NCBI RefSeq assembly: GCF_000685295.1
Contig: NZ_ARYL01000002.1
Coordinates: 62,001 to 126,000, forward strand
DNA from: Hyphomonas oceanitis SCH89
Lineage (GTDB): Bacteria > Pseudomonadota > Alphaproteobacteria > Caulobacterales > Hyphomonadaceae
Direction of reading: 5' to 3'
Length of the DNA: 64,000 nt
This document shows, in pieces, positions 1 through 64,000 of the stretch (position 1 is its first letter; the number at the start of each line of letters is the position of its first letter). Both the position numbers and the translations under genes were made by a program. The notes below the pieces were generated by a model that saw only the letters and a program-made list of their open reading frames with translations, searched no databases and was not told where the DNA came from.

Positions 1-244
1 ACAATGGCTCGGCCATCGCATCGAACAGGCCGACAATGATGAACAGGAGAACGACGCGGAACAGCACAGCGAGCCCGATGCCCCAGCGCCGGACCATCGG
101 GGCTTTCTCCTCGCCGACACGCTTGGACTCGATGGAGATGTAAAGCAGGTTGTCGAAGCCAAGCACCGCCTGCAGCAGCAGAAGCATAAGGAGCGTAAAC
201 AGCCCCGATGTCGAGAATACTTCGTTGATGATGTCGCCGAGCAT
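1..244 (-). CDS. TerC family integral membrane protein (5' part, cut by window edge)
   Basis: An open frame runs leftward from an ATG at 242-244 to the window edge, giving about 81 residues with no stop. The N-terminus MLGDIINEVFSTSG is followed by a hydrophobic helix, then FDNLLYISIESKR, then a second hydrophobic helix. The F/xDN motif right after the first helix is the hallmark of the TerC/Alx family, integral membrane proteins linked to tellurite resistance and metal-ion (Mn) export. The substrate cannot be told from this fragment. It is transcribed leftward, in the same direction as the DUF885 gene at 352-2220, with about 107 bp between them. Confidence 0.75.
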   Translation of the reverse strand, partial: MLGDIINEVFSTSGLFTLLMLLLLQAVLGFDNLLYISIESKRVGEEKAPMVRRWGIGLAVLFRVVLLFIIVGLFDAMAEPL

Positions 245-351
245 GTCTGCGCCCCCTGTTGCTGACTCCTGATCGCATTAGGTTAGACAGCGCATCGGGC
301 CCGGCAGGGTTCCCTTCTGCAAGGAAACACGCTGCCGGGGCCGCCGCATAG

Positions 352-2220
352 CTATTCAGCCTGTTTGGATTCTGCGATCCAGGTGTCGACATTCTGTTCG
401 AGCACGGCTAGTGGCACGGCGCCGTCCCGCAACACGACGTCATGGAAATCGCGAATGTCAAACTGGTCGCCCAAGGCGGTCTTTGCGGTCTGGCGCAGTT
501 CGACGATTTTCAGCATCCCGATCTTGTAGGCCGTGGCCTGTCCCGGCATCACGATATAACGCTCGATGGCCTTCTTGCAGTCGCCCTCGGGGTTTGGCGT
601 ATTGTCCAGCAGGTACTGGATCGCCTGTTCGCGGGTCCAGTGCTTGTCATGGATGCCGGTATCGACCACGAGCCTGGCAGCACGCCAGATTTCCATCGCG
701 AGACGGCCAAAATCATCATACGGATCAGAGTAGTAGCCCATTTCTTTTGGCAGCAGCTCTGAATAGAGCCCCCAGCCTTCGGTATAGGCCGTGTAGCCGC
801 CATACTTGCGGAAGCTCGGGATGCCTTCGAGTTCCTGCGCCAGCGCGATTTGCATATGGTGGCCCGGAATACCTTCATGGAAGGCAAGCGCCTGCATCTG
901 GTAGGTCGGCATGTCCTGCATGCGATAGAGATTGGCGTAATATGTGCCGGGACGGCTGCCATCCGGAGCGGGGCGTGAATAGAACGCCTTTCCGGCCGAC
1001 TTTTCGCGGAACGGCTCGACGGCCTTCACGATCAGCTCTGCCTTCGGGAATGTCTTGAACACTTCGGGCAGGTCGCCGCGCATCTGGTCAATCGCTGCGG
1101 TTGCTTCGGCCAGGTATTCGGCTTTGCCTTCCTCCGTATTCGGTTTGAAGAATTGCGGATCAATCCGCATGAATTCGAAGAATTCCTTCAGCGTCCCCTC
1201 AAAGCCGACCTCGACCATGATGCCGCGCATCTCGTCCTGAATGCGGGCAACTTCCGCGAGACCGAGATTATGGATCTCGTCGGCGCTCATGTCGGTCGTG
1301 GTGATATGCTTCAGGCGCATGGCATAATAGGCATCCGCGTCAGGCAGCTTCCAGATACCGTCATCTGTCGTGGCCACCTCAGCTTGCGCCTTCATTTCGG
1401 CGATCGCGGCTTCGTAGGCTGGGCCTACTTTCTCAACCAGCGCAGTCTTGGCGTCGTCCATCAGTGTGTCGGCTTCGGCCTGTGGGATCGTGCCGGCCTC
1501 AACCAGTGCCTCGACCTTGCCCCTGAAATCTGCCAATAGCGGGCTGTCGGGCGTCCAGTTCGCGGCAAGCGGTGGAAAGGGCTCGCCTTTGATGACACTG
1601 CGGGAATCAGCGAGGACATAGTCGTAGACAAAGCGTGGCGGCATGATGCCTTTCGCCGCAGCGGCGCGCGCGTTGGCAACATTCTGGCCGAGATATTCCG
1701 GAATGCCATTGAGGCGCGAGATATAGGCCTTGGCATCCGCCAGGCTTGTCACCTTGTGCTGGTTCACGAGGAAGGCGGGAATGCCCGATTGCACGCCGTG
1801 CATCTGGTTGAAGATGTATTCGTGGTCGCGGAAGGGGAACTGGGCTTCGGCATCGGCCAGCTCATATTCCGCCAGCCGCCAGGAGAGTTTCGCCTGCGGG
1901 TCGAGCTTTTCGTAGTCAAAGGACTCCTTCATTTCCGCAACGGTGGCGCGCTGCAGTTCAAGGTCACCGAGCGCATGTGCCTCTGTAACGTCGTCCCATT
2001 GGCCATAGTCGTCCTTGATGCCGAGATAGGTCTGCCTCATCGGGCTGCGCGCGACCATTTCCTGAAATTTGACTTCAAACCAATCGTTTAGCCGGGCGCT
2101 TTCGTCCACGGTGACGTCGGCTACGGTCAGCACCTCGGTTTCGGGCACTCCCGATTGGGTCGGGCTGGTGCACGCGGCGAGCAGCAAAACAGCTGCGATG
2201 GCAGTGGCAGTACGCATCAT
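352..2220 (-). CDS. DUF885 family lipoprotein, putative zinc metallopeptidase
   Basis: The protein has 622 residues. The N-terminus carries a lipoprotein signal ending in LLLAACTS, so export and lipidation at that Cys are expected. Near residue 447 it has HEGIPGHHMQ, the conserved His-Glu-x3-His-His signature of DUF885 (PF05960), followed near residue 477 by YTEGWGLYSE, whose Glu probably completes a zinc site. Family members look like gluzincin-type peptidases, but the substrate is unknown. Two tandem ATGs open the gene; the first (2218-2220) is preceded by GGAG at a suitable distance. The length is normal for the family. It is divergent from cckA, and the shared 197-bp region contains four GANTC sites. 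Confidence 0.85.
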   Translation of the reverse strand: MMRTATAIAAVLLLAACTSPTQSGVPETEVLTVADVTVDESARLNDWFEVKFQEMVARSPMRQTYLGIKDDYGQWDDVTEAHALGDLELQRATVAEMKESFDYEKLDPQAKLSWRLAEYELADAEAQFPFRDHEYIFNQMHGVQSGIPAFLVNQHKVTSLADAKAYISRLNGIPEYLGQNVANARAAAAKGIMPPRFVYDYVLADSRSVIKGEPFPPLAANWTPDSPLLADFRGKVEALVEAGTIPQAEADTLMDDAKTALVEKVGPAYEAAIAEMKAQAEVATTDDGIWKLPDADAYYAMRLKHITTTDMSADEIHNLGLAEVARIQDEMRGIMVEVGFEGTLKEFFEFMRIDPQFFKPNTEEGKAEYLAEATAAIDQMRGDLPEVFKTFPKAELIVKAVEPFREKSAGKAFYSRPAPDGSRPGTYYANLYRMQDMPTYQMQALAFHEGIPGHHMQIALAQELEGIPSFRKYGGYTAYTEGWGLYSELLPKEMGYYSDPYDDFGRLAMEIWRAARLVVDTGIHDKHWTREQAIQYLLDNTPNPEGDCKKAIERYIVMPGQATAYKIGMLKIVELRQTAKTALGDQFDIRDFHDVVLRDGAVPLAVLEQNVDTWIAESKQAE

Positions 2221-2231
2221 GTGAAACTCCG

Positions 2232-2342
2232 GAATCTGATGAGGTTAATGCAATTTCCACTGTGACTCTTAACGCTTTTTTCGCTTTCGTTAACCTTTGC
2301 AGTGTCAAACTATGTGGACTAGGATTCCGCTTCGGCTGAGTC
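2232..2342. promoter_or_regulatory. Cluster of four GANTC (CcrM) sites upstream of cckA
   Basis: GANTC pentamers occur at 2232-2236, 2264-2268, 2323-2327 and 2338-2342 in the 197-bp region between the DUF885 gene and cckA. Random expectation is about 0.8 in this length. In Caulobacterales CcrM methylates GANTC, and hemimethylation controls cell-cycle promoters through GcrA. That this cluster regulates cckA or its neighbour is inference. Confidence 0.4.
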
Positions 2343-2417
2343 GGCCCCTCGCCGTGGAATCAGTGTAGAGTGATCCGGCATGTGATTTTATGCTGTCGGT
2401 GCAGGAGACGTAACACG

Positions 2418-5009
2418 ATGGATTCCCTGGAACTGACGCAGGCGACCAATTCTGGCGATGATGGCGAAACCATCGGCGGCGAAGGTTTCGCCGCTATGGG
2501 TGGACGCTTCGACATCATGCAGCTCCTGTTCTGGGGCTGCCTGCTGATTTCGATCGCGGCGGCCAGTGTTGCGCTGGCATGGCCGAAGGCGTCGGGTGCG
2601 CCTGGTCCGATCCTGCTGATCTCGATGGCATCCGGCGGTCTTGTCTTCCTCCTGTGGAGCGTTCGCGGGGCAGGGCGTTTCCTCGGCCTCTTTCCGGAAC
2701 GTGGCTCAGCCGCGCGTACCGTTCAGACCAATATTCCCCGTTTCGGCTGGATCGAGGCGCTCGACGAGTCCGTTCTGATCACTGATCAGGGCGGCGCGCC
2801 TGTGGCAGCCAATGAATCCTATACCGAGCTCAGCCAGCTCGCACTGATGGTCGGTCAGCCCGATGGCGGGGCCGTGACCGTCGACCGCCTGTTCGGCGCC
2901 AATCCGGGCCTTGCGGCTCCGGTCTACCGCCTCTCCAAGGCCGCCAAGGCCGGTCAGGCCCGCCGCGAAGTCCTGCCGCCGATCACAATTGGTGCAGAGC
3001 AGGTTCCCGCCCAGTTCGAGATCGGTGTTTCGCCGCTGCCACGCCAGCGCGTGCTCTGGCGCATCCGCCGCATCGCCGGTCAGCAGGAAGCGACCGGCGC
3101 ATCGGACCTGAAATCCCTTTACGTCGAAGATGCGCCCATGGGCTTCTTCGCTGCGCGCCCCGATGGCACGATCACCTATGCCAACAGCTGGCTGCGTGAA
3201 ATGCTGGGCCTGCCGGAATCGGCCAAGAACATTCGCATCGACGACATCATGCGTCCCGAATTCGTGAAAATGCTGGCACGCGACCGCAAGTCCGGTGCGC
3301 CGGGCCGCGCCGATATTCAGTTGCGCGCCCGTGACGGCGTCGAAGTGCCGGTGCAGGCGATCACGACCTGGGCAGGCCGTGGCTCTGAAGCGGCTGGCCG
3401 CACGATCATCCTTGCCAACCAGCAGGTGCTGAACGGACAGGAAGAGCGCCTGAATTTCGCCTCCTCCTCGCGCCCGCCGCGCCTCGATGGCGACCCGATG
3501 TTCGACGATGCACCCTTTGGTGCCGTCCGCCTGCAGGGCGACGGTGTGGACGGGGCCATCATCCTCGATGCCAACCGCGCGCTGATGGAAATGACGGGCG
3601 GCGAAGCGACACCCGGTGGCCGCTTCTCGAATCTCTTCGTTGCTGAGGACGGCCAGGAATCGCTCAATGGCTTGCTGATTGATGCCATCGACAAGCCGGT
3701 CGGCTTGAAGCTGGCCGGCCGTGAGCCGCGCCACGTCAACGTATTCGTTACGCTCGACAATAATGGCCGTCCGTCGGTTGCCTACGTGATCGACATTACC
3801 GAACAGCGCGAACTGGAACTGCGCCTCGCACATGGTGAAAAGATGCAGGCCATCGGCCAGCTCGCTGGCGGCGTGGCGCATGATTTCAACAATGTGCTGC
3901 AGGGCATCATCCTCAACAATGAGGACCTGATGACGACCCACCCGGTGGGTGACCCGTCCTATAATAACCTGAAATCCATCCACGAATTCTCGATCCGTGC
4001 GAAAGACCTTGTCCGCATGCTGCTCGCCTATGCGCGCCAGCAGACCTTCAAGCGCGAGATTTTCAACGTCACGGATTTCCTGTCGGAATTCTCCATCCTG
4101 CTGCGCCAGATTCTCGACGAGCGTGTCGAGATCGACGTGAAGCATGGCCGCGACGTGCCGCACATCAAGGCCGACAAGAACCAGCTCGAAACCGCGATCA
4201 TCAACCTCGCCACGAATGCGCGCGACGCCATGATCAGCCATAATAATGGTGGCAAGCTGACGATCCGTACCGCCCGCGCCACAGGCAAGGATGCGCAAGC
4301 TAAAGGTTTTGGCTATGTCGAAGATGGCGACTACATGTTGATCGAGATGGAGGACACCGGCCACGGCATGCCGCGCGAAGTGATGGACAAGATTTTCCAG
4401 CCCTTCTTCACGACGAAGGAAGCTGGCGTCGGCACGGGCCTTGGCCTCGCCACGGTCTACGGCATCATCAAACAGTCGGGCGGCTATATCTGCCCGCTGT
4501 CCACAGTCGGTAAGGGTACCACGTTCCAGATTTACCTGCCTGCGCTTAAGGCCGAAGACATCCCGGCCCCGGTCGAGATGACCCAGGCCGAGAAGCAGGC
4601 CCACCGTCCGGTCGACATTTCCGGTCGCGGCCGCATCCTGCTGATCGAGGACGAAGACGGCGTGCGTGCCATCACTGCGACACAGCTGCGCAAGCGCGGC
4701 TATGAAGTCTCGGAAGCCTGCGATGGTGAAGAGGCGATGGAAGTGCTGGAAGACAATCCGGGCGCCTTTGATCTCGTTATCTCCGACGTTGTCATGCCAG
4801 GCATGGACGGCCCGACGCTGATCCGTGAAGCGAAGGAATTGCTCGGCCATGCCCGCGTGATTTTCATCTCCGGCTATGCCGAGCGCGACCTTGCCAAGCA
4901 GCTGGACGATGACCGTGCGGTCTCGTTCCTGGCCAAGCCGTTCACGTCCCGCCAGTTGGCCGAGCGCGTGAAGATGGAACTGGGTAATCCGAAAGCCGAA
5001 GCTGCCTGA
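2418..5009 (+). CDS. cckA: CckA-type hybrid sensor histidine kinase / phosphatase
   Basis: This is the membrane-anchored cell-cycle kinase that, with a ChpT phosphotransferase, drives phosphorylation of CtrA. Two hydrophobic segments lie near residues 31-55 and 60-82. PAS-like sensor regions follow, then a HisKA dimerisation helix with GGVAHDFNN (phospho-His about 488) and an HATPase domain with GTGLGLATVYGI. A C-terminal receiver contains RILLIEDEDGV and SDVVMPGMDGPT (phospho-Asp about 790). At 863 aa it is longer than Caulobacter CckA because of the expanded sensor region. The reading frame is open from a GTG at 2370, but ATG 2418 is preferred because AGGAG at 2403-2407 sits at the right distance. 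It lies convergent with the hydrolase gene, 20 bp away. ChpT and CtrA are not in the window. Confidence 0.92.
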   Translation: MDSLELTQATNSGDDGETIGGEGFAAMGGRFDIMQLLFWGCLLISIAAASVALAWPKASGAPGPILLISMASGGLVFLLWSVRGAGRFLGLFPERGSAARTVQTNIPRFGWIEALDESVLITDQGGAPVAANESYTELSQLALMVGQPDGGAVTVDRLFGANPGLAAPVYRLSKAAKAGQARREVLPPITIGAEQVPAQFEIGVSPLPRQRVLWRIRRIAGQQEATGASDLKSLYVEDAPMGFFAARPDGTITYANSWLREMLGLPESAKNIRIDDIMRPEFVKMLARDRKSGAPGRADIQLRARDGVEVPVQAITTWAGRGSEAAGRTIILANQQVLNGQEERLNFASSSRPPRLDGDPMFDDAPFGAVRLQGDGVDGAIILDANRALMEMTGGEATPGGRFSNLFVAEDGQESLNGLLIDAIDKPVGLKLAGREPRHVNVFVTLDNNGRPSVAYVIDITEQRELELRLAHGEKMQAIGQLAGGVAHDFNNVLQGIILNNEDLMTTHPVGDPSYNNLKSIHEFSIRAKDLVRMLLAYARQQTFKREIFNVTDFLSEFSILLRQILDERVEIDVKHGRDVPHIKADKNQLETAIINLATNARDAMISHNNGGKLTIRTARATGKDAQAKGFGYVEDGDYMLIEMEDTGHGMPREVMDKIFQPFFTTKEAGVGTGLGLATVYGIIKQSGGYICPLSTVGKGTTFQIYLPALKAEDIPAPVEMTQAEKQAHRPVDISGRGRILLIEDEDGVRAITATQLRKRGYEVSEACDGEEAMEVLEDNPGAFDLVISDVVMPGMDGPTLIREAKELLGHARVIFISGYAERDLAKQLDDDRAVSFLAKPFTSRQLAERVKMELGNPKAEAA

Positions 5010-5029
5010 TCCTGAGCGGCTCTCGGGCG

Positions 5030-5773
5030 TCACATCATCCGTTTCGTCGCCCAGAATTCCTTGAGCACGAGGGCAAAGCTGCCAGGGTGCTCAGCGCAGG
5101 CCCAGTGGCTCGCATCGGGTTCGACATGTAGCGGTACGCTCCAGTTTTGGGCAAAGCGTTGCGCGACGGAGAGATTCACGAACGGATCGTTCTCGCCCCA
5201 GTAAAGCTGGCCCTTTGAGGGCAGGTTGGCGAGATCCTCTTCCCACTGCCCGGAAAAGCGCAGGCCACGGGCTGAACGATAGAGCTTCAAAATCGATTGG
5301 CGCATGGTCTTGTCGACCAGCGGTGCTTCATGGGCAGCGATAGGCGCGGGTAGGCCACCATCGACCAGCGCGGCTTCAAGCTTTTCTGTGTCGCGCATGC
5401 CCATCATCACCAGTTCCCCGAGCAGGGGCGTTGCCCACAGGCGCGCCATGCGGTGGCCGGAATAATGGCTGTCGATCACGGCATTGGTGACGCACCAGCT
5501 TTCGACCAGGTCTGGCCGCAGCGAGCAGGCGCGCAATGTGAGAAGCGCGCCCCAGTCATGGCCGACAATATTGACCGGCTCGCCGACGGCTTCCATCTGC
5601 CCGATCAGCCAGTCGGCATAGGCATCCTTTGTGCACTTGAAGCCATCCGGCACGGGGCAGCCAAAGCCTGGAAGGGCCGGCGCGATCCACTGGTCGGGTT
5701 TGAGGGCGAGCGCCTTGATCAGGGGCTGCCAGAGAAAGGGCGTGTCAGGCACGCCATGCACGAACAGGATCAT
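5030..5773 (-). CDS. Alpha/beta hydrolase, epoxide hydrolase / haloalkane dehalogenase type
   Basis: The protein has 247 residues. It opens with MILFVHGVPDTPFLW, carrying the HGxP oxyanion motif, so the usual leader before strand 1 is almost absent. The nucleophile elbow GHDWGA near residue 71 places Asp, not Ser, at the nucleophile. That is the pattern of epoxide hydrolases and haloalkane dehalogenases. The catalytic His is probably in ASHWACAEHPG near the C-terminus. ATG at 5771-5773 is preceded by GGGGGAG at suitable spacing. The substrate is unknown. A PaaX-type regulator lies upstream in the same direction, 136 bp away, but no operon link is evident. Confidence 0.82.
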   Translation of the reverse strand: MILFVHGVPDTPFLWQPLIKALALKPDQWIAPALPGFGCPVPDGFKCTKDAYADWLIGQMEAVGEPVNIVGHDWGALLTLRACSLRPDLVESWCVTNAVIDSHYSGHRMARLWATPLLGELVMMGMRDTEKLEAALVDGGLPAPIAAHEAPLVDKTMRQSILKLYRSARGLRFSGQWEEDLANLPSKGQLYWGENDPFVNLSVAQRFAQNWSVPLHVEPDASHWACAEHPGSFALVLKEFWATKRMM

Positions 5774-5909
5774 GTGTCTTGCTCCCCCGAGCCCGGTTAT
5801 CTGTTCCTCTCAAGAGTGAGCCACAACCCGCAGCCGGGCGCAAGGATTTCGCGCTCTGGTGGCGTGTGCAGGCGCCGGATGTCGTTTCGGCAAGCACCAT
5901 TTCGCAAAA

Positions 5910-6713
5910 CTAGGCCAGTTGGTCCCAAAAGGTGCGGCCGAAGGCATCGTAGGCATCCATTTCCGACACCATCTCGCGAAAGAGGGCGGCGTCGCCAATA
6001 TCTTCCGGCAGGAGCGGGTCGAGGTTGATCGTGCGGATGACGGACTGGCCGATCAACAGCGTCTCGCGGGCGGCGTCATCGGCGGGTAGTTTGGCGGCGG
6101 CCTTGCGGCTGCCCTGCATGGCGGCGATGGCCCCTTCATAGGTCGCTTTCAGGTCGTCGGTGGACCAGAGGCCCTGCCAGTCCACGCCTGCGGGCAGGGC
6201 TGTGTCGCTGATCGTCAGGAGGAGGGCGTCTTCCTGCAAGCCGATGCCGGTCAGCGCCTCGCGCAACTTATCGAGGGACAGGCGCAGATTGTCGGGCCGC
6301 ACCCAGAGGCCGGCTTCCGCCTGCGCAAACCCATAAAGACGAAGCGCGCGCATGCGGGCCCGCAGGTCTTTCCGGTCTGTGCGGCCAAGATGGTTTGTCA
6401 GGACGCCAATCCACCCGCCACCCCATGGCCGGGTGCGATCGGGCGCATTGCGCCAGCTGCTGATCTCGGCCGTGAAGGCGGCGGCTTTCGGCCCGGTCGC
6501 ATAGACGCCCCGGTCGACGCTTTCCAGCAGGCCTTCCTTCACAAGCCGCGTCACCGCCATGCGAATCGCGGTCGGCTCCATGCCGAACAGGCCGCCCGCG
6601 CGGGAGAGATAGGCCAGAGTCTGCGGACGCCGCCCCGGCACGCTCATCAGCGACAGGACCAGCGTACGCGCGGAGACGTCTTCAGTTTTAGTAGGTTTAA
6701 AACGTAACGACAT
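5910..6713 (-). CDS. PaaX-family transcriptional regulator
   Basis: The protein has 267 residues. It has an N-terminal winged helix (roughly residues 15-75, including AIRMAVTRLVKEGLLES) and the long PaaX C-terminal regions. PaaX proteins are GntR-related repressors that sense aryl-CoA or other acyl-CoA ligands; PaaX itself responds to phenylacetyl-CoA. No phenylacetate genes occur here, so the ligand is unknown. The start codon lies only 69 bp from the divergent desaturase gene, which suggests that the regulator controls that gene and itself. Confidence 0.8.
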   Translation of the reverse strand: MSLRFKPTKTEDVSARTLVLSLMSVPGRRPQTLAYLSRAGGLFGMEPTAIRMAVTRLVKEGLLESVDRGVYATGPKAAAFTAEISSWRNAPDRTRPWGGGWIGVLTNHLGRTDRKDLRARMRALRLYGFAQAEAGLWVRPDNLRLSLDKLREALTGIGLQEDALLLTISDTALPAGVDWQGLWSTDDLKATYEGAIAAMQGSRKAAAKLPADDAARETLLIGQSVIRTINLDPLLPEDIGDAALFREMVSEMDAYDAFGRTFWDQLA

Positions 6714-6740
6714 TTGACGTATTGTGCATATTTGTGTTAC
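6704..6740. promoter_or_regulatory. Candidate PaaX-type operator / desaturase promoter
   Basis: Imperfect inverted repeat GTAACGACA (6704-6712) ... TGTGTTAC (6733-6740) spans the start of the PaaX-type gene and the desaturase promoter. TTGACG at 6714-6719 could be a -35 element for the desaturase; no good -10 follows at ideal spacing. Placement between divergent regulator and target supports an operator role, but this is inference. Confidence 0.3.
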
Positions 6741-6782
6741 AAAGACAAAAAGATAAAGAAGTCGAAGGGAAGAGACCCCAAC

Positions 6783-7700
6783 ATGACCGAAGCTGTACGC
6801 CTGTCAGAGGCCCTGACGAAGGAAGAATTGCGCGAGCTGTCAACACCTTCGGATGTGAAGGCCATCGCTTCGCTCGTGTTCAACTGGGCGCTGATCGTGG
6901 CGGCCTTTGCCGTGCCGATCATCTGGACCAATCCGCTGACAATTCTTGCGGCGATCCTCTTCCTCGGCGGGCGCCAGCTTGGCCTCGGCATCCTTAACCA
7001 TGACTGTGCCCATCATGCCTTTGTCAGCAGCAAGAAAGGCAATGACTTTATCGGCCACTGGCTGTGCGGCGCGCCGATGAATATCTCGGTCTATGCCTAT
7101 CGCACCTATCATCTTAAGCATCACAAATATGCCGGCACCGACCAGGACCCGGACAAGATTTTCGTGAAGAATTACCCCGTGTCGAAAGACAGCCTGAAAC
7201 GCAAACTGATGCGCGATGTGACGGGCCGCACCGGCTTTCGCGACACGGTGATGAAGCTGAAGGGCTTCAAGCTGAAGAAGCATTATCCTTGGCTTGCCTT
7301 CCATATCGGTCTGCTGGCCGTGCTGACGGCTGTTGGCGCGCCATGGGCCTACCTGATGTGGTGGGCGGCGGAAATTTTCGTCTATCCCGTGCTAACCCGC
7401 GTGCGCCAGATCGGCGAGCATGGCGTGGCGCTTAACCGTGACAGCCTTGATCCGCGGGACAATACGAGCACGACCCTCGCCTCATGGTGGGAGCGGCTGC
7501 TGATTGCGCCGAACCAAGTGAACTACCACCTTGAGCATCACCATTTTGCCGCCGTGCCGGGCTACAACTTGCCACGTCTGCACAAGCTGCTCTCGTCACG
7601 CGGCTATTACCGCGACCATGAGTGTATCTCGCATGGCTATCTCGATGTGCTGCGCCGTGCGGTGCGCCACGATGAGGCGAAAGGGGCTGTCGCGGCCTGA
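6783..7700 (+). CDS. Membrane fatty acid desaturase family protein
   Basis: The protein has 305 residues. It has the three histidine boxes of membrane di-iron desaturases: HDCAHH near residue 73, HLKHH near residue 109 and HLEHH near residue 249. Hydrophobic segments lie before box 1 and between boxes 2 and 3. It should introduce a double bond into acyl chains, or hydroxylate a related lipid, at the cytoplasmic membrane. The regiospecificity cannot be read from the sequence. An upstream TTG at 6714 keeps the frame open, but ATG 6783 is preferred because GGAAGAG precedes it. It is divergent from the PaaX-type regulator, its likely controller. Confidence 0.87.
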   Translation: MTEAVRLSEALTKEELRELSTPSDVKAIASLVFNWALIVAAFAVPIIWTNPLTILAAILFLGGRQLGLGILNHDCAHHAFVSSKKGNDFIGHWLCGAPMNISVYAYRTYHLKHHKYAGTDQDPDKIFVKNYPVSKDSLKRKLMRDVTGRTGFRDTVMKLKGFKLKKHYPWLAFHIGLLAVLTAVGAPWAYLMWWAAEIFVYPVLTRVRQIGEHGVALNRDSLDPRDNTSTTLASWWERLLIAPNQVNYHLEHHHFAAVPGYNLPRLHKLLSSRGYYRDHECISHGYLDVLRRAVRHDEAKGAVAA

Positions 7701-7760
7701 CGCCCTGTCCCTTGCGGGCTGGTCGGGCTAGGGTCTGCTGAGAATGCAGGAGACCCCATC

Positions 7761-8219
7761 ATGATTCGCAGAAACACATTTCTCGCGCCGGCATTGGCTG
7801 CGGCCTGCCTGCTTGCTGCCTGCAACAAGGCGCCTGCGCCAGAACCCACACCCACGCCCGCACCAGAGCGCGAGGCCGTCGAGCCGATTGAGCCATCTCT
7901 CCCAGTTCCCGAGCCAGTCGAGCGCCCAGACCCATCTTTTGCCAATACGCCAGAGGAGAAGCTGGGGCAGGGACGCGAGATTGCCGAAACGGTCTGCGCG
8001 ACCTGCCATGCCGTGGGCACCGAAGGCGACAGCCCGCATGCCGACGCCATCCCGTTCCGCGACTTGTCGAAACATTATCCGATCGAGGACCTCGCTGAGC
8101 CTCTGGCCGAAGGCATCATGGTGGGCCATCCGGACATGCCGATCTTTGAGTTCGAGCCGGAGCATATCGACTCGCTGCTAACCTATATCCAGAGCATTCA
8201 GGCGCCACACGACCTCTAG
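7761..8219 (+). CDS. Small lipoprotein c-type cytochrome
   Basis: The protein has 152 residues. A lipoprotein signal ends in LLAACNK. A Pro/Glu-rich spacer of about 35 residues follows, then one class I cytochrome c domain. Haem attaches through CATCH (residues about 79-83), and the distal ligand is probably Met in GHPDMP near residue 126. It would be a membrane-tethered periplasmic electron carrier. The start follows GGAGACC. Its partner is unknown. It sits downstream of the desaturase on the same strand and is convergent with the flavin monooxygenase gene, 18 bp away. Confidence 0.88.
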   Translation: MIRRNTFLAPALAAACLLAACNKAPAPEPTPTPAPEREAVEPIEPSLPVPEPVERPDPSFANTPEEKLGQGREIAETVCATCHAVGTEGDSPHADAIPFRDLSKHYPIEDLAEPLAEGIMVGHPDMPIFEFEPEHIDSLLTYIQSIQAPHDL

Positions 8220-8237
8220 GCCGGCGGCGCGCCTTCC

Positions 8238-9743
8238 TCAGGAGTAGATGAATTCCGGGGCTTCCAGGTCGATCTTCGGGAAGTCGTCCTTCTCCGACCA
8301 ATAGTCCTGATTGTGTTGCCACTGGGGCTTCGTGCCGCGTTTCGGCATGAGGTGCATCGACCGCATCAGGTAGTTCGGATTGAAATTGCTGGCGTCGATC
8401 CAGGGCTGGCGCTCCATGTCCTCATCTTCCGGCGGCAGGGCCACCTCGACCTGGTGGACATGCTTTTCGTCCATATGCTTCAAAAGGCGCGCGATGAAGT
8501 CGCCCATGAGGTCCACGCGAAGGGTCCAGCTGGCACGGAAATAGCCAAACACCCAGGCCATGTTCGGCACGCCGGTGAACATCATGCCGCGATAGGTGAC
8601 TGTCTCGGCAAAATCGACCGGCTTGTTGTCGACCGTGAACGGAATGCCGCCGAGGACGGAAAGGTTGAAGCCTGTCGCGGTGACGATGATGTCGGCTTCC
8701 AGCTCCTCGCCGGATTTCAGCAGGATGCCTTTTTCCGTGAACCGCTCGATATGGTCTGTCACGATGCTGGCCTTGCCGCTGGCGATACCCTGGAAGAGGT
8801 CGCCGTCCGGTACGAAGGCGATGCGCTGCTGCCATGGCCGGTAAGCGGGCGTGAAATGCTTTTCCACGTCAAAGTCCGGCCCGAGGAATTCGCGCACACC
8901 GGCGAGCAGCTCTTCCTTCACCACATCGGATTCCTCGGTCGCGCGGCGTGTGAACTCATTCTGATCGAAGAGTACCTTGCGGCGCACGATCTCGTGAATC
9001 CATGTCTCGTCGATCTGCAGCTTGCGCAGCTCGTCGGCCAGTTCGTTCTCATTGCGGCCGGGAATGAAATAGGTCGGCGAGCGTTGCAGCAGTGTGACAT
9101 GCTTGCAGTCGCCAGCGATGGCGGGCACGACCGTCGCGGCCGTGGCGCCGGACCCGATTACGATGACGCGCTTGTTCTTGTAGTCGAGGTCTTCCGGCCA
9201 GGTCTGCGGGTGAATGATCTGGCCTTTGAAATCGTCCATGCCCTCCCATTCCGGTGTGAAGCCCTTGGAATGGTCGTAATAGCCCTGACACATCCAGAGG
9301 AAACTGGCGGTTACACGCACGATCTCGCCTGTGTCGGACCGCTTGGTTTCCACGGTCCATTTCTTGTCCTGCGACGACCAGCTCGCTGACAGGATCTTGT
9401 GGCTGTAACGGATGTGCGGCGTGATATCGTTCTCGTCGATGACCTCGCGCATATAGGTCAGGATCTTGTCTGCTGCGGCGATGGGCTGACCGGTCCAGGG
9501 CTTGAAGCGATAGCCGAACGTATAAAGGTCGCTGTCAGAACGGATGCCGGGATATTTATGCGTCAGCCATGTGCCGCCAAAGCTTTCCTGCGCTTCGAGG
9601 ATGACGAAGCTCTTGCCCGGCGTCTGCGTCTTCAGGTGATAGGCCGCGCCGATCCCGGAAATGCCGGCGCCCGCGATCAGGACATCGAAATGCTCGGTGT
9701 CTGTGCTGCTTGAGCGGTTTTCGAGTGTCTGTGTGTCTGCCAT
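8238..9743 (-). CDS. Flavin-containing (Baeyer-Villiger-type) monooxygenase
   Basis: The protein has 501 residues. It shows an N-terminal FAD Rossmann motif GAGISG (residues 25-30). The segment FKGQIIHPQTWP (about 169-180) fits the Baeyer-Villiger monooxygenase fingerprint FxGxxxHxxxW[P/D]. A second, NADPH-binding Rossmann motif VIGSGATAAT follows, and an ATGF segment lies towards the C-terminus. Such enzymes insert oxygen into ketones to give esters, or oxygenate N or S atoms. The substrate is unknown. Related proteins are often found with alkane, steroid or cyclic-ketone metabolism. The gene stands alone, with 133 bp before the trehalase gene's end. Confidence 0.88.
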   Translation of the reverse strand: MADTQTLENRSSSTDTEHFDVLIAGAGISGIGAAYHLKTQTPGKSFVILEAQESFGGTWLTHKYPGIRSDSDLYTFGYRFKPWTGQPIAAADKILTYMREVIDENDITPHIRYSHKILSASWSSQDKKWTVETKRSDTGEIVRVTASFLWMCQGYYDHSKGFTPEWEGMDDFKGQIIHPQTWPEDLDYKNKRVIVIGSGATAATVVPAIAGDCKHVTLLQRSPTYFIPGRNENELADELRKLQIDETWIHEIVRRKVLFDQNEFTRRATEESDVVKEELLAGVREFLGPDFDVEKHFTPAYRPWQQRIAFVPDGDLFQGIASGKASIVTDHIERFTEKGILLKSGEELEADIIVTATGFNLSVLGGIPFTVDNKPVDFAETVTYRGMMFTGVPNMAWVFGYFRASWTLRVDLMGDFIARLLKHMDEKHVHQVEVALPPEDEDMERQPWIDASNFNPNYLMRSMHLMPKRGTKPQWQHNQDYWSEKDDFPKIDLEAPEFIYS

Positions 9744-9876
9744 TGTCTTCGTTTCCGTCCCTGTGGTGCGGTGCCTTGCGTGAGGTCCGCCATCTTCCTG
9801 CCATGGAAGCGCAAACGGGCGCGCCTGTACACTCCGGAAAATCCCTTAAGGGCGAAGACGCCGCAGTGCCGCTGCG

Positions 9877-11508
9877 TCAGGGGCCGGTCATGGCTGGGCA
9901 GGTGAAGGCGGCGCCATTGCCTTGCTCCGTCATCGCATCCATCAGGGCGATTGTGACGCCATTGGTCCAGCCGAACCCGTCCTGCAGGGCATATTCGCCG
10001 CCGCCGCCCGGCACGGCGTCCATGACATTGTATTTCTCCAACAGGCGCCCCGTATCGTCATAGACGCGCGAGACGGTGGAGACCCAGCGCTTGGCAATTT
10101 CGCCGGCAAGCGCACTGTCGCCGTAGCGGCATAGGCCGGTCACCGACACCCATTGCAATGGCGCCCAGCCATTCGGCGCATCCCATTGCTGGCCGGTATT
10201 GATCGTGGAGGTGACGATGCCTCCCTGCTCCAGAAGATGCGCACGGGTAGCCGATGCGACCTCAGCTGCCTTTGCCTCTTCCGCAGCGCCCGTGAAGAGG
10301 GGGTAGAGCCCGGCGGCTGTGACATGGCCAAGCAGTTTGCCCGTCTTCCAGTCGAGGTCGTCATAGAGGCCTGTGTCCGCATTCCAGAGCAGGGCATTGA
10401 TCGCGGCGCGGCGCTTGTCGGCCCTGTCCGCATAGGAAATGGCACAGGCCGGATCATCCGCCACGACGCAGCCTGCGGCGATCGCCTTTTCAAGGCCGTA
10501 GAGCAGACCGTTCAGGTCTGGTGGCACCACATCGGTCGTATGGATCGTCGTGAGGGATTTGCCGTCTACGAGCCAACGCGAAGAGAAATCCCATCCGCTC
10601 TCCGCGGCTGCGCGGAGGTCCCGGTAAACTTCAGGGGCAGGGCGGTCCGTCCCCACCGCAACGGCAAGATCCTCGCCATAGGATTCATCACGCGGCACAT
10701 CGCGTCCGTCATAATAGCGGTTCAGCACGCTGCCATCAGCCAGCTTCACCACGCGCAGCGATGGCAAACCCGGTGCCGCATCCATCTCGCCCGCCATCCA
10801 GAAAGCATGCTCGGCCTTCAGCTCGGGCAGGTACTCGGCCCAAGCCTTTGCCGGATCGTCGGGCGAGAGCAACGAGACCATGAGATAGAAGAAAGGTGGC
10901 TGCGAGCGGCTGAGGTAATAGGTGCGGCTGCCATTCGGCACATGGCCATAGGTGCGGATCATGTAGGCGAAATCATCGACCATGCTGCGGCGAAGGCTCG
11001 CCTGTTCAGCCCCAAGGCCCAGCATCGTGAAATAGGAATCCCAGTAATAGATCTCGGTGAAGCGGCCGCCCGGCACGACATAAGGCTCCGGCAGAGGCAG
11101 GCGCGAGCTGCCGGGCTCGGCTTCGGTCGTCGTGCGTGTCAGCAGGGGCCAGAGCGCGGTGATATGGTCCCGCAGCGACAGGCCTTCAGGCGGCGCCACG
11201 GTCTCTACGGGCGGGTCCACGCGGAAATTGGCATCGAAGAAATTGCGCAGCGCCGTCTCTGACATGGGCTTCTGCCTGTCATAGTCCGCCACGATCTCGG
11301 CTGGCGCGCGCAGGGGTACGGCATCGGCCAGTGTCTTCGTGTCCGGATGGATACGGGCCTTGGCCGCATCAATATAGAGATCGCCGAACAGGACGGAAGG
11401 TGGCGCCGTGTCAGAGGCGGTCTCGGCTGCCTTTGGCGGTGTCACATTGCAGGCAACGCCCAGCAGGGCCAGCGCAAACGCGGAGCGTCGTATCCAGTCA
11501 TGTCTCAT
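9877..11508 (-). CDS. treA: Periplasmic alpha,alpha-trehalase (GH37)
   Basis: The protein has 543 residues. It hydrolyses trehalose to two glucose units. Both GH37 signatures are present: PGGRFTEIYYWDSYF near residues 142-156 and QWDAPNGW near residue 438. A hydrophobic signal (FALALLGVAC) predicts export. The Cys at its end could be lipidated, although the lipobox is imperfect. The opening of the mature enzyme (PSVLFGDLY) matches other periplasmic trehalases. No transporter or glucokinase gene is adjacent. It is divergent from the DEAD-box helicase, with about 250 bp between them. Confidence 0.93.
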   Translation of the reverse strand: MRHDWIRRSAFALALLGVACNVTPPKAAETASDTAPPSVLFGDLYIDAAKARIHPDTKTLADAVPLRAPAEIVADYDRQKPMSETALRNFFDANFRVDPPVETVAPPEGLSLRDHITALWPLLTRTTTEAEPGSSRLPLPEPYVVPGGRFTEIYYWDSYFTMLGLGAEQASLRRSMVDDFAYMIRTYGHVPNGSRTYYLSRSQPPFFYLMVSLLSPDDPAKAWAEYLPELKAEHAFWMAGEMDAAPGLPSLRVVKLADGSVLNRYYDGRDVPRDESYGEDLAVAVGTDRPAPEVYRDLRAAAESGWDFSSRWLVDGKSLTTIHTTDVVPPDLNGLLYGLEKAIAAGCVVADDPACAISYADRADKRRAAINALLWNADTGLYDDLDWKTGKLLGHVTAAGLYPLFTGAAEEAKAAEVASATRAHLLEQGGIVTSTINTGQQWDAPNGWAPLQWVSVTGLCRYGDSALAGEIAKRWVSTVSRVYDDTGRLLEKYNVMDAVPGGGGEYALQDGFGWTNGVTIALMDAMTEQGNGAAFTCPAMTGP

Positions 11509-11745
11509 TCCGCGTTAACCCTTTCACTCACAAATTCGTTTGTGCGGCGCAGCAAAGCGTGCAATAGGCTGCTTCAGCAGGGACAGCGCCCCTTAAAGGC
11601 GTGCCGCTGCTCTCGCATTGATCGTAAGCCTATCCGGTTTCGCGTCGAGTGCGCAACGAACCGGGATGCCGATCACCAAAGGCTTCCTTTACAATTAGAG
11701 CCATCCGCGCGCCGGGGCATTGTGCCCTGTTTTGTGCGCACGAAC

Positions 11746-11763
11746 ATGAAAGAGTCATTTTGA
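11746..11763 (+). other. Possible five-codon leader cistron before the helicase
   Basis: ATG-AAA-GAG-TCA-TTT-TGA encodes MKESF. Its TGA overlaps the probable TTG start of the helicase (11760-11762). Such an arrangement could couple translation. There is no convincing ribosome-binding site, so it may be chance. Confidence 0.2.
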
Positions 11764-13181
11764 CCCAATTTACCGAACTCGGCCTCGCCGAGCCCGTCCT
11801 CAAAGCCATTACAGCTGAGGGCTACACCATGCCGACCCCAATTCAGGCGCAAGCCATTCCCGTTCTGCTCAAGGGCCAGGATGTTGTCGGCATCGCCCAG
11901 ACCGGCACCGGCAAGACCGCTGCTTTCGTGCTGCCGCTGCTGAGCCTGCTGGCCACCAAGCCTTCGCGCCCTGCGCCTCGCACGGCCCGCGTCCTCATCC
12001 TGGCGCCAACCCGCGAATTGGCCGCCCAGATTGCTGACAGCGTGCGTGCCTATGGCAGCCACATGCGCCCGAGCGTTGCTGTTGTTGTCGGCGGCGTGAA
12101 GCCCGGCGCACAGATCAAGGCCATGTCGCGCGGCGTCGATTTCCTGATCGCCACGCCCGGCCGCCTGCTCGACCATATGGACACGAAAGCCATCAGCCTC
12201 GCTGACACGACCGCTGTTGTGCTCGACGAAGCCGACCAGATGATGGACCTCGGCTTCATGCCGGCCATCCGTAAGGTCATGGCTGCCGTGCCAATGAAGC
12301 GCCAGACGCTGCTCTTCTCGGCGACGATGCCAAAGCCGATACGCGCCCTTGCTGACGATTTCCTCCGCGACCCTGTCGAAATCGCCGTGACGCCGGAATC
12401 GAAGCCCGTCGAGCGCATCGAACAGGCCGTCTACATGATCAAGGGTCAGGCCAAGCCGGCCTTCCTGTCGGAGCTGCTCTCGGCTGACGACATGGACCGC
12501 GCCATCGTCTTCACCCGCACCAAGCATGGCGCCGACAAGGTCGTGAAAAACCTCGCCAATGACGGCCTTTATGCTGAAGCGATCCATGGCAACAAGAGCC
12601 AGAACCAGCGCATCCGCGCGCTCGACGCTTTCAAGAGCGGCAAGGCGCCGATCCTGGTCGCAACCGATATTGCCGCCCGCGGCATTGATGTTGACGGCGT
12701 CAGCCATGTCATCAATTTCGACATGCCGAACATTTCGGAATCCTATGTCCACCGCATCGGCCGTACGGCGCGCGCCGGCAAGACCGGTATCGCCATCTCG
12801 CTCGTCGGCAATGACGAGCGCGCCTACCTGCGCGATATCGAAAAGCTGACCGGCAAGTCGATCCCGCGCCTTGATCCGCCAGCCGGCACGGCGCTCGACC
12901 TGTCCCTTCCGGAAGAAGAGGGCCCGCACAAGCAGCAACGCAATGGCGGCCGTAGCCGTCCAGGCGGCGGTGGCGGCGGTGGCCGTGGCCATGCCCGCAG
13001 TGGTGGTGGTGGTGGCGGCAAGCCACGCGCCCACGGCCAAGGCGGCAAGCCGAACTCCGGCGGTGGCAATGGTGGCCGCAAGCAGGGTGGCAAGCCCGGT
13101 GGTCAGCGTTCCGGCAATGGCGGTGGCGCAACACCCGCAGCGGCCCGGAGCCGTGGTTCCTGGTCGCCCGCGTCCAGCTAG
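11760..13181 (+). CDS. DEAD-box RNA helicase, RhlE-like
   Basis: All helicase motifs are visible: AQTGTGKT (about 46-53), PTRELAAQI, TPGRLLDHM, DEAD (about 155), SAT (about 186), ATDIAARGID and HRIGRTARAG (about 331-340). After residue 386 the C-terminus becomes a Gly/Arg/Lys-rich tail with many GGG and RGG-like runs, typical of RhlE-type helicases acting on rRNA and the degradosome. Family alignment starts at TQFTELGLAEPVL, so I place the start at TTG 11760 (473 aa). An upstream in-frame GTG at 11649 would add 37 residues unlike the family. A role in ribosome assembly or cold adaptation is inferred. Confidence 0.9.
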   Translation: MTQFTELGLAEPVLKAITAEGYTMPTPIQAQAIPVLLKGQDVVGIAQTGTGKTAAFVLPLLSLLATKPSRPAPRTARVLILAPTRELAAQIADSVRAYGSHMRPSVAVVVGGVKPGAQIKAMSRGVDFLIATPGRLLDHMDTKAISLADTTAVVLDEADQMMDLGFMPAIRKVMAAVPMKRQTLLFSATMPKPIRALADDFLRDPVEIAVTPESKPVERIEQAVYMIKGQAKPAFLSELLSADDMDRAIVFTRTKHGADKVVKNLANDGLYAEAIHGNKSQNQRIRALDAFKSGKAPILVATDIAARGIDVDGVSHVINFDMPNISESYVHRIGRTARAGKTGIAISLVGNDERAYLRDIEKLTGKSIPRLDPPAGTALDLSLPEEEGPHKQQRNGGRSRPGGGGGGGRGHARSGGGGGGKPRAHGQGGKPNSGGGNGGRKQGGKPGGQRSGNGGGATPAAARSRGSWSPASS

Positions 13182-13280
13182 GGAAGAGGTGAGGGGCTGC
13201 CGCCCTTTACCCATCGTAAGCCTTGCGACTTGCGCCGTCCTTGTTCAAGGATGGCGCAAAATCGTATTTGGAGGCGACCC

Positions 13281-14258
13281 ATGAAAACCCGTATCACCGA
13301 AATGTTCGGCATCGAGCACCCGATCATCCAGGGCGGCATGCACTTTGTCGGATTTGCTGAAATGGCTGCCGCTGTATCAAATGCTGGCGGTCTTGGCATC
13401 ATCACGGCGCTCACACAGCGTACCCCGGCCGATCTCGCCAACGAGATCGCCCGCTGCCGCGACATGACCGACAAGCCAATCGGCGTGAACCTCACCTTCC
13501 TGCCGGTCGTCAACGCACCAGACTATCCGGGCTATGTCAAAGCCATCATCGATGGCGGCGTGAAGGCCGTCGAGACCGCCGGGAACAACCCCGTTCAGGT
13601 CCTGCCGATCCTCAAGGAACACGGCATCAAGGTCATCCACAAATGTACCGCCGTGCGCCACGCGCTGAAAGCCCAGTCGATCGGCTGTGACGCGGTCAGC
13701 GTCGACGGTTTCGAGTGCGGTGGCCACCCCGGCGAAGACGACATCCCGAACATGATCCTTCTGCCACGCGCGGCTGACGAGTTGGATATCCCGTTCGTCG
13801 CCTCGGGCGGTCAGGCTGACGGACGCAGCCTTGTGGCCTCGCTCGCCATGGGCGCTGAAGGTATGAACATGGGCACGCGCTTCATCGCGACGAAAGAAGC
13901 CCCCGTGCACCAGAACGTGAAGGACGCGATCGTCGCGGCCAGCGAACTCGACACGCGCCTCGTCATGCGGCCGCTGCGCAATACCGAGCGCGTTCTGACC
14001 AATGTGGCCGTCGAACGTCTTCTCAAGAAGGAAAAGGAACTCGGCTCGAAGCTGGAGTTCAAGGACATTGCCGAAGAAGTGGCAGGCGTCTATCCGCGCA
14101 TCATGATGGATGGCGAAATGGATGCCGGCGCATGGAGCTGCGGTATGGTCGCCGGCCTCATCCACGATATCCCGACCTGTAAGGAACTGATCGACCGGAT
14201 CATGGCCGAGGCCGAAGAGATCATCAACAAGCGCCTCGGCGGCTTCCTGAAAAACTAG
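13281..14258 (+). CDS. Nitronate monooxygenase / 2-nitropropane dioxygenase family protein
   Basis: The protein has 325 residues. It is an FMN-dependent TIM-barrel enzyme. Visible motifs are HPIIQGGM at the N-terminus, GGLGIITAL, GVNLTF, ECGGHPGED (the family's substrate-site His-Pro-Gly-Glu) and the phosphate-binding stretch ASGGQADGRS. Family members oxidise nitronates or act as enoyl-ACP reductase II-like enzymes; which applies here is unclear. ATG 13281 follows GGAGG at ideal distance, so the longer upstream open frame is not used. It is convergent with fur, 45 bp away. Confidence 0.83.
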   Translation: MKTRITEMFGIEHPIIQGGMHFVGFAEMAAAVSNAGGLGIITALTQRTPADLANEIARCRDMTDKPIGVNLTFLPVVNAPDYPGYVKAIIDGGVKAVETAGNNPVQVLPILKEHGIKVIHKCTAVRHALKAQSIGCDAVSVDGFECGGHPGEDDIPNMILLPRAADELDIPFVASGGQADGRSLVASLAMGAEGMNMGTRFIATKEAPVHQNVKDAIVAASELDTRLVMRPLRNTERVLTNVAVERLLKKEKELGSKLEFKDIAEEVAGVYPRIMMDGEMDAGAWSCGMVAGLIHDIPTCKELIDRIMAEAEEIINKRLGGFLKN

Positions 14259-14274
14259 GCTTTATCGCTTGGCT

Positions 14275-14296
14275 GCCTCTCCCCGACGGGGGAGGC
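14275..14296. terminator. Hairpin between convergent genes
   Basis: Arms GCCTCTCCCC (14275-14284) and CGGGGGAGGC (14287-14296) can pair with a very short loop, between the stops of the nitronate monooxygenase gene and fur. There is no T-run, so it is at best a weak or Rho-assisted terminator. Confidence 0.3.
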
Positions 14297-14303
14297 GGCC
14301 GGG

Positions 14304-14717
14304 CTACTCGCCGTCCTTGAGCGGTATCCCGTAAAGTTCCAGCCGGTGATCGACCAGCTTGTAGCCGAGCTTGCGCGCGATCTCGACCTGCAGGGCTTCG
14401 ATCTCTTCCGAATGAAATTCGACGACGCCGCCGGTCTTGATGTCGATCAGGTGGTCATGGTGCTCGTCGGGCACTTCCTCGTAGCGGGCGCGACCGTCAC
14501 GGAAGTCATGGCGTTCGATGATGCCGGCATCCTCGAACAGTTTCACGGTCCGGTAGACGGTTGCCAGTGAAATCGATGAGTCCATCGTATTGGCGCGGCG
14601 ATGCAGCTCTTCGGCATCGGGGTGGTCGTCCGACATCGACAGGATGCGCGCGATCACGCGCCGCGGCTCCGTCATGCGGAGGCCTTTTTCAGCGCAGAGT
14701 TTTTCTAGTCTGTCCAT
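14304..14717 (-). CDS. fur: Fur-family metalloregulator
   Basis: The protein has 137 residues. It shows the Fur winged helix (RMTEPRRVIARIL ... SLATVYRTVKLFEDAGII) and the metal-binding HHDHLID motif near residues 83-92. Where E. coli Fur has CxxC after this motif (HLICLDCG), this protein has DIKTGG, and no Cys pair follows. Loss of the structural zinc cysteines is common in alphaproteobacterial Fur/Mur proteins, which may sense iron or manganese. The start is ATG 14717; the longer open frame would run into rimI. It is last in a tsaB-rimI-fur order, an arrangement I recall from Caulobacterales. Confidence 0.88.
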   Translation of the reverse strand: MDRLEKLCAEKGLRMTEPRRVIARILSMSDDHPDAEELHRRANTMDSSISLATVYRTVKLFEDAGIIERHDFRDGRARYEEVPDEHHDHLIDIKTGGVVEFHSEEIEALQVEIARKLGYKLVDHRLELYGIPLKDGE

Positions 14718-14763
14718 TTCACTTATCTGCCCCCAGTGGCGCGGGAAGTCCAGATGGTAGCGC

Positions 14764-15219
14764 TCATAACGCGAGCGACCGCGACATAAGCACGGCGGCG
14801 ACCGGGATATCCCGTCCGGTCGTGTAATAACCGGGGCGGCGGCCATCCTCACTGAAGCCGAGCCCGTCATAGAGGCTCCGTGCAGGAAGGTTGTCCTCCG
14901 CCACGTCCAGCATGATGCGGGAAATGCCGCGTTCGCCCAGTCGGGTGATCATGCTTTTCAGCAAGTGTGCTGCGATGCCCATTCGCTTGAAATCAGGTGC
15001 GGTAGCAATCGTCAGGATGTCCGCTTCGCCGACCACGGTCTGGACCAGAATGAAACCGGCAAGTGTACCCGATCGCTCTGCGCCAAGGCCGAACGTCGTA
15101 CTCTCAGACAGGAGGTCGCGAAAGGCTGCCGGGCTCCACGGATCGGCAAAACCGGTCGCATGCAGCATCGCTACGCGTCCGGCATCGTCGGGCCGGAGGA
15201 CAATGACGGGCTGCGTCAT
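14764..15219 (-). CDS. rimI: Ribosomal protein N-acetyltransferase RimI-like (GNAT)
   Basis: The protein has 151 residues with a GNAT fold. The acetyl-CoA-binding region is FKRMGIAAHLLKSMI, where the usual Q/RxxGxG/A appears as RMGIA. It is followed by LDVAEDNLPARSLYDGLGF, a RimI hallmark. RimI acetylates the N-terminus of ribosomal protein S18. Its ATG overlaps the tsaB stop by four bases (15216-15219), so translation is probably coupled. This tsaB-rimI pairing is conserved widely in bacteria. Confidence 0.85.
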   Translation of the reverse strand: MTQPVIVLRPDDAGRVAMLHATGFADPWSPAAFRDLLSESTTFGLGAERSGTLAGFILVQTVVGEADILTIATAPDFKRMGIAAHLLKSMITRLGERGISRIMLDVAEDNLPARSLYDGLGFSEDGRRPGYYTTGRDIPVAAVLMSRSLAL

Positions 15220-15860
15220 GGTTTTTGTCCGGGCAGGGTTGCGTCGGGCTCGCGGGCATAAACGGGGGCAGGGGAGTGGTTGCTTGCTTCAAAGCTTTGC
15301 GCCTTGAGCGCGGCCGTAATCGCCGAGGGCCGCATCGGGCGTATGTCGAGCGCTTCTGCCAGTGAACCAAGCGCCTCGGCGCCATCCATGAAGATGGGCA
15401 CCTTGAAGCCTTCCAGCATGGCTTTCAGCGCGTCGAGACCGACTTCCACAGGCGCTGAAATGCCTTCATCGCCCTCGAGGCCCTGCACCCACCAGGTCTG
15501 GTCCGGCGGGCGTTTCTGAGCCTGCAGCGCGCCGAGCGTGTTGCCCTCCATGCCGGCGGGAATGGCCGCTTCGAGGCTGGTCACGCCAATGCAGGGCGCG
15601 CCTGTTACTAGCGCAAGGCCGCGCGCATAGGCGACACCTATACGGATGCCTGTGAAGCTGCCCGGCCCGGTCACGACCGCGATACGGTCAACTTGCTGCA
15701 GAGTGACACCGGCGTCCGCCAGCAGGCGCTCCACGAAGCCCGGCAGTTGCTTGTCCTGGCCACGCGCCATGTCCTCGCGCGCGTCGGCGAGATTATCACC
15801 GTCGCGCACCAGTGCCGCTTCGAGAGCGGCAGAGGCGGTATTGAGAGCGAGAACCAGCAT
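15216..15860 (-). CDS. tsaB: tRNA threonylcarbamoyladenosine biosynthesis protein TsaB
   Basis: The protein has 214 residues. It is an inactive ASKHA paralogue that partners TsaD and TsaE in making t6A37 on ANN-decoding tRNAs. The start MLVLALNTAS and the GPGSFTGIRIGVAYARGLAL segment are diagnostic. The open frame extends 44 codons upstream into the nitroreductase gene. ATG 15860 is chosen from family alignment, although no strong ribosome-binding site precedes it. It overlaps rimI by four bases and follows the nitroreductase by 13 bp. Confidence 0.9.
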   Translation of the reverse strand: MLVLALNTASAALEAALVRDGDNLADAREDMARGQDKQLPGFVERLLADAGVTLQQVDRIAVVTGPGSFTGIRIGVAYARGLALVTGAPCIGVTSLEAAIPAGMEGNTLGALQAQKRPPDQTWWVQGLEGDEGISAPVEVGLDALKAMLEGFKVPIFMDGAEALGSLAEALDIRPMRPSAITAALKAQSFEASNHSPAPVYAREPDATLPGQKP

Positions 15861-15873
15861 TTTTTGTGCGGGA

Positions 15874-16473
15874 TCAGAGAACCCGGCAGGCTTCTTCAAA
15901 GTCGAGACGCGGGCTGCGGTCGAACAGCTTGGATTTGTCCCCATGCCCGATATTGCAGATGAAATTGGCGCGCCAATGCTGCATCTCGCCATCCTGGCTC
16001 TCGAAGAATTCCTTGTTCACGCCATCAGCGTCAAAGCCGGACATTGGACCGCAATCAAGGCCGAGCGCGCGGGCCGCGATCATCAGATAGGCGCCCTGTA
16101 GCGTGCCATTGCGAAAGGCGGTCTCATCGCGATTGGAATTGAACCAGTCTTTCGCTTCCGGCGCGTGCGGGAACAGTTTCGGAATTTTTTCCTGGAATTT
16201 CAGGTCGTAGGCGATGATGCAGACATAGGGCGCGCCCATTGTCTTGTCGGTATTGTTGCCGCCCATATGGGGCTTCAGGCGCGCTTTGGCCTCGTCGCTG
16301 GTGATCCAGACGAAGCGGGCCGGGCAGCAATTCGCGCTCGTCGGGCCCATCTTCGCGAGGTCATAAACGGCGCGAACCAGTACTTCGGGCACCGATTTGT
16401 CGAGAAAGCCGTTCTGGCTGCGCGCATCGCGGAAGATGACGTCAAGGGCGTGGTCGTTGACCGGGTGAGCCAT
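15874..16473 (-). CDS. RutE/HadB-like nitroreductase (malonic semialdehyde reductase family)
   Basis: The protein has 199 residues, close to RutE (196). Visible features are the family N-terminus (ALDVIFRDARSQNGF), GPTSANCCPARFVW for FMN binding, NGTLQGAYLMIAARALGLDCGPMSGFD, and a C-terminal NIGHGD. RutE reduces malonic semialdehyde to 3-hydroxypropionate in pyrimidine breakdown. No other rut genes are here, so a general aldehyde or quinone reductase role is equally likely. ATG 16473 is preceded by AAGGA, and an upstream extension to 16599 would overlap nfu. It is probably co-transcribed with nfu and tsaB. Confidence 0.82.
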   Translation of the reverse strand: MAHPVNDHALDVIFRDARSQNGFLDKSVPEVLVRAVYDLAKMGPTSANCCPARFVWITSDEAKARLKPHMGGNNTDKTMGAPYVCIIAYDLKFQEKIPKLFPHAPEAKDWFNSNRDETAFRNGTLQGAYLMIAARALGLDCGPMSGFDADGVNKEFFESQDGEMQHWRANFICNIGHGDKSKLFDRSPRLDFEEACRVL

Positions 16474-16505
16474 GGCGGGATGTCCTTCTATCTTTTGTAA
16501 GTGTC

Positions 16506-17087
16506 CTAAAGGACGGCTTCGACGGCCGTGACTTCTGGCACATAGGTCTTGAGCATATTTTCGATGCCCTGCTTCAGGGTCATTGTCGAGGAGGGGCAAC
16601 CCGCACAGGCGCCCCGCATCGACAGGTGCACAATGCCTGTATCCGGTTCGAAGCGATGGAAGATGATATCGCCGCCATCCTGGGCAACGGCCGGGCGCAC
16701 GCGCGTCTCGATCAGTTCCTTGATCTCTTCGACGATTTCGGCTGCATCTCCTTCATAGACTGTGTCATCGCCGCTTTCGTTGCTCGCGGCGACGGCGCCA
16801 TCTTCGACAACTGGCAGGCCAGCCATGAAATGGTCCATGATGGCGGCCAGCACCATCGGCTTCACATGTTTCCAGTCGCGCGCCGGGTCCTTGTTGATCG
16901 ACACGAAATCGCTGCCGAGGAACACACGGTCCACACCGTCTACCTGGAACAGCGCGCGCGCCAGCAGGCTCATACGGGCGCTGCCGATATCAGGGAAGTC
17001 GAACGGGCCGAGATCGCCCGCAACGGGCAATCCGGGCAGGAATTTCACGGTATCCGGGTTCGGGGTCGGTTCGGTCTGGATGAACAT
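16506..17087 (-). CDS. NfuA/NifU-like Fe-S cluster carrier
   Basis: The protein has 193 residues in two parts: an Nfu N-terminal domain (MFIQTEPTPNPDTVKFLPG) and a C-terminal NifU domain with GACAGCPSSTMT near residue 157. Its CxxC ligates a bridging [4Fe-4S] cluster between two subunits. The protein delivers clusters to apo-enzymes. This domain order matches the alphaproteobacterial/mitochondrial NFU1 type. It is the first gene of the leftward nfu-nitroreductase-tsaB-rimI-fur string. Confidence 0.9.
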   Translation of the reverse strand: MFIQTEPTPNPDTVKFLPGLPVAGDLGPFDFPDIGSARMSLLARALFQVDGVDRVFLGSDFVSINKDPARDWKHVKPMVLAAIMDHFMAGLPVVEDGAVAASNESGDDTVYEGDAAEIVEEIKELIETRVRPAVAQDGGDIIFHRFEPDTGIVHLSMRGACAGCPSSTMTLKQGIENMLKTYVPEVTAVEAVL

Positions 17088-17167
17088 GGGCGTCAGGCCC
17101 CTCTCACATGGCTATCTAAGGGGTCAGATGGCCCGAAGATGCTATGTGTTCAAGGGCAAAGCCGCCT

Positions 17168-18226
17168 TCAGGGCGCCGCAACGCCAAGGGCAGGGTCCAG
17201 CTGCGCGACAGATTCGACGTCTTCTGCGGGCAGGGCGTCGATCGCATCTGCCAGTTCCAGGGTCGCAGCCTTGGCTTCGGACAGGTAGAATCCCATGCTG
17301 GCCAGATGATTGGCCATCAGCATGCCGTCGCCGGGCTGGTTCGACACGATCAGCGGTTTCATATGCGCTGCATGGCCCCAGGCCTCCTTGGCCTTGGTCA
17401 TGGTAGCCTGCACGTCTGGCATGCGGCTGAAGCGCGGATCGGCACGTTCAGAGGCCAGCAACATCTCGCGGGCGACATGGGCACGGGCCTTGGCGCCATA
17501 GAAGGCAATGATGTCCTGACGGCTGGCGGGCCATTCGACCGTTTCAGCATTGATCTGGGCGGAAAGGTCGGCGAGGTCGGTTTCGGCCCAGCCCGCGAAC
17601 AGGCGGGATTCAGCCTTTAACAGCTCCATTCGGTCGGGCTGGGTCGCCAGGCCGCGGGCAGAGCGTGTGTCAAAACGGTTGAGCGCCTCTGCAGCTGACG
17701 TCAGGCGCGGGCGCATGTCATCGCCCGGCATGCCGTGGAGCAGGCGCGCAGCTGCCGTAAGATCGGCGTCGGGCTCACCATTGACCGGGCTCATCACGGC
17801 CAGAAGGCGGGCATGCTCGGCTAGGGCGTCGGCGGTCGCTTTCTGCCAGGCGGGCATCGCGGTGAGGCGGGCTTGCGGGTGCCAGCTGGCACGGTCGCCG
17901 GCCCAGCCGGTACCTTCCAGCTCGCGGGCAATCTTGTTGATGGCAACGCCGGCTTCCGGCGAGGCCCAGGCCTGGTTCGAGGAGAGCACGACGTCGCTGT
18001 CGTCAATCTTGTGCGACATCACGGTCATGACCGGATACGCGAGCACGGCGCCAACAACCGTGCCGACCTTCAGCATCAGGATGGAGCGGCGCCACCAGCG
18101 CTGGAAGAACAACATGATCGGACTGGGTTCGGCATAGTCGAAAGTCACGAGATGATCGGTACCAATCCGGGTCACGACGGGCCCTTCCTCCTGGTAGGCC
18201 GCTGGCAGGCGACTATCAAATGCCAT
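17168..18226 (-). CDS. Single-TM protein, DUF2333-like, with upstream CtrA box
   Basis: The protein has 352 residues. The N-terminal ~45 residues are cytoplasmic, followed by one transmembrane helix (about 47-69, LKVGTVVGAVLAYPVMTVM). A large, mostly helical periplasmic domain has spaced Trp residues (WHPQARLTAMPAW, WPASRQDIIAFYGAKA). The pattern resembles DUF2333 proteins, of unknown function; this assignment is tentative. A perfect CtrA box lies 62-76 bp upstream of the ATG, which suggests cell-cycle control. A cell-envelope role is inference. Confidence 0.65.
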   Translation of the reverse strand: MAFDSRLPAAYQEEGPVVTRIGTDHLVTFDYAEPSPIMLFFQRWWRRSILMLKVGTVVGAVLAYPVMTVMSHKIDDSDVVLSSNQAWASPEAGVAINKIARELEGTGWAGDRASWHPQARLTAMPAWQKATADALAEHARLLAVMSPVNGEPDADLTAAARLLHGMPGDDMRPRLTSAAEALNRFDTRSARGLATQPDRMELLKAESRLFAGWAETDLADLSAQINAETVEWPASRQDIIAFYGAKARAHVAREMLLASERADPRFSRMPDVQATMTKAKEAWGHAAHMKPLIVSNQPGDGMLMANHLASMGFYLSEAKAATLELADAIDALPAEDVESVAQLDPALGVAAP

Positions 18227-18287
18227 ACTCTACATCCACACGCTGAAACTGTTGCCCCCACGACACTATGCGGGCAATTCAAGCCTA

Positions 18288-18302
18288 TTAACAGTCCCTT
18301 AA
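18288..18302 (-). promoter_or_regulatory. Perfect CtrA box (TTAA-N7-TTAA)
   Basis: TTAA-CAGTCCC-TTAA, with a further TTAA three bases on (18306-18309). It sits 62-76 bp upstream of the DUF2333-like gene and faces no other start closer than that. TTAA-N7-TTAA is the established consensus for phospho-CtrA. Confidence 0.6.
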
Positions 18303-18404
18303 CAGTTAAATCTAGGCAACCCGCAATCTTCATTGCAAGTCAGTTGCCAAAACCCTTGGCGTGCTTTGGTTTTTTTGTCCGGCGCGTGCTCAAAAAAATG
18401 GCAG

Positions 18405-18863
18405 TTAGTCTGCCTGGCCAATGATTTCGGCTTTTGTCACCATCATTTGTTCTTTGCCCTGACCATCGCTGAAGGTCAGGACGAGATCGGCCGAATCGCC
18501 CACGGCGAGGCTTTTGTCAAAGCCGAACAGCATGAGGTGGTTGCCACCGCGCTCCAGCACCAGGGGCGCTTTCTCGGTCACGGGAAACGATTCCACCTGG
18601 CGCATCCGCATTACGCCATTGTCCATCGCCATCGTGTGCAGCTCGACACTGTCTGCCGCGTCCGTGGTCACACCGGTCAGCATCTCGTCGGTGCCGCGCA
18701 CCTTCACCACCAGACCACCGCTGGCAATGCCCTGGCCACCGGCCGGCATCACGATATAGGCACCGGAAATGTCGAGGGCGCTTTCGCCTTCAGGAACAGG
18801 ATTCGAGCAGGCAGCCACCAGGCCAAGGCCAATCAGTGCAACGGCAGGTAAGAGGCGTTTCAT
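18405..18863 (-). CDS. PCu(A)C-family copper chaperone lipoprotein
   Basis: The protein has 152 residues. A lipoprotein signal ends in LGLVAACSN. The PCu(A)C copper motif is complete: ELHTM, then MRM about ten residues on, then the distal GNHLM (the H-M-x10-M-x21-H-x-M pattern). These proteins carry Cu(I) in the periplasm to the CuA site of cytochrome oxidase. The usual Sco1 partner is not adjacent. The gene lies between trpS and the DUF2333-like gene on the same strand. Confidence 0.88.
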   Translation of the reverse strand: MKRLLPAVALIGLGLVAACSNPVPEGESALDISGAYIVMPAGGQGIASGGLVVKVRGTDEMLTGVTTDAADSVELHTMAMDNGVMRMRQVESFPVTEKAPLVLERGGNHLMLFGFDKSLAVGDSADLVLTFSDGQGKEQMMVTKAEIIGQAD

Positions 18864-18950
18864 GGGGTATCCTTCCGGGGGAATAATTCTGCGCTCACGC
18901 TAAGCCTGAAGTCCGGGAGGGGAAAGGGTGCATGCCGCCGCAGGGGCGTA

Positions 18951-19988
18951 TCAGCCGCGCCAGAAACCGATAATGTCCCGCACTTCGTCCATGATAGGCG
19001 CAGCAATCGCGCGGGCCTTTTCGGCGCCCTTGGCCAGCGCGTGGTCGATGCTCGCCGTATCGGCAAGAATTTCGCGATAGCGCGCAGTGATGGGCGCGAG
19101 GTGGGCCACGGTCACATCCGCCAGCGCTGGCTTGAACGTGCCAAAGCCTTGTCCGCCGAACTGGCGCAGCACGGCCTCGACGCTTTCGCCCGACAGCGCG
19201 CTGTAGATGCCGACAAGGTTTTCGACTTCCGGACGCCCCTTCAGACCGTCGACCTCGCTCGGCATGTCGCCTTCAAGGTCGGTCTTGGCCTTCTTGATCT
19301 TCTTCGAGATCTCGTCGGACGTATCCACCAGGTTGATGCGCGACAGGTCCGACGGGTCGGACTTCGACATCTTCTTCGTGCCGTCCTTCAGGCTCATGAT
19401 TCGGGCGCCAGGGCCCTTGATCATGGGCTCGGGCAGCGGGAAGAAGCCCGGCGCGTCATATTCGCGGTTGAAACGGTCAGCGATGTCACGGCTGAGTTCA
19501 AGGTGCTGCTTCTGGTCTTCGCCGACGGGCACATGCGTGGCCTTGTAGGCGAGGATGTCCGCAGCCTGCAGCACGGGATAGGTGAACAGGCCCACAGAGG
19601 CCCGCTCGGAATCCTTGCCGGCCTTGTCCTTGAATTGCGTCATCCGTTCGACCCAGCCCATCCGGGCAACACAGTTGAACACCCAGGCCAGTTCCGCATG
19701 CGCAGGCACGGCTGATTGCGCGAAGACGATCGATTTGTCGGGGTCGATGCCGCACGCAAGGAAGGCTGCTGCAATCTGGCGCGTCTGGTCCAGCAGCGCC
19801 TCACGGGCCACAGGCAGGGTGATCGCATGCATGTTCACGACCGAAAAGATGCAGTCGTGGCCTGCTTCCTGAAGGTCGACGAACTTTTTCAGTGCGCCGA
19901 GATAGTTGCCAAGGTGCAGGTTTCCCGTTGGCTGGATGCCGGAGAAAACGCGCTCGGGGCCGGTATAGGCAGGGGTCGTATCAGTCAT
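18951..19988 (-). CDS. trpS: Tryptophanyl-tRNA synthetase
   Basis: The protein has 345 residues, the usual TrpS size. The class I ATP-binding motif is [18 protein letters not shown], and [10 protein letters not shown] near residue 204 is the KMSKS loop. ATG 19988 is preferred over an in-frame TTG at 20000. It lies 24 bp downstream of murJ and closes the leftward glnD-murJ-trpS string. Confidence 0.96.
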
Positions 19989-20012
19989 GCGCAGGGCCAA
20001 TAGCGCGTTTGA

Positions 20013-21569
20013 TCAGCGTCGCATAGTGCGTCGGATGTCGCTGATCCGCACAGCGCCCGTTATCAGGGCCGCCACGGCATAGGTCACGCCGCCTGCCAGC
20101 ACGATCGCACCGGCCGAAAGCGCCTTGCTGCCATAGAGATAGGCTTCCACCGTCGGCAGGATGTGCAGCAGATAGAGGACGACCGCAGACATGGCCGCCG
20201 TAGCAAGCAGCGCCCGGATCACGCCGGAAGCCAGTTTCGGCCCGGGCCTGTACCAGTCACGCCGGACAAGCGTGGTCCACAGGAGGACAACATTCACCCA
20301 GGCGGCCACACTGGTCGCAATCGCGAGGCCGACAAAGCCCTGCTGGCCGTTGGCCTTCATCCAGAAGAACAGACCCGCGCCCAGCACCGTATTGATGAAC
20401 ACCGAGGCAAGCGCATAGCGCATCGGCGTCTTCGTGTCCTCGCGTGCAAAGAAGGCCGGTGCCAATACCTTGATCAGCACGAAGGCCGGAACGCCCCACG
20501 CGAAATGGAAGAGGGCATTGCCCGATTGCAGCGCATCGAACGTGGTAAACTCGCCCCGTGCAAAGAAGGCATCAATCAGGAAGACCGGCGCAATCAGCAG
20601 GGATGCCGCCGCCGGCAGGGTCAGCGCCATGGCAAGGCCGATGCCCTCATCCATCGTCGCCCGGCTGGAATCATCATCCAGCGCGCGCGCCGCCCGCGAC
20701 AGGCGCGGCAGGATCGCAACGCCCACTGCCACGCCGACAAGGCCCAGCGGCAGCTGGTACAATCGGTCCGCCGCATAGAGCCAGCTTTTGGCGCCTACTT
20801 CGAAACTCGCGAGCGACTGACTGACAATGATGTTGATCTGCGTGCCGCTGGCCGCAAACGTGCCGGGCAGGGCGAGCATCATCACCTTCTTCACCGCCGG
20901 TGTCAGGCGCGGCAGGCCGAGCAGGCTGAGATGCACTTTCTGGCGGCTTACGCCCCACCAGAGCGCCCCGGCCTGCAGGACGCCCGCGATGAAATACGCA
21001 ATCGAGGCGGCCTTGGCCGTGGTTACCGGGTCGTCGCTTATCAGCGCAGCGGGGATCAGGCAGAGGTTCAGAAGTGTCGGCACGCCCGCCGAGAGAATGA
21101 ACCGCTCAGACGAGTTCAGCACGCCTGACAAGAGCGCCGCCAGCGCCATGAAGGTCAGGTAGGGCATCGTTACGCGCGTCAGCAGCACGGCCAGATTATA
21201 GTGTTCCGGGTCGTCGGCCTGTCCGCCGTGGATCAGCAGCAGCACCCAGGGCATGAAAATCTGGGCCAGTATTGTCAGCGCTGCCGTCGCCGCAAACAGA
21301 ACGCGCATCGCCTCCTGCGCCACCGCGCGGGCCGCTTCCGGTCCCTCGGCCTCGAGTGTGCGCGCATAGGTCGGCACGAAAGCGGACGCAAAAGCCCCCT
21401 CGGCAAAGATGCGGCGGAAGAGGTTCGGGAATTGCTGCGCCGTCGCCCAGGCATCACCGACAGGCCCGGCGCCGATCGTGGCCACCAGCAGGATATCGCG
21501 CACCATGCCCAGCACGCGGCTGGCCAGCGTCAGGGATGATTGCACGAGAGTGTTGCGCGCGACGCTCAT
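20013..21569 (-). CDS. murJ: Lipid II flippase MurJ
   Basis: The protein has 518 residues with about 14 hydrophobic helices. The N-terminus (VQSSLTLASRVLGMVRDILL) and the RRIFAEGAFASAFVPTYA segment are characteristic of MurJ/MviN, which flips lipid II across the inner membrane for peptidoglycan synthesis. It follows glnD by 22 bp and precedes trpS. The glnD-murJ coupling is conserved in many alphaproteobacteria. Confidence 0.96.
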   Translation of the reverse strand: MSVARNTLVQSSLTLASRVLGMVRDILLVATIGAGPVGDAWATAQQFPNLFRRIFAEGAFASAFVPTYARTLEAEGPEAARAVAQEAMRVLFAATAALTILAQIFMPWVLLLIHGGQADDPEHYNLAVLLTRVTMPYLTFMALAALLSGVLNSSERFILSAGVPTLLNLCLIPAALISDDPVTTAKAASIAYFIAGVLQAGALWWGVSRQKVHLSLLGLPRLTPAVKKVMMLALPGTFAASGTQINIIVSQSLASFEVGAKSWLYAADRLYQLPLGLVGVAVGVAILPRLSRAARALDDDSSRATMDEGIGLAMALTLPAAASLLIAPVFLIDAFFARGEFTTFDALQSGNALFHFAWGVPAFVLIKVLAPAFFAREDTKTPMRYALASVFINTVLGAGLFFWMKANGQQGFVGLAIATSVAAWVNVVLLWTTLVRRDWYRPGPKLASGVIRALLATAAMSAVVLYLLHILPTVEAYLYGSKALSAGAIVLAGGVTYAVAALITGAVRISDIRRTMRR

Positions 21570-21591
21570 GCAATTTCCCTTGGGTGAATTC

Positions 21592-24441
21592 TCAGAAGCT
21601 GTCCACGGCGCGGGAGCGTTTCAGTTTCCGGGCCGGGGTTTGCGGTGCATCCGGTTCTTCGCGCCCCAATACGGCGAGAAGACGTTCCTTGAGTGTGTCT
21701 TTGCGGGCTTTCGTGCCCATTTTCTGGCCGCGGGCATTCTGTACATAGAACGCGTCGAACACGCGCTCGCCGTAAGAGCCCACATGCGCCGAGTGGATCG
21801 ACAGTTTCATGTCGGCCAGAACGTCGGCCACTTCATGCAAGAGGCCCGGCCGGTTGCGCCCGGCAATGTCGATCACCGTATAGTCGGCAGACAGGTCGTC
21901 GCGGATCTGAACTGAAGGCTGAACCAGGAAGGCCGCCTCGCGTCGTCCGGCCCGTGCATTAACCTCGCCCTTGATCGCGTTGTCGGCAAGGGCGTCCCGC
22001 ATGGCTTTTTCCAGCCGTTCCATGCGCGGCGCATCTCCGGCGGCAAAGGCGCCCTTGCTTGCGTCCTGCAGCATGAAGATGTCGACGATACGGCCCCGGT
22101 TGCTGGTGAACACCTGCGCCGAGACGACGTTGGCGCCGAGCCGCGCGAGCGTTCCGGCGAGGTCTGCGAAGAGGCCCGTCCGGTCAGCGCCCGACACAAT
22201 CATCGCCACCGCGCCGCCATCGGCGAGATAGCGGTGCGCCACCACTTCCTGTTCGTCATTCAGCACGCGAGCCTGCCAGGCGAGGTCATCGAGATCAAAG
22301 CCCGTCCAGTAGGCCGTTTCCATTTCCAGCATCAGCGCCGGCACTTTGCCAACCCGGTCGATCAGGGCTTCGCGGCGACGCTCGGCGCGCGCTTCCAGTT
22401 CGGCCAGCACACCGGCCTCATCGGTGCGACCGCCGCGCAGGGCAGCAGCGGTATTATTGTAAAGGTCAGCCAGCAACTGGCCCTTCCACGCATTCCACAC
22501 AGCCGGGCCGACGGCTTTGATGTCGGCAACGGTAAGAATGTAGAGCAGGCGCAGCCGCTCCAGCGAACCCACAAGGTCAGCGAATTTCGCCACAGTTCGC
22601 GGATCGGAAATATCACGCTTCTGCGCCGTCTCGCTCATTTCGAGGTGATGCCCTACCAGCCAGGCCACAAGTTCGCTCTCCGCCTCCGGCAGGCCAAGGC
22701 GCTGGCAGGCGCGCAGCGATGTCTTCATGCCCTCGATCTGCTGGTCGCCCTTGCCCTTGCCGGTATCGTGCAACAGCATCGCCATGTAGAGCGCCCGACG
22801 GTTCTCCAGCAGCGGGAACAGCTCGCTGACCAGCTTGATCGTCTCGCCGCGCCCGTGCTCCATGTCGGAGATATATTCCACCGCGCGGATCGTGTGCTCG
22901 TCCACCGTATAGTGATGGTACATGTTGAACTGGGTCTGCGCGACGATGCCGCCAAATTCCGGCATCACGCGGCCCAGAAGGCCGGACTCGTTCATCCAGC
23001 GCAGCACCTGACCCGGGCGATCGCCGCCCATGATGGATTCCAGCACCAACTGGCGCGCTTCCGGCATCTCACGCACGCTGTCATTCATGGCGCGCAGGTT
23101 GCGGGTCAGCGCCGTAAGGGCATCGGGGTGGATGTCCTTGCCTTCGCGCCGGGCAATCGTGAACAGCCGCAGCATGTTCAGCGGATCTGACGCCATCACG
23201 TCTTCGTCCACCGTATTGATACGGCCATTGTCGATAATGAAACCGTTTTCCTTCAGCGCCTGCGGCGCGCGGATCGGCAGGAAGCGGCGCAGGCCCTCGG
23301 GCTTCTTCTTGTGGTCGGCTTCCAGTTTCGCCGCAAGGATACGCGTCAGGCTGCCGACATCCTTGGCGATCAGGAAATAGCGCTTCATGAAACGCTCGAC
23401 GCCCTGCTGCTCGCCCCGGTCGCGATAGCCCATGCGCGAGGCGATCTCCGGCTGCAGGTCAAAGCCGAGCCGTTCTTCCGGGCGTCCTGTCACGAAGTGA
23501 AGATGGCAGCGCACGGTCCAGAGGAATTTCGCGGCGCGGATGAAGATATTGTACTCATGCGGCGTGAAGGGGCCATTCTGCATCACGTCTTCCAGCGTGC
23601 GCCCGCCATACATGTGCTTGGTAATCCAGTAGAGCGTCTGCAGGTCGCGCAGGCCGCCCTTACCCTCCTTGAGGTTCGGCTCGACCACATAGCGCGCGTC
23701 GCCGTGGCGGGCATGGCGCGCATCGCGCTCGGCCAGCTTGTCGGCAATGAACTGCGCGTCCTTGCCTCTTACCGCTTCGCGCTGGAACAGCTCGAACATG
23801 TCCGTCGCCAGCGTCTGGTCGCCGCAGATGAACCGCGCGTCCAGCATCGAGGTCTTGATCGTCACGTCCTCGGCGGCCAGCTTCACGCAATCCTGCGGCG
23901 TGCGGAAGGCATGACCCACTTTCAGGCCCATGTCCCACATCGCATAGAGCATGTACTCGATCACGCTCTCGGTATGCGGGCTCACCTTGTAGGCGCGCAG
24001 GAACAGGAGATCCGTGTCGGAGGAGGGCGCCATCACGCCGCGTCCATAGCCACCTGTGGCGACGACCGCGATACGCTCGGCCTCTGTGGGGTTGCGCGCG
24101 CGGATCACATGCGTCGTCGTGTAATCATAAAGCGCGCTGATGACTTCATCCTGTACGGCGCAGAGCAGGCGAGCCGTGTCCAGCCCGTCGGCGCCCTGTT
24201 GCAGGCGCTCCTGCGCGATCAGGCGGCCCCGGAAAAGGGCGGCGTGCAAATGGTCGATCACGATCTTGCGCGCCGCTTGCGGATCGCCCTGGTGCTGCTG
24301 GGCGGCGGACGTCAGCTTGATGCGCAGGGCGCGCCCGTCAATGATGTTCGAAATCCGCCAGCGGCCTGGCCGGCGCAGTGGCGAATTACGGGTATCGACA
24401 AGGCTGGGGCCGGTGCTTGCAGGGTTCGACGTCATACTCAT
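21592..24441 (-). CDS. glnD: Bifunctional [PII] uridylyltransferase / uridylyl-removing enzyme
   Basis: The protein has 949 residues. It is the glutamine sensor that adds UMP to or removes UMP from PII. Domains in order are: a nucleotidyltransferase with GGYGRGVMAPSSDTDLLFL near 129-148; a uridylyl-transfer linker; an HD domain with YHHYTVDEHTIRAVEYI and LLHDTGKG near 555; and two ACT domains (about 745-815 and 850-905). ATG 24441 follows AGGAT at good spacing. It heads the glnD-murJ-trpS string. Confidence 0.96.
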   Translation of the reverse strand: MSMTSNPASTGPSLVDTRNSPLRRPGRWRISNIIDGRALRIKLTSAAQQHQGDPQAARKIVIDHLHAALFRGRLIAQERLQQGADGLDTARLLCAVQDEVISALYDYTTTHVIRARNPTEAERIAVVATGGYGRGVMAPSSDTDLLFLRAYKVSPHTESVIEYMLYAMWDMGLKVGHAFRTPQDCVKLAAEDVTIKTSMLDARFICGDQTLATDMFELFQREAVRGKDAQFIADKLAERDARHARHGDARYVVEPNLKEGKGGLRDLQTLYWITKHMYGGRTLEDVMQNGPFTPHEYNIFIRAAKFLWTVRCHLHFVTGRPEERLGFDLQPEIASRMGYRDRGEQQGVERFMKRYFLIAKDVGSLTRILAAKLEADHKKKPEGLRRFLPIRAPQALKENGFIIDNGRINTVDEDVMASDPLNMLRLFTIARREGKDIHPDALTALTRNLRAMNDSVREMPEARQLVLESIMGGDRPGQVLRWMNESGLLGRVMPEFGGIVAQTQFNMYHHYTVDEHTIRAVEYISDMEHGRGETIKLVSELFPLLENRRALYMAMLLHDTGKGKGDQQIEGMKTSLRACQRLGLPEAESELVAWLVGHHLEMSETAQKRDISDPRTVAKFADLVGSLERLRLLYILTVADIKAVGPAVWNAWKGQLLADLYNNTAAALRGGRTDEAGVLAELEARAERRREALIDRVGKVPALMLEMETAYWTGFDLDDLAWQARVLNDEQEVVAHRYLADGGAVAMIVSGADRTGLFADLAGTLARLGANVVSAQVFTSNRGRIVDIFMLQDASKGAFAAGDAPRMERLEKAMRDALADNAIKGEVNARAGRREAAFLVQPSVQIRDDLSADYTVIDIAGRNRPGLLHEVADVLADMKLSIHSAHVGSYGERVFDAFYVQNARGQKMGTKARKDTLKERLLAVLGREEPDAPQTPARKLKRSRAVDSF

Positions 24442-24573
24442 GCGCTATCCTATAGCAGCTCCGGCGCTGCCGACCATGGCCACATTTCCGCGATCAGGGT
24501 CGTGCACGCCCCTGCCAGACATGGCTCTAATCCAAACGGGTTTCAAATATGGTAACTCAGCGCGGGCTACGTT

Positions 24574-24939
24574 TCAGCCCACGATCACATGCTCGTCGCC
24601 GAACCAGAGTGGCGAGTTGGCGAGGTCGATGAACTTCTTCTCGTCGTCCAGCAATTCGCGCCCGGCGGCCGCTGCGGCCTCGCTCGTATTGGCGGCCATG
24701 GCGTCTTCGCTCTCGAACCACAGCTCAGCCACACCGTCATATTCCTCCGGTGCGCCGCGTGAGCCTGCAATGCCGGTGTTCAGCGCGTCATGCCCCGTGT
24801 GCAGCTGGACATAGCGCACCACGCCCAGTGTCTTCGCATGCTTCGCCACAAGCGGCGCGTGGCTCTCGCGCCAATAGGTCTGGAATTGCTCGCGGCTGAG
24901 ATGCGGCAGGCGGCGAAGGCAGAAGGTCAGCTTGATCAT
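24574..24939 (-). CDS. EthD-domain protein
   Basis: The protein has 121 residues. It is a dimeric alpha/beta-barrel-type small protein with the EthD pattern: MIKLTFCLRRLPHLSREQFQTYW, SHAPLV and a C-terminal FIDLANSPLW. EthD was named from ether (ETBE/MTBE) degradation, but most members have unknown or isomerase/dehydratase-like roles in catabolic operons. It ends the leftward cupin-SDR-ADH-EthD series, 50 bp after the alcohol dehydrogenase, and is probably co-transcribed. Confidence 0.8.
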   Translation of the reverse strand: MIKLTFCLRRLPHLSREQFQTYWRESHAPLVAKHAKTLGVVRYVQLHTGHDALNTGIAGSRGAPEEYDGVAELWFESEDAMAANTSEAAAAAGRELLDDEKKFIDLANSPLWFGDEHVIVG

Positions 24940-24989
24940 GGGAGGAACCTAGTCGTGGCGTTCAGGGCTGTCGATCAGAACCTTTCGTC

Positions 24990-26051
24990 TCAAGCCTGCG
25001 GATCGATCAGGATCTTAATCTCGCTCGGATTCTTCGCGAGGCTGTCAAAGGCCGCTTCCGTTCGCTCCAGCGGCTGGCGGCTGGTAATCAGGCGCGCCGC
25101 CTCATCCGGATGCGCGCGGATCATCTCCAGCGCTGCCGCAAACTCCTCCGGTCGGTACGCAAAGCTGAATTCCAGCGTCAACTCCCGCACGATGGCTTCC
25201 AGCGGCGTCAGCTTCTCCACATGCGGGCAGACACCCACCACGATGATATGGCTATGCGCCGGGGCTGCCTTGACGATCTGGTCGATCACGCCGGGCGCGC
25301 CGGTGCATTCGAACACATTGATGCCCGGCGGCAGACCGCTGAACTCGCGCTCCAGCAGAGGCGACATAGGATGCGGTGTAAAGGCAAAATCGGTCCAGCG
25401 ACTGAAGGGCGAATCCACGGCCGGGTCCAGCACGATATCGGCGCCGAGCGAAGCCGCCACGGCCCGCCGCTCCGGCGAGAAGTCTGCGGCGAGGATCGGC
25501 CCGCGCCCCTGCAGGCGCAGCGCGAGGATCACTGACAGGCCCACAGGTCCACAGCCAATCACCATATTCGGCCCCGCATTGCGGCTCGCTAAATTGGCCG
25601 CGTGCAGGCCCACCGAGACCGGCTCTGTCAGCGCGCCAAGGTCCGCCGGCACATCGCCGGGAATGGCAAAGGCCCGCACCGCATCCACGCAGCTCAGCGT
25701 GGCCAGCCCGCCGCCATGGTCCGGCGACAGGCCGATGGCCTGCGGTGCGTCATGGCCATGCGTGAAGGGCAGGGCGGTAACGATCTGGCCAATCTTCAGC
25801 GCGGTGTCCGTCCCGGGCGCCATGCCGACCAGTTCGGCCGAGAATTCATGGCCGGGAATGATCACTGGCAACTGGCCCTGTGCTTCGGGCGGCGTTGCAT
25901 CGGCGGCGGCCGCCATCTGCTTGCGCAGGCTCAGGTCGCTGCCGCAGATACCTGTAAAAAGTGGCCGCACGAGCAGCTGGCCTTTCGCAGGTGTGGGATC
26001 GGCCAATTCGCGAATGGCAAAATGGTGCCCCTGGAGGGTTGCTGCGCGCAT
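24990..26051 (-). CDS. Zinc-type medium-chain alcohol/polyol dehydrogenase
   Basis: The protein has 353 residues and belongs to the MDR superfamily. The catalytic zinc ligands appear as GICGSD (Cys) near residue 36 and PGHEFSAE (His-Glu). A Rossmann NAD(P) site reads VIGCGPVGLSVI. The structural zinc loop with four cysteines, typical of classical ADHs, is missing or very altered, as in some threonine/sorbitol dehydrogenase-like members. The substrate is unknown. Three bases separate it from the upstream SDR gene, so the two are clearly translated from one message. Confidence 0.85.
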   Translation of the reverse strand: MRAATLQGHHFAIRELADPTPAKGQLLVRPLFTGICGSDLSLRKQMAAAADATPPEAQGQLPVIIPGHEFSAELVGMAPGTDTALKIGQIVTALPFTHGHDAPQAIGLSPDHGGGLATLSCVDAVRAFAIPGDVPADLGALTEPVSVGLHAANLASRNAGPNMVIGCGPVGLSVILALRLQGRGPILAADFSPERRAVAASLGADIVLDPAVDSPFSRWTDFAFTPHPMSPLLEREFSGLPPGINVFECTGAPGVIDQIVKAAPAHSHIIVVGVCPHVEKLTPLEAIVRELTLEFSFAYRPEEFAAALEMIRAHPDEAARLITSRQPLERTEAAFDSLAKNPSEIKILIDPQA

Positions 26052-26054
26052 GGC

Positions 26055-26843
26055 TTAGCCCACCGGCAGTTCGGCAAAGCGGGCGATCTCGGGCTGGCCC
26101 GTATGCGCCGTTGCCCCGCCATCCGCCACGATGATCGAGCCGGTCACATAAGACGCCGCATCCGAGGCGAGGAAGGCAACCACATTCGCCATCTCTTCCG
26201 GCTCCGCGGCGCGCTGCATCGGAATGCGCTGGGTCCAGTCTTCCTTCAGGCCCGGTATCTGGTGAACGCCCGCCGTGATCGGTGTGTCGACGAGGCCGGG
26301 ACAGAGCGCGTTCACGCGAATGCCATCCCGCGCATGGTCCACGGCCAGTGCCCGCGTATAGTTCACCACAGCGCCCTTGGCCGCATTATAGGCGGCAAAG
26401 CGATAATCCCCGCCAAGGCCCGAGATCGACGCCGTGTTCACGATGGCGCTACCCTGCGGCATATGCGGGATGGCCGCGTGACACGCATAGAACACCGAGT
26501 GCAGGTCTACCGCGATCACGTTCTCCCATGTCGCGGCATCCATCTCCACGCTGGTGCCATAGCTGCCAATGCCTGCATTGTTGAAAAGGATGTCGATCCG
26601 GCCATGGCTCTCTACTGCCGCGCGGATCAGCGCGTCCACATCGGCCTGTTTCGACACATCGCATTTCACTGCCAGCGCTGTCGGCCCCAGGTCGCGCGCC
26701 AGCGAGCGTCCGCCCTCGTCGCCAATATCTGCCAGCACGACATGCGCGCCCTCGCGTGCCATCAGGCGGGCCGTTGCTGCGCCAATGCCGGAGGCTGCGC
26801 CAGTGATGACGGCAACCTTGTTCTCGAATCTTTTCATGGTCAT
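26055..26843 (-). CDS. Short-chain dehydrogenase/reductase (SDR)
   Basis: The protein has 262 residues. It is a classical SDR with the cofactor motif TGAASGIG, NNAGIG in the fold, and the catalytic Ser-Tyr-x3-Lys around NTASISG and YNAAK (about residue 153). The C-terminal SDR seal VTGSIIVADGG is also present. Asp in VLADIGD after strand 2 suggests NAD(H). Start codons ATG 26843 and 26837 are both plausible, and GGGACA lies just upstream. It sits between the cupin gene (17-bp gap) and the dehydrogenase gene (3-bp gap). Confidence 0.9.
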   Translation of the reverse strand: MTMKRFENKVAVITGAASGIGAATARLMAREGAHVVLADIGDEGGRSLARDLGPTALAVKCDVSKQADVDALIRAAVESHGRIDILFNNAGIGSYGTSVEMDAATWENVIAVDLHSVFYACHAAIPHMPQGSAIVNTASISGLGGDYRFAAYNAAKGAVVNYTRALAVDHARDGIRVNALCPGLVDTPITAGVHQIPGLKEDWTQRIPMQRAAEPEEMANVVAFLASDAASYVTGSIIVADGGATAHTGQPEIARFAELPVG

Positions 26844-26860
26844 TTGTCCCGCTGCCCCGC

Positions 26861-27403
26861 TCAGGCCTTGGCGGCGCTGGGAGGAGACTCGTTGGCCCAA
26901 TCGGGGCAGCGGTCGGCCACGGCGCCGGCAATCTTTTGCCAGGCAGGCACGGTTTTCGCGAGAAACCTGATGTCGAAATTTTCCTGTCCGCGAAACTCCA
27001 GAACTTCGGCGCCTTGCGGGCCGGGCGTGTAACGATAAGCCTTGTTCGCGCCGACGAAAAAGCCGTCGCCCGCGTTCAGCGTTTCCGTGCCGAGCTGCAG
27101 GCTCCCGGCGACAACATAATAGAGGCAATCCACATCATGCGTGTGCAGAGGAAGCGGGAAGCCGCTCTTGAACCAGGCATAGGTCAGGCTGAAGCCCGGT
27201 TGCGAGAACAGCGTCTTGACCACATTGCCCTCGGCAAAGCCCGCTTCCAGCGCCACGCCAATGCCGGCTTCCAGTTCAGGTGTCATGTCGGCCACATCCA
27301 TGTGCGCCGTCTCGTCGAGTGACGGTGCATCGGCCGTGCGGAATATCTGGAATCCGCCGCGGTTCACGGTGTCGGACTGTTCCTGGGTGGCTGTGTGGGG
27401 CAA
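26861..27403 (-). CDS. Cupin-domain protein
   Basis: The protein has 180 residues. It contains a single cupin_2 barrel: HTHDVDCLYYVVAGSLQLG (metal-binding His pair; the Glu and second His of the canonical motif are less clear), then LNAGDGFFVGANKAYRY. A small acid-stable cupin of this kind could be an isomerase, a dioxygenase or a sensor. The start is assigned to TTG 27403 because GGAGG lies eight bases before it. A longer frame to 27520 would place the coding region over the operator and has no ribosome-binding site. It is the first gene of the leftward operon facing TetR. Confidence 0.75.
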   Translation of the reverse strand: MPHTATQEQSDTVNRGGFQIFRTADAPSLDETAHMDVADMTPELEAGIGVALEAGFAEGNVVKTLFSQPGFSLTYAWFKSGFPLPLHTHDVDCLYYVVAGSLQLGTETLNAGDGFFVGANKAYRYTPGPQGAEVLEFRGQENFDIRFLAKTVPAWQKIAGAVADRCPDWANESPPSAAKA

Positions 27404-27498
27404 AGCTGTTTCCTCCGTATCGGCCGTTTTCCGGCGCTTGTGTTGGGCTTGCCCGACTTGGGTCGGGTGCCGTCTTTCCGAAACGCTACCCCAAACGC

Positions 27499-27504
27499 TA
27501 TAAT
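27499..27504 (+). promoter_or_regulatory. Consensus -10 (TATAAT) for the tetR gene
   Basis: A perfect TATAAT on the + strand, overlapping the left arm of the inverted repeat at 27500-27523. The -35 position has no good match. Binding at the repeat would block this promoter. Confidence 0.4.
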
Positions 27505-27523
27505 AGTCAACACTGACCAATAT
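27500..27523. promoter_or_regulatory. Inverted repeat, probable TetR operator
   Basis: Ten-base arms ATAATAGTCA (27500-27509) and TGACCAATAT (27514-27523) match at eight of ten positions around a four-base centre. The core TAGTCA-ACAC-TGACCA is the strongest part. It lies between the divergent cupin operon and tetR, so one bound dimer could control both. A direct repeat AAACGCTA (27481-27488 and 27493-27500) is adjacent. Confidence 0.55.
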
Positions 27524-27574
27524 GAATTGTCTTCAAGGTTGACGGCCCCTGTGCTCACCCGGTTAAGGTGTGTC

Positions 27575-28228
27575 ATGGACACGCAGACAAAGACGCTTGA
27601 ACCGGCCCATCCCGAACGCCGCCGCCGCACACGCCGGGGCGAGGAAACCCGCCGCGCGCTGATCACCGCAGCTGTCGATTGCCTCAGCCGGACGGGCTAT
27701 GCCGCCACATCGGTGGAAACTGTCATGGCCGCTGCAGGTGTCAGCCGCGGCTCCGTGCTGAACCTTTTTCCCACACGCCTTGCGCTCATGTCTGCTGCTG
27801 CCGATGCCGCCATGCGCGCCATGGTGGCCGACACGCAGGCGCGCTACGAATCGATCAGCGACGCGGCCGTCAAATACCGCGCCATGTGCGATCTCTTCTG
27901 GGACACGCAGAACATTCCGGAATCGGCGGCCATCACGGAAATCCTGCTCGCCGCGCGCTGGGATGCCGCCCTCGCCGCCGAACTCAGGCCCATCGCCCAG
28001 CGCATTGAAATCGAGATCGACCGCGACATCGCTGACATCGCTGCTGCTGCCGGCGCAAAGGACGTGACTGCCTGCATCGTCCATGCCCGCATCCTGATCC
28101 TCAGCCTGCGCGGCATCACGATCGAGCTGATGTACGACCCGTCACGCGACATCATCCACCGCGCGCTCGACCGTATCCGCGCCGAGCATCAGGCCCATTG
28201 CGACGCGATGGGCATTCCCGCCTGCTGA
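27575..28228 (+). CDS. TetR/AcrR-family transcriptional regulator
   Basis: The protein has 217 residues. An N-terminal Arg-rich tail (ERRRRTRRGEETRRALITAA) leads into a TetR helix-turn-helix (SVETVMAAAGVSRGSVLNLF). An all-helical ligand domain follows. The start is ATG 27575, after AAGG; an open frame continues upstream through the promoter region but is not used. It is divergent from the cupin-SDR-ADH-EthD operon. Repression of that operon through the inverted repeat at 27500-27523 is inferred. Confidence 0.88.
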   Translation: MDTQTKTLEPAHPERRRRTRRGEETRRALITAAVDCLSRTGYAATSVETVMAAAGVSRGSVLNLFPTRLALMSAAADAAMRAMVADTQARYESISDAAVKYRAMCDLFWDTQNIPESAAITEILLAARWDAALAAELRPIAQRIEIEIDRDIADIAAAAGAKDVTACIVHARILILSLRGITIELMYDPSRDIIHRALDRIRAEHQAHCDAMGIPAC

Positions 28229-28252
28229 CGCCACGGCATTGCGCCGGAGGCT

Positions 28253-28282
28253 TTGACAAGCGCGCCGCTCCACCAGCATAGT
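28253..28282 (+). promoter_or_regulatory. Putative sigma-70-type promoter of the SRPBCC gene
   Basis: A perfect -35 TTGACA (28253-28258) and a CATAGT -10 (28277-28282), 18 bases apart, lie 34 bp upstream of the ATG at 28316. Confidence 0.4.
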
Positions 28283-28315
28283 TTACCGCACGCCAAGCAG
28301 GGGAGGGCATGACTT

Positions 28316-28804
28316 ATGGCCAAGGCATTGAAACAGCACAAACCGGTCGCCGAGCATTATCTCGAAGGCGCCAAGGGCACCATCGCGCACAAGTTCCCGT
28401 TCCCGGCCAGCGCCGTCTGGGCCGCCCTGCTTGATGCCGAAGCGTGGACCGAATGGCTGCCCATTACAAAGGTCACCTGGACCAGCCCCAAGCCCTTCCG
28501 GGACGGCACAACCCGCACAGTCGAAGTCGGCGACATGGTCATCGAGGAATATTTCTTCCTCTGGGAAGAAGGCCGCCGTATGGCCTTCCGCTTCGACAAG
28601 TCCAGCCTGCCCATCTCCGCCGGTGTCGAAGACTATGAGATCGTCGACGTACTCGGCGGCTGCGAGCTGCGCTGGACAGGCCGCGCCAGCGCCATCTTCC
28701 CGCTCGGTTGGCTCGTCACCAAGCAGCTCGCCGGCGGCCTCAAGTCCGGCATGCCAAAGCTCGAAGCCCTGATCGCCGGCGACAAGGCCCGCTTCGGCCT
28801 CTAG
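28316..28804 (+). CDS. SRPBCC (START-like) family protein
   Basis: The protein has 162 residues. It fits the helix-grip SRPBCC fold used to bind hydrophobic ligands: FPASAVWAALLDAEAWTEWLPI at the start, EYFFLWEEGRRMAFRF in the middle and a long C-terminal helix (LVTKQLAGGLKSGMPKLEALI). It may be a polyketide cyclase-like or CoxG-like protein. The ligand is unknown. ATG follows GGGAGG by nine bases. Its TAG stop overlaps the stop of the convergent methyltransferase gene within CTAG. Confidence 0.8.
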   Translation: MAKALKQHKPVAEHYLEGAKGTIAHKFPFPASAVWAALLDAEAWTEWLPITKVTWTSPKPFRDGTTRTVEVGDMVIEEYFFLWEEGRRMAFRFDKSSLPISAGVEDYEIVDVLGGCELRWTGRASAIFPLGWLVTKQLAGGLKSGMPKLEALIAGDKARFGL

Positions 28805-29637
28805 GCCCGCGCGGTGATCGTCCAGCAGGCGGCGTCAAAGCGCACCGTGTCTCCGTCAACATAACGGTTGAACGCGGCGCGCACCGCCGTGCTCAGCCGG
28901 TCGCGCGTCTCGGCATCGGCCCTGTTCAGCACCACACCGAGCGGCCCCATCTGCATCAGGTAATTGCGCAAGGCCGGCTCCGGCATCTCACACGCCACAT
29001 CCACCGGCATCAGGCTCACATCGCGCCAGCCGGCCGCTTCCAGAATGCCGCGCACATGGGTCGCGTCGGCAAAGGCGAACTGGCCTGGCCCCTCGGCCTT
29101 GCGCACCGGGAAGTCCGGGATCAGTTTTACCGCCGCGCGCTCGGCCGTCGTCATGAACGGGTTCTCGTCTGCGCTGCGCCACGCAATCACATGCAGCCGA
29201 CCGCCCGCCATTGCGGCCCGGCGCAGGTTTGCAAACGCCGCCACCGGGTCGCGAAAGAACATCACGCCAAAGCGCGACACGATCATCTCGATGCTCGCAT
29301 CGGCAAAGCCATGATCCTGCGCGTCGGCACAGAAGAACTGCGCGCTGGATCCGGCCGCTTTCGCCTTCGCCACGGCGGCGGCAATCATCGGCTCGGATAT
29401 ATCAACGCCCGCGCACTCGGCCTCCGGCGCGGCCTCCGCCACGGCCAGCGTCGTCGCGCCGGTGCCACAGCCGACGTCCAGCACACGCCCCCGGCACCTA
29501 GCCGCCGCTTCGGCCAGCATCGCCTCGAACGGGCGGAGCATCGCGTCCAGCACGTCCTGACCGCGCACCCACGCTTCGCCCGCCGCGCCGTTCCATAAGG
29601 TCTTCTGGTCCACGGCTGCAGGGCCTGCGTCGCTCAT
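28801..29637 (-). CDS. Class I SAM-dependent methyltransferase
   Basis: The protein has 278 residues. The SAM motif is VLDVGCGTGATTLA near residue 50, with the acidic residue of motif II at CAGVDISEPM. The C-terminal half matches the UbiE-like/methyltransferase_11 group. The N-terminal QKTLWNGAAGEAWV is a phrase typical of this subgroup. The substrate is unknown. Its stop overlaps the SRPBCC stop, so transcripts of the two convergent genes must overlap. Confidence 0.83.
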   Translation of the reverse strand: MSDAGPAAVDQKTLWNGAAGEAWVRGQDVLDAMLRPFEAMLAEAAARCRGRVLDVGCGTGATTLAVAEAAPEAECAGVDISEPMIAAAVAKAKAAGSSAQFFCADAQDHGFADASIEMIVSRFGVMFFRDPVAAFANLRRAAMAGGRLHVIAWRSADENPFMTTAERAAVKLIPDFPVRKAEGPGQFAFADATHVRGILEAAGWRDVSLMPVDVACEMPEPALRNYLMQMGPLGVVLNRADAETRDRLSTAVRAAFNRYVDGDTVRFDAACWTITARA

Positions 29638-29702
29638 TGGTCTCTCCTCGGCTTGCCCGCTTAACGCACCAACAGGGCCACCAGTTCAAGCGCTCCCTCG
29701 CG

Positions 29703-30848
29703 TCAGCTGACGGCGTCTGCCGCCAGCGTCACTTCAAGACCGTCATACGCGCTTGTATCGTCGCCATCCTTGGCCACATAATTCGGCCACGCGCGCATAT
29801 AGTCCACGAACGCTGTGCTCAGGCCCTGTGCGTTCAGCCAGGCTTCCGGCACCGGCAAAGGCGGCGACGCATAGGCCGCGTCCCGGCGCACGCGCTCGGG
29901 GAAGTCATGCCGCAGGATCGCCCCGCGCCCGATCACCACGAAATCGCATCCCGCGTCCAGCACGCTCACCGCCGTTGCCGCATCCATGATCTTGCCTGCC
30001 GCGCCAAGGCGGATCTTGCCCCGGTCCAGCGCTGTGAACAGCGACACCAGCGTCTGGCCCTTGAAGGCCTCGTCGGCGGGCTCCTTGTTCACGTCCCAGG
30101 CCGACAGGTCGAAGAAGTCGATCACCTGCTCGGCAAACACGCGCTTGGTCACGGTCAGCATCTCGCCCAGATCAAGGCCAAAGCGTTCTGGCGACAGGCG
30201 CAGGCCAAGCTGGAAGTCCGGCCCCGTTGCGGCGCGAATGCCATTCACAATCTCGAACAACAGGCGCGCCCGGTTCTCCAGGCTGCCGCCATAGGCATCC
30301 TCGCGCTTGTTGATCTCCGCCGACAGGAATTGCGCGATGATATAGCCATGCGCGCCATGCACTTCCACGCCGTCAAACCCGGCCTTTTTCGCGCGCACTG
30401 CCGCCGCAATGAAATCATCGCGCAGCTGCTCCACTTCCGCCAGCGTCAGGCCGCGCACGCCCTTGTCCGCCTCGTCCGACGGGCCCACCGGCACGCCGAC
30501 AAGATCGGCCGGCGAACGGTCGCCTGCATGGTGCAGCTGCAGCGACGAGACCGCGCCCCTGGCCTTCAGCCCGGCGGCCAGCCGCGTCAGGCCCTCGATA
30601 TGTTCATCCCCGAATGCGCCGATCTGGCCCGGAAAGCCCTGACCCACGGCCTGTACATGCGCCGCCGCCGTCATCACCAGGCCAAAGCCGCCTGTCGCCC
30701 GTAGGGTCAGCCAGTGATATTCCTCATCCGACAGGGTTCCGTCGGGATGGCTCTGCGTATTGGTCAGCGGCGCCAGCATGAACCGGTTCTTCCACGCGGG
30801 CCCATGGGCCAGTGTCAGTGTTTCAAACAGGGGAGCGGTTGTCATCAT
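29703..30848 (-). CDS. NADH:flavin oxidoreductase (Old Yellow Enzyme family)
   Basis: The protein has 381 residues. It is an FMN TIM barrel. Characteristic segments are FMLAPLTNTQSHPDG at the N-terminus, SSLQLHHAGD, the active-site HGAHGYIIAQFLS and the INKREDAYGGSLENRARL segment. A C-terminal VIGRGAILRHDFP holds the FMN phosphate. OYE enzymes reduce activated C=C bonds; the natural substrate is unknown. Two tandem ATGs (30848, 30845) follow GAGG. An inverted repeat at 30948-30964 lies about 100 bp upstream. Confidence 0.88.
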   Translation of the reverse strand: MMTTAPLFETLTLAHGPAWKNRFMLAPLTNTQSHPDGTLSDEEYHWLTLRATGGFGLVMTAAAHVQAVGQGFPGQIGAFGDEHIEGLTRLAAGLKARGAVSSLQLHHAGDRSPADLVGVPVGPSDEADKGVRGLTLAEVEQLRDDFIAAAVRAKKAGFDGVEVHGAHGYIIAQFLSAEINKREDAYGGSLENRARLLFEIVNGIRAATGPDFQLGLRLSPERFGLDLGEMLTVTKRVFAEQVIDFFDLSAWDVNKEPADEAFKGQTLVSLFTALDRGKIRLGAAGKIMDAATAVSVLDAGCDFVVIGRGAILRHDFPERVRRDAAYASPPLPVPEAWLNAQGLSTAFVDYMRAWPNYVAKDGDDTSAYDGLEVTLAADAVS

Positions 30849-30947
30849 GGGCCTCGTGCAGGGTCTGATCGGTTGCGAACGCCGCACGCGACAGCGCCGA
30901 CCCAAGCAAGATGGGCCCGCCCCCGCCAATGGCAACATATCGTGTTG

Positions 30948-30964
30948 GTTTAGCGGGGCTAAAC
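30948..30964. promoter_or_regulatory. Perfect inverted repeat GTTTAGC-N3-GCTAAAC
   Basis: Seven-base perfect arms separated by GGG, located 100-116 bp upstream of the OYE gene. Its symmetry and position suggest a repressor or activator site. No regulator gene is adjacent, so the binding protein is unknown. Confidence 0.35.
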
Positions 30965-31015
30965 TTGAATAACCTTGCGGTAGGGGCCTGCGTCGCATCG
31001 TGCCCCAAATTGTAA

Positions 31016-31116
31016 GAAATCCCCCCACTTTTCCCACCCCCTCCCACCGCGCGTATACTGCGCGCCATGCACCCGGCTCACGCTCATCTTTATGCGCACG
31101 TCCATGTCGTCTTCTG
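31016..31116 (+). repeat. Left copy of ~101-bp direct repeat (promoter and first codons of a small gene)
   Basis: This matches 32195-32296. The last 56 bases (31061-31116) are identical to 32241-32296. The first ~45 bases differ at about six positions and one gap. Homology stops abruptly after CTTCTG on this side. Confidence 0.9.
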
Positions 31117-31129
31117 CGGACTTATGTAG
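31067..31129 (+). pseudogene. Truncated 5' copy of the small gene at 32247
   Basis: Starting at ATG 31067, the first 16 codons (MHPAHAHLYAHVHVVF) are identical to those of the gene at 32247. The frame then reads CGLM and stops at 31127-31129. A -10-like TATACT (31054-31059) stands seven bases before the ATG, as in the intact copy. It may still be transcribed. It appears to be the broken remnant left by the insertion. Confidence 0.6.
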
Positions 31130-31171
31130 CAGACGCGCCAAGGGGCAGCGGACATGATTAAGCTGCTAGCA

Positions 31172-32050
31172 TCAATCTTGGTCTGGATCGTATCTAGCCA
31201 TCCGAGTGCTGAATGGAGAGACATCAGTGGCGCGGGCGTCATACCGGGGCTCGACAGAGCGGTAATGCGCAGTAACGGTTTCAACTTTCTTGAAGACCGT
31301 TCGGTACGTGACAATGGCCTCGACAGAGATGGAAATAGTTCCGTCTTTCATCGCCTCCTCATAGTCGGCAAGACGGCTGTCCTTAAGCTCGCTGTGCAAA
31401 GTCGCTAAGTTGTGCGGATCGATTGTTTTGAGCCCCTCTTCCACATTCGTGGGCAGCGGTTCATTCAATTTTACCTCATCTCCAACCTTGATCTTAAGAC
31501 GGTGGGTGGCGCCAAAATCGAGTGTTGGAGTATTCCCGGCATTCGTCCAATGGGAAATAATAAGGACGCCGCAATGTTTGCCGTTTTCCCTGAACAGCTC
31601 AATAGTCATGCGGTTACTTACCGGGTACGCGACAGTTTGAGCCTCGCCAATTTGGCGGGTTACGCGAACGGCGTCCTGGGCGGCGAGAGTTGCTGAGGCA
31701 GCTTCTTTGAGAGTGATGGCGATATAGACAACACCGACAGCGGTCACGACCAGCATGAGCAAAGCCCACTTTGCCATATCTTGCTGGGCTTTCAGGTCAT
31801 AGTAATCGGTGGATTGTTCATATGGGGGTGTGAACGCCTTCGTAAGGCACGTCGGAGCATCAATCAGCGCGCTCGTAGATACGCATTCGATAAAGCCTTT
31901 ATTCTCATACTCGGAAGCGGCATTGTTGCGCTCTGTGCGATGTATGTGGCTATAAACGAGCCATACTGCTAAGCAGATAACGCCAGCAAGAAAGATTGAG
32001 ACGATTAGTCCTCGATGCTTAGGCTGCTCACTCCCGTTGCGCTCAGACAT
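31172..32050 (-). CDS. Two-TM membrane protein of unknown function (insertion cargo)
   Basis: The protein has 292 residues. TM1 is near 13-33 (LIVSIFLAGVICLAVWLVY). A ~55-residue extracytoplasmic loop contains two Cys. A DLKAQQDMAKWALLMLV stretch leads into TM2, ending in YIAITLKEAASATLAAQDAV. A C-terminal ~150-residue soluble domain is probably cytoplasmic. From memory, proteins with this DLxAQxxMAxWA-TM-TLxxA layout are frequent single hypothetical genes in proteobacterial genomic islands; no function is established. Codon use and composition are AT-richer than all neighbours, which points to recent transfer. There is no strong ribosome-binding site. Confidence 0.7.
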   Translation of the reverse strand: MSERNGSEQPKHRGLIVSIFLAGVICLAVWLVYSHIHRTERNNAASEYENKGFIECVSTSALIDAPTCLTKAFTPPYEQSTDYYDLKAQQDMAKWALLMLVVTAVGVVYIAITLKEAASATLAAQDAVRVTRQIGEAQTVAYPVSNRMTIELFRENGKHCGVLIISHWTNAGNTPTLDFGATHRLKIKVGDEVKLNEPLPTNVEEGLKTIDPHNLATLHSELKDSRLADYEEAMKDGTISISVEAIVTYRTVFKKVETVTAHYRSVEPRYDARATDVSPFSTRMARYDPDQD

Positions 32051-32194
32051 TGTAGTATGAAAGCCCCAGTGAACTTCCCCCTACAGATCTTGTTGCGACT
32101 GTCGGCACCGTTCCCATAAAACCAAGTCTCCTCAAGCTCTTCGGCTCGGTAACTATACCCGATTCCCCACAACTTGAGTTGCGCATTTCTGTGG

Positions 32195-32296
32195 GAAATC
32201 CCCCCATTTTTCCTCACCCCCTCCCACTGGGCGTATAATCCGCGCCATGCACCCGGCTCACGCTCATCTTTATGCGCACGTCCATGTCGTCTTCTG
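32195..32296 (+). repeat. Right copy of ~101-bp direct repeat
   Basis: Partner of 31016-31116. The last 56 bases are identical to the left copy. This copy carries the better -10 (TATAAT) and leads into the intact gene at 32247. Confidence 0.9.
32234..32239 (+). promoter_or_regulatory. Consensus -10 immediately before ATG, probable leaderless start
   Basis: A perfect TATAAT ends seven bases before ATG 32247 and no ribosome-binding site fits between. Transcription would begin at or next to the A of the ATG, giving a leaderless mRNA, which is common in Caulobacterales. No clear -35 is seen. Confidence 0.45.
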
Positions 32297-32609
32297 GCCA
32301 TGGCTGTGGCTGCAATTGTGGAACCTGAACCGCTGGATGAAGGAGAGCGGGCAGGGCCTGCTCATCTCCGTCGACCGCTGCGGCACGATCTATGTGGACG
32401 CCATATCCGACGCGCCGGAACAGGGGCCGCGCAGCATCAGCGCGCCCGTCTCGCCGCGCCTCGCGGCAGCGCTAGCGCCTGAAATTGAAACATCTCCGTA
32501 TCCCCGGCGAAAGCCGGGGTCTCATGCAATCCTGTCCCTGCTCGCCTCCGCGAGAGATCCCGGCCTCCGCCGGGAATACGGCCACTTGGGCCCCATACCG
32601 GACACCTGA
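32247..32609 (+). CDS. Small His/Trp-rich hypothetical protein
   Basis: The frame gives 120 residues. The N-terminus is MHPAHAHLYAHVHVVFWPWL, then LQLWNLNRWMKESGQGL. The many His and Trp residues suggest membrane association, and possibly metal contact; this is inference. The conserved-looking part ends near residue 85 (APVSPRLAAALAPE). The remaining ~35 residues translate through a palindromic repeat (32498-32580) and are probably a read-through tail. I do not recognise a family. The existence of a duplicated start at 31067 supports this being a real gene. Confidence 0.6.
   Translation: MHPAHAHLYAHVHVVFWPWLWLQLWNLNRWMKESGQGLLISVDRCGTIYVDAISDAPEQGPRSISAPVSPRLAAALAPEIETSPYPRRKPGSHAILSLLASARDPGLRREYGHLGPIPDT
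32498..32580. repeat. REP-like palindromic element 1
   Basis: Two small perfect hairpins, CCCCGGC-GAAA-GCCGGGG (32502-32519) and CCCGGC-CTCC-GCCGGG (32559-32574), are themselves arranged as imperfect inverted repeats. This paired-hairpin layout is typical of bacterial REP/BIME elements and similar repeats in alphaproteobacterial genomes. Confidence 0.6.
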
Positions 32610-32694
32610 CCCGCAATCCAATCCCCGAAAACCCGAGACCACCCTCCAGGCGCCCTCACAGGCGCCGCATGTGCAGCGTTTTATGTTACGCCGC

Positions 32695-32788
32695 AGACCC
32701 CTGCGCAGGCGGGGGTCCATGGACCAATTGCTCCCCAAGAGGCGTGTTGCCTGTTCCGGTCCATGGATGCCTGCCTGCGCAGGCAACT
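32695..32788. repeat. REP-like palindromic element 2
   Basis: Imperfect inverted arms 32695-32725 and 32758-32788 share CCTGCGCAGGC and TCCATGGACC around a ~32-base centre. It sits between the small gene and the end of truA. Its sequence differs from element 1. Confidence 0.55.
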
Positions 32789-32805
32789 TCGGACGGGGGG
32801 CTCAC

Positions 32806-33543
32806 TCAGTCGTAATCCACTTTCTCAAGGAACAGCCCGTCCGGCGGTGAGACCGGCCCGCAGGCCTTGCGGTCTGCCGCGTCCAGTATCTGCGTCATCC
32901 AGCGCGCATCGCGCTTGCCGCGCCCCACTTCCACCAGCGAGCCGACCATCGAGCGCACCTGCCGGTGCAGGAAGCTCTGCGCCGACAGCGTACATTCGAT
33001 GCGGTCGCCATAGCGGGCGACATCAAACTTATCGAGCGTCTTGACCGGGCTCTTCGCCTGGCATTCCACATCGCGGAACGTGGTGAAATCATGCGTGCCG
33101 AGCAGAACCTGCGCCGCCTCATGCATCCGGTTTGCGTCCAGCTTCGGCGAGATGCGCCACGCGAGGCCGTTCTCCACCGTCAGGTTGGCGCGCCGGTTGA
33201 TGATGACAAAGCGATAGTGGCGCGCCCTGGCGCTGAACCGCGCGTGGAAATCCTCGTCCACCTTTTCCGCCTTCAGCACGGCAATCGGGTGGGGCCGCAA
33301 ATGCGCGTTGAGCGCGTCGGCCACCTTGCCGGGGCGGTCAATCGCAAAGTCGCAATGCGCCACCTGTCCCATCGCGTGCACGCCGCTATCGGTGCGCCCC
33401 GCGCCATATATCTCGACAGGCCCGCCATCCAGCGCCGCAGCGGCCTCTTCCAGCGCGCCCTGAACCGTCGGCTTGCCCGGCAGCCGCATCCAGCCCTGAT
33501 AAGGCCCGCCATGATATTCGATGAGAAGTTTGTAACGCGCCAT
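32806..33543 (-). CDS. truA: tRNA pseudouridine(38-40) synthase TruA
   Basis: The protein has 245 residues. It isomerises uridines 38-40 in the anticodon stem-loop. The start MARYKLLIEYHGGPYQGW and the catalytic GAGRTDSGVHA (Asp near residue 52) are diagnostic. The C-terminal FLHRQVRSMVGSLVEVGRG is also conserved. ATG 33543 is chosen by alignment; the open frame extends upstream into the GNAT gene. It is last in a def-fmt-GNAT-truA string. Confidence 0.95.
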   Translation of the reverse strand: MARYKLLIEYHGGPYQGWMRLPGKPTVQGALEEAAAALDGGPVEIYGAGRTDSGVHAMGQVAHCDFAIDRPGKVADALNAHLRPHPIAVLKAEKVDEDFHARFSARARHYRFVIINRRANLTVENGLAWRISPKLDANRMHEAAQVLLGTHDFTTFRDVECQAKSPVKTLDKFDVARYGDRIECTLSAQSFLHRQVRSMVGSLVEVGRGKRDARWMTQILDAADRKACGPVSPPDGLFLEKVDYD

Positions 33544-33545
33544 GC

Positions 33546-34037
33546 TCAACCTGCCTCGAACGCTGCGGGATAGGTCAGCGTGCCCGATCCCGGCGCCGCA
33601 TCGGTCAGCGCCCGCGTCATGAAGGCCGGCCCGTTCCATGGCGCTGTAAAATTGCAGGCCATCTCGGCTGAAAAACCGAAGCGCGGATAATAGTCCGGGT
33701 GCCCCAGAACGAACACGCGTGTCTCGCCTGCGCCCTCCAGCGCCAGCAGTCCCGTGCGCACCAGCCCGCTGCCCACGCCCTGCCGCTGCCGCGCGGGCAG
33801 TACAGACATCGGCCCAAGGCCCACGGCCAGCGGCGCGCCGTCAATCTGGATGCGGAAGAACTGTACATGCCCCACGATCTGGCTGTCATCATGCGCAATC
33901 AGGGACAGTACGCTGTCGCCATCCCGCTTCAGCTTGCGCACGATCTTGCCCTCGGCCGATTGGCCGAACGCCGCCGTGTTCAGCGCCGCGAGCGCGTCAA
34001 TCTCGTCATCATGCGCCGGGCGAATCCACACGCTCAT
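33546..34037 (-). CDS. GNAT-family N-acetyltransferase (YhbS-like)
   Basis: The protein has 163 residues. It has a GNAT acetyl-CoA loop RQRQGVGSGLV and the YhbS-like phrase VFVLGHPDYYPRFGF. The substrate is unknown. Its ATG shares one base with the fmt stop (TGATG), so translation is coupled. TruA starts three bases after its stop. Its conserved position among translation genes hints at a translation-related substrate, but that is inference. Confidence 0.85.
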   Translation of the reverse strand: MSVWIRPAHDDEIDALAALNTAAFGQSAEGKIVRKLKRDGDSVLSLIAHDDSQIVGHVQFFRIQIDGAPLAVGLGPMSVLPARQRQGVGSGLVRTGLLALEGAGETRVFVLGHPDYYPRFGFSAEMACNFTAPWNGPAFMTRALTDAAPGSGTLTYPAAFEAG

Positions 34038-34990
34038 CAGCTCAGCACCGTGCCGGGCACAATCGGCGTGCCGTTCAGGAACACCGCCGCCGTCATCGGC
34101 CCTTTGCCGGGGCGCTGCAGCTGGCTAATGCGTACCGCGCCGCCATCGCCGCACGACACCAGCAGCCGGTCGTCCAGCACCGTGCCCGGCGCCGCCCCAC
34201 CGCTCGCCCCGGTCGCTTCGCTCATCAGCAGCTTCAGCCGCACAGGCTCTGCCTCGCCTTCCGGCGTCCAGTGGCAGATGGCACCGGGGAAGAGGGAGAG
34301 GCCCCGTATCTGGCAGTCCACCTCGGCAGCAGGCTTTGACCAGTCAATCGGCTGGTCCGCCGCCGTCAGCTTGCTGGCATACGTGTCGCCGCCCTCCGGC
34401 TGCGCCACAGGCTTGAGCGACCCGTCCGCCAGCCCGGCCAGCGCACGCGGCGCCAGCTCCGCAGCCAGCTCCGCCAGCCGGTCGTGCAGATTGCCCGCTG
34501 TCGTTGCCGGCGTGATAGGTGTGCGCGCAGAGGCCAGCACAGGCCCGGTATCGAGCCCGGCATCCATCAGCATCGCGTCCACGCCGGTCTCACTGTCGCC
34601 CGCCATGATCGCCCGCTGGATCGGCGCAGCGCCCCGCCAGCGCGGCAGGATCGAGGCATGCATGTTGAGGCAGCCAAGGCGCGGCGCATCCAGAATGGCC
34701 TGCGGTAGGATCAGCCCGTAGGCGACCACCACAGCGGCATCGAGGCCGAGCGCCGCAAAGGCCTCCTGCTCCGGCGCCTTCTTCAGGCTCTTCGGCGTGC
34801 GCACGTCCAGCCCGTGTTCTTCCGCCCAGGCCTGAACCGGTGTCGGCGTCAGCTTCTTGCCCCGGCCGGAAGGGCGCGGCGGCTGGGAATAGACGCAGGC
34901 GATCTCATGGCCCGCAGCGACCAGCGCGGCGAGCACATCAACGGCAATCTGGGGGCTGCCCATGAAGGCAAGGCGAAGCGGTCTGGTCAT
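34037..34990 (-). CDS. fmt: Methionyl-tRNA formyltransferase
   Basis: The protein has 317 residues. It formylates initiator Met-tRNA using 10-formyl-THF. Visible features are [15 protein letters not shown] at the N-terminus, the catalytic Asn/His segment [20 protein letters not shown], then [17 protein letters not shown] with the catalytic Asp, and the C-terminal OB-type tRNA-binding domain. ATG 34990 is chosen by alignment. It lies 58 bp after def, the standard pairing. Confidence 0.95.
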
Positions 34991-35048
34991 GGTGCGGGGG
35001 TCTAGCGCGCCCGGCGCAGGCAATAAAGGAAAGATTGGACCCGAAGGC

Positions 35049-35579
35049 TCAGGCGGCGTCTTCGCGCAGGCTGCGGAGCTTCGCCTTCTTCACCTTGTCG
35101 ACGGCCCGCTGGCGCTTGAGGCGCGACAGATAATCGATGAACAGCGTGCCCTCGAGATGGTCCATCTCGTGCTGGATGCAGACCGCATAGAGGTCTTCGG
35201 CCCATTCCTCGATCTCGTTGCCATTATAATCCATGTAGCGGATGCGGCAGCGCTGGGGGCGTTCCACCTCGTCGAAAATGTCCGGCACGGAGAGACAGCC
35301 CTCTTCATAGGGCTGTGTCTCTTCAACCGTTTCGAGGATTTCCGGGTTCACGAAATAGCGCGGCTTCGGCTCTTCGTCCTCACGGGCAAGGTCCATGACG
35401 ATCACGCGCAGCGGCACGCCAATCTGGATTGCGGCCAGACCAATGCCCGGCGCGTCATACATGGTTTCCAGCATGTCATCCATCAACGCGCGAACGTCGT
35501 CGGTGACACCGCCTTCAACGGGTTTTGACACCTCCTTGAGGCGCGGGTCGGGTACGGTGAGGATCTCGCGAATGGCCAT
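35049..35579 (-). CDS. def: Peptide deformylase
   Basis: The protein has 176 residues. It removes the N-formyl group from nascent peptides. All three PDF motifs are present: GIGLAAIQ near 44, EEGCLS near 92 (metal-binding Cys) and QHEMDHLEG near 134 (two metal-binding His and the catalytic Glu). The Lys-rich C-terminal tail ([15 protein letters not shown]) fits alphaproteobacterial type I enzymes. It is the first gene of def-fmt-GNAT-truA. Confidence 0.96.
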
Positions 35580-35624
35580 GACAGTCAGATATGTAGGGTA
35601 GGGCGTTTGGTCAACTGGTGCGGT

Positions 35625-36956
35625 TCATTCCGCCGGCAGGGCTTTTTTCTTTGTGCCGAAGTCCAGCTCACCCACCGGTTCGGGCGTATTGGCCCGGTTT
35701 TCGATCTGTTTCGGCTCGGCCAGCGGCTTGTTCGGCGGGGCGATTTCCATGTCTTCGAACTTGCGCAGCGTCGGCAGCACGCGCTTGTCGAACGATCCCA
35801 TGGCCGAGTTGAAATGGTCGACCGAGCCGTTCAGCGTCTTGCCCAGCTTCTCGATATGGCCAAGCATCACGCCCATCCGGCCATGCAGTTCGGCGCCAAG
35901 CTCGGCGGCCGCCATGGCATTCTCGTTCTGGTGATGCTGGCGCCAGAGATGGGCCACGGTCCGCGCCAGCGCGATCAGCGTGGTCGGCGTCGTCACGATC
36001 ACCTGGCGGCTCATGGCCTTCTCGATCAGGTCCGGCGAATGCTCCAGCGCTGCGGCGAAGAAGTTCTCTCCCGGAATGAACATGGCGATGTAATCAAACC
36101 GGTTGCCGAGGTTTGACTGATAGTCCTTCGAGGCCAGCGTGTTGACGTGGCGCTGAACGCTGGTCGCATGGGCCTTCAGGTGGACGATCTTCTGCGCCGG
36201 GTCTTCGGCTTCCACAGCCGCCATGTAGGAGGCGAGCGACACCTTGGAATCGATCACGATCTGGCGGTCGCCCGGCAGGCGGATGATCGCATCCGGCCGC
36301 TGGCGGCCTTCCTCGGTCGCGTCATGGACCTGCTCACTGAAGTCGCAATGGGCCGAGAGGCCGGCCTGCTCCATCACATTGCGCAAGGTCATCTCGCCCC
36401 AGCGCCCGCCACCTTTCGGCGCGGTCAGCGCGTTGACCAGCTTGCCGGTCTCGGCAGTGTTTCGGATCAGGCTTTCGCCGATGGATTTGACCTGCTCCGA
36501 CAGGAGCGACTTGTCCTCGGTGCGAACCTTTTCAAGGTCGTCGACCCGTTTCTTGAAGGCGTCAAAATTCTCGCCGATCGGCTTCATCAGCTCTTTCAGC
36601 TCGCCCTGCGCGCCTTCCCGGTGGCGCTTGAATGTCTCGTCCGCGCGTTCCAGGAATGCGGTGTTCGCGCGCTGCAGCACGCCTTGGGCCAGATGCGCAA
36701 ATTTGGTTTCTTCCTCTGCGCTGCGGGCGCGTGCCTCGGCGAGGGCAATCTCGGCCTGACGGGCCACTTCCTGCTGGGTGCGCAGCGCTTGTTTCGTATC
36801 GGCCAGGTCTTCTTCAGCCCGCTTCAGGTCACGACGGATGAGGGCGGTACTGCCTCGCAGCGTCCACGCGAAAACGCCCATGCCAATCGCGGCCAGCAGG
36901 AGGAATACATGAACGGCATCAAGGCCGATCGAGCCGATAGTGATAAAAGGTGTCAT
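35625..36956 (-). CDS. rmuC: RmuC-family DNA recombination protein
   Basis: The protein has 443 residues. An N-terminal membrane anchor (VFLLLAAIGMGVFAW, about 16-30) is followed by a long coiled coil (roughly 40-150). The RmuC nuclease-like domain follows, including GRWGEMTLRNVMEQAGL, RPDAIIRLPGDRQIVIDSKVSL and FIPGENFFAAALE. RmuC limits inversions at short repeats in E. coli. It is transcribed leftward in front of def, 45 bp away, and may be co-transcribed with it. Confidence 0.92.
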   Translation of the reverse strand: MTPFITIGSIGLDAVHVFLLLAAIGMGVFAWTLRGSTALIRRDLKRAEEDLADTKQALRTQQEVARQAEIALAEARARSAEEETKFAHLAQGVLQRANTAFLERADETFKRHREGAQGELKELMKPIGENFDAFKKRVDDLEKVRTEDKSLLSEQVKSIGESLIRNTAETGKLVNALTAPKGGGRWGEMTLRNVMEQAGLSAHCDFSEQVHDATEEGRQRPDAIIRLPGDRQIVIDSKVSLASYMAAVEAEDPAQKIVHLKAHATSVQRHVNTLASKDYQSNLGNRFDYIAMFIPGENFFAAALEHSPDLIEKAMSRQVIVTTPTTLIALARTVAHLWRQHHQNENAMAAAELGAELHGRMGVMLGHIEKLGKTLNGSVDHFNSAMGSFDKRVLPTLRKFEDMEIAPPNKPLAEPKQIENRANTPEPVGELDFGTKKKALPAE

Positions 36957-37035
36957 TCAGATATCCTGCCACGATTCTCATGGAACATATCTAGAACGAA
37001 TACGGCTGTCACGCCTCATCCGCAACCAATTCGGC

Positions 37036-40000
37036 TCAGCCGTTGGCGGCTTCGCCAGCGCGGGCATTGAGGCTGTCGATCAGGTCGCCGGTAATCGTGC
37101 CAGTCACTGGAAGGCCATTCGCCGCTTCATAGGCCCGGATTGCCTGCGCAGTGGACCCGCCGACGACGCCGTCCGGCGTCCCAATCTGGTAGCCGAGCGC
37201 GGAGAGCGCCACCTGCACGCCCTGAACCTGGAGCGGGTTGCCCGTGTTCCATGGCTGGGCGCCGAAGCGGCCATTGCTGATCGCATTGTCGCGCGAGGCT
37301 TCCCATGCAACGGCGCGGTTATGGGCCTGCTCGGCGGCTTCCGGAGAGACGCGAGCCTTCAGCTCCTTGACCTTTGCCGGTGCGCCCGGATCACCACTCT
37401 TCGAGGCCACTTCAAACCAGAAGAGGGCTTCAGTCAGGTTCGGGCTGATGCCGAGACCCTGCTCATAAAGAATGCCGAGATTGTACTGGCTGTCGACAAT
37501 GCCGAACTCTGCGGCCTTGCGGAACCACTCGACGGCGCCAGCATAGCTCTGCGTACCGCCTTCGCCTTCGGCAAAATAGACGGCCAGGTCGTGCATCGCT
37601 TTGACGTTGCCGCCCTCGGCGGCCTTCTGGGTCCAGTCGCGGGCGAGGAACAGGTCTTTCGGAACGCCCATGCCCTTTTCGTGCAGTTTGGCGAGGCCAT
37701 ACTGGGCAATCGGAAGCCCCTTGGTGGCCGACTTGCGCATCATCGAGGCGCCAGCGGCGTAATCGCCGGCAGCGATACGGTCCTGCGCCAACTGGTACTG
37801 GGCGATATGATTGCCCGAGGCCGCTGCGCTCTCGACGGAGACAAATGGCGAGATGGCCGGGAAGCTGGCGGTTGCCGCCATCACCTTGGCGGCCGGTTCG
37901 GGCTCAGGGGCAGGCGTCGGCGCAGCCTTGCTCTCGACCGCTGCCGCCGCTGCAGGCTTGGGGGCAGGGGGAGGGGCGGGGGCGGCAAGTTCAGCCGCGA
38001 CGTCTTCAGCATCGAACAGATCGGCATCGGTTGCGCCTGCTGGCAGGGCTTCCGGCACAGGTGCGCCGTCCAGTGGCGCCTCGGCCAGCGCAGCCGCTTC
38101 AGAGGCGGCCTCGACAGCCGACACAGGTGCCTCAACGATTTCGGGTGCACCCGGATCAACATAGGTGTCGACCGATGCGGCAACGACAGGCGCAGCCTGC
38201 TTGCCGCGAATGTATAGATAGCCTCCTACGGCAGCGCCGGTGATTACGACGGCCGATGCAGCCGCATAGAGTGGCAGCTTGCTGGAGCCTTGCGTGCGGT
38301 AGCCGGGCATGTCCGTACTGCGCCGGTCGCGGCGATGCGCGGCGGTTGCAGGGCTCCCGGCCGCGCTGATTGCGGCGCGGCGGGCGCGGGCGATATAGTC
38401 GCTTGTATCGTCTTCGCGGATTGCGAGCGGTGCCTCTTCGTCTGCCAGCATTTCGTCCTGCGCAGGGGCAGGCGCGGCGGCGGGCAGGAGGGCTTCGAGG
38501 AAGTCGTCATCCTCGTCATCATCTGTATCGAAGATGTCTGAGGCGCGAGCCTCGGTGTGGCTGTCATGCACGCCATCAATGCCGTCCAGCTCGGACAGCG
38601 GATCGAAATAGGCTTCCGGCCCGATCTCGGCTTTTGTGAGGGGGGCGGCATCATGCGGCGCGTCTGCGCTGGCCGCGTCCGACTTGCGGGCGGTTTCCAG
38701 CGCCGCATTCCATCCCTGGATACCGGCTTCGAAAAACTCGTCGTCATCGTCGTCTTCAGCATAGGCGTCAGGCGCATCGCCAAAGACGTCCGAAGTGTCG
38801 GCCTTCAGGGCATCGTCTTCGCCAGCGAAGAAGTCCTCGTCGCCGATATCATCGTCCGCATCCGGCAGGCCGGGCATGAAGGCGGCGGCTGCCTGGGCTT
38901 GCGGCGGAACATGCACAGCGACGGGCGGCGTGGAGAAGTCAGGGGCATCGGGCAGCGTGTCAGCGCCGCCGGGATCGGCATAAGGCGGCGAGGTAAATTC
39001 CTCGAGGCTTTCAAGCCGTGTCGCCAGCGACGCAATCGCGCGCTGCACAGGCGACAGGGCAGAGGTCGACTGGCTCTGCATCTGCTCGAGGCGCTCGGAC
39101 ACATTGGACAGGGCATCCGACAGGCGCGCATCGGTGCGCTTGCGGTTCTCTTCCATATGCGTCGCGATCGCCTTGACCGCATCGTCCTGGCGCTTCTGCA
39201 GGCGGGAGGCGACAGTGGCGACCTGTTCGCCGATCTGCTCGATGGCGTCTGCGCTACGGGTTTCGCTTTCAGTCACGCGCTCGTCGACGCGTTCGGCCAG
39301 CGTATCGATCCGGGCGCTGACCGTCTCGCCGAGGCGTTCGAACTGGGCGCGCATGGCTTCAGTGGCGGCCGTGTCGTCGCGGGCTTCGACTTCGCGGATA
39401 CGTTCGTCGAAGCTGGACGACATGCGGTTGACCTGGCTCGACACGGTTTCCATCGCGCGTGTCTGGCGCTCTTCCGTGGCGGCGAGGCGCTTCTGCACAT
39501 CGGTCAGCTCGGATTTGATCGTGGTCACGGCCGTGCCGTCATAACCCTCGGCGGCGCGGGAAATTTCATCGGCCAGCTCAAGACGGGCCTGATCCACCGT
39601 TTCCCGGACCGATTTCGTCAGGTCTTCGAACTTGGCTTCGAATTCGGCCCGCAGGCGGTCAGCCAGTTCCGGGTCGGAGGCCTGTGCGACGGCCTCTATG
39701 CGGCTGTCGAGGCTTGTGAACGTGGATTCCAGGCTCTTCAGCGCCGCGTCCGTCGTCGTCTCGGCGCGATTCAGCCGGTCCTGGATGCGCAGCAGCGTGC
39801 CTTCCATGGATTCCAGCGCGCCGGAGACATCAGCCTCCACGGCGGACAGGCGTTCGGCCACTTCCTTGGCGGCGCCCTTGGACTGTTTCTCGGCGTCCTC
39901 AACGGCCTTCTCGACGCGGGCAGCCGCCTCGGAAAGGGTCGACTGGACTTTGGTCTCCATGCCTTCGACACGGTCATTGAGGTCAGCGAAGCCTGATTCG

Positions 40001-40566
40001 ACACGGCCCTTGATGGCCTGCGTGTCATTCTGCGTCATTTCGCTTTCTTCATAGACATGCGTGGCCAGCTTGCCGAGCGCGTCTTCCAGCGATTTCAGGG
40101 CGTCCAGATTCTGCTGGGCGGAGTCATCTTCTTCCAGCCGGCGTACTTTGGATTGCAGCGCTTCGTGCGTGCCGCGAATTTCGTCGATCAGGTTTTCGAC
40201 ATGGCCGATAACCGCGTTGCTGTTGCCTTCGGCCTGTTCCAGCTTGGCGACAAGGCCCAGCACGGTGTGGTCCATGCCCGTGATGGCGAGGGTCGAGCGC
40301 GCTTCGGCGGCTTCGATACGCCGGGTCAGGCGGTCCAGTGTTGACGAGGCAGTCGATGGCTGTGGCGGAGGCGCCATCTCGGAATGATTGCGGCCTTGTG
40401 GACGATATAGGGAGGAAATCTCGTTCGGCAGGTCGTAATCGTCAGACATCAAAAGGCGGTTGAGGTATTCACCAAGGGTGAGGCCTTCCGCACTGGCGGC
40501 TTCGCGCGCCGCATCGCGTGCGCGTTGGTCAATGCCTTTGACACTCCAGGGGCCTGTCTGGTTCAT
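37036..40566 (-). CDS. PodJ-like polarity factor (coiled coil, TM, Sel1 repeats, peptidoglycan-binding domain)
   Basis: The protein has 1176 residues. The N-terminal WSVKGIDQRARDAAREAA...LTLGEYLNRLL motif is shared with PodJ and its relatives. Regions in order are: coiled coil to about residue 520; a Pro/Asp/Glu-rich acidic stretch; one transmembrane helix (about 763-785, LYAAASAVVITGAAVGG); a periplasmic Ala/Pro-rich linker; Sel1/TPR-type repeats (about 920-1070); and a C-terminal peptidoglycan_binding_1 domain (about 1105-1176). This order matches Caulobacter PodJ (974 aa), which organises the new pole for stalk, pili and holdfast. Its promoter region carries a perfect CtrA box and a GANTC site. 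A diverged SPOR/Sel1 relative other than PodJ remains possible. Confidence 0.8.
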   Translation of the reverse strand: MNQTGPWSVKGIDQRARDAAREAASAEGLTLGEYLNRLLMSDDYDLPNEISSLYRPQGRNHSEMAPPPQPSTASSTLDRLTRRIEAAEARSTLAITGMDHTVLGLVAKLEQAEGNSNAVIGHVENLIDEIRGTHEALQSKVRRLEEDDSAQQNLDALKSLEDALGKLATHVYEESEMTQNDTQAIKGRVESGFADLNDRVEGMETKVQSTLSEAAARVEKAVEDAEKQSKGAAKEVAERLSAVEADVSGALESMEGTLLRIQDRLNRAETTTDAALKSLESTFTSLDSRIEAVAQASDPELADRLRAEFEAKFEDLTKSVRETVDQARLELADEISRAAEGYDGTAVTTIKSELTDVQKRLAATEERQTRAMETVSSQVNRMSSSFDERIREVEARDDTAATEAMRAQFERLGETVSARIDTLAERVDERVTESETRSADAIEQIGEQVATVASRLQKRQDDAVKAIATHMEENRKRTDARLSDALSNVSERLEQMQSQSTSALSPVQRAIASLATRLESLEEFTSPPYADPGGADTLPDAPDFSTPPVAVHVPPQAQAAAAFMPGLPDADDDIGDEDFFAGEDDALKADTSDVFGDAPDAYAEDDDDDEFFEAGIQGWNAALETARKSDAASADAPHDAAPLTKAEIGPEAYFDPLSELDGIDGVHDSHTEARASDIFDTDDDEDDDFLEALLPAAAPAPAQDEMLADEEAPLAIREDDTSDYIARARRAAISAAGSPATAAHRRDRRSTDMPGYRTQGSSKLPLYAAASAVVITGAAVGGYLYIRGKQAAPVVAASVDTYVDPGAPEIVEAPVSAVEAASEAAALAEAPLDGAPVPEALPAGATDADLFDAEDVAAELAAPAPPPAPKPAAAAAVESKAAPTPAPEPEPAAKVMAATASFPAISPFVSVESAAASGNHIAQYQLAQDRIAAGDYAAGASMMRKSATKGLPIAQYGLAKLHEKGMGVPKDLFLARDWTQKAAEGGNVKAMHDLAVYFAEGEGGTQSYAGAVEWFRKAAEFGIVDSQYNLGILYEQGLGISPNLTEALFWFEVASKSGDPGAPAKVKELKARVSPEAAEQAHNRAVAWEASRDNAISNGRFGAQPWNTGNPLQVQGVQVALSALGYQIGTPDGVVGGSTAQAIRAYEAANGLPVTGTITGDLIDSLNARAGEAANG

Positions 40567-40611
40567 CCCCGATACTCCCTCACCCGGCCTTGGAAGTTAA
40601 CTTTAGAGGCC

Positions 40612-40616
40612 GATTC
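40612..40616. promoter_or_regulatory. GANTC site upstream of the podJ-like gene
   Basis: GATTC lies 46-50 bp upstream of the podJ-like ATG. In Caulobacter, methylation of GANTC by CcrM controls polarity genes through GcrA. The role here is inferred. Confidence 0.35.
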
Positions 40617-40651
40617 GTTCACACTCGTTTACCGTGATGACAGGCTTGGTC

Positions 40652-40666
40652 TTAAAGCGAGGTTAA
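40652..40666 (-). promoter_or_regulatory. Perfect CtrA box (TTAA-N7-TTAA)
   Basis: TTAA-AGCGAGG-TTAA lies 86-100 bp upstream of the podJ-like ATG and about 126 bp upstream of merR. The phospho-CtrA consensus is matched exactly. The orientation is given for the podJ-like gene because the link to polarity fits CtrA biology; the site could serve either gene. Confidence 0.6.
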
Positions 40667-40682
40667 AGGTAAATATTTACCT
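40667..40682. promoter_or_regulatory. Perfect 16-bp palindrome AGGTAAATATTTACCT
   Basis: It directly abuts the CtrA box in the divergent podJ-like/merR region. Half-sites GTTTACC also occur at about 40627 and 40709. It differs from the TTACGT-type MerR sites and is probably bound by another protein. Confidence 0.4.
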
Positions 40683-40733
40683 GCGATTTGGTAATGGATG
40701 GCCGTTTCCGTTTACCAAGGGGCAAGTTTCCCC

Positions 40734-40770
40734 GTACGTTCGCGTAAAGTTGACGTTGACGTTCGCGTAA
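40734..40770 (+). promoter_or_regulatory. Two tandem MerR-type sites upstream of merR
   Basis: GTACGT-TC-GCGTAA (40734-40747) and TGACGT-TC-GCGTAA (40757-40770) each differ by one base per arm from the ideal TTACGT-N2-ACGTAA. They are 23 bp apart, about two helical turns, and end 21 bp before the merR ATG. Autoregulation is inferred. Confidence 0.5.
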
Positions 40771-40791
40771 CCCGTGGTCTAAGCTGACCAA

Positions 40792-41271
40792 ATGCATCAC
40801 AAGACATCACACATTTCCGCCGCCGATAGCCGCACCTTCACGATTTCCGAGCTTGCCCGGGAATATGGTGTGACGCCACGTGCCCTTCGCTTCTATGAAG
40901 ACAAGGACATGTTGCATCCGGCGCGCGATGGCATGACCCGTGTCTATTCGAACCGGGACCGTGCTCGCCTTACGATTATCGTGCGCCTCAAGCGTCTCGG
41001 CCTGCCATTGGCCGATATTCGTGAAATCCTTGATCTTTACGTGCTGGACGACGGCGAACGGGCTCAGAAGTACATGATGCTCGACAAGTTCCGGAAGCAG
41101 GTCAAAGAGCTGGAAGTCCAGCGCGAAGACATCGACACGGCGCTGACCGAACTGCGCAAGGGCATCCTCTGGCTTGAGGATCTCATCCAGAAGGTCGGCC
41201 CGAACGAAGAAGGCAAGCGCCAGGTCGCGGCCTATGAAGCGGTCGCACGTCGCCAGCTCGACGAAGTCTGA
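40792..41271 (+). CDS. MerR-family regulator of the adjacent beta-oxidation genes (LiuR-like)
   Basis: The protein has 159 residues. The N-terminal MerR winged helix is clear (FTISELAREYGVTPRALRFYE ... RVYSNRDRARLTIIVRLKRLGLPLADI). A coiled-coil dimerisation helix follows, without the metal-binding Cys of metal sensors. MerR proteins of this type beside acyl-CoA dehydrogenase genes (LiuR-like) control branched-chain amino acid or fatty acid breakdown in proteobacteria. TTACGT-N2-ACGTAA-like sites before merR itself and before the gene at 43295 support this. Confidence 0.87.
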   Translation: MHHKTSHISAADSRTFTISELAREYGVTPRALRFYEDKDMLHPARDGMTRVYSNRDRARLTIIVRLKRLGLPLADIREILDLYVLDDGERAQKYMMLDKFRKQVKELEVQREDIDTALTELRKGILWLEDLIQKVGPNEEGKRQVAAYEAVARRQLDEV

Positions 41272-41293
41272 TCCACCTCCTTATCCGAGGTCC

Positions 41294-41353
41294 TGGCAAC
41301 TGGAACGACCTTTCTAGACGATTGCTCTAGACTGATCGCCAGTTGCCATTTTT
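41294..41353 (+). terminator. Terminator or attenuator between merR and the first acyl-CoA dehydrogenase
   Basis: Perfect 10-base arms TGGCAACTGG (41294-41303) and CCAGTTGCCA (41339-41348) flank a 35-base loop and are followed by TTTTT (41349-41353). It ends 18 bp before ATG 41372, so it could terminate merR transcripts or attenuate the downstream operon. Within the loop lies a direct repeat of TCTAGAC (41313 and 41326). Confidence 0.4.
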
Positions 41354-41371
41354 GTTTACAAGGAAGCTCAC

Positions 41372-43156
41372 ATGCCCCGTTACGACGCACCTGTCCGCGA
41401 CATGCAATTCATTCTTCATGAAGTGCTCCAGCTTCAGAATTACTCCAATCTCCCCGGCTTCGAGGATGCGACGCCTGACCTGATCGACGCGATCCTGGAA
41501 GAGGGTGGCAAGTTCGCCAAGGAAGTCCTTTTTCCGCTGAATCATGTCGGCGACGTGCAGGGCTGCAAGCGCAATGATGACGCCAGCGTCAAAACACCGG
41601 ACGGTTTTCCCGAAGCGTTTAAAATGTTGGTCGAGAATGGCTGGCCGCTGCTGACCAAGGACACCGCCATGGGTGGCCAGGGCCTGCCGCAGGTCGTCGG
41701 TCTGGCCTGGGGAGAGATGATTTCCTCCGCCAACATGGCGTTCGGCATGTATCCCGGCCTCACCGGCGGCGCCTATGAGGCGCTGATGGCGGGCGGTTCG
41801 GAAGAGCAGAAGCAGAAGTACGGGCCGAAAATGGCCTCTGCCGAATGGGCAGGCACGATGAACCTGACCGAGCCGCAGTGCGGCACAGATCTCGGCCTGA
41901 TCAAGACCAAAGCCGTGCCGCAGCCTGATGGCAGCTACAAGATTACCGGCCAGAAGATCTGGATTTCCGGCGGCGAGCAGGACCTCACCGAAAACATCAT
42001 TCACCTTGTGCTTGCCCGGATCGAGGGCGCTCCGGAAGGTATCAAGGGCATCTCGCTGTTCGTGGTGCCCAAATATATCGTCAAGGAAGACGGCTCGCTG
42101 GGCGAGCGCAATGCCTGCTCCTGCGGCGGCCTTGAAGAGAAGATGGGCATCCACGGCAACGCGACCTGCGTCATGAACTATGACGGCGCGACCGGCTGGC
42201 TCGTCGGCGAGGAACACAAGGGCATGCGCACCATGTTCGTCATGATGAACGAAGCCCGCCTCGGCGTTGGCCTGCAGGGCCTGTCGCAAGCCGAGATTGC
42301 CTACCAGAATGCCGTCGATTTCGCGAAGGACCGCGTTCAGGGCCGGTCGCTCAATGGCGCCAAGGCCCCTGAGAAAGTGGCCGATCCGATCATCGTACAC
42401 CCGGATGTGCGCCGCATGCTGCTCGACCAGAAAGCCTTCATCGAGGGCGCCCGTGCCTTCGCCTACTGGACTGCTTTCCAGGGCGACCTGCAGCACAAGT
42501 CAAATGACGAAAAAGTCCGCGAGCGGGCAGGGGACTATATGGCCCTGCTGACGCCCGTCGTGAAAGCCTACCTGACCCACAAAGGGTTCGAGAGCGCCAA
42601 TGTCGGCCTGCAGGTGCATGGCGGTTCGGGCTTCACCCGCGAGTGGGGCCTTGAGCAATATGTCCGCGATTGCCGCATCACCATGATCTATGAAGGCACG
42701 AACGGCATTCAGGCGCTCGACCTTGTTGGTCGCAAACTCGCCAGCAATGGCGGGCGCGCCGTGTTCAGCTTCTTTGCCGAGCTTGACGATTTCATCGGCA
42801 CGGCGGGCGACGATGCCGAACTGAAGCCCTTCATCGAAGGCCTTTCGACCGTGCGGGCCCAGCTGCAGGAAGGCACGAACTGGCTGATGCAGAACGGCAT
42901 GTCGGATTTCAACAATGCTGGCGCCTCCAGCCACGACTATCTGCACCTCTTCGGCCTCACTGCGCTTGCCTATATGTGGGCGCGAATGGCCAAGGTGGCG
43001 ATCGACAAGAAGGCCGACGGCGAGCCTTTCTATGCCGAGAAGCTGCTGACCGGCCAATACTTCCTTGACCGCATGCTGCCCGATGCCGCCTCGCATCTGG
43101 CCAAGGTCAAGACCGGCGCCAAGTCGATGATGGCGCTGTCGGTCGATCAGTTCTGA
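41372..43156 (+). CDS. Acyl-CoA dehydrogenase with extended C-terminal domain (DmdC/FadE-like)
   Basis: The protein has 594 residues. It oxidises acyl-CoA to trans-2-enoyl-CoA with FAD. The N-terminus MPRYDAPVRDMQFILHEVL, the MNLTEPQCGTDL flavin region and the catalytic IYEGTNGIQALD (Glu at the MCAD-type position) are visible. The ~150-residue C-terminal extension after this motif is the acyl-CoA dehydrogenase C-terminal domain seen in DmdC (methylmercaptopropionyl-CoA dehydrogenase) and many long-chain enzymes. No other DMSP genes are present, so a fatty acyl role is more likely. It is the first gene of the MerR-controlled cluster. Confidence 0.9.
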   Translation: MPRYDAPVRDMQFILHEVLQLQNYSNLPGFEDATPDLIDAILEEGGKFAKEVLFPLNHVGDVQGCKRNDDASVKTPDGFPEAFKMLVENGWPLLTKDTAMGGQGLPQVVGLAWGEMISSANMAFGMYPGLTGGAYEALMAGGSEEQKQKYGPKMASAEWAGTMNLTEPQCGTDLGLIKTKAVPQPDGSYKITGQKIWISGGEQDLTENIIHLVLARIEGAPEGIKGISLFVVPKYIVKEDGSLGERNACSCGGLEEKMGIHGNATCVMNYDGATGWLVGEEHKGMRTMFVMMNEARLGVGLQGLSQAEIAYQNAVDFAKDRVQGRSLNGAKAPEKVADPIIVHPDVRRMLLDQKAFIEGARAFAYWTAFQGDLQHKSNDEKVRERAGDYMALLTPVVKAYLTHKGFESANVGLQVHGGSGFTREWGLEQYVRDCRITMIYEGTNGIQALDLVGRKLASNGGRAVFSFFAELDDFIGTAGDDAELKPFIEGLSTVRAQLQEGTNWLMQNGMSDFNNAGASSHDYLHLFGLTALAYMWARMAKVAIDKKADGEPFYAEKLLTGQYFLDRMLPDAASHLAKVKTGAKSMMALSVDQF

Positions 43157-43239
43157 CGCCGCTGGGGGTGTGCGCATTCGCGCGCACATCCCTGACGCAG
43201 CGTGACCACTGTGCAAGCGGCGGTCTGTTTCTTACATGT

Positions 43240-43253
43240 TTACGTGAACGTAA
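43240..43253 (+). promoter_or_regulatory. Near-ideal MerR-type operator TTACGT-GA-ACGTAA
   Basis: Perfect six-base arms around GA, 42 bp upstream of the ATG at 43295. The arms match the tandem sites before merR. The position fits an internal promoter for the second dehydrogenase. The resemblance to published LiuR-type motifs is from memory. Confidence 0.55.
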
Positions 43254-43294
43254 GCGGCAAGTGCCGCGTCAAAAATCAAAGGGAAGACTGAGTA

Positions 43295-44461
43295 ATGCGC
43301 GAGAGTCCATTGAATGTGCCGAAGTCGAATTGGCGCAATGACGAGGAAATGGACATTTTCTCCGATGCCGTCGCCCAGTTCTTCGAAAAGGAATGCGCGC
43401 CGCACGTTCCGGCGTGGCGCAAGGCTGGCATCGTGCCGCGCGAGATCTGGACCAAGGCAGGCGAAATGGGCCTGCTCGGCGCATCGGTGCCGGAAGAGTA
43501 TGGCGGCGCGGGCGGTGATTTCCGCCACGAGGCCATCATCATCGAACAGCAGCAGTGGAAGGGCGTCGACGGCTTCGGTATCACGCTGCACAACGCCATT
43601 ATCGCCCCTTACATCACCGCTTATGGCACCGAAGACCAGAAGCAGCGCTGGCTCCCGAAAATCTGCACCGGCGAACTCGTCACCGCCATCGCCATGACCG
43701 AGCCGGGCGCAGGCTCTGACCTTCAGGGCATGAAGACCACCGCGAAGAAAGACGGCGACAGCTACATCATCAATGGCTCGAAGACCTTCATCTCGAACGG
43801 CCAGACCGCCAACCTGATCCTCGTCTGCTGCAAGACCGACCCGACCCAGGGCGCGAAGGGCATCTCGATCCTGTGCGTCGAGACCGATGGCCTTGAAGGC
43901 TTCGAGCGCGGCCGCAACCTCGAGAAAGTCGGCCAGCATGCGGCCGATACGTCCGAGCTGTTCTTCAACGACGTGCGCGTGCCGGCGTCGGCACTGCTCA
44001 GCGAGGAAGAGGGCAAGGGCTTCATCCAGCTGATGCAGAAACTGCCGCAGGAGCGCCACATCATCGGCCTTCAGGGCATCGGCATGATCGAACGCGCAAT
44101 CCACGAGACCGTCGAATATGTCAAAGGCCGCAAGGCGTTCGGCAAGACGATCTTCGATTTCCAGAACACGCAGTTCAAGCTCGCCGAAGCCAAGACCGAA
44201 GCGACTGTCGCAAAAGTGTTTGCAGACCATTGTACAGAATTGCTGCTGAAGGGCGAACTCGATGCCGCAACAGCCTCCATGTCGAAATACTGGATCTCCG
44301 ATCTCCAGTGCAAGATCATCGACGAGTGCCTCCAGCTACACGGAGGCTTCGGCTATATGGACGAATACCCCATCGCCCAGATGTATGCCGACGCCCGCGT
44401 CCAGCGCATCTATGGCGGCGCCAACGAAGTCATGAAAATGCTCATCGCGAGGACACTCTAG
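43295..44461 (+). CDS. Acyl-CoA dehydrogenase (long-chain / isovaleryl type)
   Basis: The protein has 388 residues, the standard ACAD length. The flavin motif is MTEPGAGSDLQGM. At the position where MCAD has its catalytic Glu, this protein has YGGANEVMK. The base is instead likely to be Glu in LPQERHIIGLQG, as in long-chain and isovaleryl-CoA dehydrogenases. It is followed six bases later by the thioesterase gene and probably forms a unit with it. A MerR-type operator precedes it. Confidence 0.9.
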   Translation: MRESPLNVPKSNWRNDEEMDIFSDAVAQFFEKECAPHVPAWRKAGIVPREIWTKAGEMGLLGASVPEEYGGAGGDFRHEAIIIEQQQWKGVDGFGITLHNAIIAPYITAYGTEDQKQRWLPKICTGELVTAIAMTEPGAGSDLQGMKTTAKKDGDSYIINGSKTFISNGQTANLILVCCKTDPTQGAKGISILCVETDGLEGFERGRNLEKVGQHAADTSELFFNDVRVPASALLSEEEGKGFIQLMQKLPQERHIIGLQGIGMIERAIHETVEYVKGRKAFGKTIFDFQNTQFKLAEAKTEATVAKVFADHCTELLLKGELDAATASMSKYWISDLQCKIIDECLQLHGGFGYMDEYPIAQMYADARVQRIYGGANEVMKMLIARTL

Positions 44462-44467
44462 ACACAT

Positions 44468-44908
44468 ATGCCTGACAGCAAACGCATCACGGAAGTCTTC
44501 CCACAGCCGAGCCCGTCCTCGACGTCGCTCGGCTTCAAGCTCCTGTCGCTCGACATGAAGAAGTGGGAGACGCGTGTGCGCTTTGAGGGCCGCCAGGAAT
44601 TCACCAATCCCGCAGGTGTGATCCAGGGCGGGTATCTCGTCGCCATGATGGATGATACGATTGGCATGTTGACCGGCATGAAGGCGGGCAAGCGCGCCCT
44701 GCCTTCGACCGTCGATCTCCACACGCACTTCCTGCGACCCGTGCGTGTCGGCGTTATCGAAGTGGTCGCACGCCTGCGCAATATCGGCCGCGCGATGGTT
44801 TTCGCCGAGGCCGAACTTTTCGATTCCCGCGGCAAGGAAGCAGCCCGCTGCGCCGCGAGCCTCACGCTCAACCCGGTGGTTCAGAAACACGATACGCATG
44901 ATGAGTGA
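44468..44908 (+). CDS. PaaI-family hotdog thioesterase
   Basis: The protein has 146 residues. The hotdog-fold active-site helix is NPAGVIQGGYLVAMMDDTIG, with the characteristic G-G and Asp. It should hydrolyse acyl-CoA, releasing CoA when intermediates build up. It lies six bases after the acyl-CoA dehydrogenase gene, in the same operon. Confidence 0.85.
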   Translation: MPDSKRITEVFPQPSPSSTSLGFKLLSLDMKKWETRVRFEGRQEFTNPAGVIQGGYLVAMMDDTIGMLTGMKAGKRALPSTVDLHTHFLRPVRVGVIEVVARLRNIGRAMVFAEAELFDSRGKEAARCAASLTLNPVVQKHDTHDE

Positions 44909-44914
44909 TGCTTT

Positions 44915-45054
44915 CCCCCTCCGTCTCGCGCCTGTGGCGCGATCCACCTCCCCCGCGATGCGGTGGAGGAAAGGGTCCGTACGGTGCATCGAGGGGTTTC
45001 CTCCACCGCATAGCGGCGGAGGTGGCAGCTGGCGCAGCCAGATGACGGAGGGGG
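44915..45054. repeat. 140-bp imperfect palindromic repeat linked to the DUF559 gene
   Basis: Left arm 44915-44972 and right arm 44997-45054 are imperfect inverted repeats, sharing CCCCCTCCGTC at the outer ends and ATGCGGTGGAGG near the centre. The element ends six bases before the DUF559 ATG. I recall similar CTCCGTC...GGTGGAGG palindromes as dispersed repeats in alphaproteobacteria, sometimes next to DUF559 genes. Confidence 0.65.
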
Positions 45055-45060
45055 CCCCTC

Positions 45061-45457
45061 ATGAAGGCTGATCCCGACATTCGCCAATTTGCCAAGTCGC
45101 TGCGCCGGAAGATGACGGATGCGGAAACAATCCTCTGGTCGCGTCTGAAGGGCCGGCAGCGGGACGGATGGCAATTCCGTCGCCAGCATCCGGTGGGTCG
45201 CTACATTACCGATTTTGCCTGTACGCGGGCGAGGCTGGTTCTGGAAGTGGATGGCGCCACGCACGCGGAGGATCATGAAATCGCCCGTGACCGCCAGCGC
45301 GACACGACACTGGCGCAGCTTGGCTGGACCAGTCTGCGTGTGACCAATCTCGATATCTATGAAAACCTGGAAGGCGTTCTTGATACAATCGACCATGCCT
45401 TGCGCAATGCCCGGCAAGACGGGCAGCTAAACTCTCATCTCCAAAGGAGCCTCTCCC

Positions 45458-45465
<8 letters not shown>
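45061..45465 (+). CDS. DUF559 (Vsr-like PD-(D/E)xK) endonuclease-domain protein
   Basis: The protein has 134 residues. Family phrases are [47 protein letters not shown] and [19 protein letters not shown]. Asp in TDFAC and Glu in LEVDG are the expected metal-binding catalytic residues of the Vsr-like nuclease fold. The biological role of the family is unsettled. It is preceded directly by a 140-bp palindromic repeat. It interrupts the dehydrogenase-thioesterase-thiolase-FadB order and overlaps the thiolase start by eight bases. Confidence 0.85.
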
Positions 45466-46663
<1,198 letters not shown>

Positions 46664-46691
46664 TCCTTACCCGAATTACTGGAAGACAGAC

Positions 46692-48926
46692 ATGAAACTC
46701 GAAACATTCTCATTCGACATCGACGCGGACGGCATTGCCCATGCCGTGTTCGATGTCCCCGGCCGCAGCATGAACACACTGACCGGCAAGGCCGTCGCCG
46801 ACATCATCGCCTTCACGCAGGAAGTCGCGACCAATGACGCGATCAAGGGCCTCGTCATTTCCTCTGGCAAGGCCAGCGGCTTCTGCGCCGGGGCTGACCT
46901 CGGCGAAATGGGCGACCGCGCCGGCAGCGGCGGATCGTCCGAGCCCAAGAGCGAGGCCGAAATCAAGAAGGCCCAGTTCGATGCGGGCTTCTCGCTGAAC
47001 AAGACGCTTCGCCAGCTCGAAACCTGTGGCAAGCCTGTCGCGGTTGCGCTGAACGGCCTCGCCCTTGGCGGCGGTCTCGAAGTGGCGCTCGCGGGTCATT
47101 ACCGTGTTGCAGCCAATGACAATCCGAAGCTGCAATTCGGCCTGCCGGAAGCCAAGATCGGCCTCCTGCCGGGCGCGGGCGGCACGCAGCGCCTGCCACG
47201 CCTCGTCGGTGTGCAGACGGCCCTGCCGCTGATCCTTCAGGGGGAAAGCTTCAATGCCGAGAAGGCGCTCGCCATGGGCGTCGTCAATGAACTGGCGCCA
47301 TCGTCGGAAACCGTTGCCAGGGCCAAGGCCTGGGTGAAGGCCAATCCGAAAGCGAAAGCGCCTTGGGACGAGAAGGGCTTCAAAGTGCCCGGCGGCGTTC
47401 CACACCGCAGCCCCGGCGCCGGTCAAGTGATGACCATGGCCAACGCCATGCTCCACGCCAAGACCTATGGCAATTATCCGGCCCAGCTGAACATCCTGTC
47501 CTGCGTCTATGAAGGTATCATGGTGCCAATCGACGCCGGCCTGCGCATCGAGACGCGCTACTTCATCAACACGCAGCAGCGGCCTGAGGCGAAAGCCATG
47601 ATCCGCTCGCTCTTCCTGTCGACGCAGGCGCTCTCCAAGGGCGGCAACCGTCCGGCGGGTTACCCGAAATACGAGCTGAAGAAGGTCGCCGTCATCGGCG
47701 CCGGTCTGATGGGTGCAGGCATCGCCTATGTCCAGGCCAAGGCTGGCATCCCGACCGTGCTTGTCGACGTCACCATGGAGAATGCCGAGAAGGGCAAGGA
47801 CTATTCCCGCAAGCTCGTCGAGAAGGATGTCTCGCGCGGCAAGCTTACGCAGGAGAAGGGCGATGCCCTGCTCGCGCTTATCACGCCGACCACATCCTAT
47901 GATGATGTCAAAGGCGCCGACCTTGTCGTCGAAGCCGTGTTCGAGAATGAAGAGCTGAAAGCCAAGATCACGAAGATGGCCGAGGAGCAGCTCGCTGATA
48001 CGGCTGTCATGGGCTCGAACACCTCGACCCTGCCGATCACAGGCCTCGCAAAGGCGTCCAGTCGCCCTGCCAACTTCATCGGCATTCACTTCTTCTCGCC
48101 GGTCGAGCGCATGGGCCTTGTCGAGATCATCTCGGGCGAGGAAACCAGCGAAGAGACACTGGCCAAGACGATCGATTACGTGCTGGCCATCCGCAAGACG
48201 CCAATCGTCGTCAATGACAGCCGCGGCTTCTACACCTCGCGTTGCTTCGGCACATATACGCGCGAAGGCATGGAAATGCTGGCCGAAGGCATCAAGCCTG
48301 CGATCATCGAAAATGTCGGTCGCCAGTGCGGCATGCCGATGGGCGCCCTCGAAGTGACCGACTCTGTTGGCATCGACACGGCGCTCAAGGTCACGCGCGC
48401 CACGGCGGAAGCCATGGGCGCTGACGTCCAGGGCGACGAGCGTACGCAATTCCTCGCCTGGCTGGTCGAAGACCAGGGCCGTGTTGGCCGCAAGGCCGGC
48501 AAGGGCTTCTACGACTATAACGAGAAGGGCAAGCCGGAACGCCTCTGGCCCGACATCAACAAGATGATCGAGGTCAAGGTCGACGAGTGCCCGCCTGCGC
48601 TGAAGACGGAACTGACCCATCGCTTCCTCGTGCGTCAGGCCATCGAAGTGGCCCGCTGCTTTGAAGAAGGTGTCATCACGGATGCGCGCGACGCCGACAT
48701 CGGCTCGATCCTCGCCTGGGGCTTTGCGCCGTACACGGGCGGCTGCGCCAGCTACATGGACCTGATCTGGGGCATCAAGCCATTCGTCGAAGAGGCTGAC
48801 CGCCTTGCCGACAAGTATGGCGAACGCTTCCGTCCGAACGACCTGCTGCGCGACATGGCTGCCAAGGGCGAAGGCTTCTACGATCGCTTCCCACCCGGCG
48901 GCGAGAAAGCCAAAGCCGCCGCCTAA
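46692..48926 (+). CDS. fadB: Bifunctional enoyl-CoA hydratase / 3-hydroxyacyl-CoA dehydrogenase
   Basis: The protein has 744 residues. The N-terminal crotonase domain ([36 protein letters not shown]) hydrates enoyl-CoA. The following HAD domain ([20 protein letters not shown] for [17 protein letters not shown]) oxidises the 3-hydroxyacyl-CoA. With the thiolase it forms the trifunctional beta-oxidation complex. ATG 46692 follows GGAAG; an open frame upstream overlaps fadA but is not used. A strong terminator follows the stop. Confidence 0.94.
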
Positions 48927-48950
48927 AGCGTCAGCGCGTTACGTAAAAGA

Positions 48951-48983
48951 AAAGGCCGGAGCATCGATGCTCCGGCCTTTTTC
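48951..48983. terminator. Bidirectional Rho-independent terminator 1
   Basis: Perfect palindromic core GGCCGGAGC-ATCGAT-GCTCCGGCC with A-run before and T-run after. It lies between fadB (+) and the ankyrin gene (-) and can end transcripts from both. Confidence 0.9.
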
Positions 48984-48987
48984 TTTG

Positions 48988-49983
48988 TCAGGGCTGTAAT
49001 GCAGATTTATCCGTTTGCGGAAGTGTGCCTATCAGGTCGCTGACGCGCAACATGACCGGTGGCACGGCATTCTGGCCTTCCTGCAGCTCTGCAAGTTGCT
49101 CCGCCAGCTCACCGCTCACAGTGCGGCCGTCTTCGCGCGGGATGCGCCAATCGGCGCCGCTCTGGATCAGCAATTCGACCAGATCCCAGCGCCTGTTGAT
49201 CGCGAGCACCAGCGCCAGCGGCGCGCCATACTCCGTCGCTTCGAGGTCGAGTCCATGTGCAATCAGCATCCGTGCATGGGTCAATGGCAGGCTGGCGCAC
49301 CAGCGAAAGACCAGCGGGTTGCCAAAACTGTCAACCTGGTTGGGATTGGCGCCAGCCTTCAGCAAGGCATCAAGAATTTTGGGGCTCGTCGCGGCAAGCG
49401 CCCTGTCGAGACCGCTGTCGGGCGCCGCCCCAAGTGCCAGCAGCGTCATCACTACGTCGAGGCGCGATCCGCGCTCGCAGGCGGGGCCGTCGCTGGCGCG
49501 TTCCACGGCAAGGCGAACAAGCGTCATATCTTCCTTGCCCGTCGCATCAAGGTCCATGCCCGGTGCGAGGCTTTGCATGGCTGCGGTATCGCACGCCACG
49601 ATCGCCGCCCCCATGTCGTTCATTGCCCGTACCGTAAAATACCCGCGCCCAAGCTGCATTTGCTCAATCCGGTGCGTCATCGTGGCCGAACGCACCCTGT
49701 TGCTGAGCAGGAGCAGGCCGGGGCCGATAACCGCGAGGAGCGCCAGCATGCGCCAGACTGGCGAGCGGCTGAATGCAAAGAGCAGCATGCATAGCAGCAG
49801 GACGATGCCCGGCGTGAGGATGAAGAACACGAGGGCCATCTCGCGTCCGCCATCATTCCCGCCATATTGCGGCTGGCCCAAGGTGCTCAGGAACAGGAAG
49901 AGCAGGGCCGCAGCTTCAGCGACAGCAATGGTCCAGAACGTCAGGCTGAACCCGAAGCTGGAGGTCAGGTTTCCAAATGACAT
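48988..49983 (-). CDS. Membrane protein with ankyrin-like repeats
   Basis: The protein has 331 residues. Three hydrophobic segments lie in the first ~95 residues (AVAEAAALLFLFL; ALVFFILTPGIVLLLCMLLFAF; MLALLAVIGPGLLLL). A soluble region with ankyrin-type repeats follows (ILDALLKAGANPNQVDSFGNP; VELLIQSGADWRIPREDGRT). Ankyrins mediate protein contacts; no partner is evident. The gene stands between two near-identical terminators, so it is its own transcription unit. Confidence 0.78.
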   Translation of the reverse strand: MSFGNLTSSFGFSLTFWTIAVAEAAALLFLFLSTLGQPQYGGNDGGREMALVFFILTPGIVLLLCMLLFAFSRSPVWRMLALLAVIGPGLLLLSNRVRSATMTHRIEQMQLGRGYFTVRAMNDMGAAIVACDTAAMQSLAPGMDLDATGKEDMTLVRLAVERASDGPACERGSRLDVVMTLLALGAAPDSGLDRALAATSPKILDALLKAGANPNQVDSFGNPLVFRWCASLPLTHARMLIAHGLDLEATEYGAPLALVLAINRRWDLVELLIQSGADWRIPREDGRTVSGELAEQLAELQEGQNAVPPVMLRVSDLIGTLPQTDKSALQP

Positions 49984-50048
49984 AAGGTTCCACCGCGTTC
50001 TACCAGCCAGTTGAACCCGGGACCAAAAATCTGCAAGCGGTCAAATTG

Positions 50049-50083
50049 AAAAGGCCGGAGCAGTGATGCTCCGGCCTTTTTGT
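50049..50083. terminator. Rho-independent terminator 2 (for rne)
   Basis: Stem GGCCGGAGCA/TGCTCCGGCC, loop GTGA, with A-run and T-run on either side. It is almost the same sequence as the terminator at 48951. It lies just past the rne stop on the minus strand. Confidence 0.9.
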
Positions 50084-50103
50084 TTCTGCTTGTTGGTGGG
50101 GCC

Positions 50104-52767
50104 TTATTCGCCGCGGGCGCGGGCCCACCAGCCCTTACGCTTGGTGCCGGTATCCTTGGCCTCTGCCTTCGCCGGTTCCGGCTTGGGCTCAGGCTTTGGT
50201 TCAGGCGCCGGGGCAGCTTCAGCCGCAACGGTTTCCTTGACCGCTTCGACCACAGGCGCGGGCGTCACGTCCGGCGCAGGCTTTGGCTCGGCCTTTGGTT
50301 CAGGCGCGGCCTTGGTCTCGACAGGCGCAGGGGCGGCCTCAGCAGCAGGCGCCTCGGCCTCTGGTTTCGGCTTGGCGCGCGAACGACGGGCGCGTTTCGG
50401 CTTCTCGGCCTTCACGGGTTCGTCGGTGTCGGTGTCCGCTTCAACTTCGGCAGCTTTCGCAGGCGCTGGTTCGCTGGCCTCAGTCGCTGGGGCAGGGGCC
50501 TCTTCAGGCTTGGCGTCGCTTGGCGCTTCGGCGTCCAGCATCTCCGGTGCGCTGGCCGACAGGCCGTCGAGATAGGCGCCGCCATCCGTTGGCGCGCCTT
50601 CCTGGGCGCCTTCGGCACGGTCCTCGCCACCCGAACGGCGACGGCGACGTCCACCCCGGCGACCGCGACGACGACGCTTGCGGCCGGCTTCCTCGCTATC
50701 GTCCGAGCGGGCTTCAGGCGCATTGCCGCCCTCGCCCTCGTCATCGGCATCATCGTCGCTGTCATCATCCGAAGATGCGGCAGCAGGTGCAGTCTCGCCA
50801 TCAATCACTTCGAGGCCCGTATCACGGGCATCGCGGTTGCGGCCGCGGCCACCCCGACGACGGCGACGCTTGCGCGGCTTGCCTTGCGTGTCTTCGGCCT
50901 TGTCCTCGGCTTCGTCATCCGTTTCGGCGACGGCCTCGTCATCCTCGTCCTCGATATCCTCGTCATCATCCTCATCGGAGACAGCGGGCTTGGTGGATTT
51001 GGACAGCGAACGTGGCGGTGATTTCTTCTTCGGTTTCGAGTTCGGGTCGCGCTCGGCATCGATCATGAAGTCGCCGGGCAGCAGGTCTTCGGACGAGTGG
51101 ATCGACACGGCAAAGCCGGCCATCCGTTCGATCTCGATCAGCGCTTCCCGTTTCTGGTTGAGGATGTAGAGCGCAACATCTGTTGGCGCCTTCACCGAGA
51201 TGCTTTTCAGTCCGCCGGTCGAGGCGCGGGCCTCGATGGCGCGGATCAGCTGCAGAGCCGCCGACGGGATAGAGCGGCGACGCCCCGTGCCGTTGCACGC
51301 TTCGCACGGGTCGGATGTCGCCTGCAGCACGCCCTGACGGCGACGCTGGCGCGAGATTTCCATCAGGCCGAACTGCGAGATGCGACCATGCTGGACGCGG
51401 GCACGGTCAACCTTGAGGCATTCCTTCAGCTTCTTCTCGACGGCGCGATTGTTCTTGTTCTCGTCCATGTCGATGAAGTCGATCACGACGAGGCCGGCCA
51501 GGTCGCGCAGGCGCATCTGGCGGCAGGCTTCTTCCGCTGCTTCCAGGTTTGTGCGTACGGCGGTCTGCTCGATATTGCGTTCCTTGGTGGACTTGCCGGA
51601 GTTCACGTCGATCGCGACGAGCGCTTCGGTCTGGTTGATCACCAGATAGCCACCGGATTTCAGCTGAACGGTCGGGGAATAGATGGAATCCAGCTGGTCT
51701 TCGACCGCTTCGGAGACGAACAGCGGATCGCCTTCCTTCCATTGCTGAACCTTCTTGGCCTGGCTCGGCATGATCAGCTTGGCGAGATCTTTCGCTTCGC
51801 GATAGGCCTCGTCGCCCTGAACCCAGACTTCCTCGATCTCCTTGTCGAACATGTCGCGCATCGCGCGGTGTACAAGCCCGCCTTCGGCATTGATCAGCAT
51901 CGGCGCTTCGGAGGTCAGCGTCTTCTCGACAATGGTTTCCCATAGTTTCGAGAGGTACTCATAGTCGCGCTTGATTTCGGCCTTGGTGCGCTTGGCACCG
52001 GCCGTGCGCACGATCAGGCCCATGCCATCGGGCACATCCAGCTCGGCAACGATGGACTTCAGGCGCTTGCGGTCGGCGCCATTGACGATCTTGCGGGAGA
52101 TGCCGCCGCCGCGTGGCGTATTGGGCATCAGCACCGAATAACGGCCTGCCAGCGACAGGAACGTGGTCAGGGCAGCGCCCTTGTTGCCGCGTTCTTCCTT
52201 GACGACCTGCACCAGCATCACCTGCCGGCGCCGGATCACTTCCTGAATCTTGTAGCGCTTGGAGATGGATGAGCGCGGCGATTCCTTGCGGGCCGGGCGA
52301 CGGCCACGAGCGGGCTTGGCCGAGGCCTTGGACTCGCCGTCTTCGCTCTCGTCGTCGCCATCATCCTCGTCATCGTCGGAGGCGTCGTCATCGCTGTCGT
52401 CGCTGTCATCAGCGTCGGCATGGGCGTCTTCGTCGCCCTCGATATCGTCGTCGTCTTCATCCTCGATCTGGGCAGCGGCCTCTTCGGCGGCTTCCTTCAG
52501 GAGGGCTTCGCGGTCTTCAGCCGGAAGCTGGTAATAGTCGGGGTGGATCTCGCTGAAGGCGAGGAAACCGTGGCGATTGCCGCCATATTCAACGAAAGCG
52601 GCCTGCAGCGATGGCTCTACGCGGGTTACCTTTGCGAGGTAGATATTGCCGCGAAGCTGTTCGTTACCGGTTGTTTCGAAGTCGAAATCATCGACTTGGC
52701 CGCCATTGACGATGGCCACACGGGTCTCTTCCGGGTGGGCGGCGTCGATTAGCATGAGTTTGCTCAT
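50104..52767 (-). CDS. rne: Ribonuclease E/G family endoribonuclease
   Basis: The protein has 887 residues. It is the central RNA decay and rRNA processing nuclease. The N-terminus (MSKLMLIDAAHPEETRVAIV) leads into an S1 domain interrupted at about 92-165 by an Asp/Glu-rich insert and a basic RGRRPARKE patch. The catalytic DNase I-like domain follows (IDVNSGKS; VVIDFIDMDENKN with the metal-binding Asp residues). A CEACNGTG zinc-link lies near residue 487. From about 580 the tail is low complexity, with acidic runs, Arg-rich RNA-binding patches and a Pro/Ala/Glu-rich end ending in GWWARARGE. This layout is typical of alphaproteobacterial RNase E. Start ATG 52767 follows AAGG. Confidence 0.94.
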   Translation of the reverse strand: MSKLMLIDAAHPEETRVAIVNGGQVDDFDFETTGNEQLRGNIYLAKVTRVEPSLQAAFVEYGGNRHGFLAFSEIHPDYYQLPAEDREALLKEAAEEAAAQIEDEDDDDIEGDEDAHADADDSDDSDDDASDDDEDDGDDESEDGESKASAKPARGRRPARKESPRSSISKRYKIQEVIRRRQVMLVQVVKEERGNKGAALTTFLSLAGRYSVLMPNTPRGGGISRKIVNGADRKRLKSIVAELDVPDGMGLIVRTAGAKRTKAEIKRDYEYLSKLWETIVEKTLTSEAPMLINAEGGLVHRAMRDMFDKEIEEVWVQGDEAYREAKDLAKLIMPSQAKKVQQWKEGDPLFVSEAVEDQLDSIYSPTVQLKSGGYLVINQTEALVAIDVNSGKSTKERNIEQTAVRTNLEAAEEACRQMRLRDLAGLVVIDFIDMDENKNNRAVEKKLKECLKVDRARVQHGRISQFGLMEISRQRRRQGVLQATSDPCEACNGTGRRRSIPSAALQLIRAIEARASTGGLKSISVKAPTDVALYILNQKREALIEIERMAGFAVSIHSSEDLLPGDFMIDAERDPNSKPKKKSPPRSLSKSTKPAVSDEDDDEDIEDEDDEAVAETDDEAEDKAEDTQGKPRKRRRRRGGRGRNRDARDTGLEVIDGETAPAAASSDDDSDDDADDEGEGGNAPEARSDDSEEAGRKRRRRGRRGGRRRRRSGGEDRAEGAQEGAPTDGGAYLDGLSASAPEMLDAEAPSDAKPEEAPAPATEASEPAPAKAAEVEADTDTDEPVKAEKPKRARRSRAKPKPEAEAPAAEAAPAPVETKAAPEPKAEPKPAPDVTPAPVVEAVKETVAAEAAPAPEPKPEPKPEPAKAEAKDTGTKRKGWWARARGE

Positions 52768-53195
52768 GGAACATAACCTTATGATCCGGCGACGCCGCCA
52801 TGGGCGCAAGGCGCCTCGTGCGAGCGGTCAGGCCGGTCTGTGTTTGTTGGGAAAGGGTGCAGCCATGCCTGTCCCATGCACCCAAAGGCGGCATGGTAGA
52901 ATTGACGATGGCCACGGCACCCGTGCACATATTGCTCTGCTTTCCGGAGCGCGGCGCCCGCTTGCCTTTTCGGTGAAGCGCGATCGCTGACGCGTCATTG
53001 GGAAACTTGTTGAATAGCCTGATATGCGGCTACTTTCAGGATACTGCCCAATTTCAGGGGGAATTGAAAGGGCGAATATCCGCCAGCACCATTAACATGA
53101 CGCATGTGCAGTCAATGCTGGGTTAATCTTCGGTCTGCTAGGGAGAATGGAAACCATTTCCCTTTACCAACGGCTTGTCCGGCCAGACAGACCAA
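52768..53195. other. 428-bp intergenic region between rne and amiC
   Basis: This divergent region must hold the rne promoter and a potentially long rne leader (in E. coli the rne 5' UTR mediates autoregulation) as well as the amiC promoter. Part of it is GC-rich near rne and AT-richer near 53000-53170. I see no conserved ORF, CtrA box or clear terminator in it. Confidence 0.5.
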
Positions 53196-54398
53196 ATGAT
53201 CCTTTTTCGCCCTCTTATCCTGCTATGCGCCTGTATTGTCTTCGGTTTTTATGCCGGGGCCGATATCAGTGACGTCCGCGTGGTCGGAGACGGCGCGCCG
53301 ACGCGAATTACGGTCTGGAGCGATATTTCGCAGGATGCGCAGGCTTTTCTGGCCGAATCGGGGGGACAACGCAGCCTGGTCCTGCCGCTTCAGGGTGAAA
53401 CGCAGTCCCGCGCCGGCAATGGCATGGGCGGGGTGGCCAACTGGGCCCTATCCGGCGGGCGTCTCAGCTTCCTGCTCGACCGCCCGCTGGTGGTTTCCCG
53501 GGTCCTGTCCCTGCCGCCAACCGGCAAGGAAAAGGCCTGGCGCATCATTATCGACCTTGAAACCGTCTCCACGGCCCGCTTTGCCAGTATCGCCAAACGC
53601 GACATGCAGCGGCTCGCACGCGCAGAATCCGATGCCCGCAAGGCCAGTATCACGCTGGCATCTGCTGAAATTGCCCCGGCAGGGCCGCTCAGCCCGCGCA
53701 ATCGCAAGGGCCACGGCCAATATGTCATCGTTGTCGATGCGGGCCATGGCGGCAAGGATCCCGGCACCCAGTCCTCCAAGGGCCTGCTCGAGCGGGACGT
53801 GACCCTCAAAGCGGCGCTCTACCTGAAGGAATTGCTGGACAAGGACCCGCGCTATACGGTTCGCCTGACGCGCGAAGATGACCATTTCATCGAACTGGAA
53901 GACCGCGTCACGCTTGCCCGCAAATGGGGCGCAGACCTTTTCATCTCGCTGCATGCCGACGCGGCGGGCTCGCCAGACGTCTCCGGCGCCTCCGTCTACA
54001 CGATCTCGGAGCGCGGCGAGCGTCGGATCGACAAGGAAGCCGACAAGAATGACTGGAAAATCCCGATCGAGACCAGCGGGTCCAAGGTCGTCGGGAGCAT
54101 CCTGGAAGATCTCGTCAAGCGTGAGACCAAGAGCCATTCGGCCGCTTTTGCCGAGGATTTGCTGCCCGAACTGAAGGCCGCTGGTCCTGTCCTGCGCAGT
54201 ACGCACCGCAATGCAGGCTTCTATGTCCTGCTGGCGCCGGATGTCCCGGCCGTCCTGCTCGAGATGGGCTTCCTCACCAATGCGGACGACGCCAGGCGGC
54301 TGCAATCGTCATCCGGACGCGAAAAATCCATGCAGGCCGTCAAACGCGGTATCGACAAGTTCTTCGACAGGCAGGAAGTCCTTGTCGCATCTGACTAA
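53196..54398 (+). CDS. N-acetylmuramoyl-L-alanine amidase, AmiC-like
   Basis: The protein has 400 residues. A signal sequence (LILLCACIVFGFYAGA) is followed by an AMIN domain (about 30-130) that targets the septum or envelope. A linker leads into an Amidase_3 domain (about 175-395). Zinc ligands are in DAGHGG, LLERD and SLHAD; the catalytic Glu is in VLLEMGFLTN near residue 356. It cleaves peptidoglycan stem peptides during daughter-cell separation and would need an EnvC/NlpD-type activator. ATG 53196 is preferred over an in-frame TTG at 53175. Confidence 0.92.
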   Translation: MILFRPLILLCACIVFGFYAGADISDVRVVGDGAPTRITVWSDISQDAQAFLAESGGQRSLVLPLQGETQSRAGNGMGGVANWALSGGRLSFLLDRPLVVSRVLSLPPTGKEKAWRIIIDLETVSTARFASIAKRDMQRLARAESDARKASITLASAEIAPAGPLSPRNRKGHGQYVIVVDAGHGGKDPGTQSSKGLLERDVTLKAALYLKELLDKDPRYTVRLTREDDHFIELEDRVTLARKWGADLFISLHADAAGSPDVSGASVYTISERGERRIDKEADKNDWKIPIETSGSKVVGSILEDLVKRETKSHSAAFAEDLLPELKAAGPVLRSTHRNAGFYVLLAPDVPAVLLEMGFLTNADDARRLQSSSGREKSMQAVKRGIDKFFDRQEVLVASD

Positions 54399-54462
54399 AT
54401 AGCGGGCTCTCCTGCGGCCTTTGACCCTTGCCGCGAGGCGCAGTTGCTGAAAGATTGTTCAT

Positions 54463-56223
54463 ATGAGACTTTTCCGGCCCCTGTCAGCCCTCTCCGCCAT
54501 CCTGCTGGCCGGGTCGTGCGTCAGTGCGCCATCGAATGACGATCTGCGTAATGCGCTCTTCTCCAATGGCCGTCCGGCCGAAGCGCAGGCCTATGGCGAC
54601 TTCCTCGTCGCCCGCTTTGCGGCGATGACCAATGATCCCGAAACGGCAGCTGAATATTATGCCGCCGCGATCGACACGGCCCCTGAAAAGTCCGGCATTG
54701 CAGAGCGGGCGGTGTTTTCGGCCCTGCTCGCTGGCGACTATGAAACCGCCGTGGGCCTTGCCAAGCGCGCCAGCCAGGTTGGCAGCGAGGCGACATTGGT
54801 GCGCCTCACGCTCGGCGTCGATGCCATGGTGCGCGGCAAGGAAGACGAAGCCACACCCTATCTGGATGAAACCAAGTACGGCCCGTTCAATGAAGTGATC
54901 GCGCGCGGCCTCTCGGCCTGGCGTATCGCTGACAAGGACGGCGCCGATGCCGCCGAGGCCTACCTTCGCAGCGGCCTGTCCGGCGATGCGAACCTCGACA
55001 GCGCCACGCTCTACATGATGGGCCTGTTGCAAATGGCCGAGAAGGATGACGCGGCGGCGCTCGCCACGTTTGAAACGCTCTGGGACTCCGGCGCACGGCT
55101 GGCCGTGGGCGTGCATGCCCATGCGCAGCTTCTGGTCGCCGGTGGCCAGCGCGACCGTGCGCTTGAAATCCTCCAGACGTTTCGCGACGACATCGGCCAG
55201 AATGCGGGCCTTGATGCCCTCCGCGCCGATGTCCTTGCCGGTCGCAAGATCAAGCCGACACGGTTGACCACGCGCGAAGGCGCGGCGCTCGCCGTCTATG
55301 TGCCGGCGGCAGCGCTGATGATGCAAACCGATGACGATCTCTCCGGCGTCTATTTCGTGCTCGCCCTCGCGCTCGACCCGAACCTGCAGGTCGCCCGTTC
55401 GCTCTGGGGCCAGTCGCTGGACAATGCCGGCCGCCGCGAAGAGGCCGTTGCCGTCCTCTCGCGCATCCCTGACAAGTCCGAATTCTACGCCACCGCGCGC
55501 GGCCAGATGGCCTGGGCCCTGCGCCGGGAAGGGCGCAATCAGGAAGCTATCGCTGTTGCGGGCGAGGCGCTCCAACATTCCCCCGACCGGGGCCTCAAGA
55601 TCCAGCTGGCCGATCTCTTCCGATCGTTGGACCGGGATGACGAAGCCGAACACCTGCTCAGCGAGGTCATCGCCGAAGATGCCAGCGCTGGCCGTCAGGA
55701 CTGGCGCGTCATCTATGCGCGCGGCACGACGCTGGAACAGACGGATCGCTGGCCTCAGGCGGAAGCCGATCTCAAGACCGCGCTTGCCCTCCAGCCCGAG
55801 AATGCGTCGATCCTGAACTATCTCGGCTATGCCTATATCGACCGGGGCCTCAATTACGATGCCGCGCTGAACATGATCAGCCGCGCCGTCGAGCTGGAGC
55901 CCCAGTCCGGTTATATCGTCGACAGCCTCGGCTGGGCGCACTACCGGATGGGCCGCTACGAGCTGGCCACCCGATTCCTCGAACGGGCCGTTGAGCTATC
56001 GCCCAGCGTTTCGCTCCTTAACGATCATCTCGGCGATGCCTATTGGCAGATGGGCCGCAAGACAGAAGCCCGCTTCCAGTGGCAACGCGCCCTGAAGCTT
56101 GACCCGAGCCCCGAAGACAAGGCCCGTATCGAGGCCAAGATGACCTCCGGCCCCGAAGCGGTTCTGCTGAAGAAGGCTGAGTCTGATACATCTACAGCGC
56201 TGGCCGTCGCCCGCCGGAACTGA
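54463..56223 (+). CDS. TPR-repeat lipoprotein/exported protein
   Basis: The protein has 586 residues. A signal ends in AILLAGSCVSAP, so lipidation at the Cys is possible. The rest is tetratricopeptide repeats, clearest near the C-terminus (YLGYAYIDRGLNYDAALNMI; SLGWAHYRMGRYELATRFLERAVEL; HLGDAYWQMGRKTEA). TPR scaffolds of this kind often serve in outer-membrane or peptidoglycan assembly. The location between amiC and ispE suggests an envelope function, but that is inference. It ends nine bases before ispE. Confidence 0.82.
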   Translation: MRLFRPLSALSAILLAGSCVSAPSNDDLRNALFSNGRPAEAQAYGDFLVARFAAMTNDPETAAEYYAAAIDTAPEKSGIAERAVFSALLAGDYETAVGLAKRASQVGSEATLVRLTLGVDAMVRGKEDEATPYLDETKYGPFNEVIARGLSAWRIADKDGADAAEAYLRSGLSGDANLDSATLYMMGLLQMAEKDDAAALATFETLWDSGARLAVGVHAHAQLLVAGGQRDRALEILQTFRDDIGQNAGLDALRADVLAGRKIKPTRLTTREGAALAVYVPAAALMMQTDDDLSGVYFVLALALDPNLQVARSLWGQSLDNAGRREEAVAVLSRIPDKSEFYATARGQMAWALRREGRNQEAIAVAGEALQHSPDRGLKIQLADLFRSLDRDDEAEHLLSEVIAEDASAGRQDWRVIYARGTTLEQTDRWPQAEADLKTALALQPENASILNYLGYAYIDRGLNYDAALNMISRAVELEPQSGYIVDSLGWAHYRMGRYELATRFLERAVELSPSVSLLNDHLGDAYWQMGRKTEARFQWQRALKLDPSPEDKARIEAKMTSGPEAVLLKKAESDTSTALAVARRN

Positions 56224-56232
56224 TCCCAGCCA

Positions 56233-57120
56233 ATGCCGACCTCATTCAGCACATTCGCGCCGGCCAAGGTGAACCTCTTCCTGCATGTCGGCCCGGCCAA
56301 AGCCAATGGGCGCCATGACCTCGACTCGCTGGTTGTCTTCGCCGGGCCGGAAGCCGCCGACCGACTGACAGTCGAGCCCTCGGACATCCTGACGCTCTCC
56401 GTCACCGGCCCCGGCGCAGAGAAGGCTGGCACCGGCGGTGATAATCTCGTCCTCAAGGCCGCGCGTGCGCTGCAGGCCGAAGCAGGCATCAAGCACGGCG
56501 CGGCGCTGCATCTGGAAAAGTCGCTGCCGGTCGCAGCCGGCATTGGCGGCGGATCGGCGGACGCCGCCGCTGCCCTTCGCCTGCTCACCCGCCTCTGGGA
56601 CATTAACCCTCGGCATGCCCGCGCCGTCGCGCCGCAGCTCGGCGGTGACGTGCCGGTGGCTCTACTCGGCCAGCCCGCTTTCATGCGCGGGGAAGGGGAG
56701 CGGGTCGAACCTGTCCGCCTGCCCGCGCCGATCCCGGCGGTTCTCTTCAATCCGGGCATGGCCTGTCCGACGGGGCCGGTCTTTGCTGCCTTCGATGCCG
56801 CCGATGGCGGCGCCGGATTTGCCGAATGCGGGCCCTTGCCGGAGTTTGCCGATATGGGCGAATTGATCGACTGGCTGGCTGGCCAGCGAAACGACCTTGA
56901 GGCCCCCGCACTGACCCTTCATGCCGCCCTGAAGTCCCCGGAATGGTCCTTGAATGGTCCGAAAAGTCCCCTGATGACCCGCATGAGTGGCTCGGGGGCG
57001 ACCTTTGTATGCCTGTACGCGACCCTTGATGCGGCGAGGGAATCTGCAGAATCCCTAAGGGCTCAGCAGCCCGAAGCATGGGTGCGCGCGACGCTGCTGG
57101 GAGGCGCGGACCTGTCATGA
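56233..57120 (+). CDS. ispE: 4-diphosphocytidyl-2-C-methyl-D-erythritol kinase
   Basis: The protein has 295 residues. It is a GHMP kinase of the MEP isoprenoid pathway. The N-terminal FAPAKVNLFLHVGPAKANGRHDL and the ATP-binding LPVAAGIGGGSADAAAALR (about 98-116) are diagnostic. The C-terminal TRMSGSGATFVCLY is motif 3. It probably supplies isoprenoid precursors for the polyprenyl synthase encoded nearby. Its stop overlaps the next gene's ATG (ATGA, 57117-57120). Confidence 0.93.
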   Translation: MPTSFSTFAPAKVNLFLHVGPAKANGRHDLDSLVVFAGPEAADRLTVEPSDILTLSVTGPGAEKAGTGGDNLVLKAARALQAEAGIKHGAALHLEKSLPVAAGIGGGSADAAAALRLLTRLWDINPRHARAVAPQLGGDVPVALLGQPAFMRGEGERVEPVRLPAPIPAVLFNPGMACPTGPVFAAFDAADGGAGFAECGPLPEFADMGELIDWLAGQRNDLEAPALTLHAALKSPEWSLNGPKSPLMTRMSGSGATFVCLYATLDAARESAESLRAQQPEAWVRATLLGGADLS

Positions 57121-58151
57121 CTCTGGTGCTTCTGGGCATGCCGATCATCTCGGCCCTGTTTTGCTGGCTGGTGATCCGGCTCGGCGTGACGGATGCGCCG
57201 GACGGCGGACGCAAGACACAGAAAGCCCCCGTGCCGACCTCCGGTGGCATCGCCATTTTCGCCACCGTCGCCTTCGGCCTCGGCCTGACCGGCGACCTGG
57301 TTGCTATCTACAGCACAGAGCTGGCTGCGCTCCTGATGTTCATCCTGATGGCTGTAATCATTGGAGTTTATGACGACATCCGGGGTCTGGATTCGAAGCG
57401 GAAGCTCGTGCTGCTGGGGGCCATTTCGCTTCTGGCGGCCGCCTTCGGTCCGCGGCTTGGCCATTTCCACATGCCGTTCGGGCCGGATGCGGGTTATGCG
57501 CTGCCCGTCTGGTTTTCAGTGCTCGGTGTCGGGCTCTGGCTGTTCGTGCTGATGAACGCGACGAACTTCATGGACGGCGCCAATGGCCTCGCCATGGGCA
57601 GCGCCGCCATCATGCTCATCGCCTTCGCCATCCTGCTGAAATTGCTCGATATTACCGACCCCGATACCGATGACGAAGCGATCATGAGTCATCTTGCGGC
57701 GCTCGCCGCTGCGGCCATCCTCGGCTTCCTCGTCTGGAACATGGCGGGCAAGCTGTTTGCCGGCGATACAGGCGCCCTCGGTATGGGCGCCTTGCTGGGC
57801 GCGGCCGGACTCATGGTGGCCTGCCGCATGACGGTGTGGGAGCCCGCGACCCTGATACTGCCCTTCCTGGTGGACGTTTTCCTGACGCTGATCTGGCGGG
57901 CCCGCGCCGGCAAGCACCTGTTCGAGGCGCACCGGGATCATGCCTATCAGCTATTGTTGCGGGACGGTTGGCCACACTGGAAGGTCTCGGCCCTATGGGC
58001 GGCGATGAGCTTCGCGTGCGGTGCAGGCCTTCTGGGCCTCGGGCCGATTATCGGCGCGCGCATCATCATTATCCTCGGCGCCGCAGGCATCGGCCTGTGG
58101 GTCTGGCAGAGGCGGACGCTAGGCCGGAAGCTGGCCGAGGAAGGACGCTAG
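57117..58151 (+). CDS. MraY/WecA-family undecaprenyl-phosphate glycosyl-1-phosphate transferase
   Basis: The protein has 344 residues with about ten hydrophobic helices. Catalytic motifs are GVYDDIRGLDSKRKL (DDxxG), NATNFMDGANGLA (the NxxNxxDG motif) and HRDHAYQLLL. The third motif, HRDH rather than HHH, fits the WecA/TagO-like side more than MraY. It would load a sugar phosphate onto the polyprenyl carrier to begin O-antigen or exopolysaccharide. It is coupled to ispE by a four-base overlap and is convergent with the polyprenyl synthase, stops overlapping in CTAG. Confidence 0.85.
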   Translation: MTLVLLGMPIISALFCWLVIRLGVTDAPDGGRKTQKAPVPTSGGIAIFATVAFGLGLTGDLVAIYSTELAALLMFILMAVIIGVYDDIRGLDSKRKLVLLGAISLLAAAFGPRLGHFHMPFGPDAGYALPVWFSVLGVGLWLFVLMNATNFMDGANGLAMGSAAIMLIAFAILLKLLDITDPDTDDEAIMSHLAALAAAAILGFLVWNMAGKLFAGDTGALGMGALLGAAGLMVACRMTVWEPATLILPFLVDVFLTLIWRARAGKHLFEAHRDHAYQLLLRDGWPHWKVSALWAAMSFACGAGLLGLGPIIGARIIIILGAAGIGLWVWQRRTLGRKLAEEGR

Positions 58152-59161
58152 TAGGCGCGTTCCACGCAGAAATCGGCCAGGTCTTCGAGGGCGTCACGAT
58201 AGACGCTCTGGGGCAGGCTGCGCAGCGCGCCCTTGGCGAGCGCCGCATAGGCTTCCGCTTCCTGCACCGTGGCCTCAGCCGCGCCGGTCGCGCGGATCAG
58301 GTGGACGGCGTGGGCCAGATCCTGCTCCGCCTGTGTATCCGGATTCAGCGCGCGTTCCCAGAATGTGCGGTCCTCGTCTGAACCGCGACGGCGGGCAATG
58401 ATGACCGGCAGGGTGATCTTGCACTCCCGGAAATCGTCGCCGACAGACTTGCCGATAACCGTTGTTGTGCCGCCATAATCGAGCACGTCATCAATGATCT
58501 GGAAGGCGAGGCCCAGATTCTTGCCATAGGTGGCGAGCGCTGCTGCGTGTTCATGGCTACCCGTCGACATGGCGCCAGTCTCGGCGGCCGCTTCGAACAG
58601 GGCGCCAGTCTTGGCCTCGACAATGGCGAGATAGTCTTCGGTGGGCAGGTCGCGCGCCTTCATGGCCGCGAGCTGGCGCACTTCGCCTTCTGCAATTGTG
58701 GTTGAGGCTGTCGCGAGCCGGTTCAGGATGTCGAGACTGTTGGTTTCAACAAGCAGGTTGAAGGCGCGGGCAAACAGGAAGTCGCCCACGAGGATGGACG
58801 CCTTGTTGCCCCATATCGCCTTGGCAGCGGGCTTGCCGCGGCGCAGATCGCTCTCGTCGACGACATCATCGTGCAGGAGCGTGGCGGTATGGATGAATTC
58901 GACCGCAGCTGCGAGCGCATGGGTGGCGCGGCTGGTCTTGCCGACCGCCTGCGCTGAAATCAGCGTGATCATCGGGCGAAGCCGTTTGCCGCCAGCCGAC
59001 ACGATATAGCCGGAAAGATCAGGGATGACGGCAACAGGACTGGCGGCGCGTTCGGCCAGCAGCATTTCCACGGCGGCGAGGTCGTCTGCGACAAGCGCCT
59101 GCATGCGTTCGACGATCGAGCCGATGGCCGCCTTGGATCTGGGTCTCGGCGCGAGGGTCAA
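58148..59161 (-). CDS. ispB: Polyprenyl (octaprenyl/decaprenyl) diphosphate synthase
   Basis: The protein has 337 residues. It has both Asp-rich motifs: LLHDDVVDESDLRRG (first) and QIIDDVLDYGG (second). Residues before the first motif are small (A, T), as in long-chain enzymes that make the ubiquinone side chain. The start is TTG 59161, supported by AGGAG seven bases upstream; the next ATG (59104) would trim 19 residues. It is a single-gene unit, divergent from the lipoprotein-DUF2007-trmN operon. Confidence 0.9.
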   Translation of the reverse strand: MTLAPRPRSKAAIGSIVERMQALVADDLAAVEMLLAERAASPVAVIPDLSGYIVSAGGKRLRPMITLISAQAVGKTSRATHALAAAVEFIHTATLLHDDVVDESDLRRGKPAAKAIWGNKASILVGDFLFARAFNLLVETNSLDILNRLATASTTIAEGEVRQLAAMKARDLPTEDYLAIVEAKTGALFEAAAETGAMSTGSHEHAAALATYGKNLGLAFQIIDDVLDYGGTTTVIGKSVGDDFRECKITLPVIIARRRGSDEDRTFWERALNPDTQAEQDLAHAVHLIRATGAAEATVQEAEAYAALAKGALRSLPQSVYRDALEDLADFCVERAY

Positions 59162-59332
59162 GAAGTAACTCCTGTTGGATCAGCCTAAGCTGCTATCTAG
59201 GCTTATGCGATACAAGCGCCAAGGACGACGCGGCACCGGGCCGCAGCTATATGGCGCAGGTTTGCGCATGTCGCCATAGGCGCTGTGTGCGTGGGGCTGG
59301 AACAGATGCCGGTTCTGGGCTTTATATCCCTT

Positions 59333-59812
59333 ATGAAAACCCTCATCGCCGTCTCCGCTTTCGCCCTGCTCGCCGCCTGTGCGAGTCATACGCCTTATGG
59401 ACCTGCACGTTCCGATGGTGCGGCAGGCTATGCATCCCAGAAAATCGAACAGGGGCGCTATCGCGTCTCCTACACGGATTCCGATGCAGGCCGGTCGCAT
59501 GACATGGCCTTGCTCCGCGCAGCCGAAATCACCCTTCAGGAAGGTGGTGACTGGTTCGAGGTCACCGGCGGTTACACTGATCAAGAAACTGGCCGCTCCG
59601 GCAGTCGCTCGTCTGTCAGCGTTGGCGGGTCAAGCGGCTCCTATGGCAGCGGCGTGGGCATGGGCGTCGGTATCGGCCTCCCGCTTGGTTCAAGCGGTCC
59701 GAATATCACCACAGTGATCGATATCATTACCGGCAAGGGCGAAAAGCCTGATCGTTCATCCGTCTATGACGCGCGTTCGGTCGACATCAACCTCCGTGGC
59801 ACTGCGCCCTGA
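59333..59812 (+). CDS. CC0125/CC1285-family lipoprotein
   Basis: The protein has 159 residues. A lipoprotein signal ends in FALLAACASH. The conserved phrases YASQKIEQGRYRVSYTD, LLRAAEITLQEGGDWFEV and the Gly/Ser-rich stretch before GSSGPNITTV place it in a lipoprotein family named from Caulobacter. Its function is unknown; it may be an outer-membrane-associated structural protein. ATG 59333 is preferred by the signal peptide. Its TGA shares a base with the next gene's ATG. Confidence 0.82.
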   Translation: MKTLIAVSAFALLAACASHTPYGPARSDGAAGYASQKIEQGRYRVSYTDSDAGRSHDMALLRAAEITLQEGGDWFEVTGGYTDQETGRSGSRSSVSVGGSSGSYGSGVGMGVGIGLPLGSSGPNITTVIDIITGKGEKPDRSSVYDARSVDINLRGTAP

Positions 59813-60018
59813 TGGAAGAAGTCTTCCGCACCAATGACCTGGTGAAACTCTCGTATATTGAACATTTGCTGCAGGAAGCGGGCATCGAATATTTCGTTGC
59901 CGACCAGCATATGTCAGCCATTGAAGGCAATATCGGTGCCTTTCCGCGCCGCGTCATGGTGCGCGAAGACCTGATGACGGCTGCGGAAAAGGCCCTTTCC
60001 GGAGTCGACCGCGGGTGA
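59812..60018 (+). CDS. DUF2007-family small protein
   Basis: The protein has 68 residues. Phrases VFRTNDLVKLSYIEHLLQEAGI and RRVMVREDLMTAAEKAL match DUF2007 (putative signal-transducing protein, PII-like ferredoxin-type fold). The role is unknown. It is coupled at both ends: ATG shares a base with the upstream stop, and its TGA overlaps the GTG start of trmN. Confidence 0.85.
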   Translation: MEEVFRTNDLVKLSYIEHLLQEAGIEYFVADQHMSAIEGNIGAFPRRVMVREDLMTAAEKALSGVDRG

Positions 60019-60743
60019 CCGCGACGACGCAGGACACGGTCTACCAAGGCCGCGTGAAACTCATTCAGCCATTAAAGGGATTCCGGGCCGGCAGCGACTC
60101 GCTGCTACTGGCGGCGGCATTGCAGGACAGGGATAGCGGAGAAGCGCTGGAGCTGGGATGTGGCTGTGGCGGGGCTATGTTGCCGGCGGCGTTTCGGTTG
60201 CCCGGTGTGCGCTTCACCGGCGTCGAAATCGACGCGCAGATGGCGGAGCTGGCGCAGGCCGGTGTCGCGGCCAATGGTTTTGAAGATCGCGTTTCTGTAG
60301 AGGCTGCTGAAGCTTCCGACTGGGTGAAGCGCCATGAGAACCGGTTCGATCTCGTCTTTGCCAATCCGCCGTATTTCGAGCCAGGCCGCATTTCGCCGCC
60401 GGGCGAGGGCAAGGCGGGTGCGTATATTGAATCCCTTGATGTCGCTGGCTGGGTGAAAGCCATGGTGTTTGCGGCAAAGCCGCGGGCGCCTGTCGTGCTG
60501 GTTCACCGGGCGGCCGAACTGGCACGGCTGCTGGCGGCTTTGGACAGGCAGACGGGCGATATCACGGTTTTGCCGGTCGCTTCGAGGCCCGGCGAGGAGG
60601 CGCGGCGCGTTCTGGTGCGTGGGCGCAAGGGCCTGAAGCGCGGGCCTGTCCGGCTGTTGGCGCCGCTGTATACGCGTGACGCCTCGGGTGGGCCTTCCGA
60701 GGCCGGTCTCCGGGTAACGGAAGGGCATTCGATCACCTGGTAG
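60015..60743 (+). CDS. tRNA1(Val) (adenine-37-N6)-methyltransferase family protein
   Basis: The protein has 242 residues. A SAM-binding LELGCGCGGAMLPAAF and the N6-adenine methyltransferase catalytic NPPYFEPG are both present. The family's N-terminal KLIQPLKGFRAGSDSLLLAAAL is also clear. E. coli YfiC/TrmN6 makes m6A37 in tRNA1(Val). GTG 60015 is the start, overlapping the DUF2007 stop. An RNA target different from E. coli's cannot be excluded. Confidence 0.85.
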   Translation: MTATTQDTVYQGRVKLIQPLKGFRAGSDSLLLAAALQDRDSGEALELGCGCGGAMLPAAFRLPGVRFTGVEIDAQMAELAQAGVAANGFEDRVSVEAAEASDWVKRHENRFDLVFANPPYFEPGRISPPGEGKAGAYIESLDVAGWVKAMVFAAKPRAPVVLVHRAAELARLLAALDRQTGDITVLPVASRPGEEARRVLVRGRKGLKRGPVRLLAPLYTRDASGGPSEAGLRVTEGHSITW

Positions 60744-60863
60744 CATGTATTCAAGGGGTATTCGGAGTCCATTCCCGGACCCATCATCCGAATTCAACTT
60801 GCAAACGCTTGCCACTTGCCCACCTCAGGTAGAGGATGAGGGCAAGGAAAGGCTCGTTGCATC

Positions 60864-60998
60864 ATGTTCGGCGTTCTCCTCTTCGGATCAGTGTTTTTCG
60901 GGCTCGGTATCGCCATGCTCGGGCATCCGGCATTTTACCGCGCACTGACCGGGCGCAAGAGCGGCTCGGCCGACCACGCGGACTCCAAAGGCCTCTGA
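60864..60998 (+). CDS. Possible 44-residue single-TM small protein
   Basis: Reading from ATG 60864 gives a hydrophobic helix (MFGVLLFGSVFFGLGIAML) and a short polar tail rich in Arg/Lys/Asp ending at TGA 60998. AAAGG at 60848-60852 is a weak, distant ribosome-binding site. It fills most of the 317-bp gap between trmN and glyQ, which otherwise shows nothing recognisable. It resembles small membrane proteins in size and layout; I do not know a homologue. Confidence 0.45.
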   Translation: MFGVLLFGSVFFGLGIAMLGHPAFYRALTGRKSGSADHADSKGL

Positions 60999-61060
60999 CG
61001 CTTGCGTGCTGCCGCGCTGCCTTGTAGGTCCGGGCGACACACAATTTCCGGACAGTTTCC

Positions 61061-61960
61061 ATGCCAGCGCCCAAAGCCCAGCCGAAACCGAAATCCTTCC
61101 AGGACCTGATCCTGACCCTGCAGGCCTATTGGGCCGAGCAGGGCTGCGCGATCCTGCAGCCCTATGACATGGAAGTCGGCGCGGGCACGCTGCATCCGGG
61201 CACGGTGCTGCGGGCGCTCGGGCCGAAGAACTGGCGGGCGGCCTATGTGCAGCCGTCGCGGCGGCCGAAGGATGCGCGCTATGGCGAGAACCCGAACCGG
61301 CTTGGCCATTATTACCAGTTCCAGGTCATTCTGAAGCCGAACCCGGCGAACCTGCAGGACCTCTACCTGACCAGCCTCTACAAGATCGGCATCGACCCGA
61401 TGGTGCACGATATCCGCTTCGTGGAAGACGATTGGGAGAACCCGACCGTCGGCGCGTGGGGCCTCGGCTGGGAAGTCTGGTGCGACGGGATGGAAGTCAG
61501 CCAGTACACCTATTTCCAGCAGGTCGGCGGGCTTGATGTCTTCCCGGTCTCCGGCGAGCTGACCTATGGGCTTGAGCGCCTCGCGATGTATGTGTTCGGC
61601 GTCGACAATGTGTACGACCTGCCGTTCAACGACCCTGACAGCGCCGTGCCGCTGACCTATGGCGACGTGTTCCTCGAGAACGAGCGCCAGCAGAGCGCCT
61701 TCAATTTCGAACATTCCGATGTCGAGATGCTGAAGCGCTGGTTTGCCGATTGCGAGAGCCAGTCGAACGCCCTGCGTGACGCAGGCAAGCCGCTGCCCGC
61801 CTATGACTATGCGCTGAAGGCCAGCCACACGTTCAACCTGATCGATGCGCGCGGCGCGATCAGCCCGACCGAGCGTCAGGCCTATATCGCCCGCGTGCGC
61901 GATCTGGCCCGCGGCGCGGCTGCGCAATGGGCAGAGCAGGAAGAGGCGCGCGCTTCCTGA
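61061..61960 (+). CDS. glyQ: Glycyl-tRNA synthetase alpha subunit
   Basis: The protein has 299 residues. It is the class II catalytic subunit of the bacterial alpha2beta2 GlyRS. Diagnostic segments are [20 protein letters not shown] and [18 protein letters not shown], then [19 protein letters not shown] and [15 protein letters not shown]. glyS follows after a lipoprotein gene, so the usual glyQ-glyS pair is split by one gene. Confidence 0.97.
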
Positions 61961-62011
61961 TTGAAACGGATTGGGCATCTAAGCGTAGGTGTGGGCAGAG
62001 GAGACCTGCCC

Positions 62012-62539
62012 ATGAAATTCACATCTGCCCTATCCGCCCTTGCGCTCGCTGCCGGACTTGCTGCGTGCGGCCCGCAAACAGAGGCGCCTTCGCCTGATGC
62101 TACCGTGACCGAAACGGAGGCTGCTGAAATGCCGACGGTGACGCAGGAGCCCGTGCCGATCGAGAAGGCCGACGAAGCTTCGGCCTGGGAGCTGACGGAC
62201 TTCACGCCCGCGACCAATGAAATCTATTGCAGCTTCCATGCTGTGAACGCCGAGAGCGAACCGGGACCTCTGCTGTTCATGACCGAGATTGCAGGCGTGC
62301 CGGCCCCCGGCGCCATTGGCCTTGAGGGCGAGCCCGTGCCGCTGAAGGAAGTGTCCAAGACGGACACTGAAGGCACCAGCACATGGCTTTATGCCAATGA
62401 GGCGCGGGGCCTGATGGTCCAGCTGGAGGTAACCGAGGTCGGCGACGGGTTCGAGTACAAGAGCTATGAGGGCACGATCCAGGTGACCCAGCCGGAAAGC
62501 GGGAGGGCCGTTCCCTTTACCGGAACTTGCGGGGTTTAG
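62012..62539 (+). CDS. Lipoprotein of unknown function between glyQ and glyS
   Basis: The protein has 175 residues. A lipoprotein signal ends in LAAGLAACGPQ, followed by an acidic Pro/Thr/Glu linker and a ~110-residue beta-rich domain (WELTDFTPATNEIYCSFHAVN...). ATG 62012 follows AGAGGAG. I recognise no family. It is inserted between the two GlyRS subunit genes, an uncommon position that is presumably lineage-specific. Confidence 0.75.
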   Translation: MKFTSALSALALAAGLAACGPQTEAPSPDATVTETEAAEMPTVTQEPVPIEKADEASAWELTDFTPATNEIYCSFHAVNAESEPGPLLFMTEIAGVPAPGAIGLEGEPVPLKEVSKTDTEGTSTWLYANEARGLMVQLEVTEVGDGFEYKSYEGTIQVTQPESGRAVPFTGTCGV

Positions 62540-62634
62540 ACCGGGCAAGGCCATGTGATCTGGCGCGCAAGTCTTGACCCCGGCGCAGGCGCGTCTATGC
62601 CGTGCAGTCTTACTTTCCAACGGCTGGACTCCCT

Positions 62635-64000
62635 ATGGCTGACCTTCTGCTCGAGATCTTTTGCGAGGAAATCCCTGCGCGTATGCAGGCCAAGGCCGAG
62701 GCTGACCTTGGCAAGGCGCTGGGCGATGCGCTGAAGGGGGCGGGCCTCGGCTTTGACGCGCTGGAGACGGCCAGCGGGCCGCGCCGGTTGAGCGTGCATG
62801 TGACCGGCCTGCCGGTGAAGTCTGCGGATGTGGCCGAAGAGCGCAAGGGGCCGAAGGTCGGCTCGCCGGAGCAGGCGATTGCGGGCTTCCTGAAGGGCGC
62901 GGGGCTGACCTCGATTGACCAGGCTGAAGTGCGCAGCGATCCCAAGAAGGGCGACTTCTATGTTGCCATGCTGGACAGACCGGGCCGCCTGACGGCGGAC
63001 GTTGTGGCCGAGGCTGTGCCTGCGATCATTCGCGGCTTCCATTGGCCGAAGTCGATGCGCTGGGGCCCAAATTCAACAAGTGAGGGCGAGCTGCGCTGGG
63101 TGCGCCCGCTGCAGCGGATTCTCTGCGTTCTGGATGGGGCGATTGTGCCGTTTGATGTGGACGGGCTGGCGAGCGGCAACGAGACCGAGGGCCACCGCGT
63201 GCATGGGCGCGGGCCGTTCACGGTGACGGGCTGGGCGGATTATTCAAAACAGCTGGAAGGCGAAGGCCATGTGCGGCTGACGCGCGATGCGCGGCGCGAT
63301 GTGATCGCCAAGGGCATTGCGGATGTGTGCGCCAAGGCGGGGCTGACCTGGGTGGAAGACGCCGGGCTTCTGGAAGAAGTGACGGGCCTTGCCGAATGGC
63401 CGGTCGTGGTGCTGGGCGACATGGACCCGGACTTCCTGGACCTGCCGCCGGAAGTGATCACGCTGTCGATGCGCACGCACCAGAAATACTTTGCGGTGAA
63501 TGATGCCAGGAGTGGCAAGCTGGCGCCGCATTTCATTGTGGTCGCCAATATCGACGCGGCCGATGGCGGCGTGAAGATTGCCGAGGGCAATGCGCGGGTT
63601 CTCTCGGCGCGTCTCTCCGATGCGCGTTTCTTCTGGGAGAAGGACAAGGCGACGCCGCTGGACGAGATGGCGAAGAAGCTGTCGACGATTGCGTTCAAGG
63701 AAGAGCTGGGTAGCCTCGGCGACAAGGTGGAGCGTGTGGCCGAAATGGCCGAATGGCTTGCCGAAAAGATCGATGCACAAGCGAAACTGGCGCGACGCGC
63801 GTCCGAATTGAGCAAAGCGGATCTTGTGTCGGAGATGGTCGGTGAGTTCCCGGAGCTGCAGGGCGTGATGGGGCGGTATTATGCGTTGGAAGCGGGGGAG
63901 CCTGAATCTGTCGCCGATGCGATCCGCGACCATTACAAGCCTCAGGGGCCGTCTGACGCCGTGCCGACTGATCCGGTCAGCGTGGCCGTGGCGCTGGCCG
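62635..64000 (+). CDS. glyS: Glycyl-tRNA synthetase beta subunit (3' part cut by window edge)
   Basis: The frame is open from ATG 62635 to the window end (455 codons seen of about 690-720 expected). The N-terminus MADLLLEIFCEEIPARMQ, the GPRRLSVHVTGLP stretch, and KGPKVG...AIAGFLKGAGL match GlyS. The subunit binds tRNA and lacks the synthetase active site. It is probably co-transcribed with the upstream lipoprotein and glyQ. Confidence 0.95.
   Translation, partial: MADLLLEIFCEEIPARMQAKAEADLGKALGDALKGAGLGFDALETASGPRRLSVHVTGLPVKSADVAEERKGPKVGSPEQAIAGFLKGAGLTSIDQAEVRSDPKKGDFYVAMLDRPGRLTADVVAEAVPAIIRGFHWPKSMRWGPNSTSEGELRWVRPLQRILCVLDGAIVPFDVDGLASGNETEGHRVHGRGPFTVTGWADYSKQLEGEGHVRLTRDARRDVIAKGIADVCAKAGLTWVEDAGLLEEVTGLAEWPVVVLGDMDPDFLDLPPEVITLSMRTHQKYFAVNDARSGKLAPHFIVVANIDAADGGVKIAEGNARVLSARLSDARFFWEKDKATPLDEMAKKLSTIAFKEELGSLGDKVERVAEMAEWLAEKIDAQAKLARRASELSKADLVSEMVGEFPELQGVMGRYYALEAGEPESVADAIRDHYKPQGPSDAVPTDPVSVAVALA

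Follow-up and report, generated by a model that had tools for sequence, protein, structure and literature searches.

Tn7-like elements are the best-known case in which a protein guides the choice of the insertion site. Both Tn6022 and Tsy are led by TnsF to 10 conserved bp within the Walker B motif of comM (PMC10293859, in part), and the main text of that article contains no mention of IS1595. The IS1595 family exhibits transposases of the PF12762/PF12760 type and 8-bp target duplications (PMC8101967, in part), and ISNha5 carries passenger genes that include regulators (PMC11891212, in part). MTnSag1 and tISCpe8, IS1595-type elements described as mobilizable by conjugation, resemble the elements reported here in combining an IS1595-family DDE transposase with other genes (PMC5704250, in part). 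PMC3004938 and PMC10667641 (both in part) contributed no further facts to the comparison. Neither codon-specific insertion nor a selector was found for IS1595 elements in the portion of the literature on IS1595 targeting that was covered.

The locus studied here lies in a window of 64,000 nucleotides from Hyphomonas oceanitis SCH89 (contig NZ_ARYL01000002.1, positions 62,001 to 126,000). It comprises a re-formed gene and, next to it, a member of a known transposon family that has been truncated. The insert very probably represents the first ~1.07 kb, from the left, of an IS1595-family transposon that carried passenger genes and belongs to a group that may use a selector. We take this transposon to be most like the ISNha5 group. 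The parts of the locus are listed below (G numbers denote genomes, L numbers loci).

31021..31116, + strand: left copy of the repeat, with the old promoter, codons 1-16 and two bases of codon 17 of a small gene, now severed (repeat alignment)
31109..31116, + strand: left half of the 8-bp target duplication GTCTTCTG, which flanks the G039 element on both sides
31117..31141, + strand: left TIR CGGACTTATGTAGCAGACGCGCCAA of an IS1595-type transposon, its first 20 bases equal to one end of the G039 element
31172..32050, - strand: P2TM passenger gene, 292 aa, the sole ORF reported in the insert, with relatives inside the G039 and G052 elements
32008..32188, - strand: 5'-truncated DUF6471 gene (PF20075, E 1.3e-9, model positions 11-65 of 65)
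32188..32190, no strand: junction between the transposon and the upstream sequence of the gene (alignments to relatives)
32190..32296, + strand: right copy of the repeat, with the promoter (TATAAT), codons 1-16 and two bases (repeat alignment)
32247..32609, + strand: intact small FWPW gene, 120 aa, LYAHVHVVFWPWLWLQLW...PDT, one of a multi-copy family

The two direct repeats (31021-31116 and 32201-32296, spacing 1180) are 91% alike over 96 nt without gaps and share an identical core of 56 bp, as the original prediction of ~101-bp repeats with 56 identical bases had described. In the 51 nt 5' of the ATG the copies differ by five mismatches and two gap columns; compared with 0/56 changes in the core, five or seven promoter changes correspond to Fisher p values of 0.021 or 0.005. 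The predicted contrast between a diverged promoter part and an identical core was thus confirmed, and a simple recent tandem duplication does fail to explain this uneven divergence. Homology also breaks on the left as anticipated; its exact end is the second base of codon 17 rather than the end of codon 16, and this base forms the right edge of the 8-bp target duplication. The left copy, whose upstream flank is collinear with that of G064, ends in GTCTTCTG and runs on into CGGACTTATGTAGCAGACGC. The insert (31117-32188) is AT-richer than its surroundings, as had been noticed, with 51.7% G+C versus 64.7% and 64.6% in the flanks. A 61-bp probe containing the core matched just the two window copies (E <= 0.001) in the organism's own draft genome (G000, 4.28 Mb, 188 contigs).

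The P2TM passenger, in which two hydrophobic stretches were recognized by eye, belongs to a common component of this transposon group and shows 27% and 29% identity with its relatives in the G039 and G052 elements, respectively. It matched no Pfam or NCBIfam family above cut-off, no PHROGs family at E <= 0.1 and no PADLOC family at E <= 1, and a PADLOC search of the passenger together with the small FWPW gene gave no match; a wider search of genome contigs identified one relative, in Sphingobium SYK-6. Next to it, positions 32037-32188 align (73%) with the part of the G052 element that separates its passenger from its transposase. A right terminal repeat of the window element was not found. 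Judged by the traits of IS1595, the remnant has lost its transposase gene and retains the left half of the 8-bp duplication beside the TIR. In the draft genome a single transposon end was detected; no source element was found, and no related transposase either, in a search that had no positive control there. The insert indeed contains no recombinase and the gene is open again downstream, both as predicted; the absence, initially read as a possible mark of a minimal or non-autonomous element, is best explained by truncation. Rfam searches yielded three matches in window positions 30800-32900, all below the gathering score, and none at the gathering score in six loci with elements.

The same locus was compared in related genomes. 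In G064, of the same genus, both flanks are collinear with the window (89-90%) and enclose one gene start with one repeat copy and no insert; this single-copy site is the empty site that the original prediction had proposed to look for, and it establishes the insertion. In the G064 gene, 4 extra bp located ~4 bp 3' of the insertion point cause a frameshift. In G039, a two-ended 3770-bp (3.77-kb) IS1595-family element interrupts the gene at the very base used in the window; its ends both read CGGACTTATGTAGCA inward, with GTCTTCTG on either side, and its transposase matches PF12762 (E 3e-39) and PF12760 (E 2e-12). The left copy of the window leads into the same end as that of the G039 element, identical over 20 bases; the passenger lies on the 5' side of the gene in the window and on the 3' side in G039. 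In G065, an element in the orientation of the window occupies the same codon of another copy of the FWPW gene, its ends located on two contigs with CTGTTCTG on both sides. The right ends of the G039 and G065 elements continue directly into the rest of the gene. Because orientation or gene copy differs, the window, G039 and G065 represent separate insertions. Of 105 genomes of the family, 14 were hit by a 200-bp probe spanning the right copy and the gene; in several of these the hit was to a diverged member of the gene family.

The target itself belongs to a dispersed family, detected in 37 of 42 genomes of the genus with up to 17 matches each. Its N-termini are very similar within some genomes, and the C-terminal half of the small gene varies strongly between relatives, with the end PDT(S) mostly kept. 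By eye, family members (L118-L137) exhibit a TATACT-like box ~7 nt before the ATG (the genes may be leaderless) and, past the stop codon, a conserved stretch resembling a hairpin. In the window, palindromic repeats were seen by eye within the coding sequence of the small gene, towards its 3' end (32495-32585), and others lie just past the gene (32691-32792).

Transposon ends of this type were detected in 25 of 105 genomes of the family by a loose 3-mismatch pattern, whose control was noisy in that the reversed pattern also matches, and in 10 of 385 genomes of the class and 49 of 398 of the order, where there were no control matches among the matches listed; the samples overlap. From the stretches fetched, 86 distinct ends were read. 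Two ends with identical 8-bp target duplications were recovered at 25 of 45 loci examined; at the other 20 no pair passed, mostly with the second end absent from the stretch and, at L225 and L230, because the duplications did not match. The 25 two-ended elements measure 2.39-6.76 kb, the shortest being L093, in which no transposase was found. Fourteen of them occupy three codon sites: eight lie in comM at LDELP|EF (or EY), five in a GT2 glycosyltransferase gene at GGTSN|HF, HM or VF, and one at the FWPW site, which also holds two incomplete cases (G065 and the window); the remaining 11 lie elsewhere. Further cases occur in comM (G647, G323, G477 and G108) and in GT2 (G534, G748, G083 and G292). 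At L220, Pfam detected Mg_chelatase (ComM) in both separate halves of the target, split at model position 117-118, and GT2 was detected, with halves kept apart, in both halves of L226 and the right half of L094; the other comM and GT2 assignments are based on motifs, and comM in L219 and L223 was read from a frame other than the longest. Strand comparison revealed both orientations at comM, at GT2 and at the FWPW site; therefore, the insertions are not all inherited. Elements in comM occur in hosts from four families.

Insertions were also observed in other contexts. The end of an element lies ~8-9 bp after a tRNA-Gln gene in L269 (G160; near 1981-2063, ARAGORN 1990-2063, minus strand). Single insertions at L228 (G495; beside IACPCALGLATP), L234 (G386) and L236 (G249) hit further coding motifs, in genes that by their sequence we take to be P-type ATPase-like, transporter-like and relaxase-like, respectively.

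The elements share a typical order of TIR, P2TM, DUF6471, transposase, variable cargo, CCwHTH and TIR, with exceptions: the order differs in G628, and P2TM is missing in, for example, G006 and G590. Iterated profile searches (E 1e-3) in 27 elements, namely the 25 two-ended ones plus L225 and L230, detected CCwHTH in all 27, the transposase in 26, DUF6471 in 25 and P2TM in 20. CCwHTH is a small coiled-coil/winged-helix-like protein of 99-209 aa (fold judged by eye) that matched no Pfam family above cut-off. Besides that of G039, the transposase of G528 was tested by Pfam (9e-37 for PF12762 and 1e-13 for PF12760), and 26 of the 27 elements contain a relative of these two transposases. The cargo includes SocA/Panacea antitoxin-like genes (G039, G045) and DUF7946/DUF7947 (G025). 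P2TM evolves very fast, with a median end branch of 2.43 (20 rows), beside a conserved DUF6471 with 0.24 (25 rows), a pairing that may hint at a conflict-related role.

With a DDE_Tnp_IS1595 transposase that has an N-terminal zinc ribbon (PF12762 and PF12760, in the two relatives tested) and with 8-bp duplications, the relatives of the window element share both traits of the IS1595 family. The ISNha5 group is characterized by ends CGGnnTT, lengths of about 3.4-7.9 kb and passenger genes; our ends and passengers match, but our 25 elements span 2.39-6.76 kb. Unlike the IS1595 and ISNha5 elements in the literature covered, ours recur at exact codons and have a candidate selector. The comM site LDELP|EF, which we take to be Walker B, would place these insertions in the same region as those of Tn6022 and Tsy. 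The machinery differs: Tn6022 and Tsy use Tn7 machinery or a tyrosine recombinase together with TnsF, whereas our elements combine an IS1595 DDE transposase, 8-bp duplications and CCwHTH. Tn7-like transposons combine a TnsB-type transposase with TnsC and a TnsD/TnsF selector. The role proposed below for CCwHTH resembles that of TnsD/TnsF of Tn7, but our transposase is unrelated; the two tested by Pfam are IS1595-type, and Tns homology was tested in part of the variable cargo.

The phylogeny of CCwHTH follows the target. With the four target labels, which were known before the tree was built, the CCwHTH tree requires three label changes, the minimum (shuffled mean 12.8; 0/200 shuffles as low), and places comM on one side of a branch with support 93/90. 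When three long rows were left out, comM again fell on one side (100/99) and a GT2 clade was not rejected (p 0.52). In contrast, the transposase tree requires eight label changes, as did an earlier one with 31 rows, and AU tests, from which the long-branched G628 row (L219) was left out, rejected a comM clade (p 6.5e-5) and a GT2 clade (p 3e-56) of transposases. DUF6471 and P2TM were discarded as selectors on finding that their trees do not sort by target (12 label changes versus 12.0 in shuffles, and nine versus 9.6). A guide-like element sequence matching the target was also rejected: own targets generally matched no better than others, and the own target was best in 1/25 (L095).

The match between CCwHTH and target was further assessed with elements whose CCwHTH lay outside the tree, scored at least 60 bits to the nearest member and had a readable target (n=18). 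Eight of the 18 were found in the predicted one of the three genes, compared with 3.2 expected by shuffling (p 6.5e-5), a procedure that treats the elements as independent, which they may not be. All eight were among the 14 whose nearest member was of the comM, GT2 or FWPW type. Seven lay at the same codon (G647, G748, G065, G323, G477, G108 and G292), the CCwHTH of G065 being an 83-aa fragment at a contig end; the eighth, G462, lay at another codon of comM, and counting it as a miss gives p 0.0002. The six misses had comM- or GT2-like CCwHTH proteins (G785, G249, a decayed element in G583 C7, G409, the second G386 copy and G286). None of the four elements nearest to 'other' members (G774, G005, G160 and G258) was at the three sites. 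The contrast between these two groups is weak (Fisher, 8/14 versus 0/4, p 0.09; with weak cases 8/17 versus 0/5, p 0.12). Adding four weaker cases (G244, in a GT2-like gene at another codon, SYK-6, G290 and G365) gave 8/22 versus 3.0 expected (p 7.5e-5). Candidates dropped for lack of a readable end were G412, G182, G349 and four weak G458 matches, beside one of which (C12) an end had been listed. The reading of CCwHTH as a selector thus draws good support from the contrast between the trees and from new cases in excess of chance, although it falls short of a strict rule.

On balance, we lean towards the view that CCwHTH, by binding the target, guides the transposase to a particular DNA site within a motif of conserved coding sequence and constitutes an exchangeable selector. 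By the same moderate preference, different selector lineages would steer unrelated IS1595-type transposases to comM Walker B, GT2 GGTSN|HF and FWPW, amounting to an independent form of Tn7-like targeting. A possible but rather unlikely alternative is that the recurrent targets reflect a preference of the transposase or genes whose loss is tolerated, CCwHTH acting only as a regulator of transposase expression. The weak consensus GANWWNTC in the 27 duplication sites, 16 of which come from the three recurrent targets, points in this direction, as does the partial clustering of target labels on the transposase tree (1/200 shuffles as low). Against it, coincident insertion pairs would be expected by chance at ~0.0006 (a rough value with an assumed number of sites), and the transposases at comM and at GT2 do not form clades, while CCwHTH sorts by target. 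Transposase preference may nonetheless account for part of the target choice.

Returning to the window, the transposon probably entered the small gene in its FWPW codons, with GTCTTCTG on one side of the insertion point and GCC on the other. The right part of the element, with the transposase, any cargo, the selector gene and the right TIR, would then have been lost and replaced by a fresh gene copy from about base -57 onward, a replacement that would have made the gene open again. We infer, at roughly even odds, that this second copy arose by recombination with an uninterrupted allele, homologous within the gene and illegitimate inside the transposon. Homology-facilitated illegitimate recombination is a process known from transformation studies, and the second gene copy is consistent with its pairing of a homologous with an illegitimate junction; unlike in that process, here the product alone is seen, and no donor carrying the promoter variant of the right copy was recovered. 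The left promoter differs from that of G064 by three mismatches and two gap columns and from that of G039 by two mismatches and two gap columns. The right promoter shows 6-7 mismatches to G039 and G064, five of them private (counted by eye) and including TATACT to TATAAT, and is followed by a coding start nearly identical to that of G064. The right promoter may also have diverged in place. In an analysis of sliding divergence, made to look for a foreign origin of the right gene copy, private differences were raised at 32297-32797 (0.079 and 0.216, the second bin containing 134 gap columns and repeats); the other bins were mostly 0.004-0.065, with 0.088 and 0.108 elsewhere.

An improbable alternative is aborted transposition, in which one end was joined, replication stalled ~1.07 kb into the element and repair attached the free end to the target 107 bp upstream. 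Such an event would produce the truncated element and the long target duplication in a single step, and would fit the perfect left end, the random-looking right break and the duplication abutting the TIR. However, the copies would have been born identical, and the promoter differences contrast with an unchanged core. Moreover, among 22 loci with a readable end, including six others with <2 kb of inner sequence, a long repeat adjoining the transposon end was found in the window only; the 34-bp repeat of L099 is of a different form.

Similarly improbable is a tandem pair of genes, the transposon having entered the first copy before a deletion fused the interior of the element to the promoter of the second. 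G049 offers a parallel, with two copies ~5.2 kb apart whose promoters have diverged and whose coding starts are identical, but 9% contamination is given for its assembly, the second of its copies sits at the end of a contig, and G064, G039 and G041 are single-copy at the locus. The G049 copies (L035, 4513-5198 and 9708-10393) lie around katG-like and transposase-like genes and a truncated truA (names by eye), and the pair may be an assembly artefact at the contig end.

An integrase-type site-specific element, with the ~100-bp repeat as attachment site and its own promoter brought along as originally proposed, is very improbable: direct repeats do surround the insert, a single-copy site is known and integration into the 5' end of the gene stands, but the left edge is a DDE TIR with an 8-bp duplication and not an att site, the G039 and G065 elements at the same codon duplicate 8 bp only, bring no gene start and do not rebuild the gene, and the genome searches made recovered no other cargo between two ~100-bp repeat copies.

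With recombination with an uninterrupted allele as the preferred route, the window provides an example of how a transposon-split gene can become open again. Repeated insertion at an exact codon together with a candidate exchangeable selector would be new and directly testable. If the proposed role of CCwHTH is true, the comM Walker B region is favoured by a further type of transposon, which raises the question of why this site is preferred. A far simpler targeting system, and a test bed for the steering of DDE transposases, would then be available in elements a few kilobases long that have a single DDE transposase and a candidate selector of ~150 aa.
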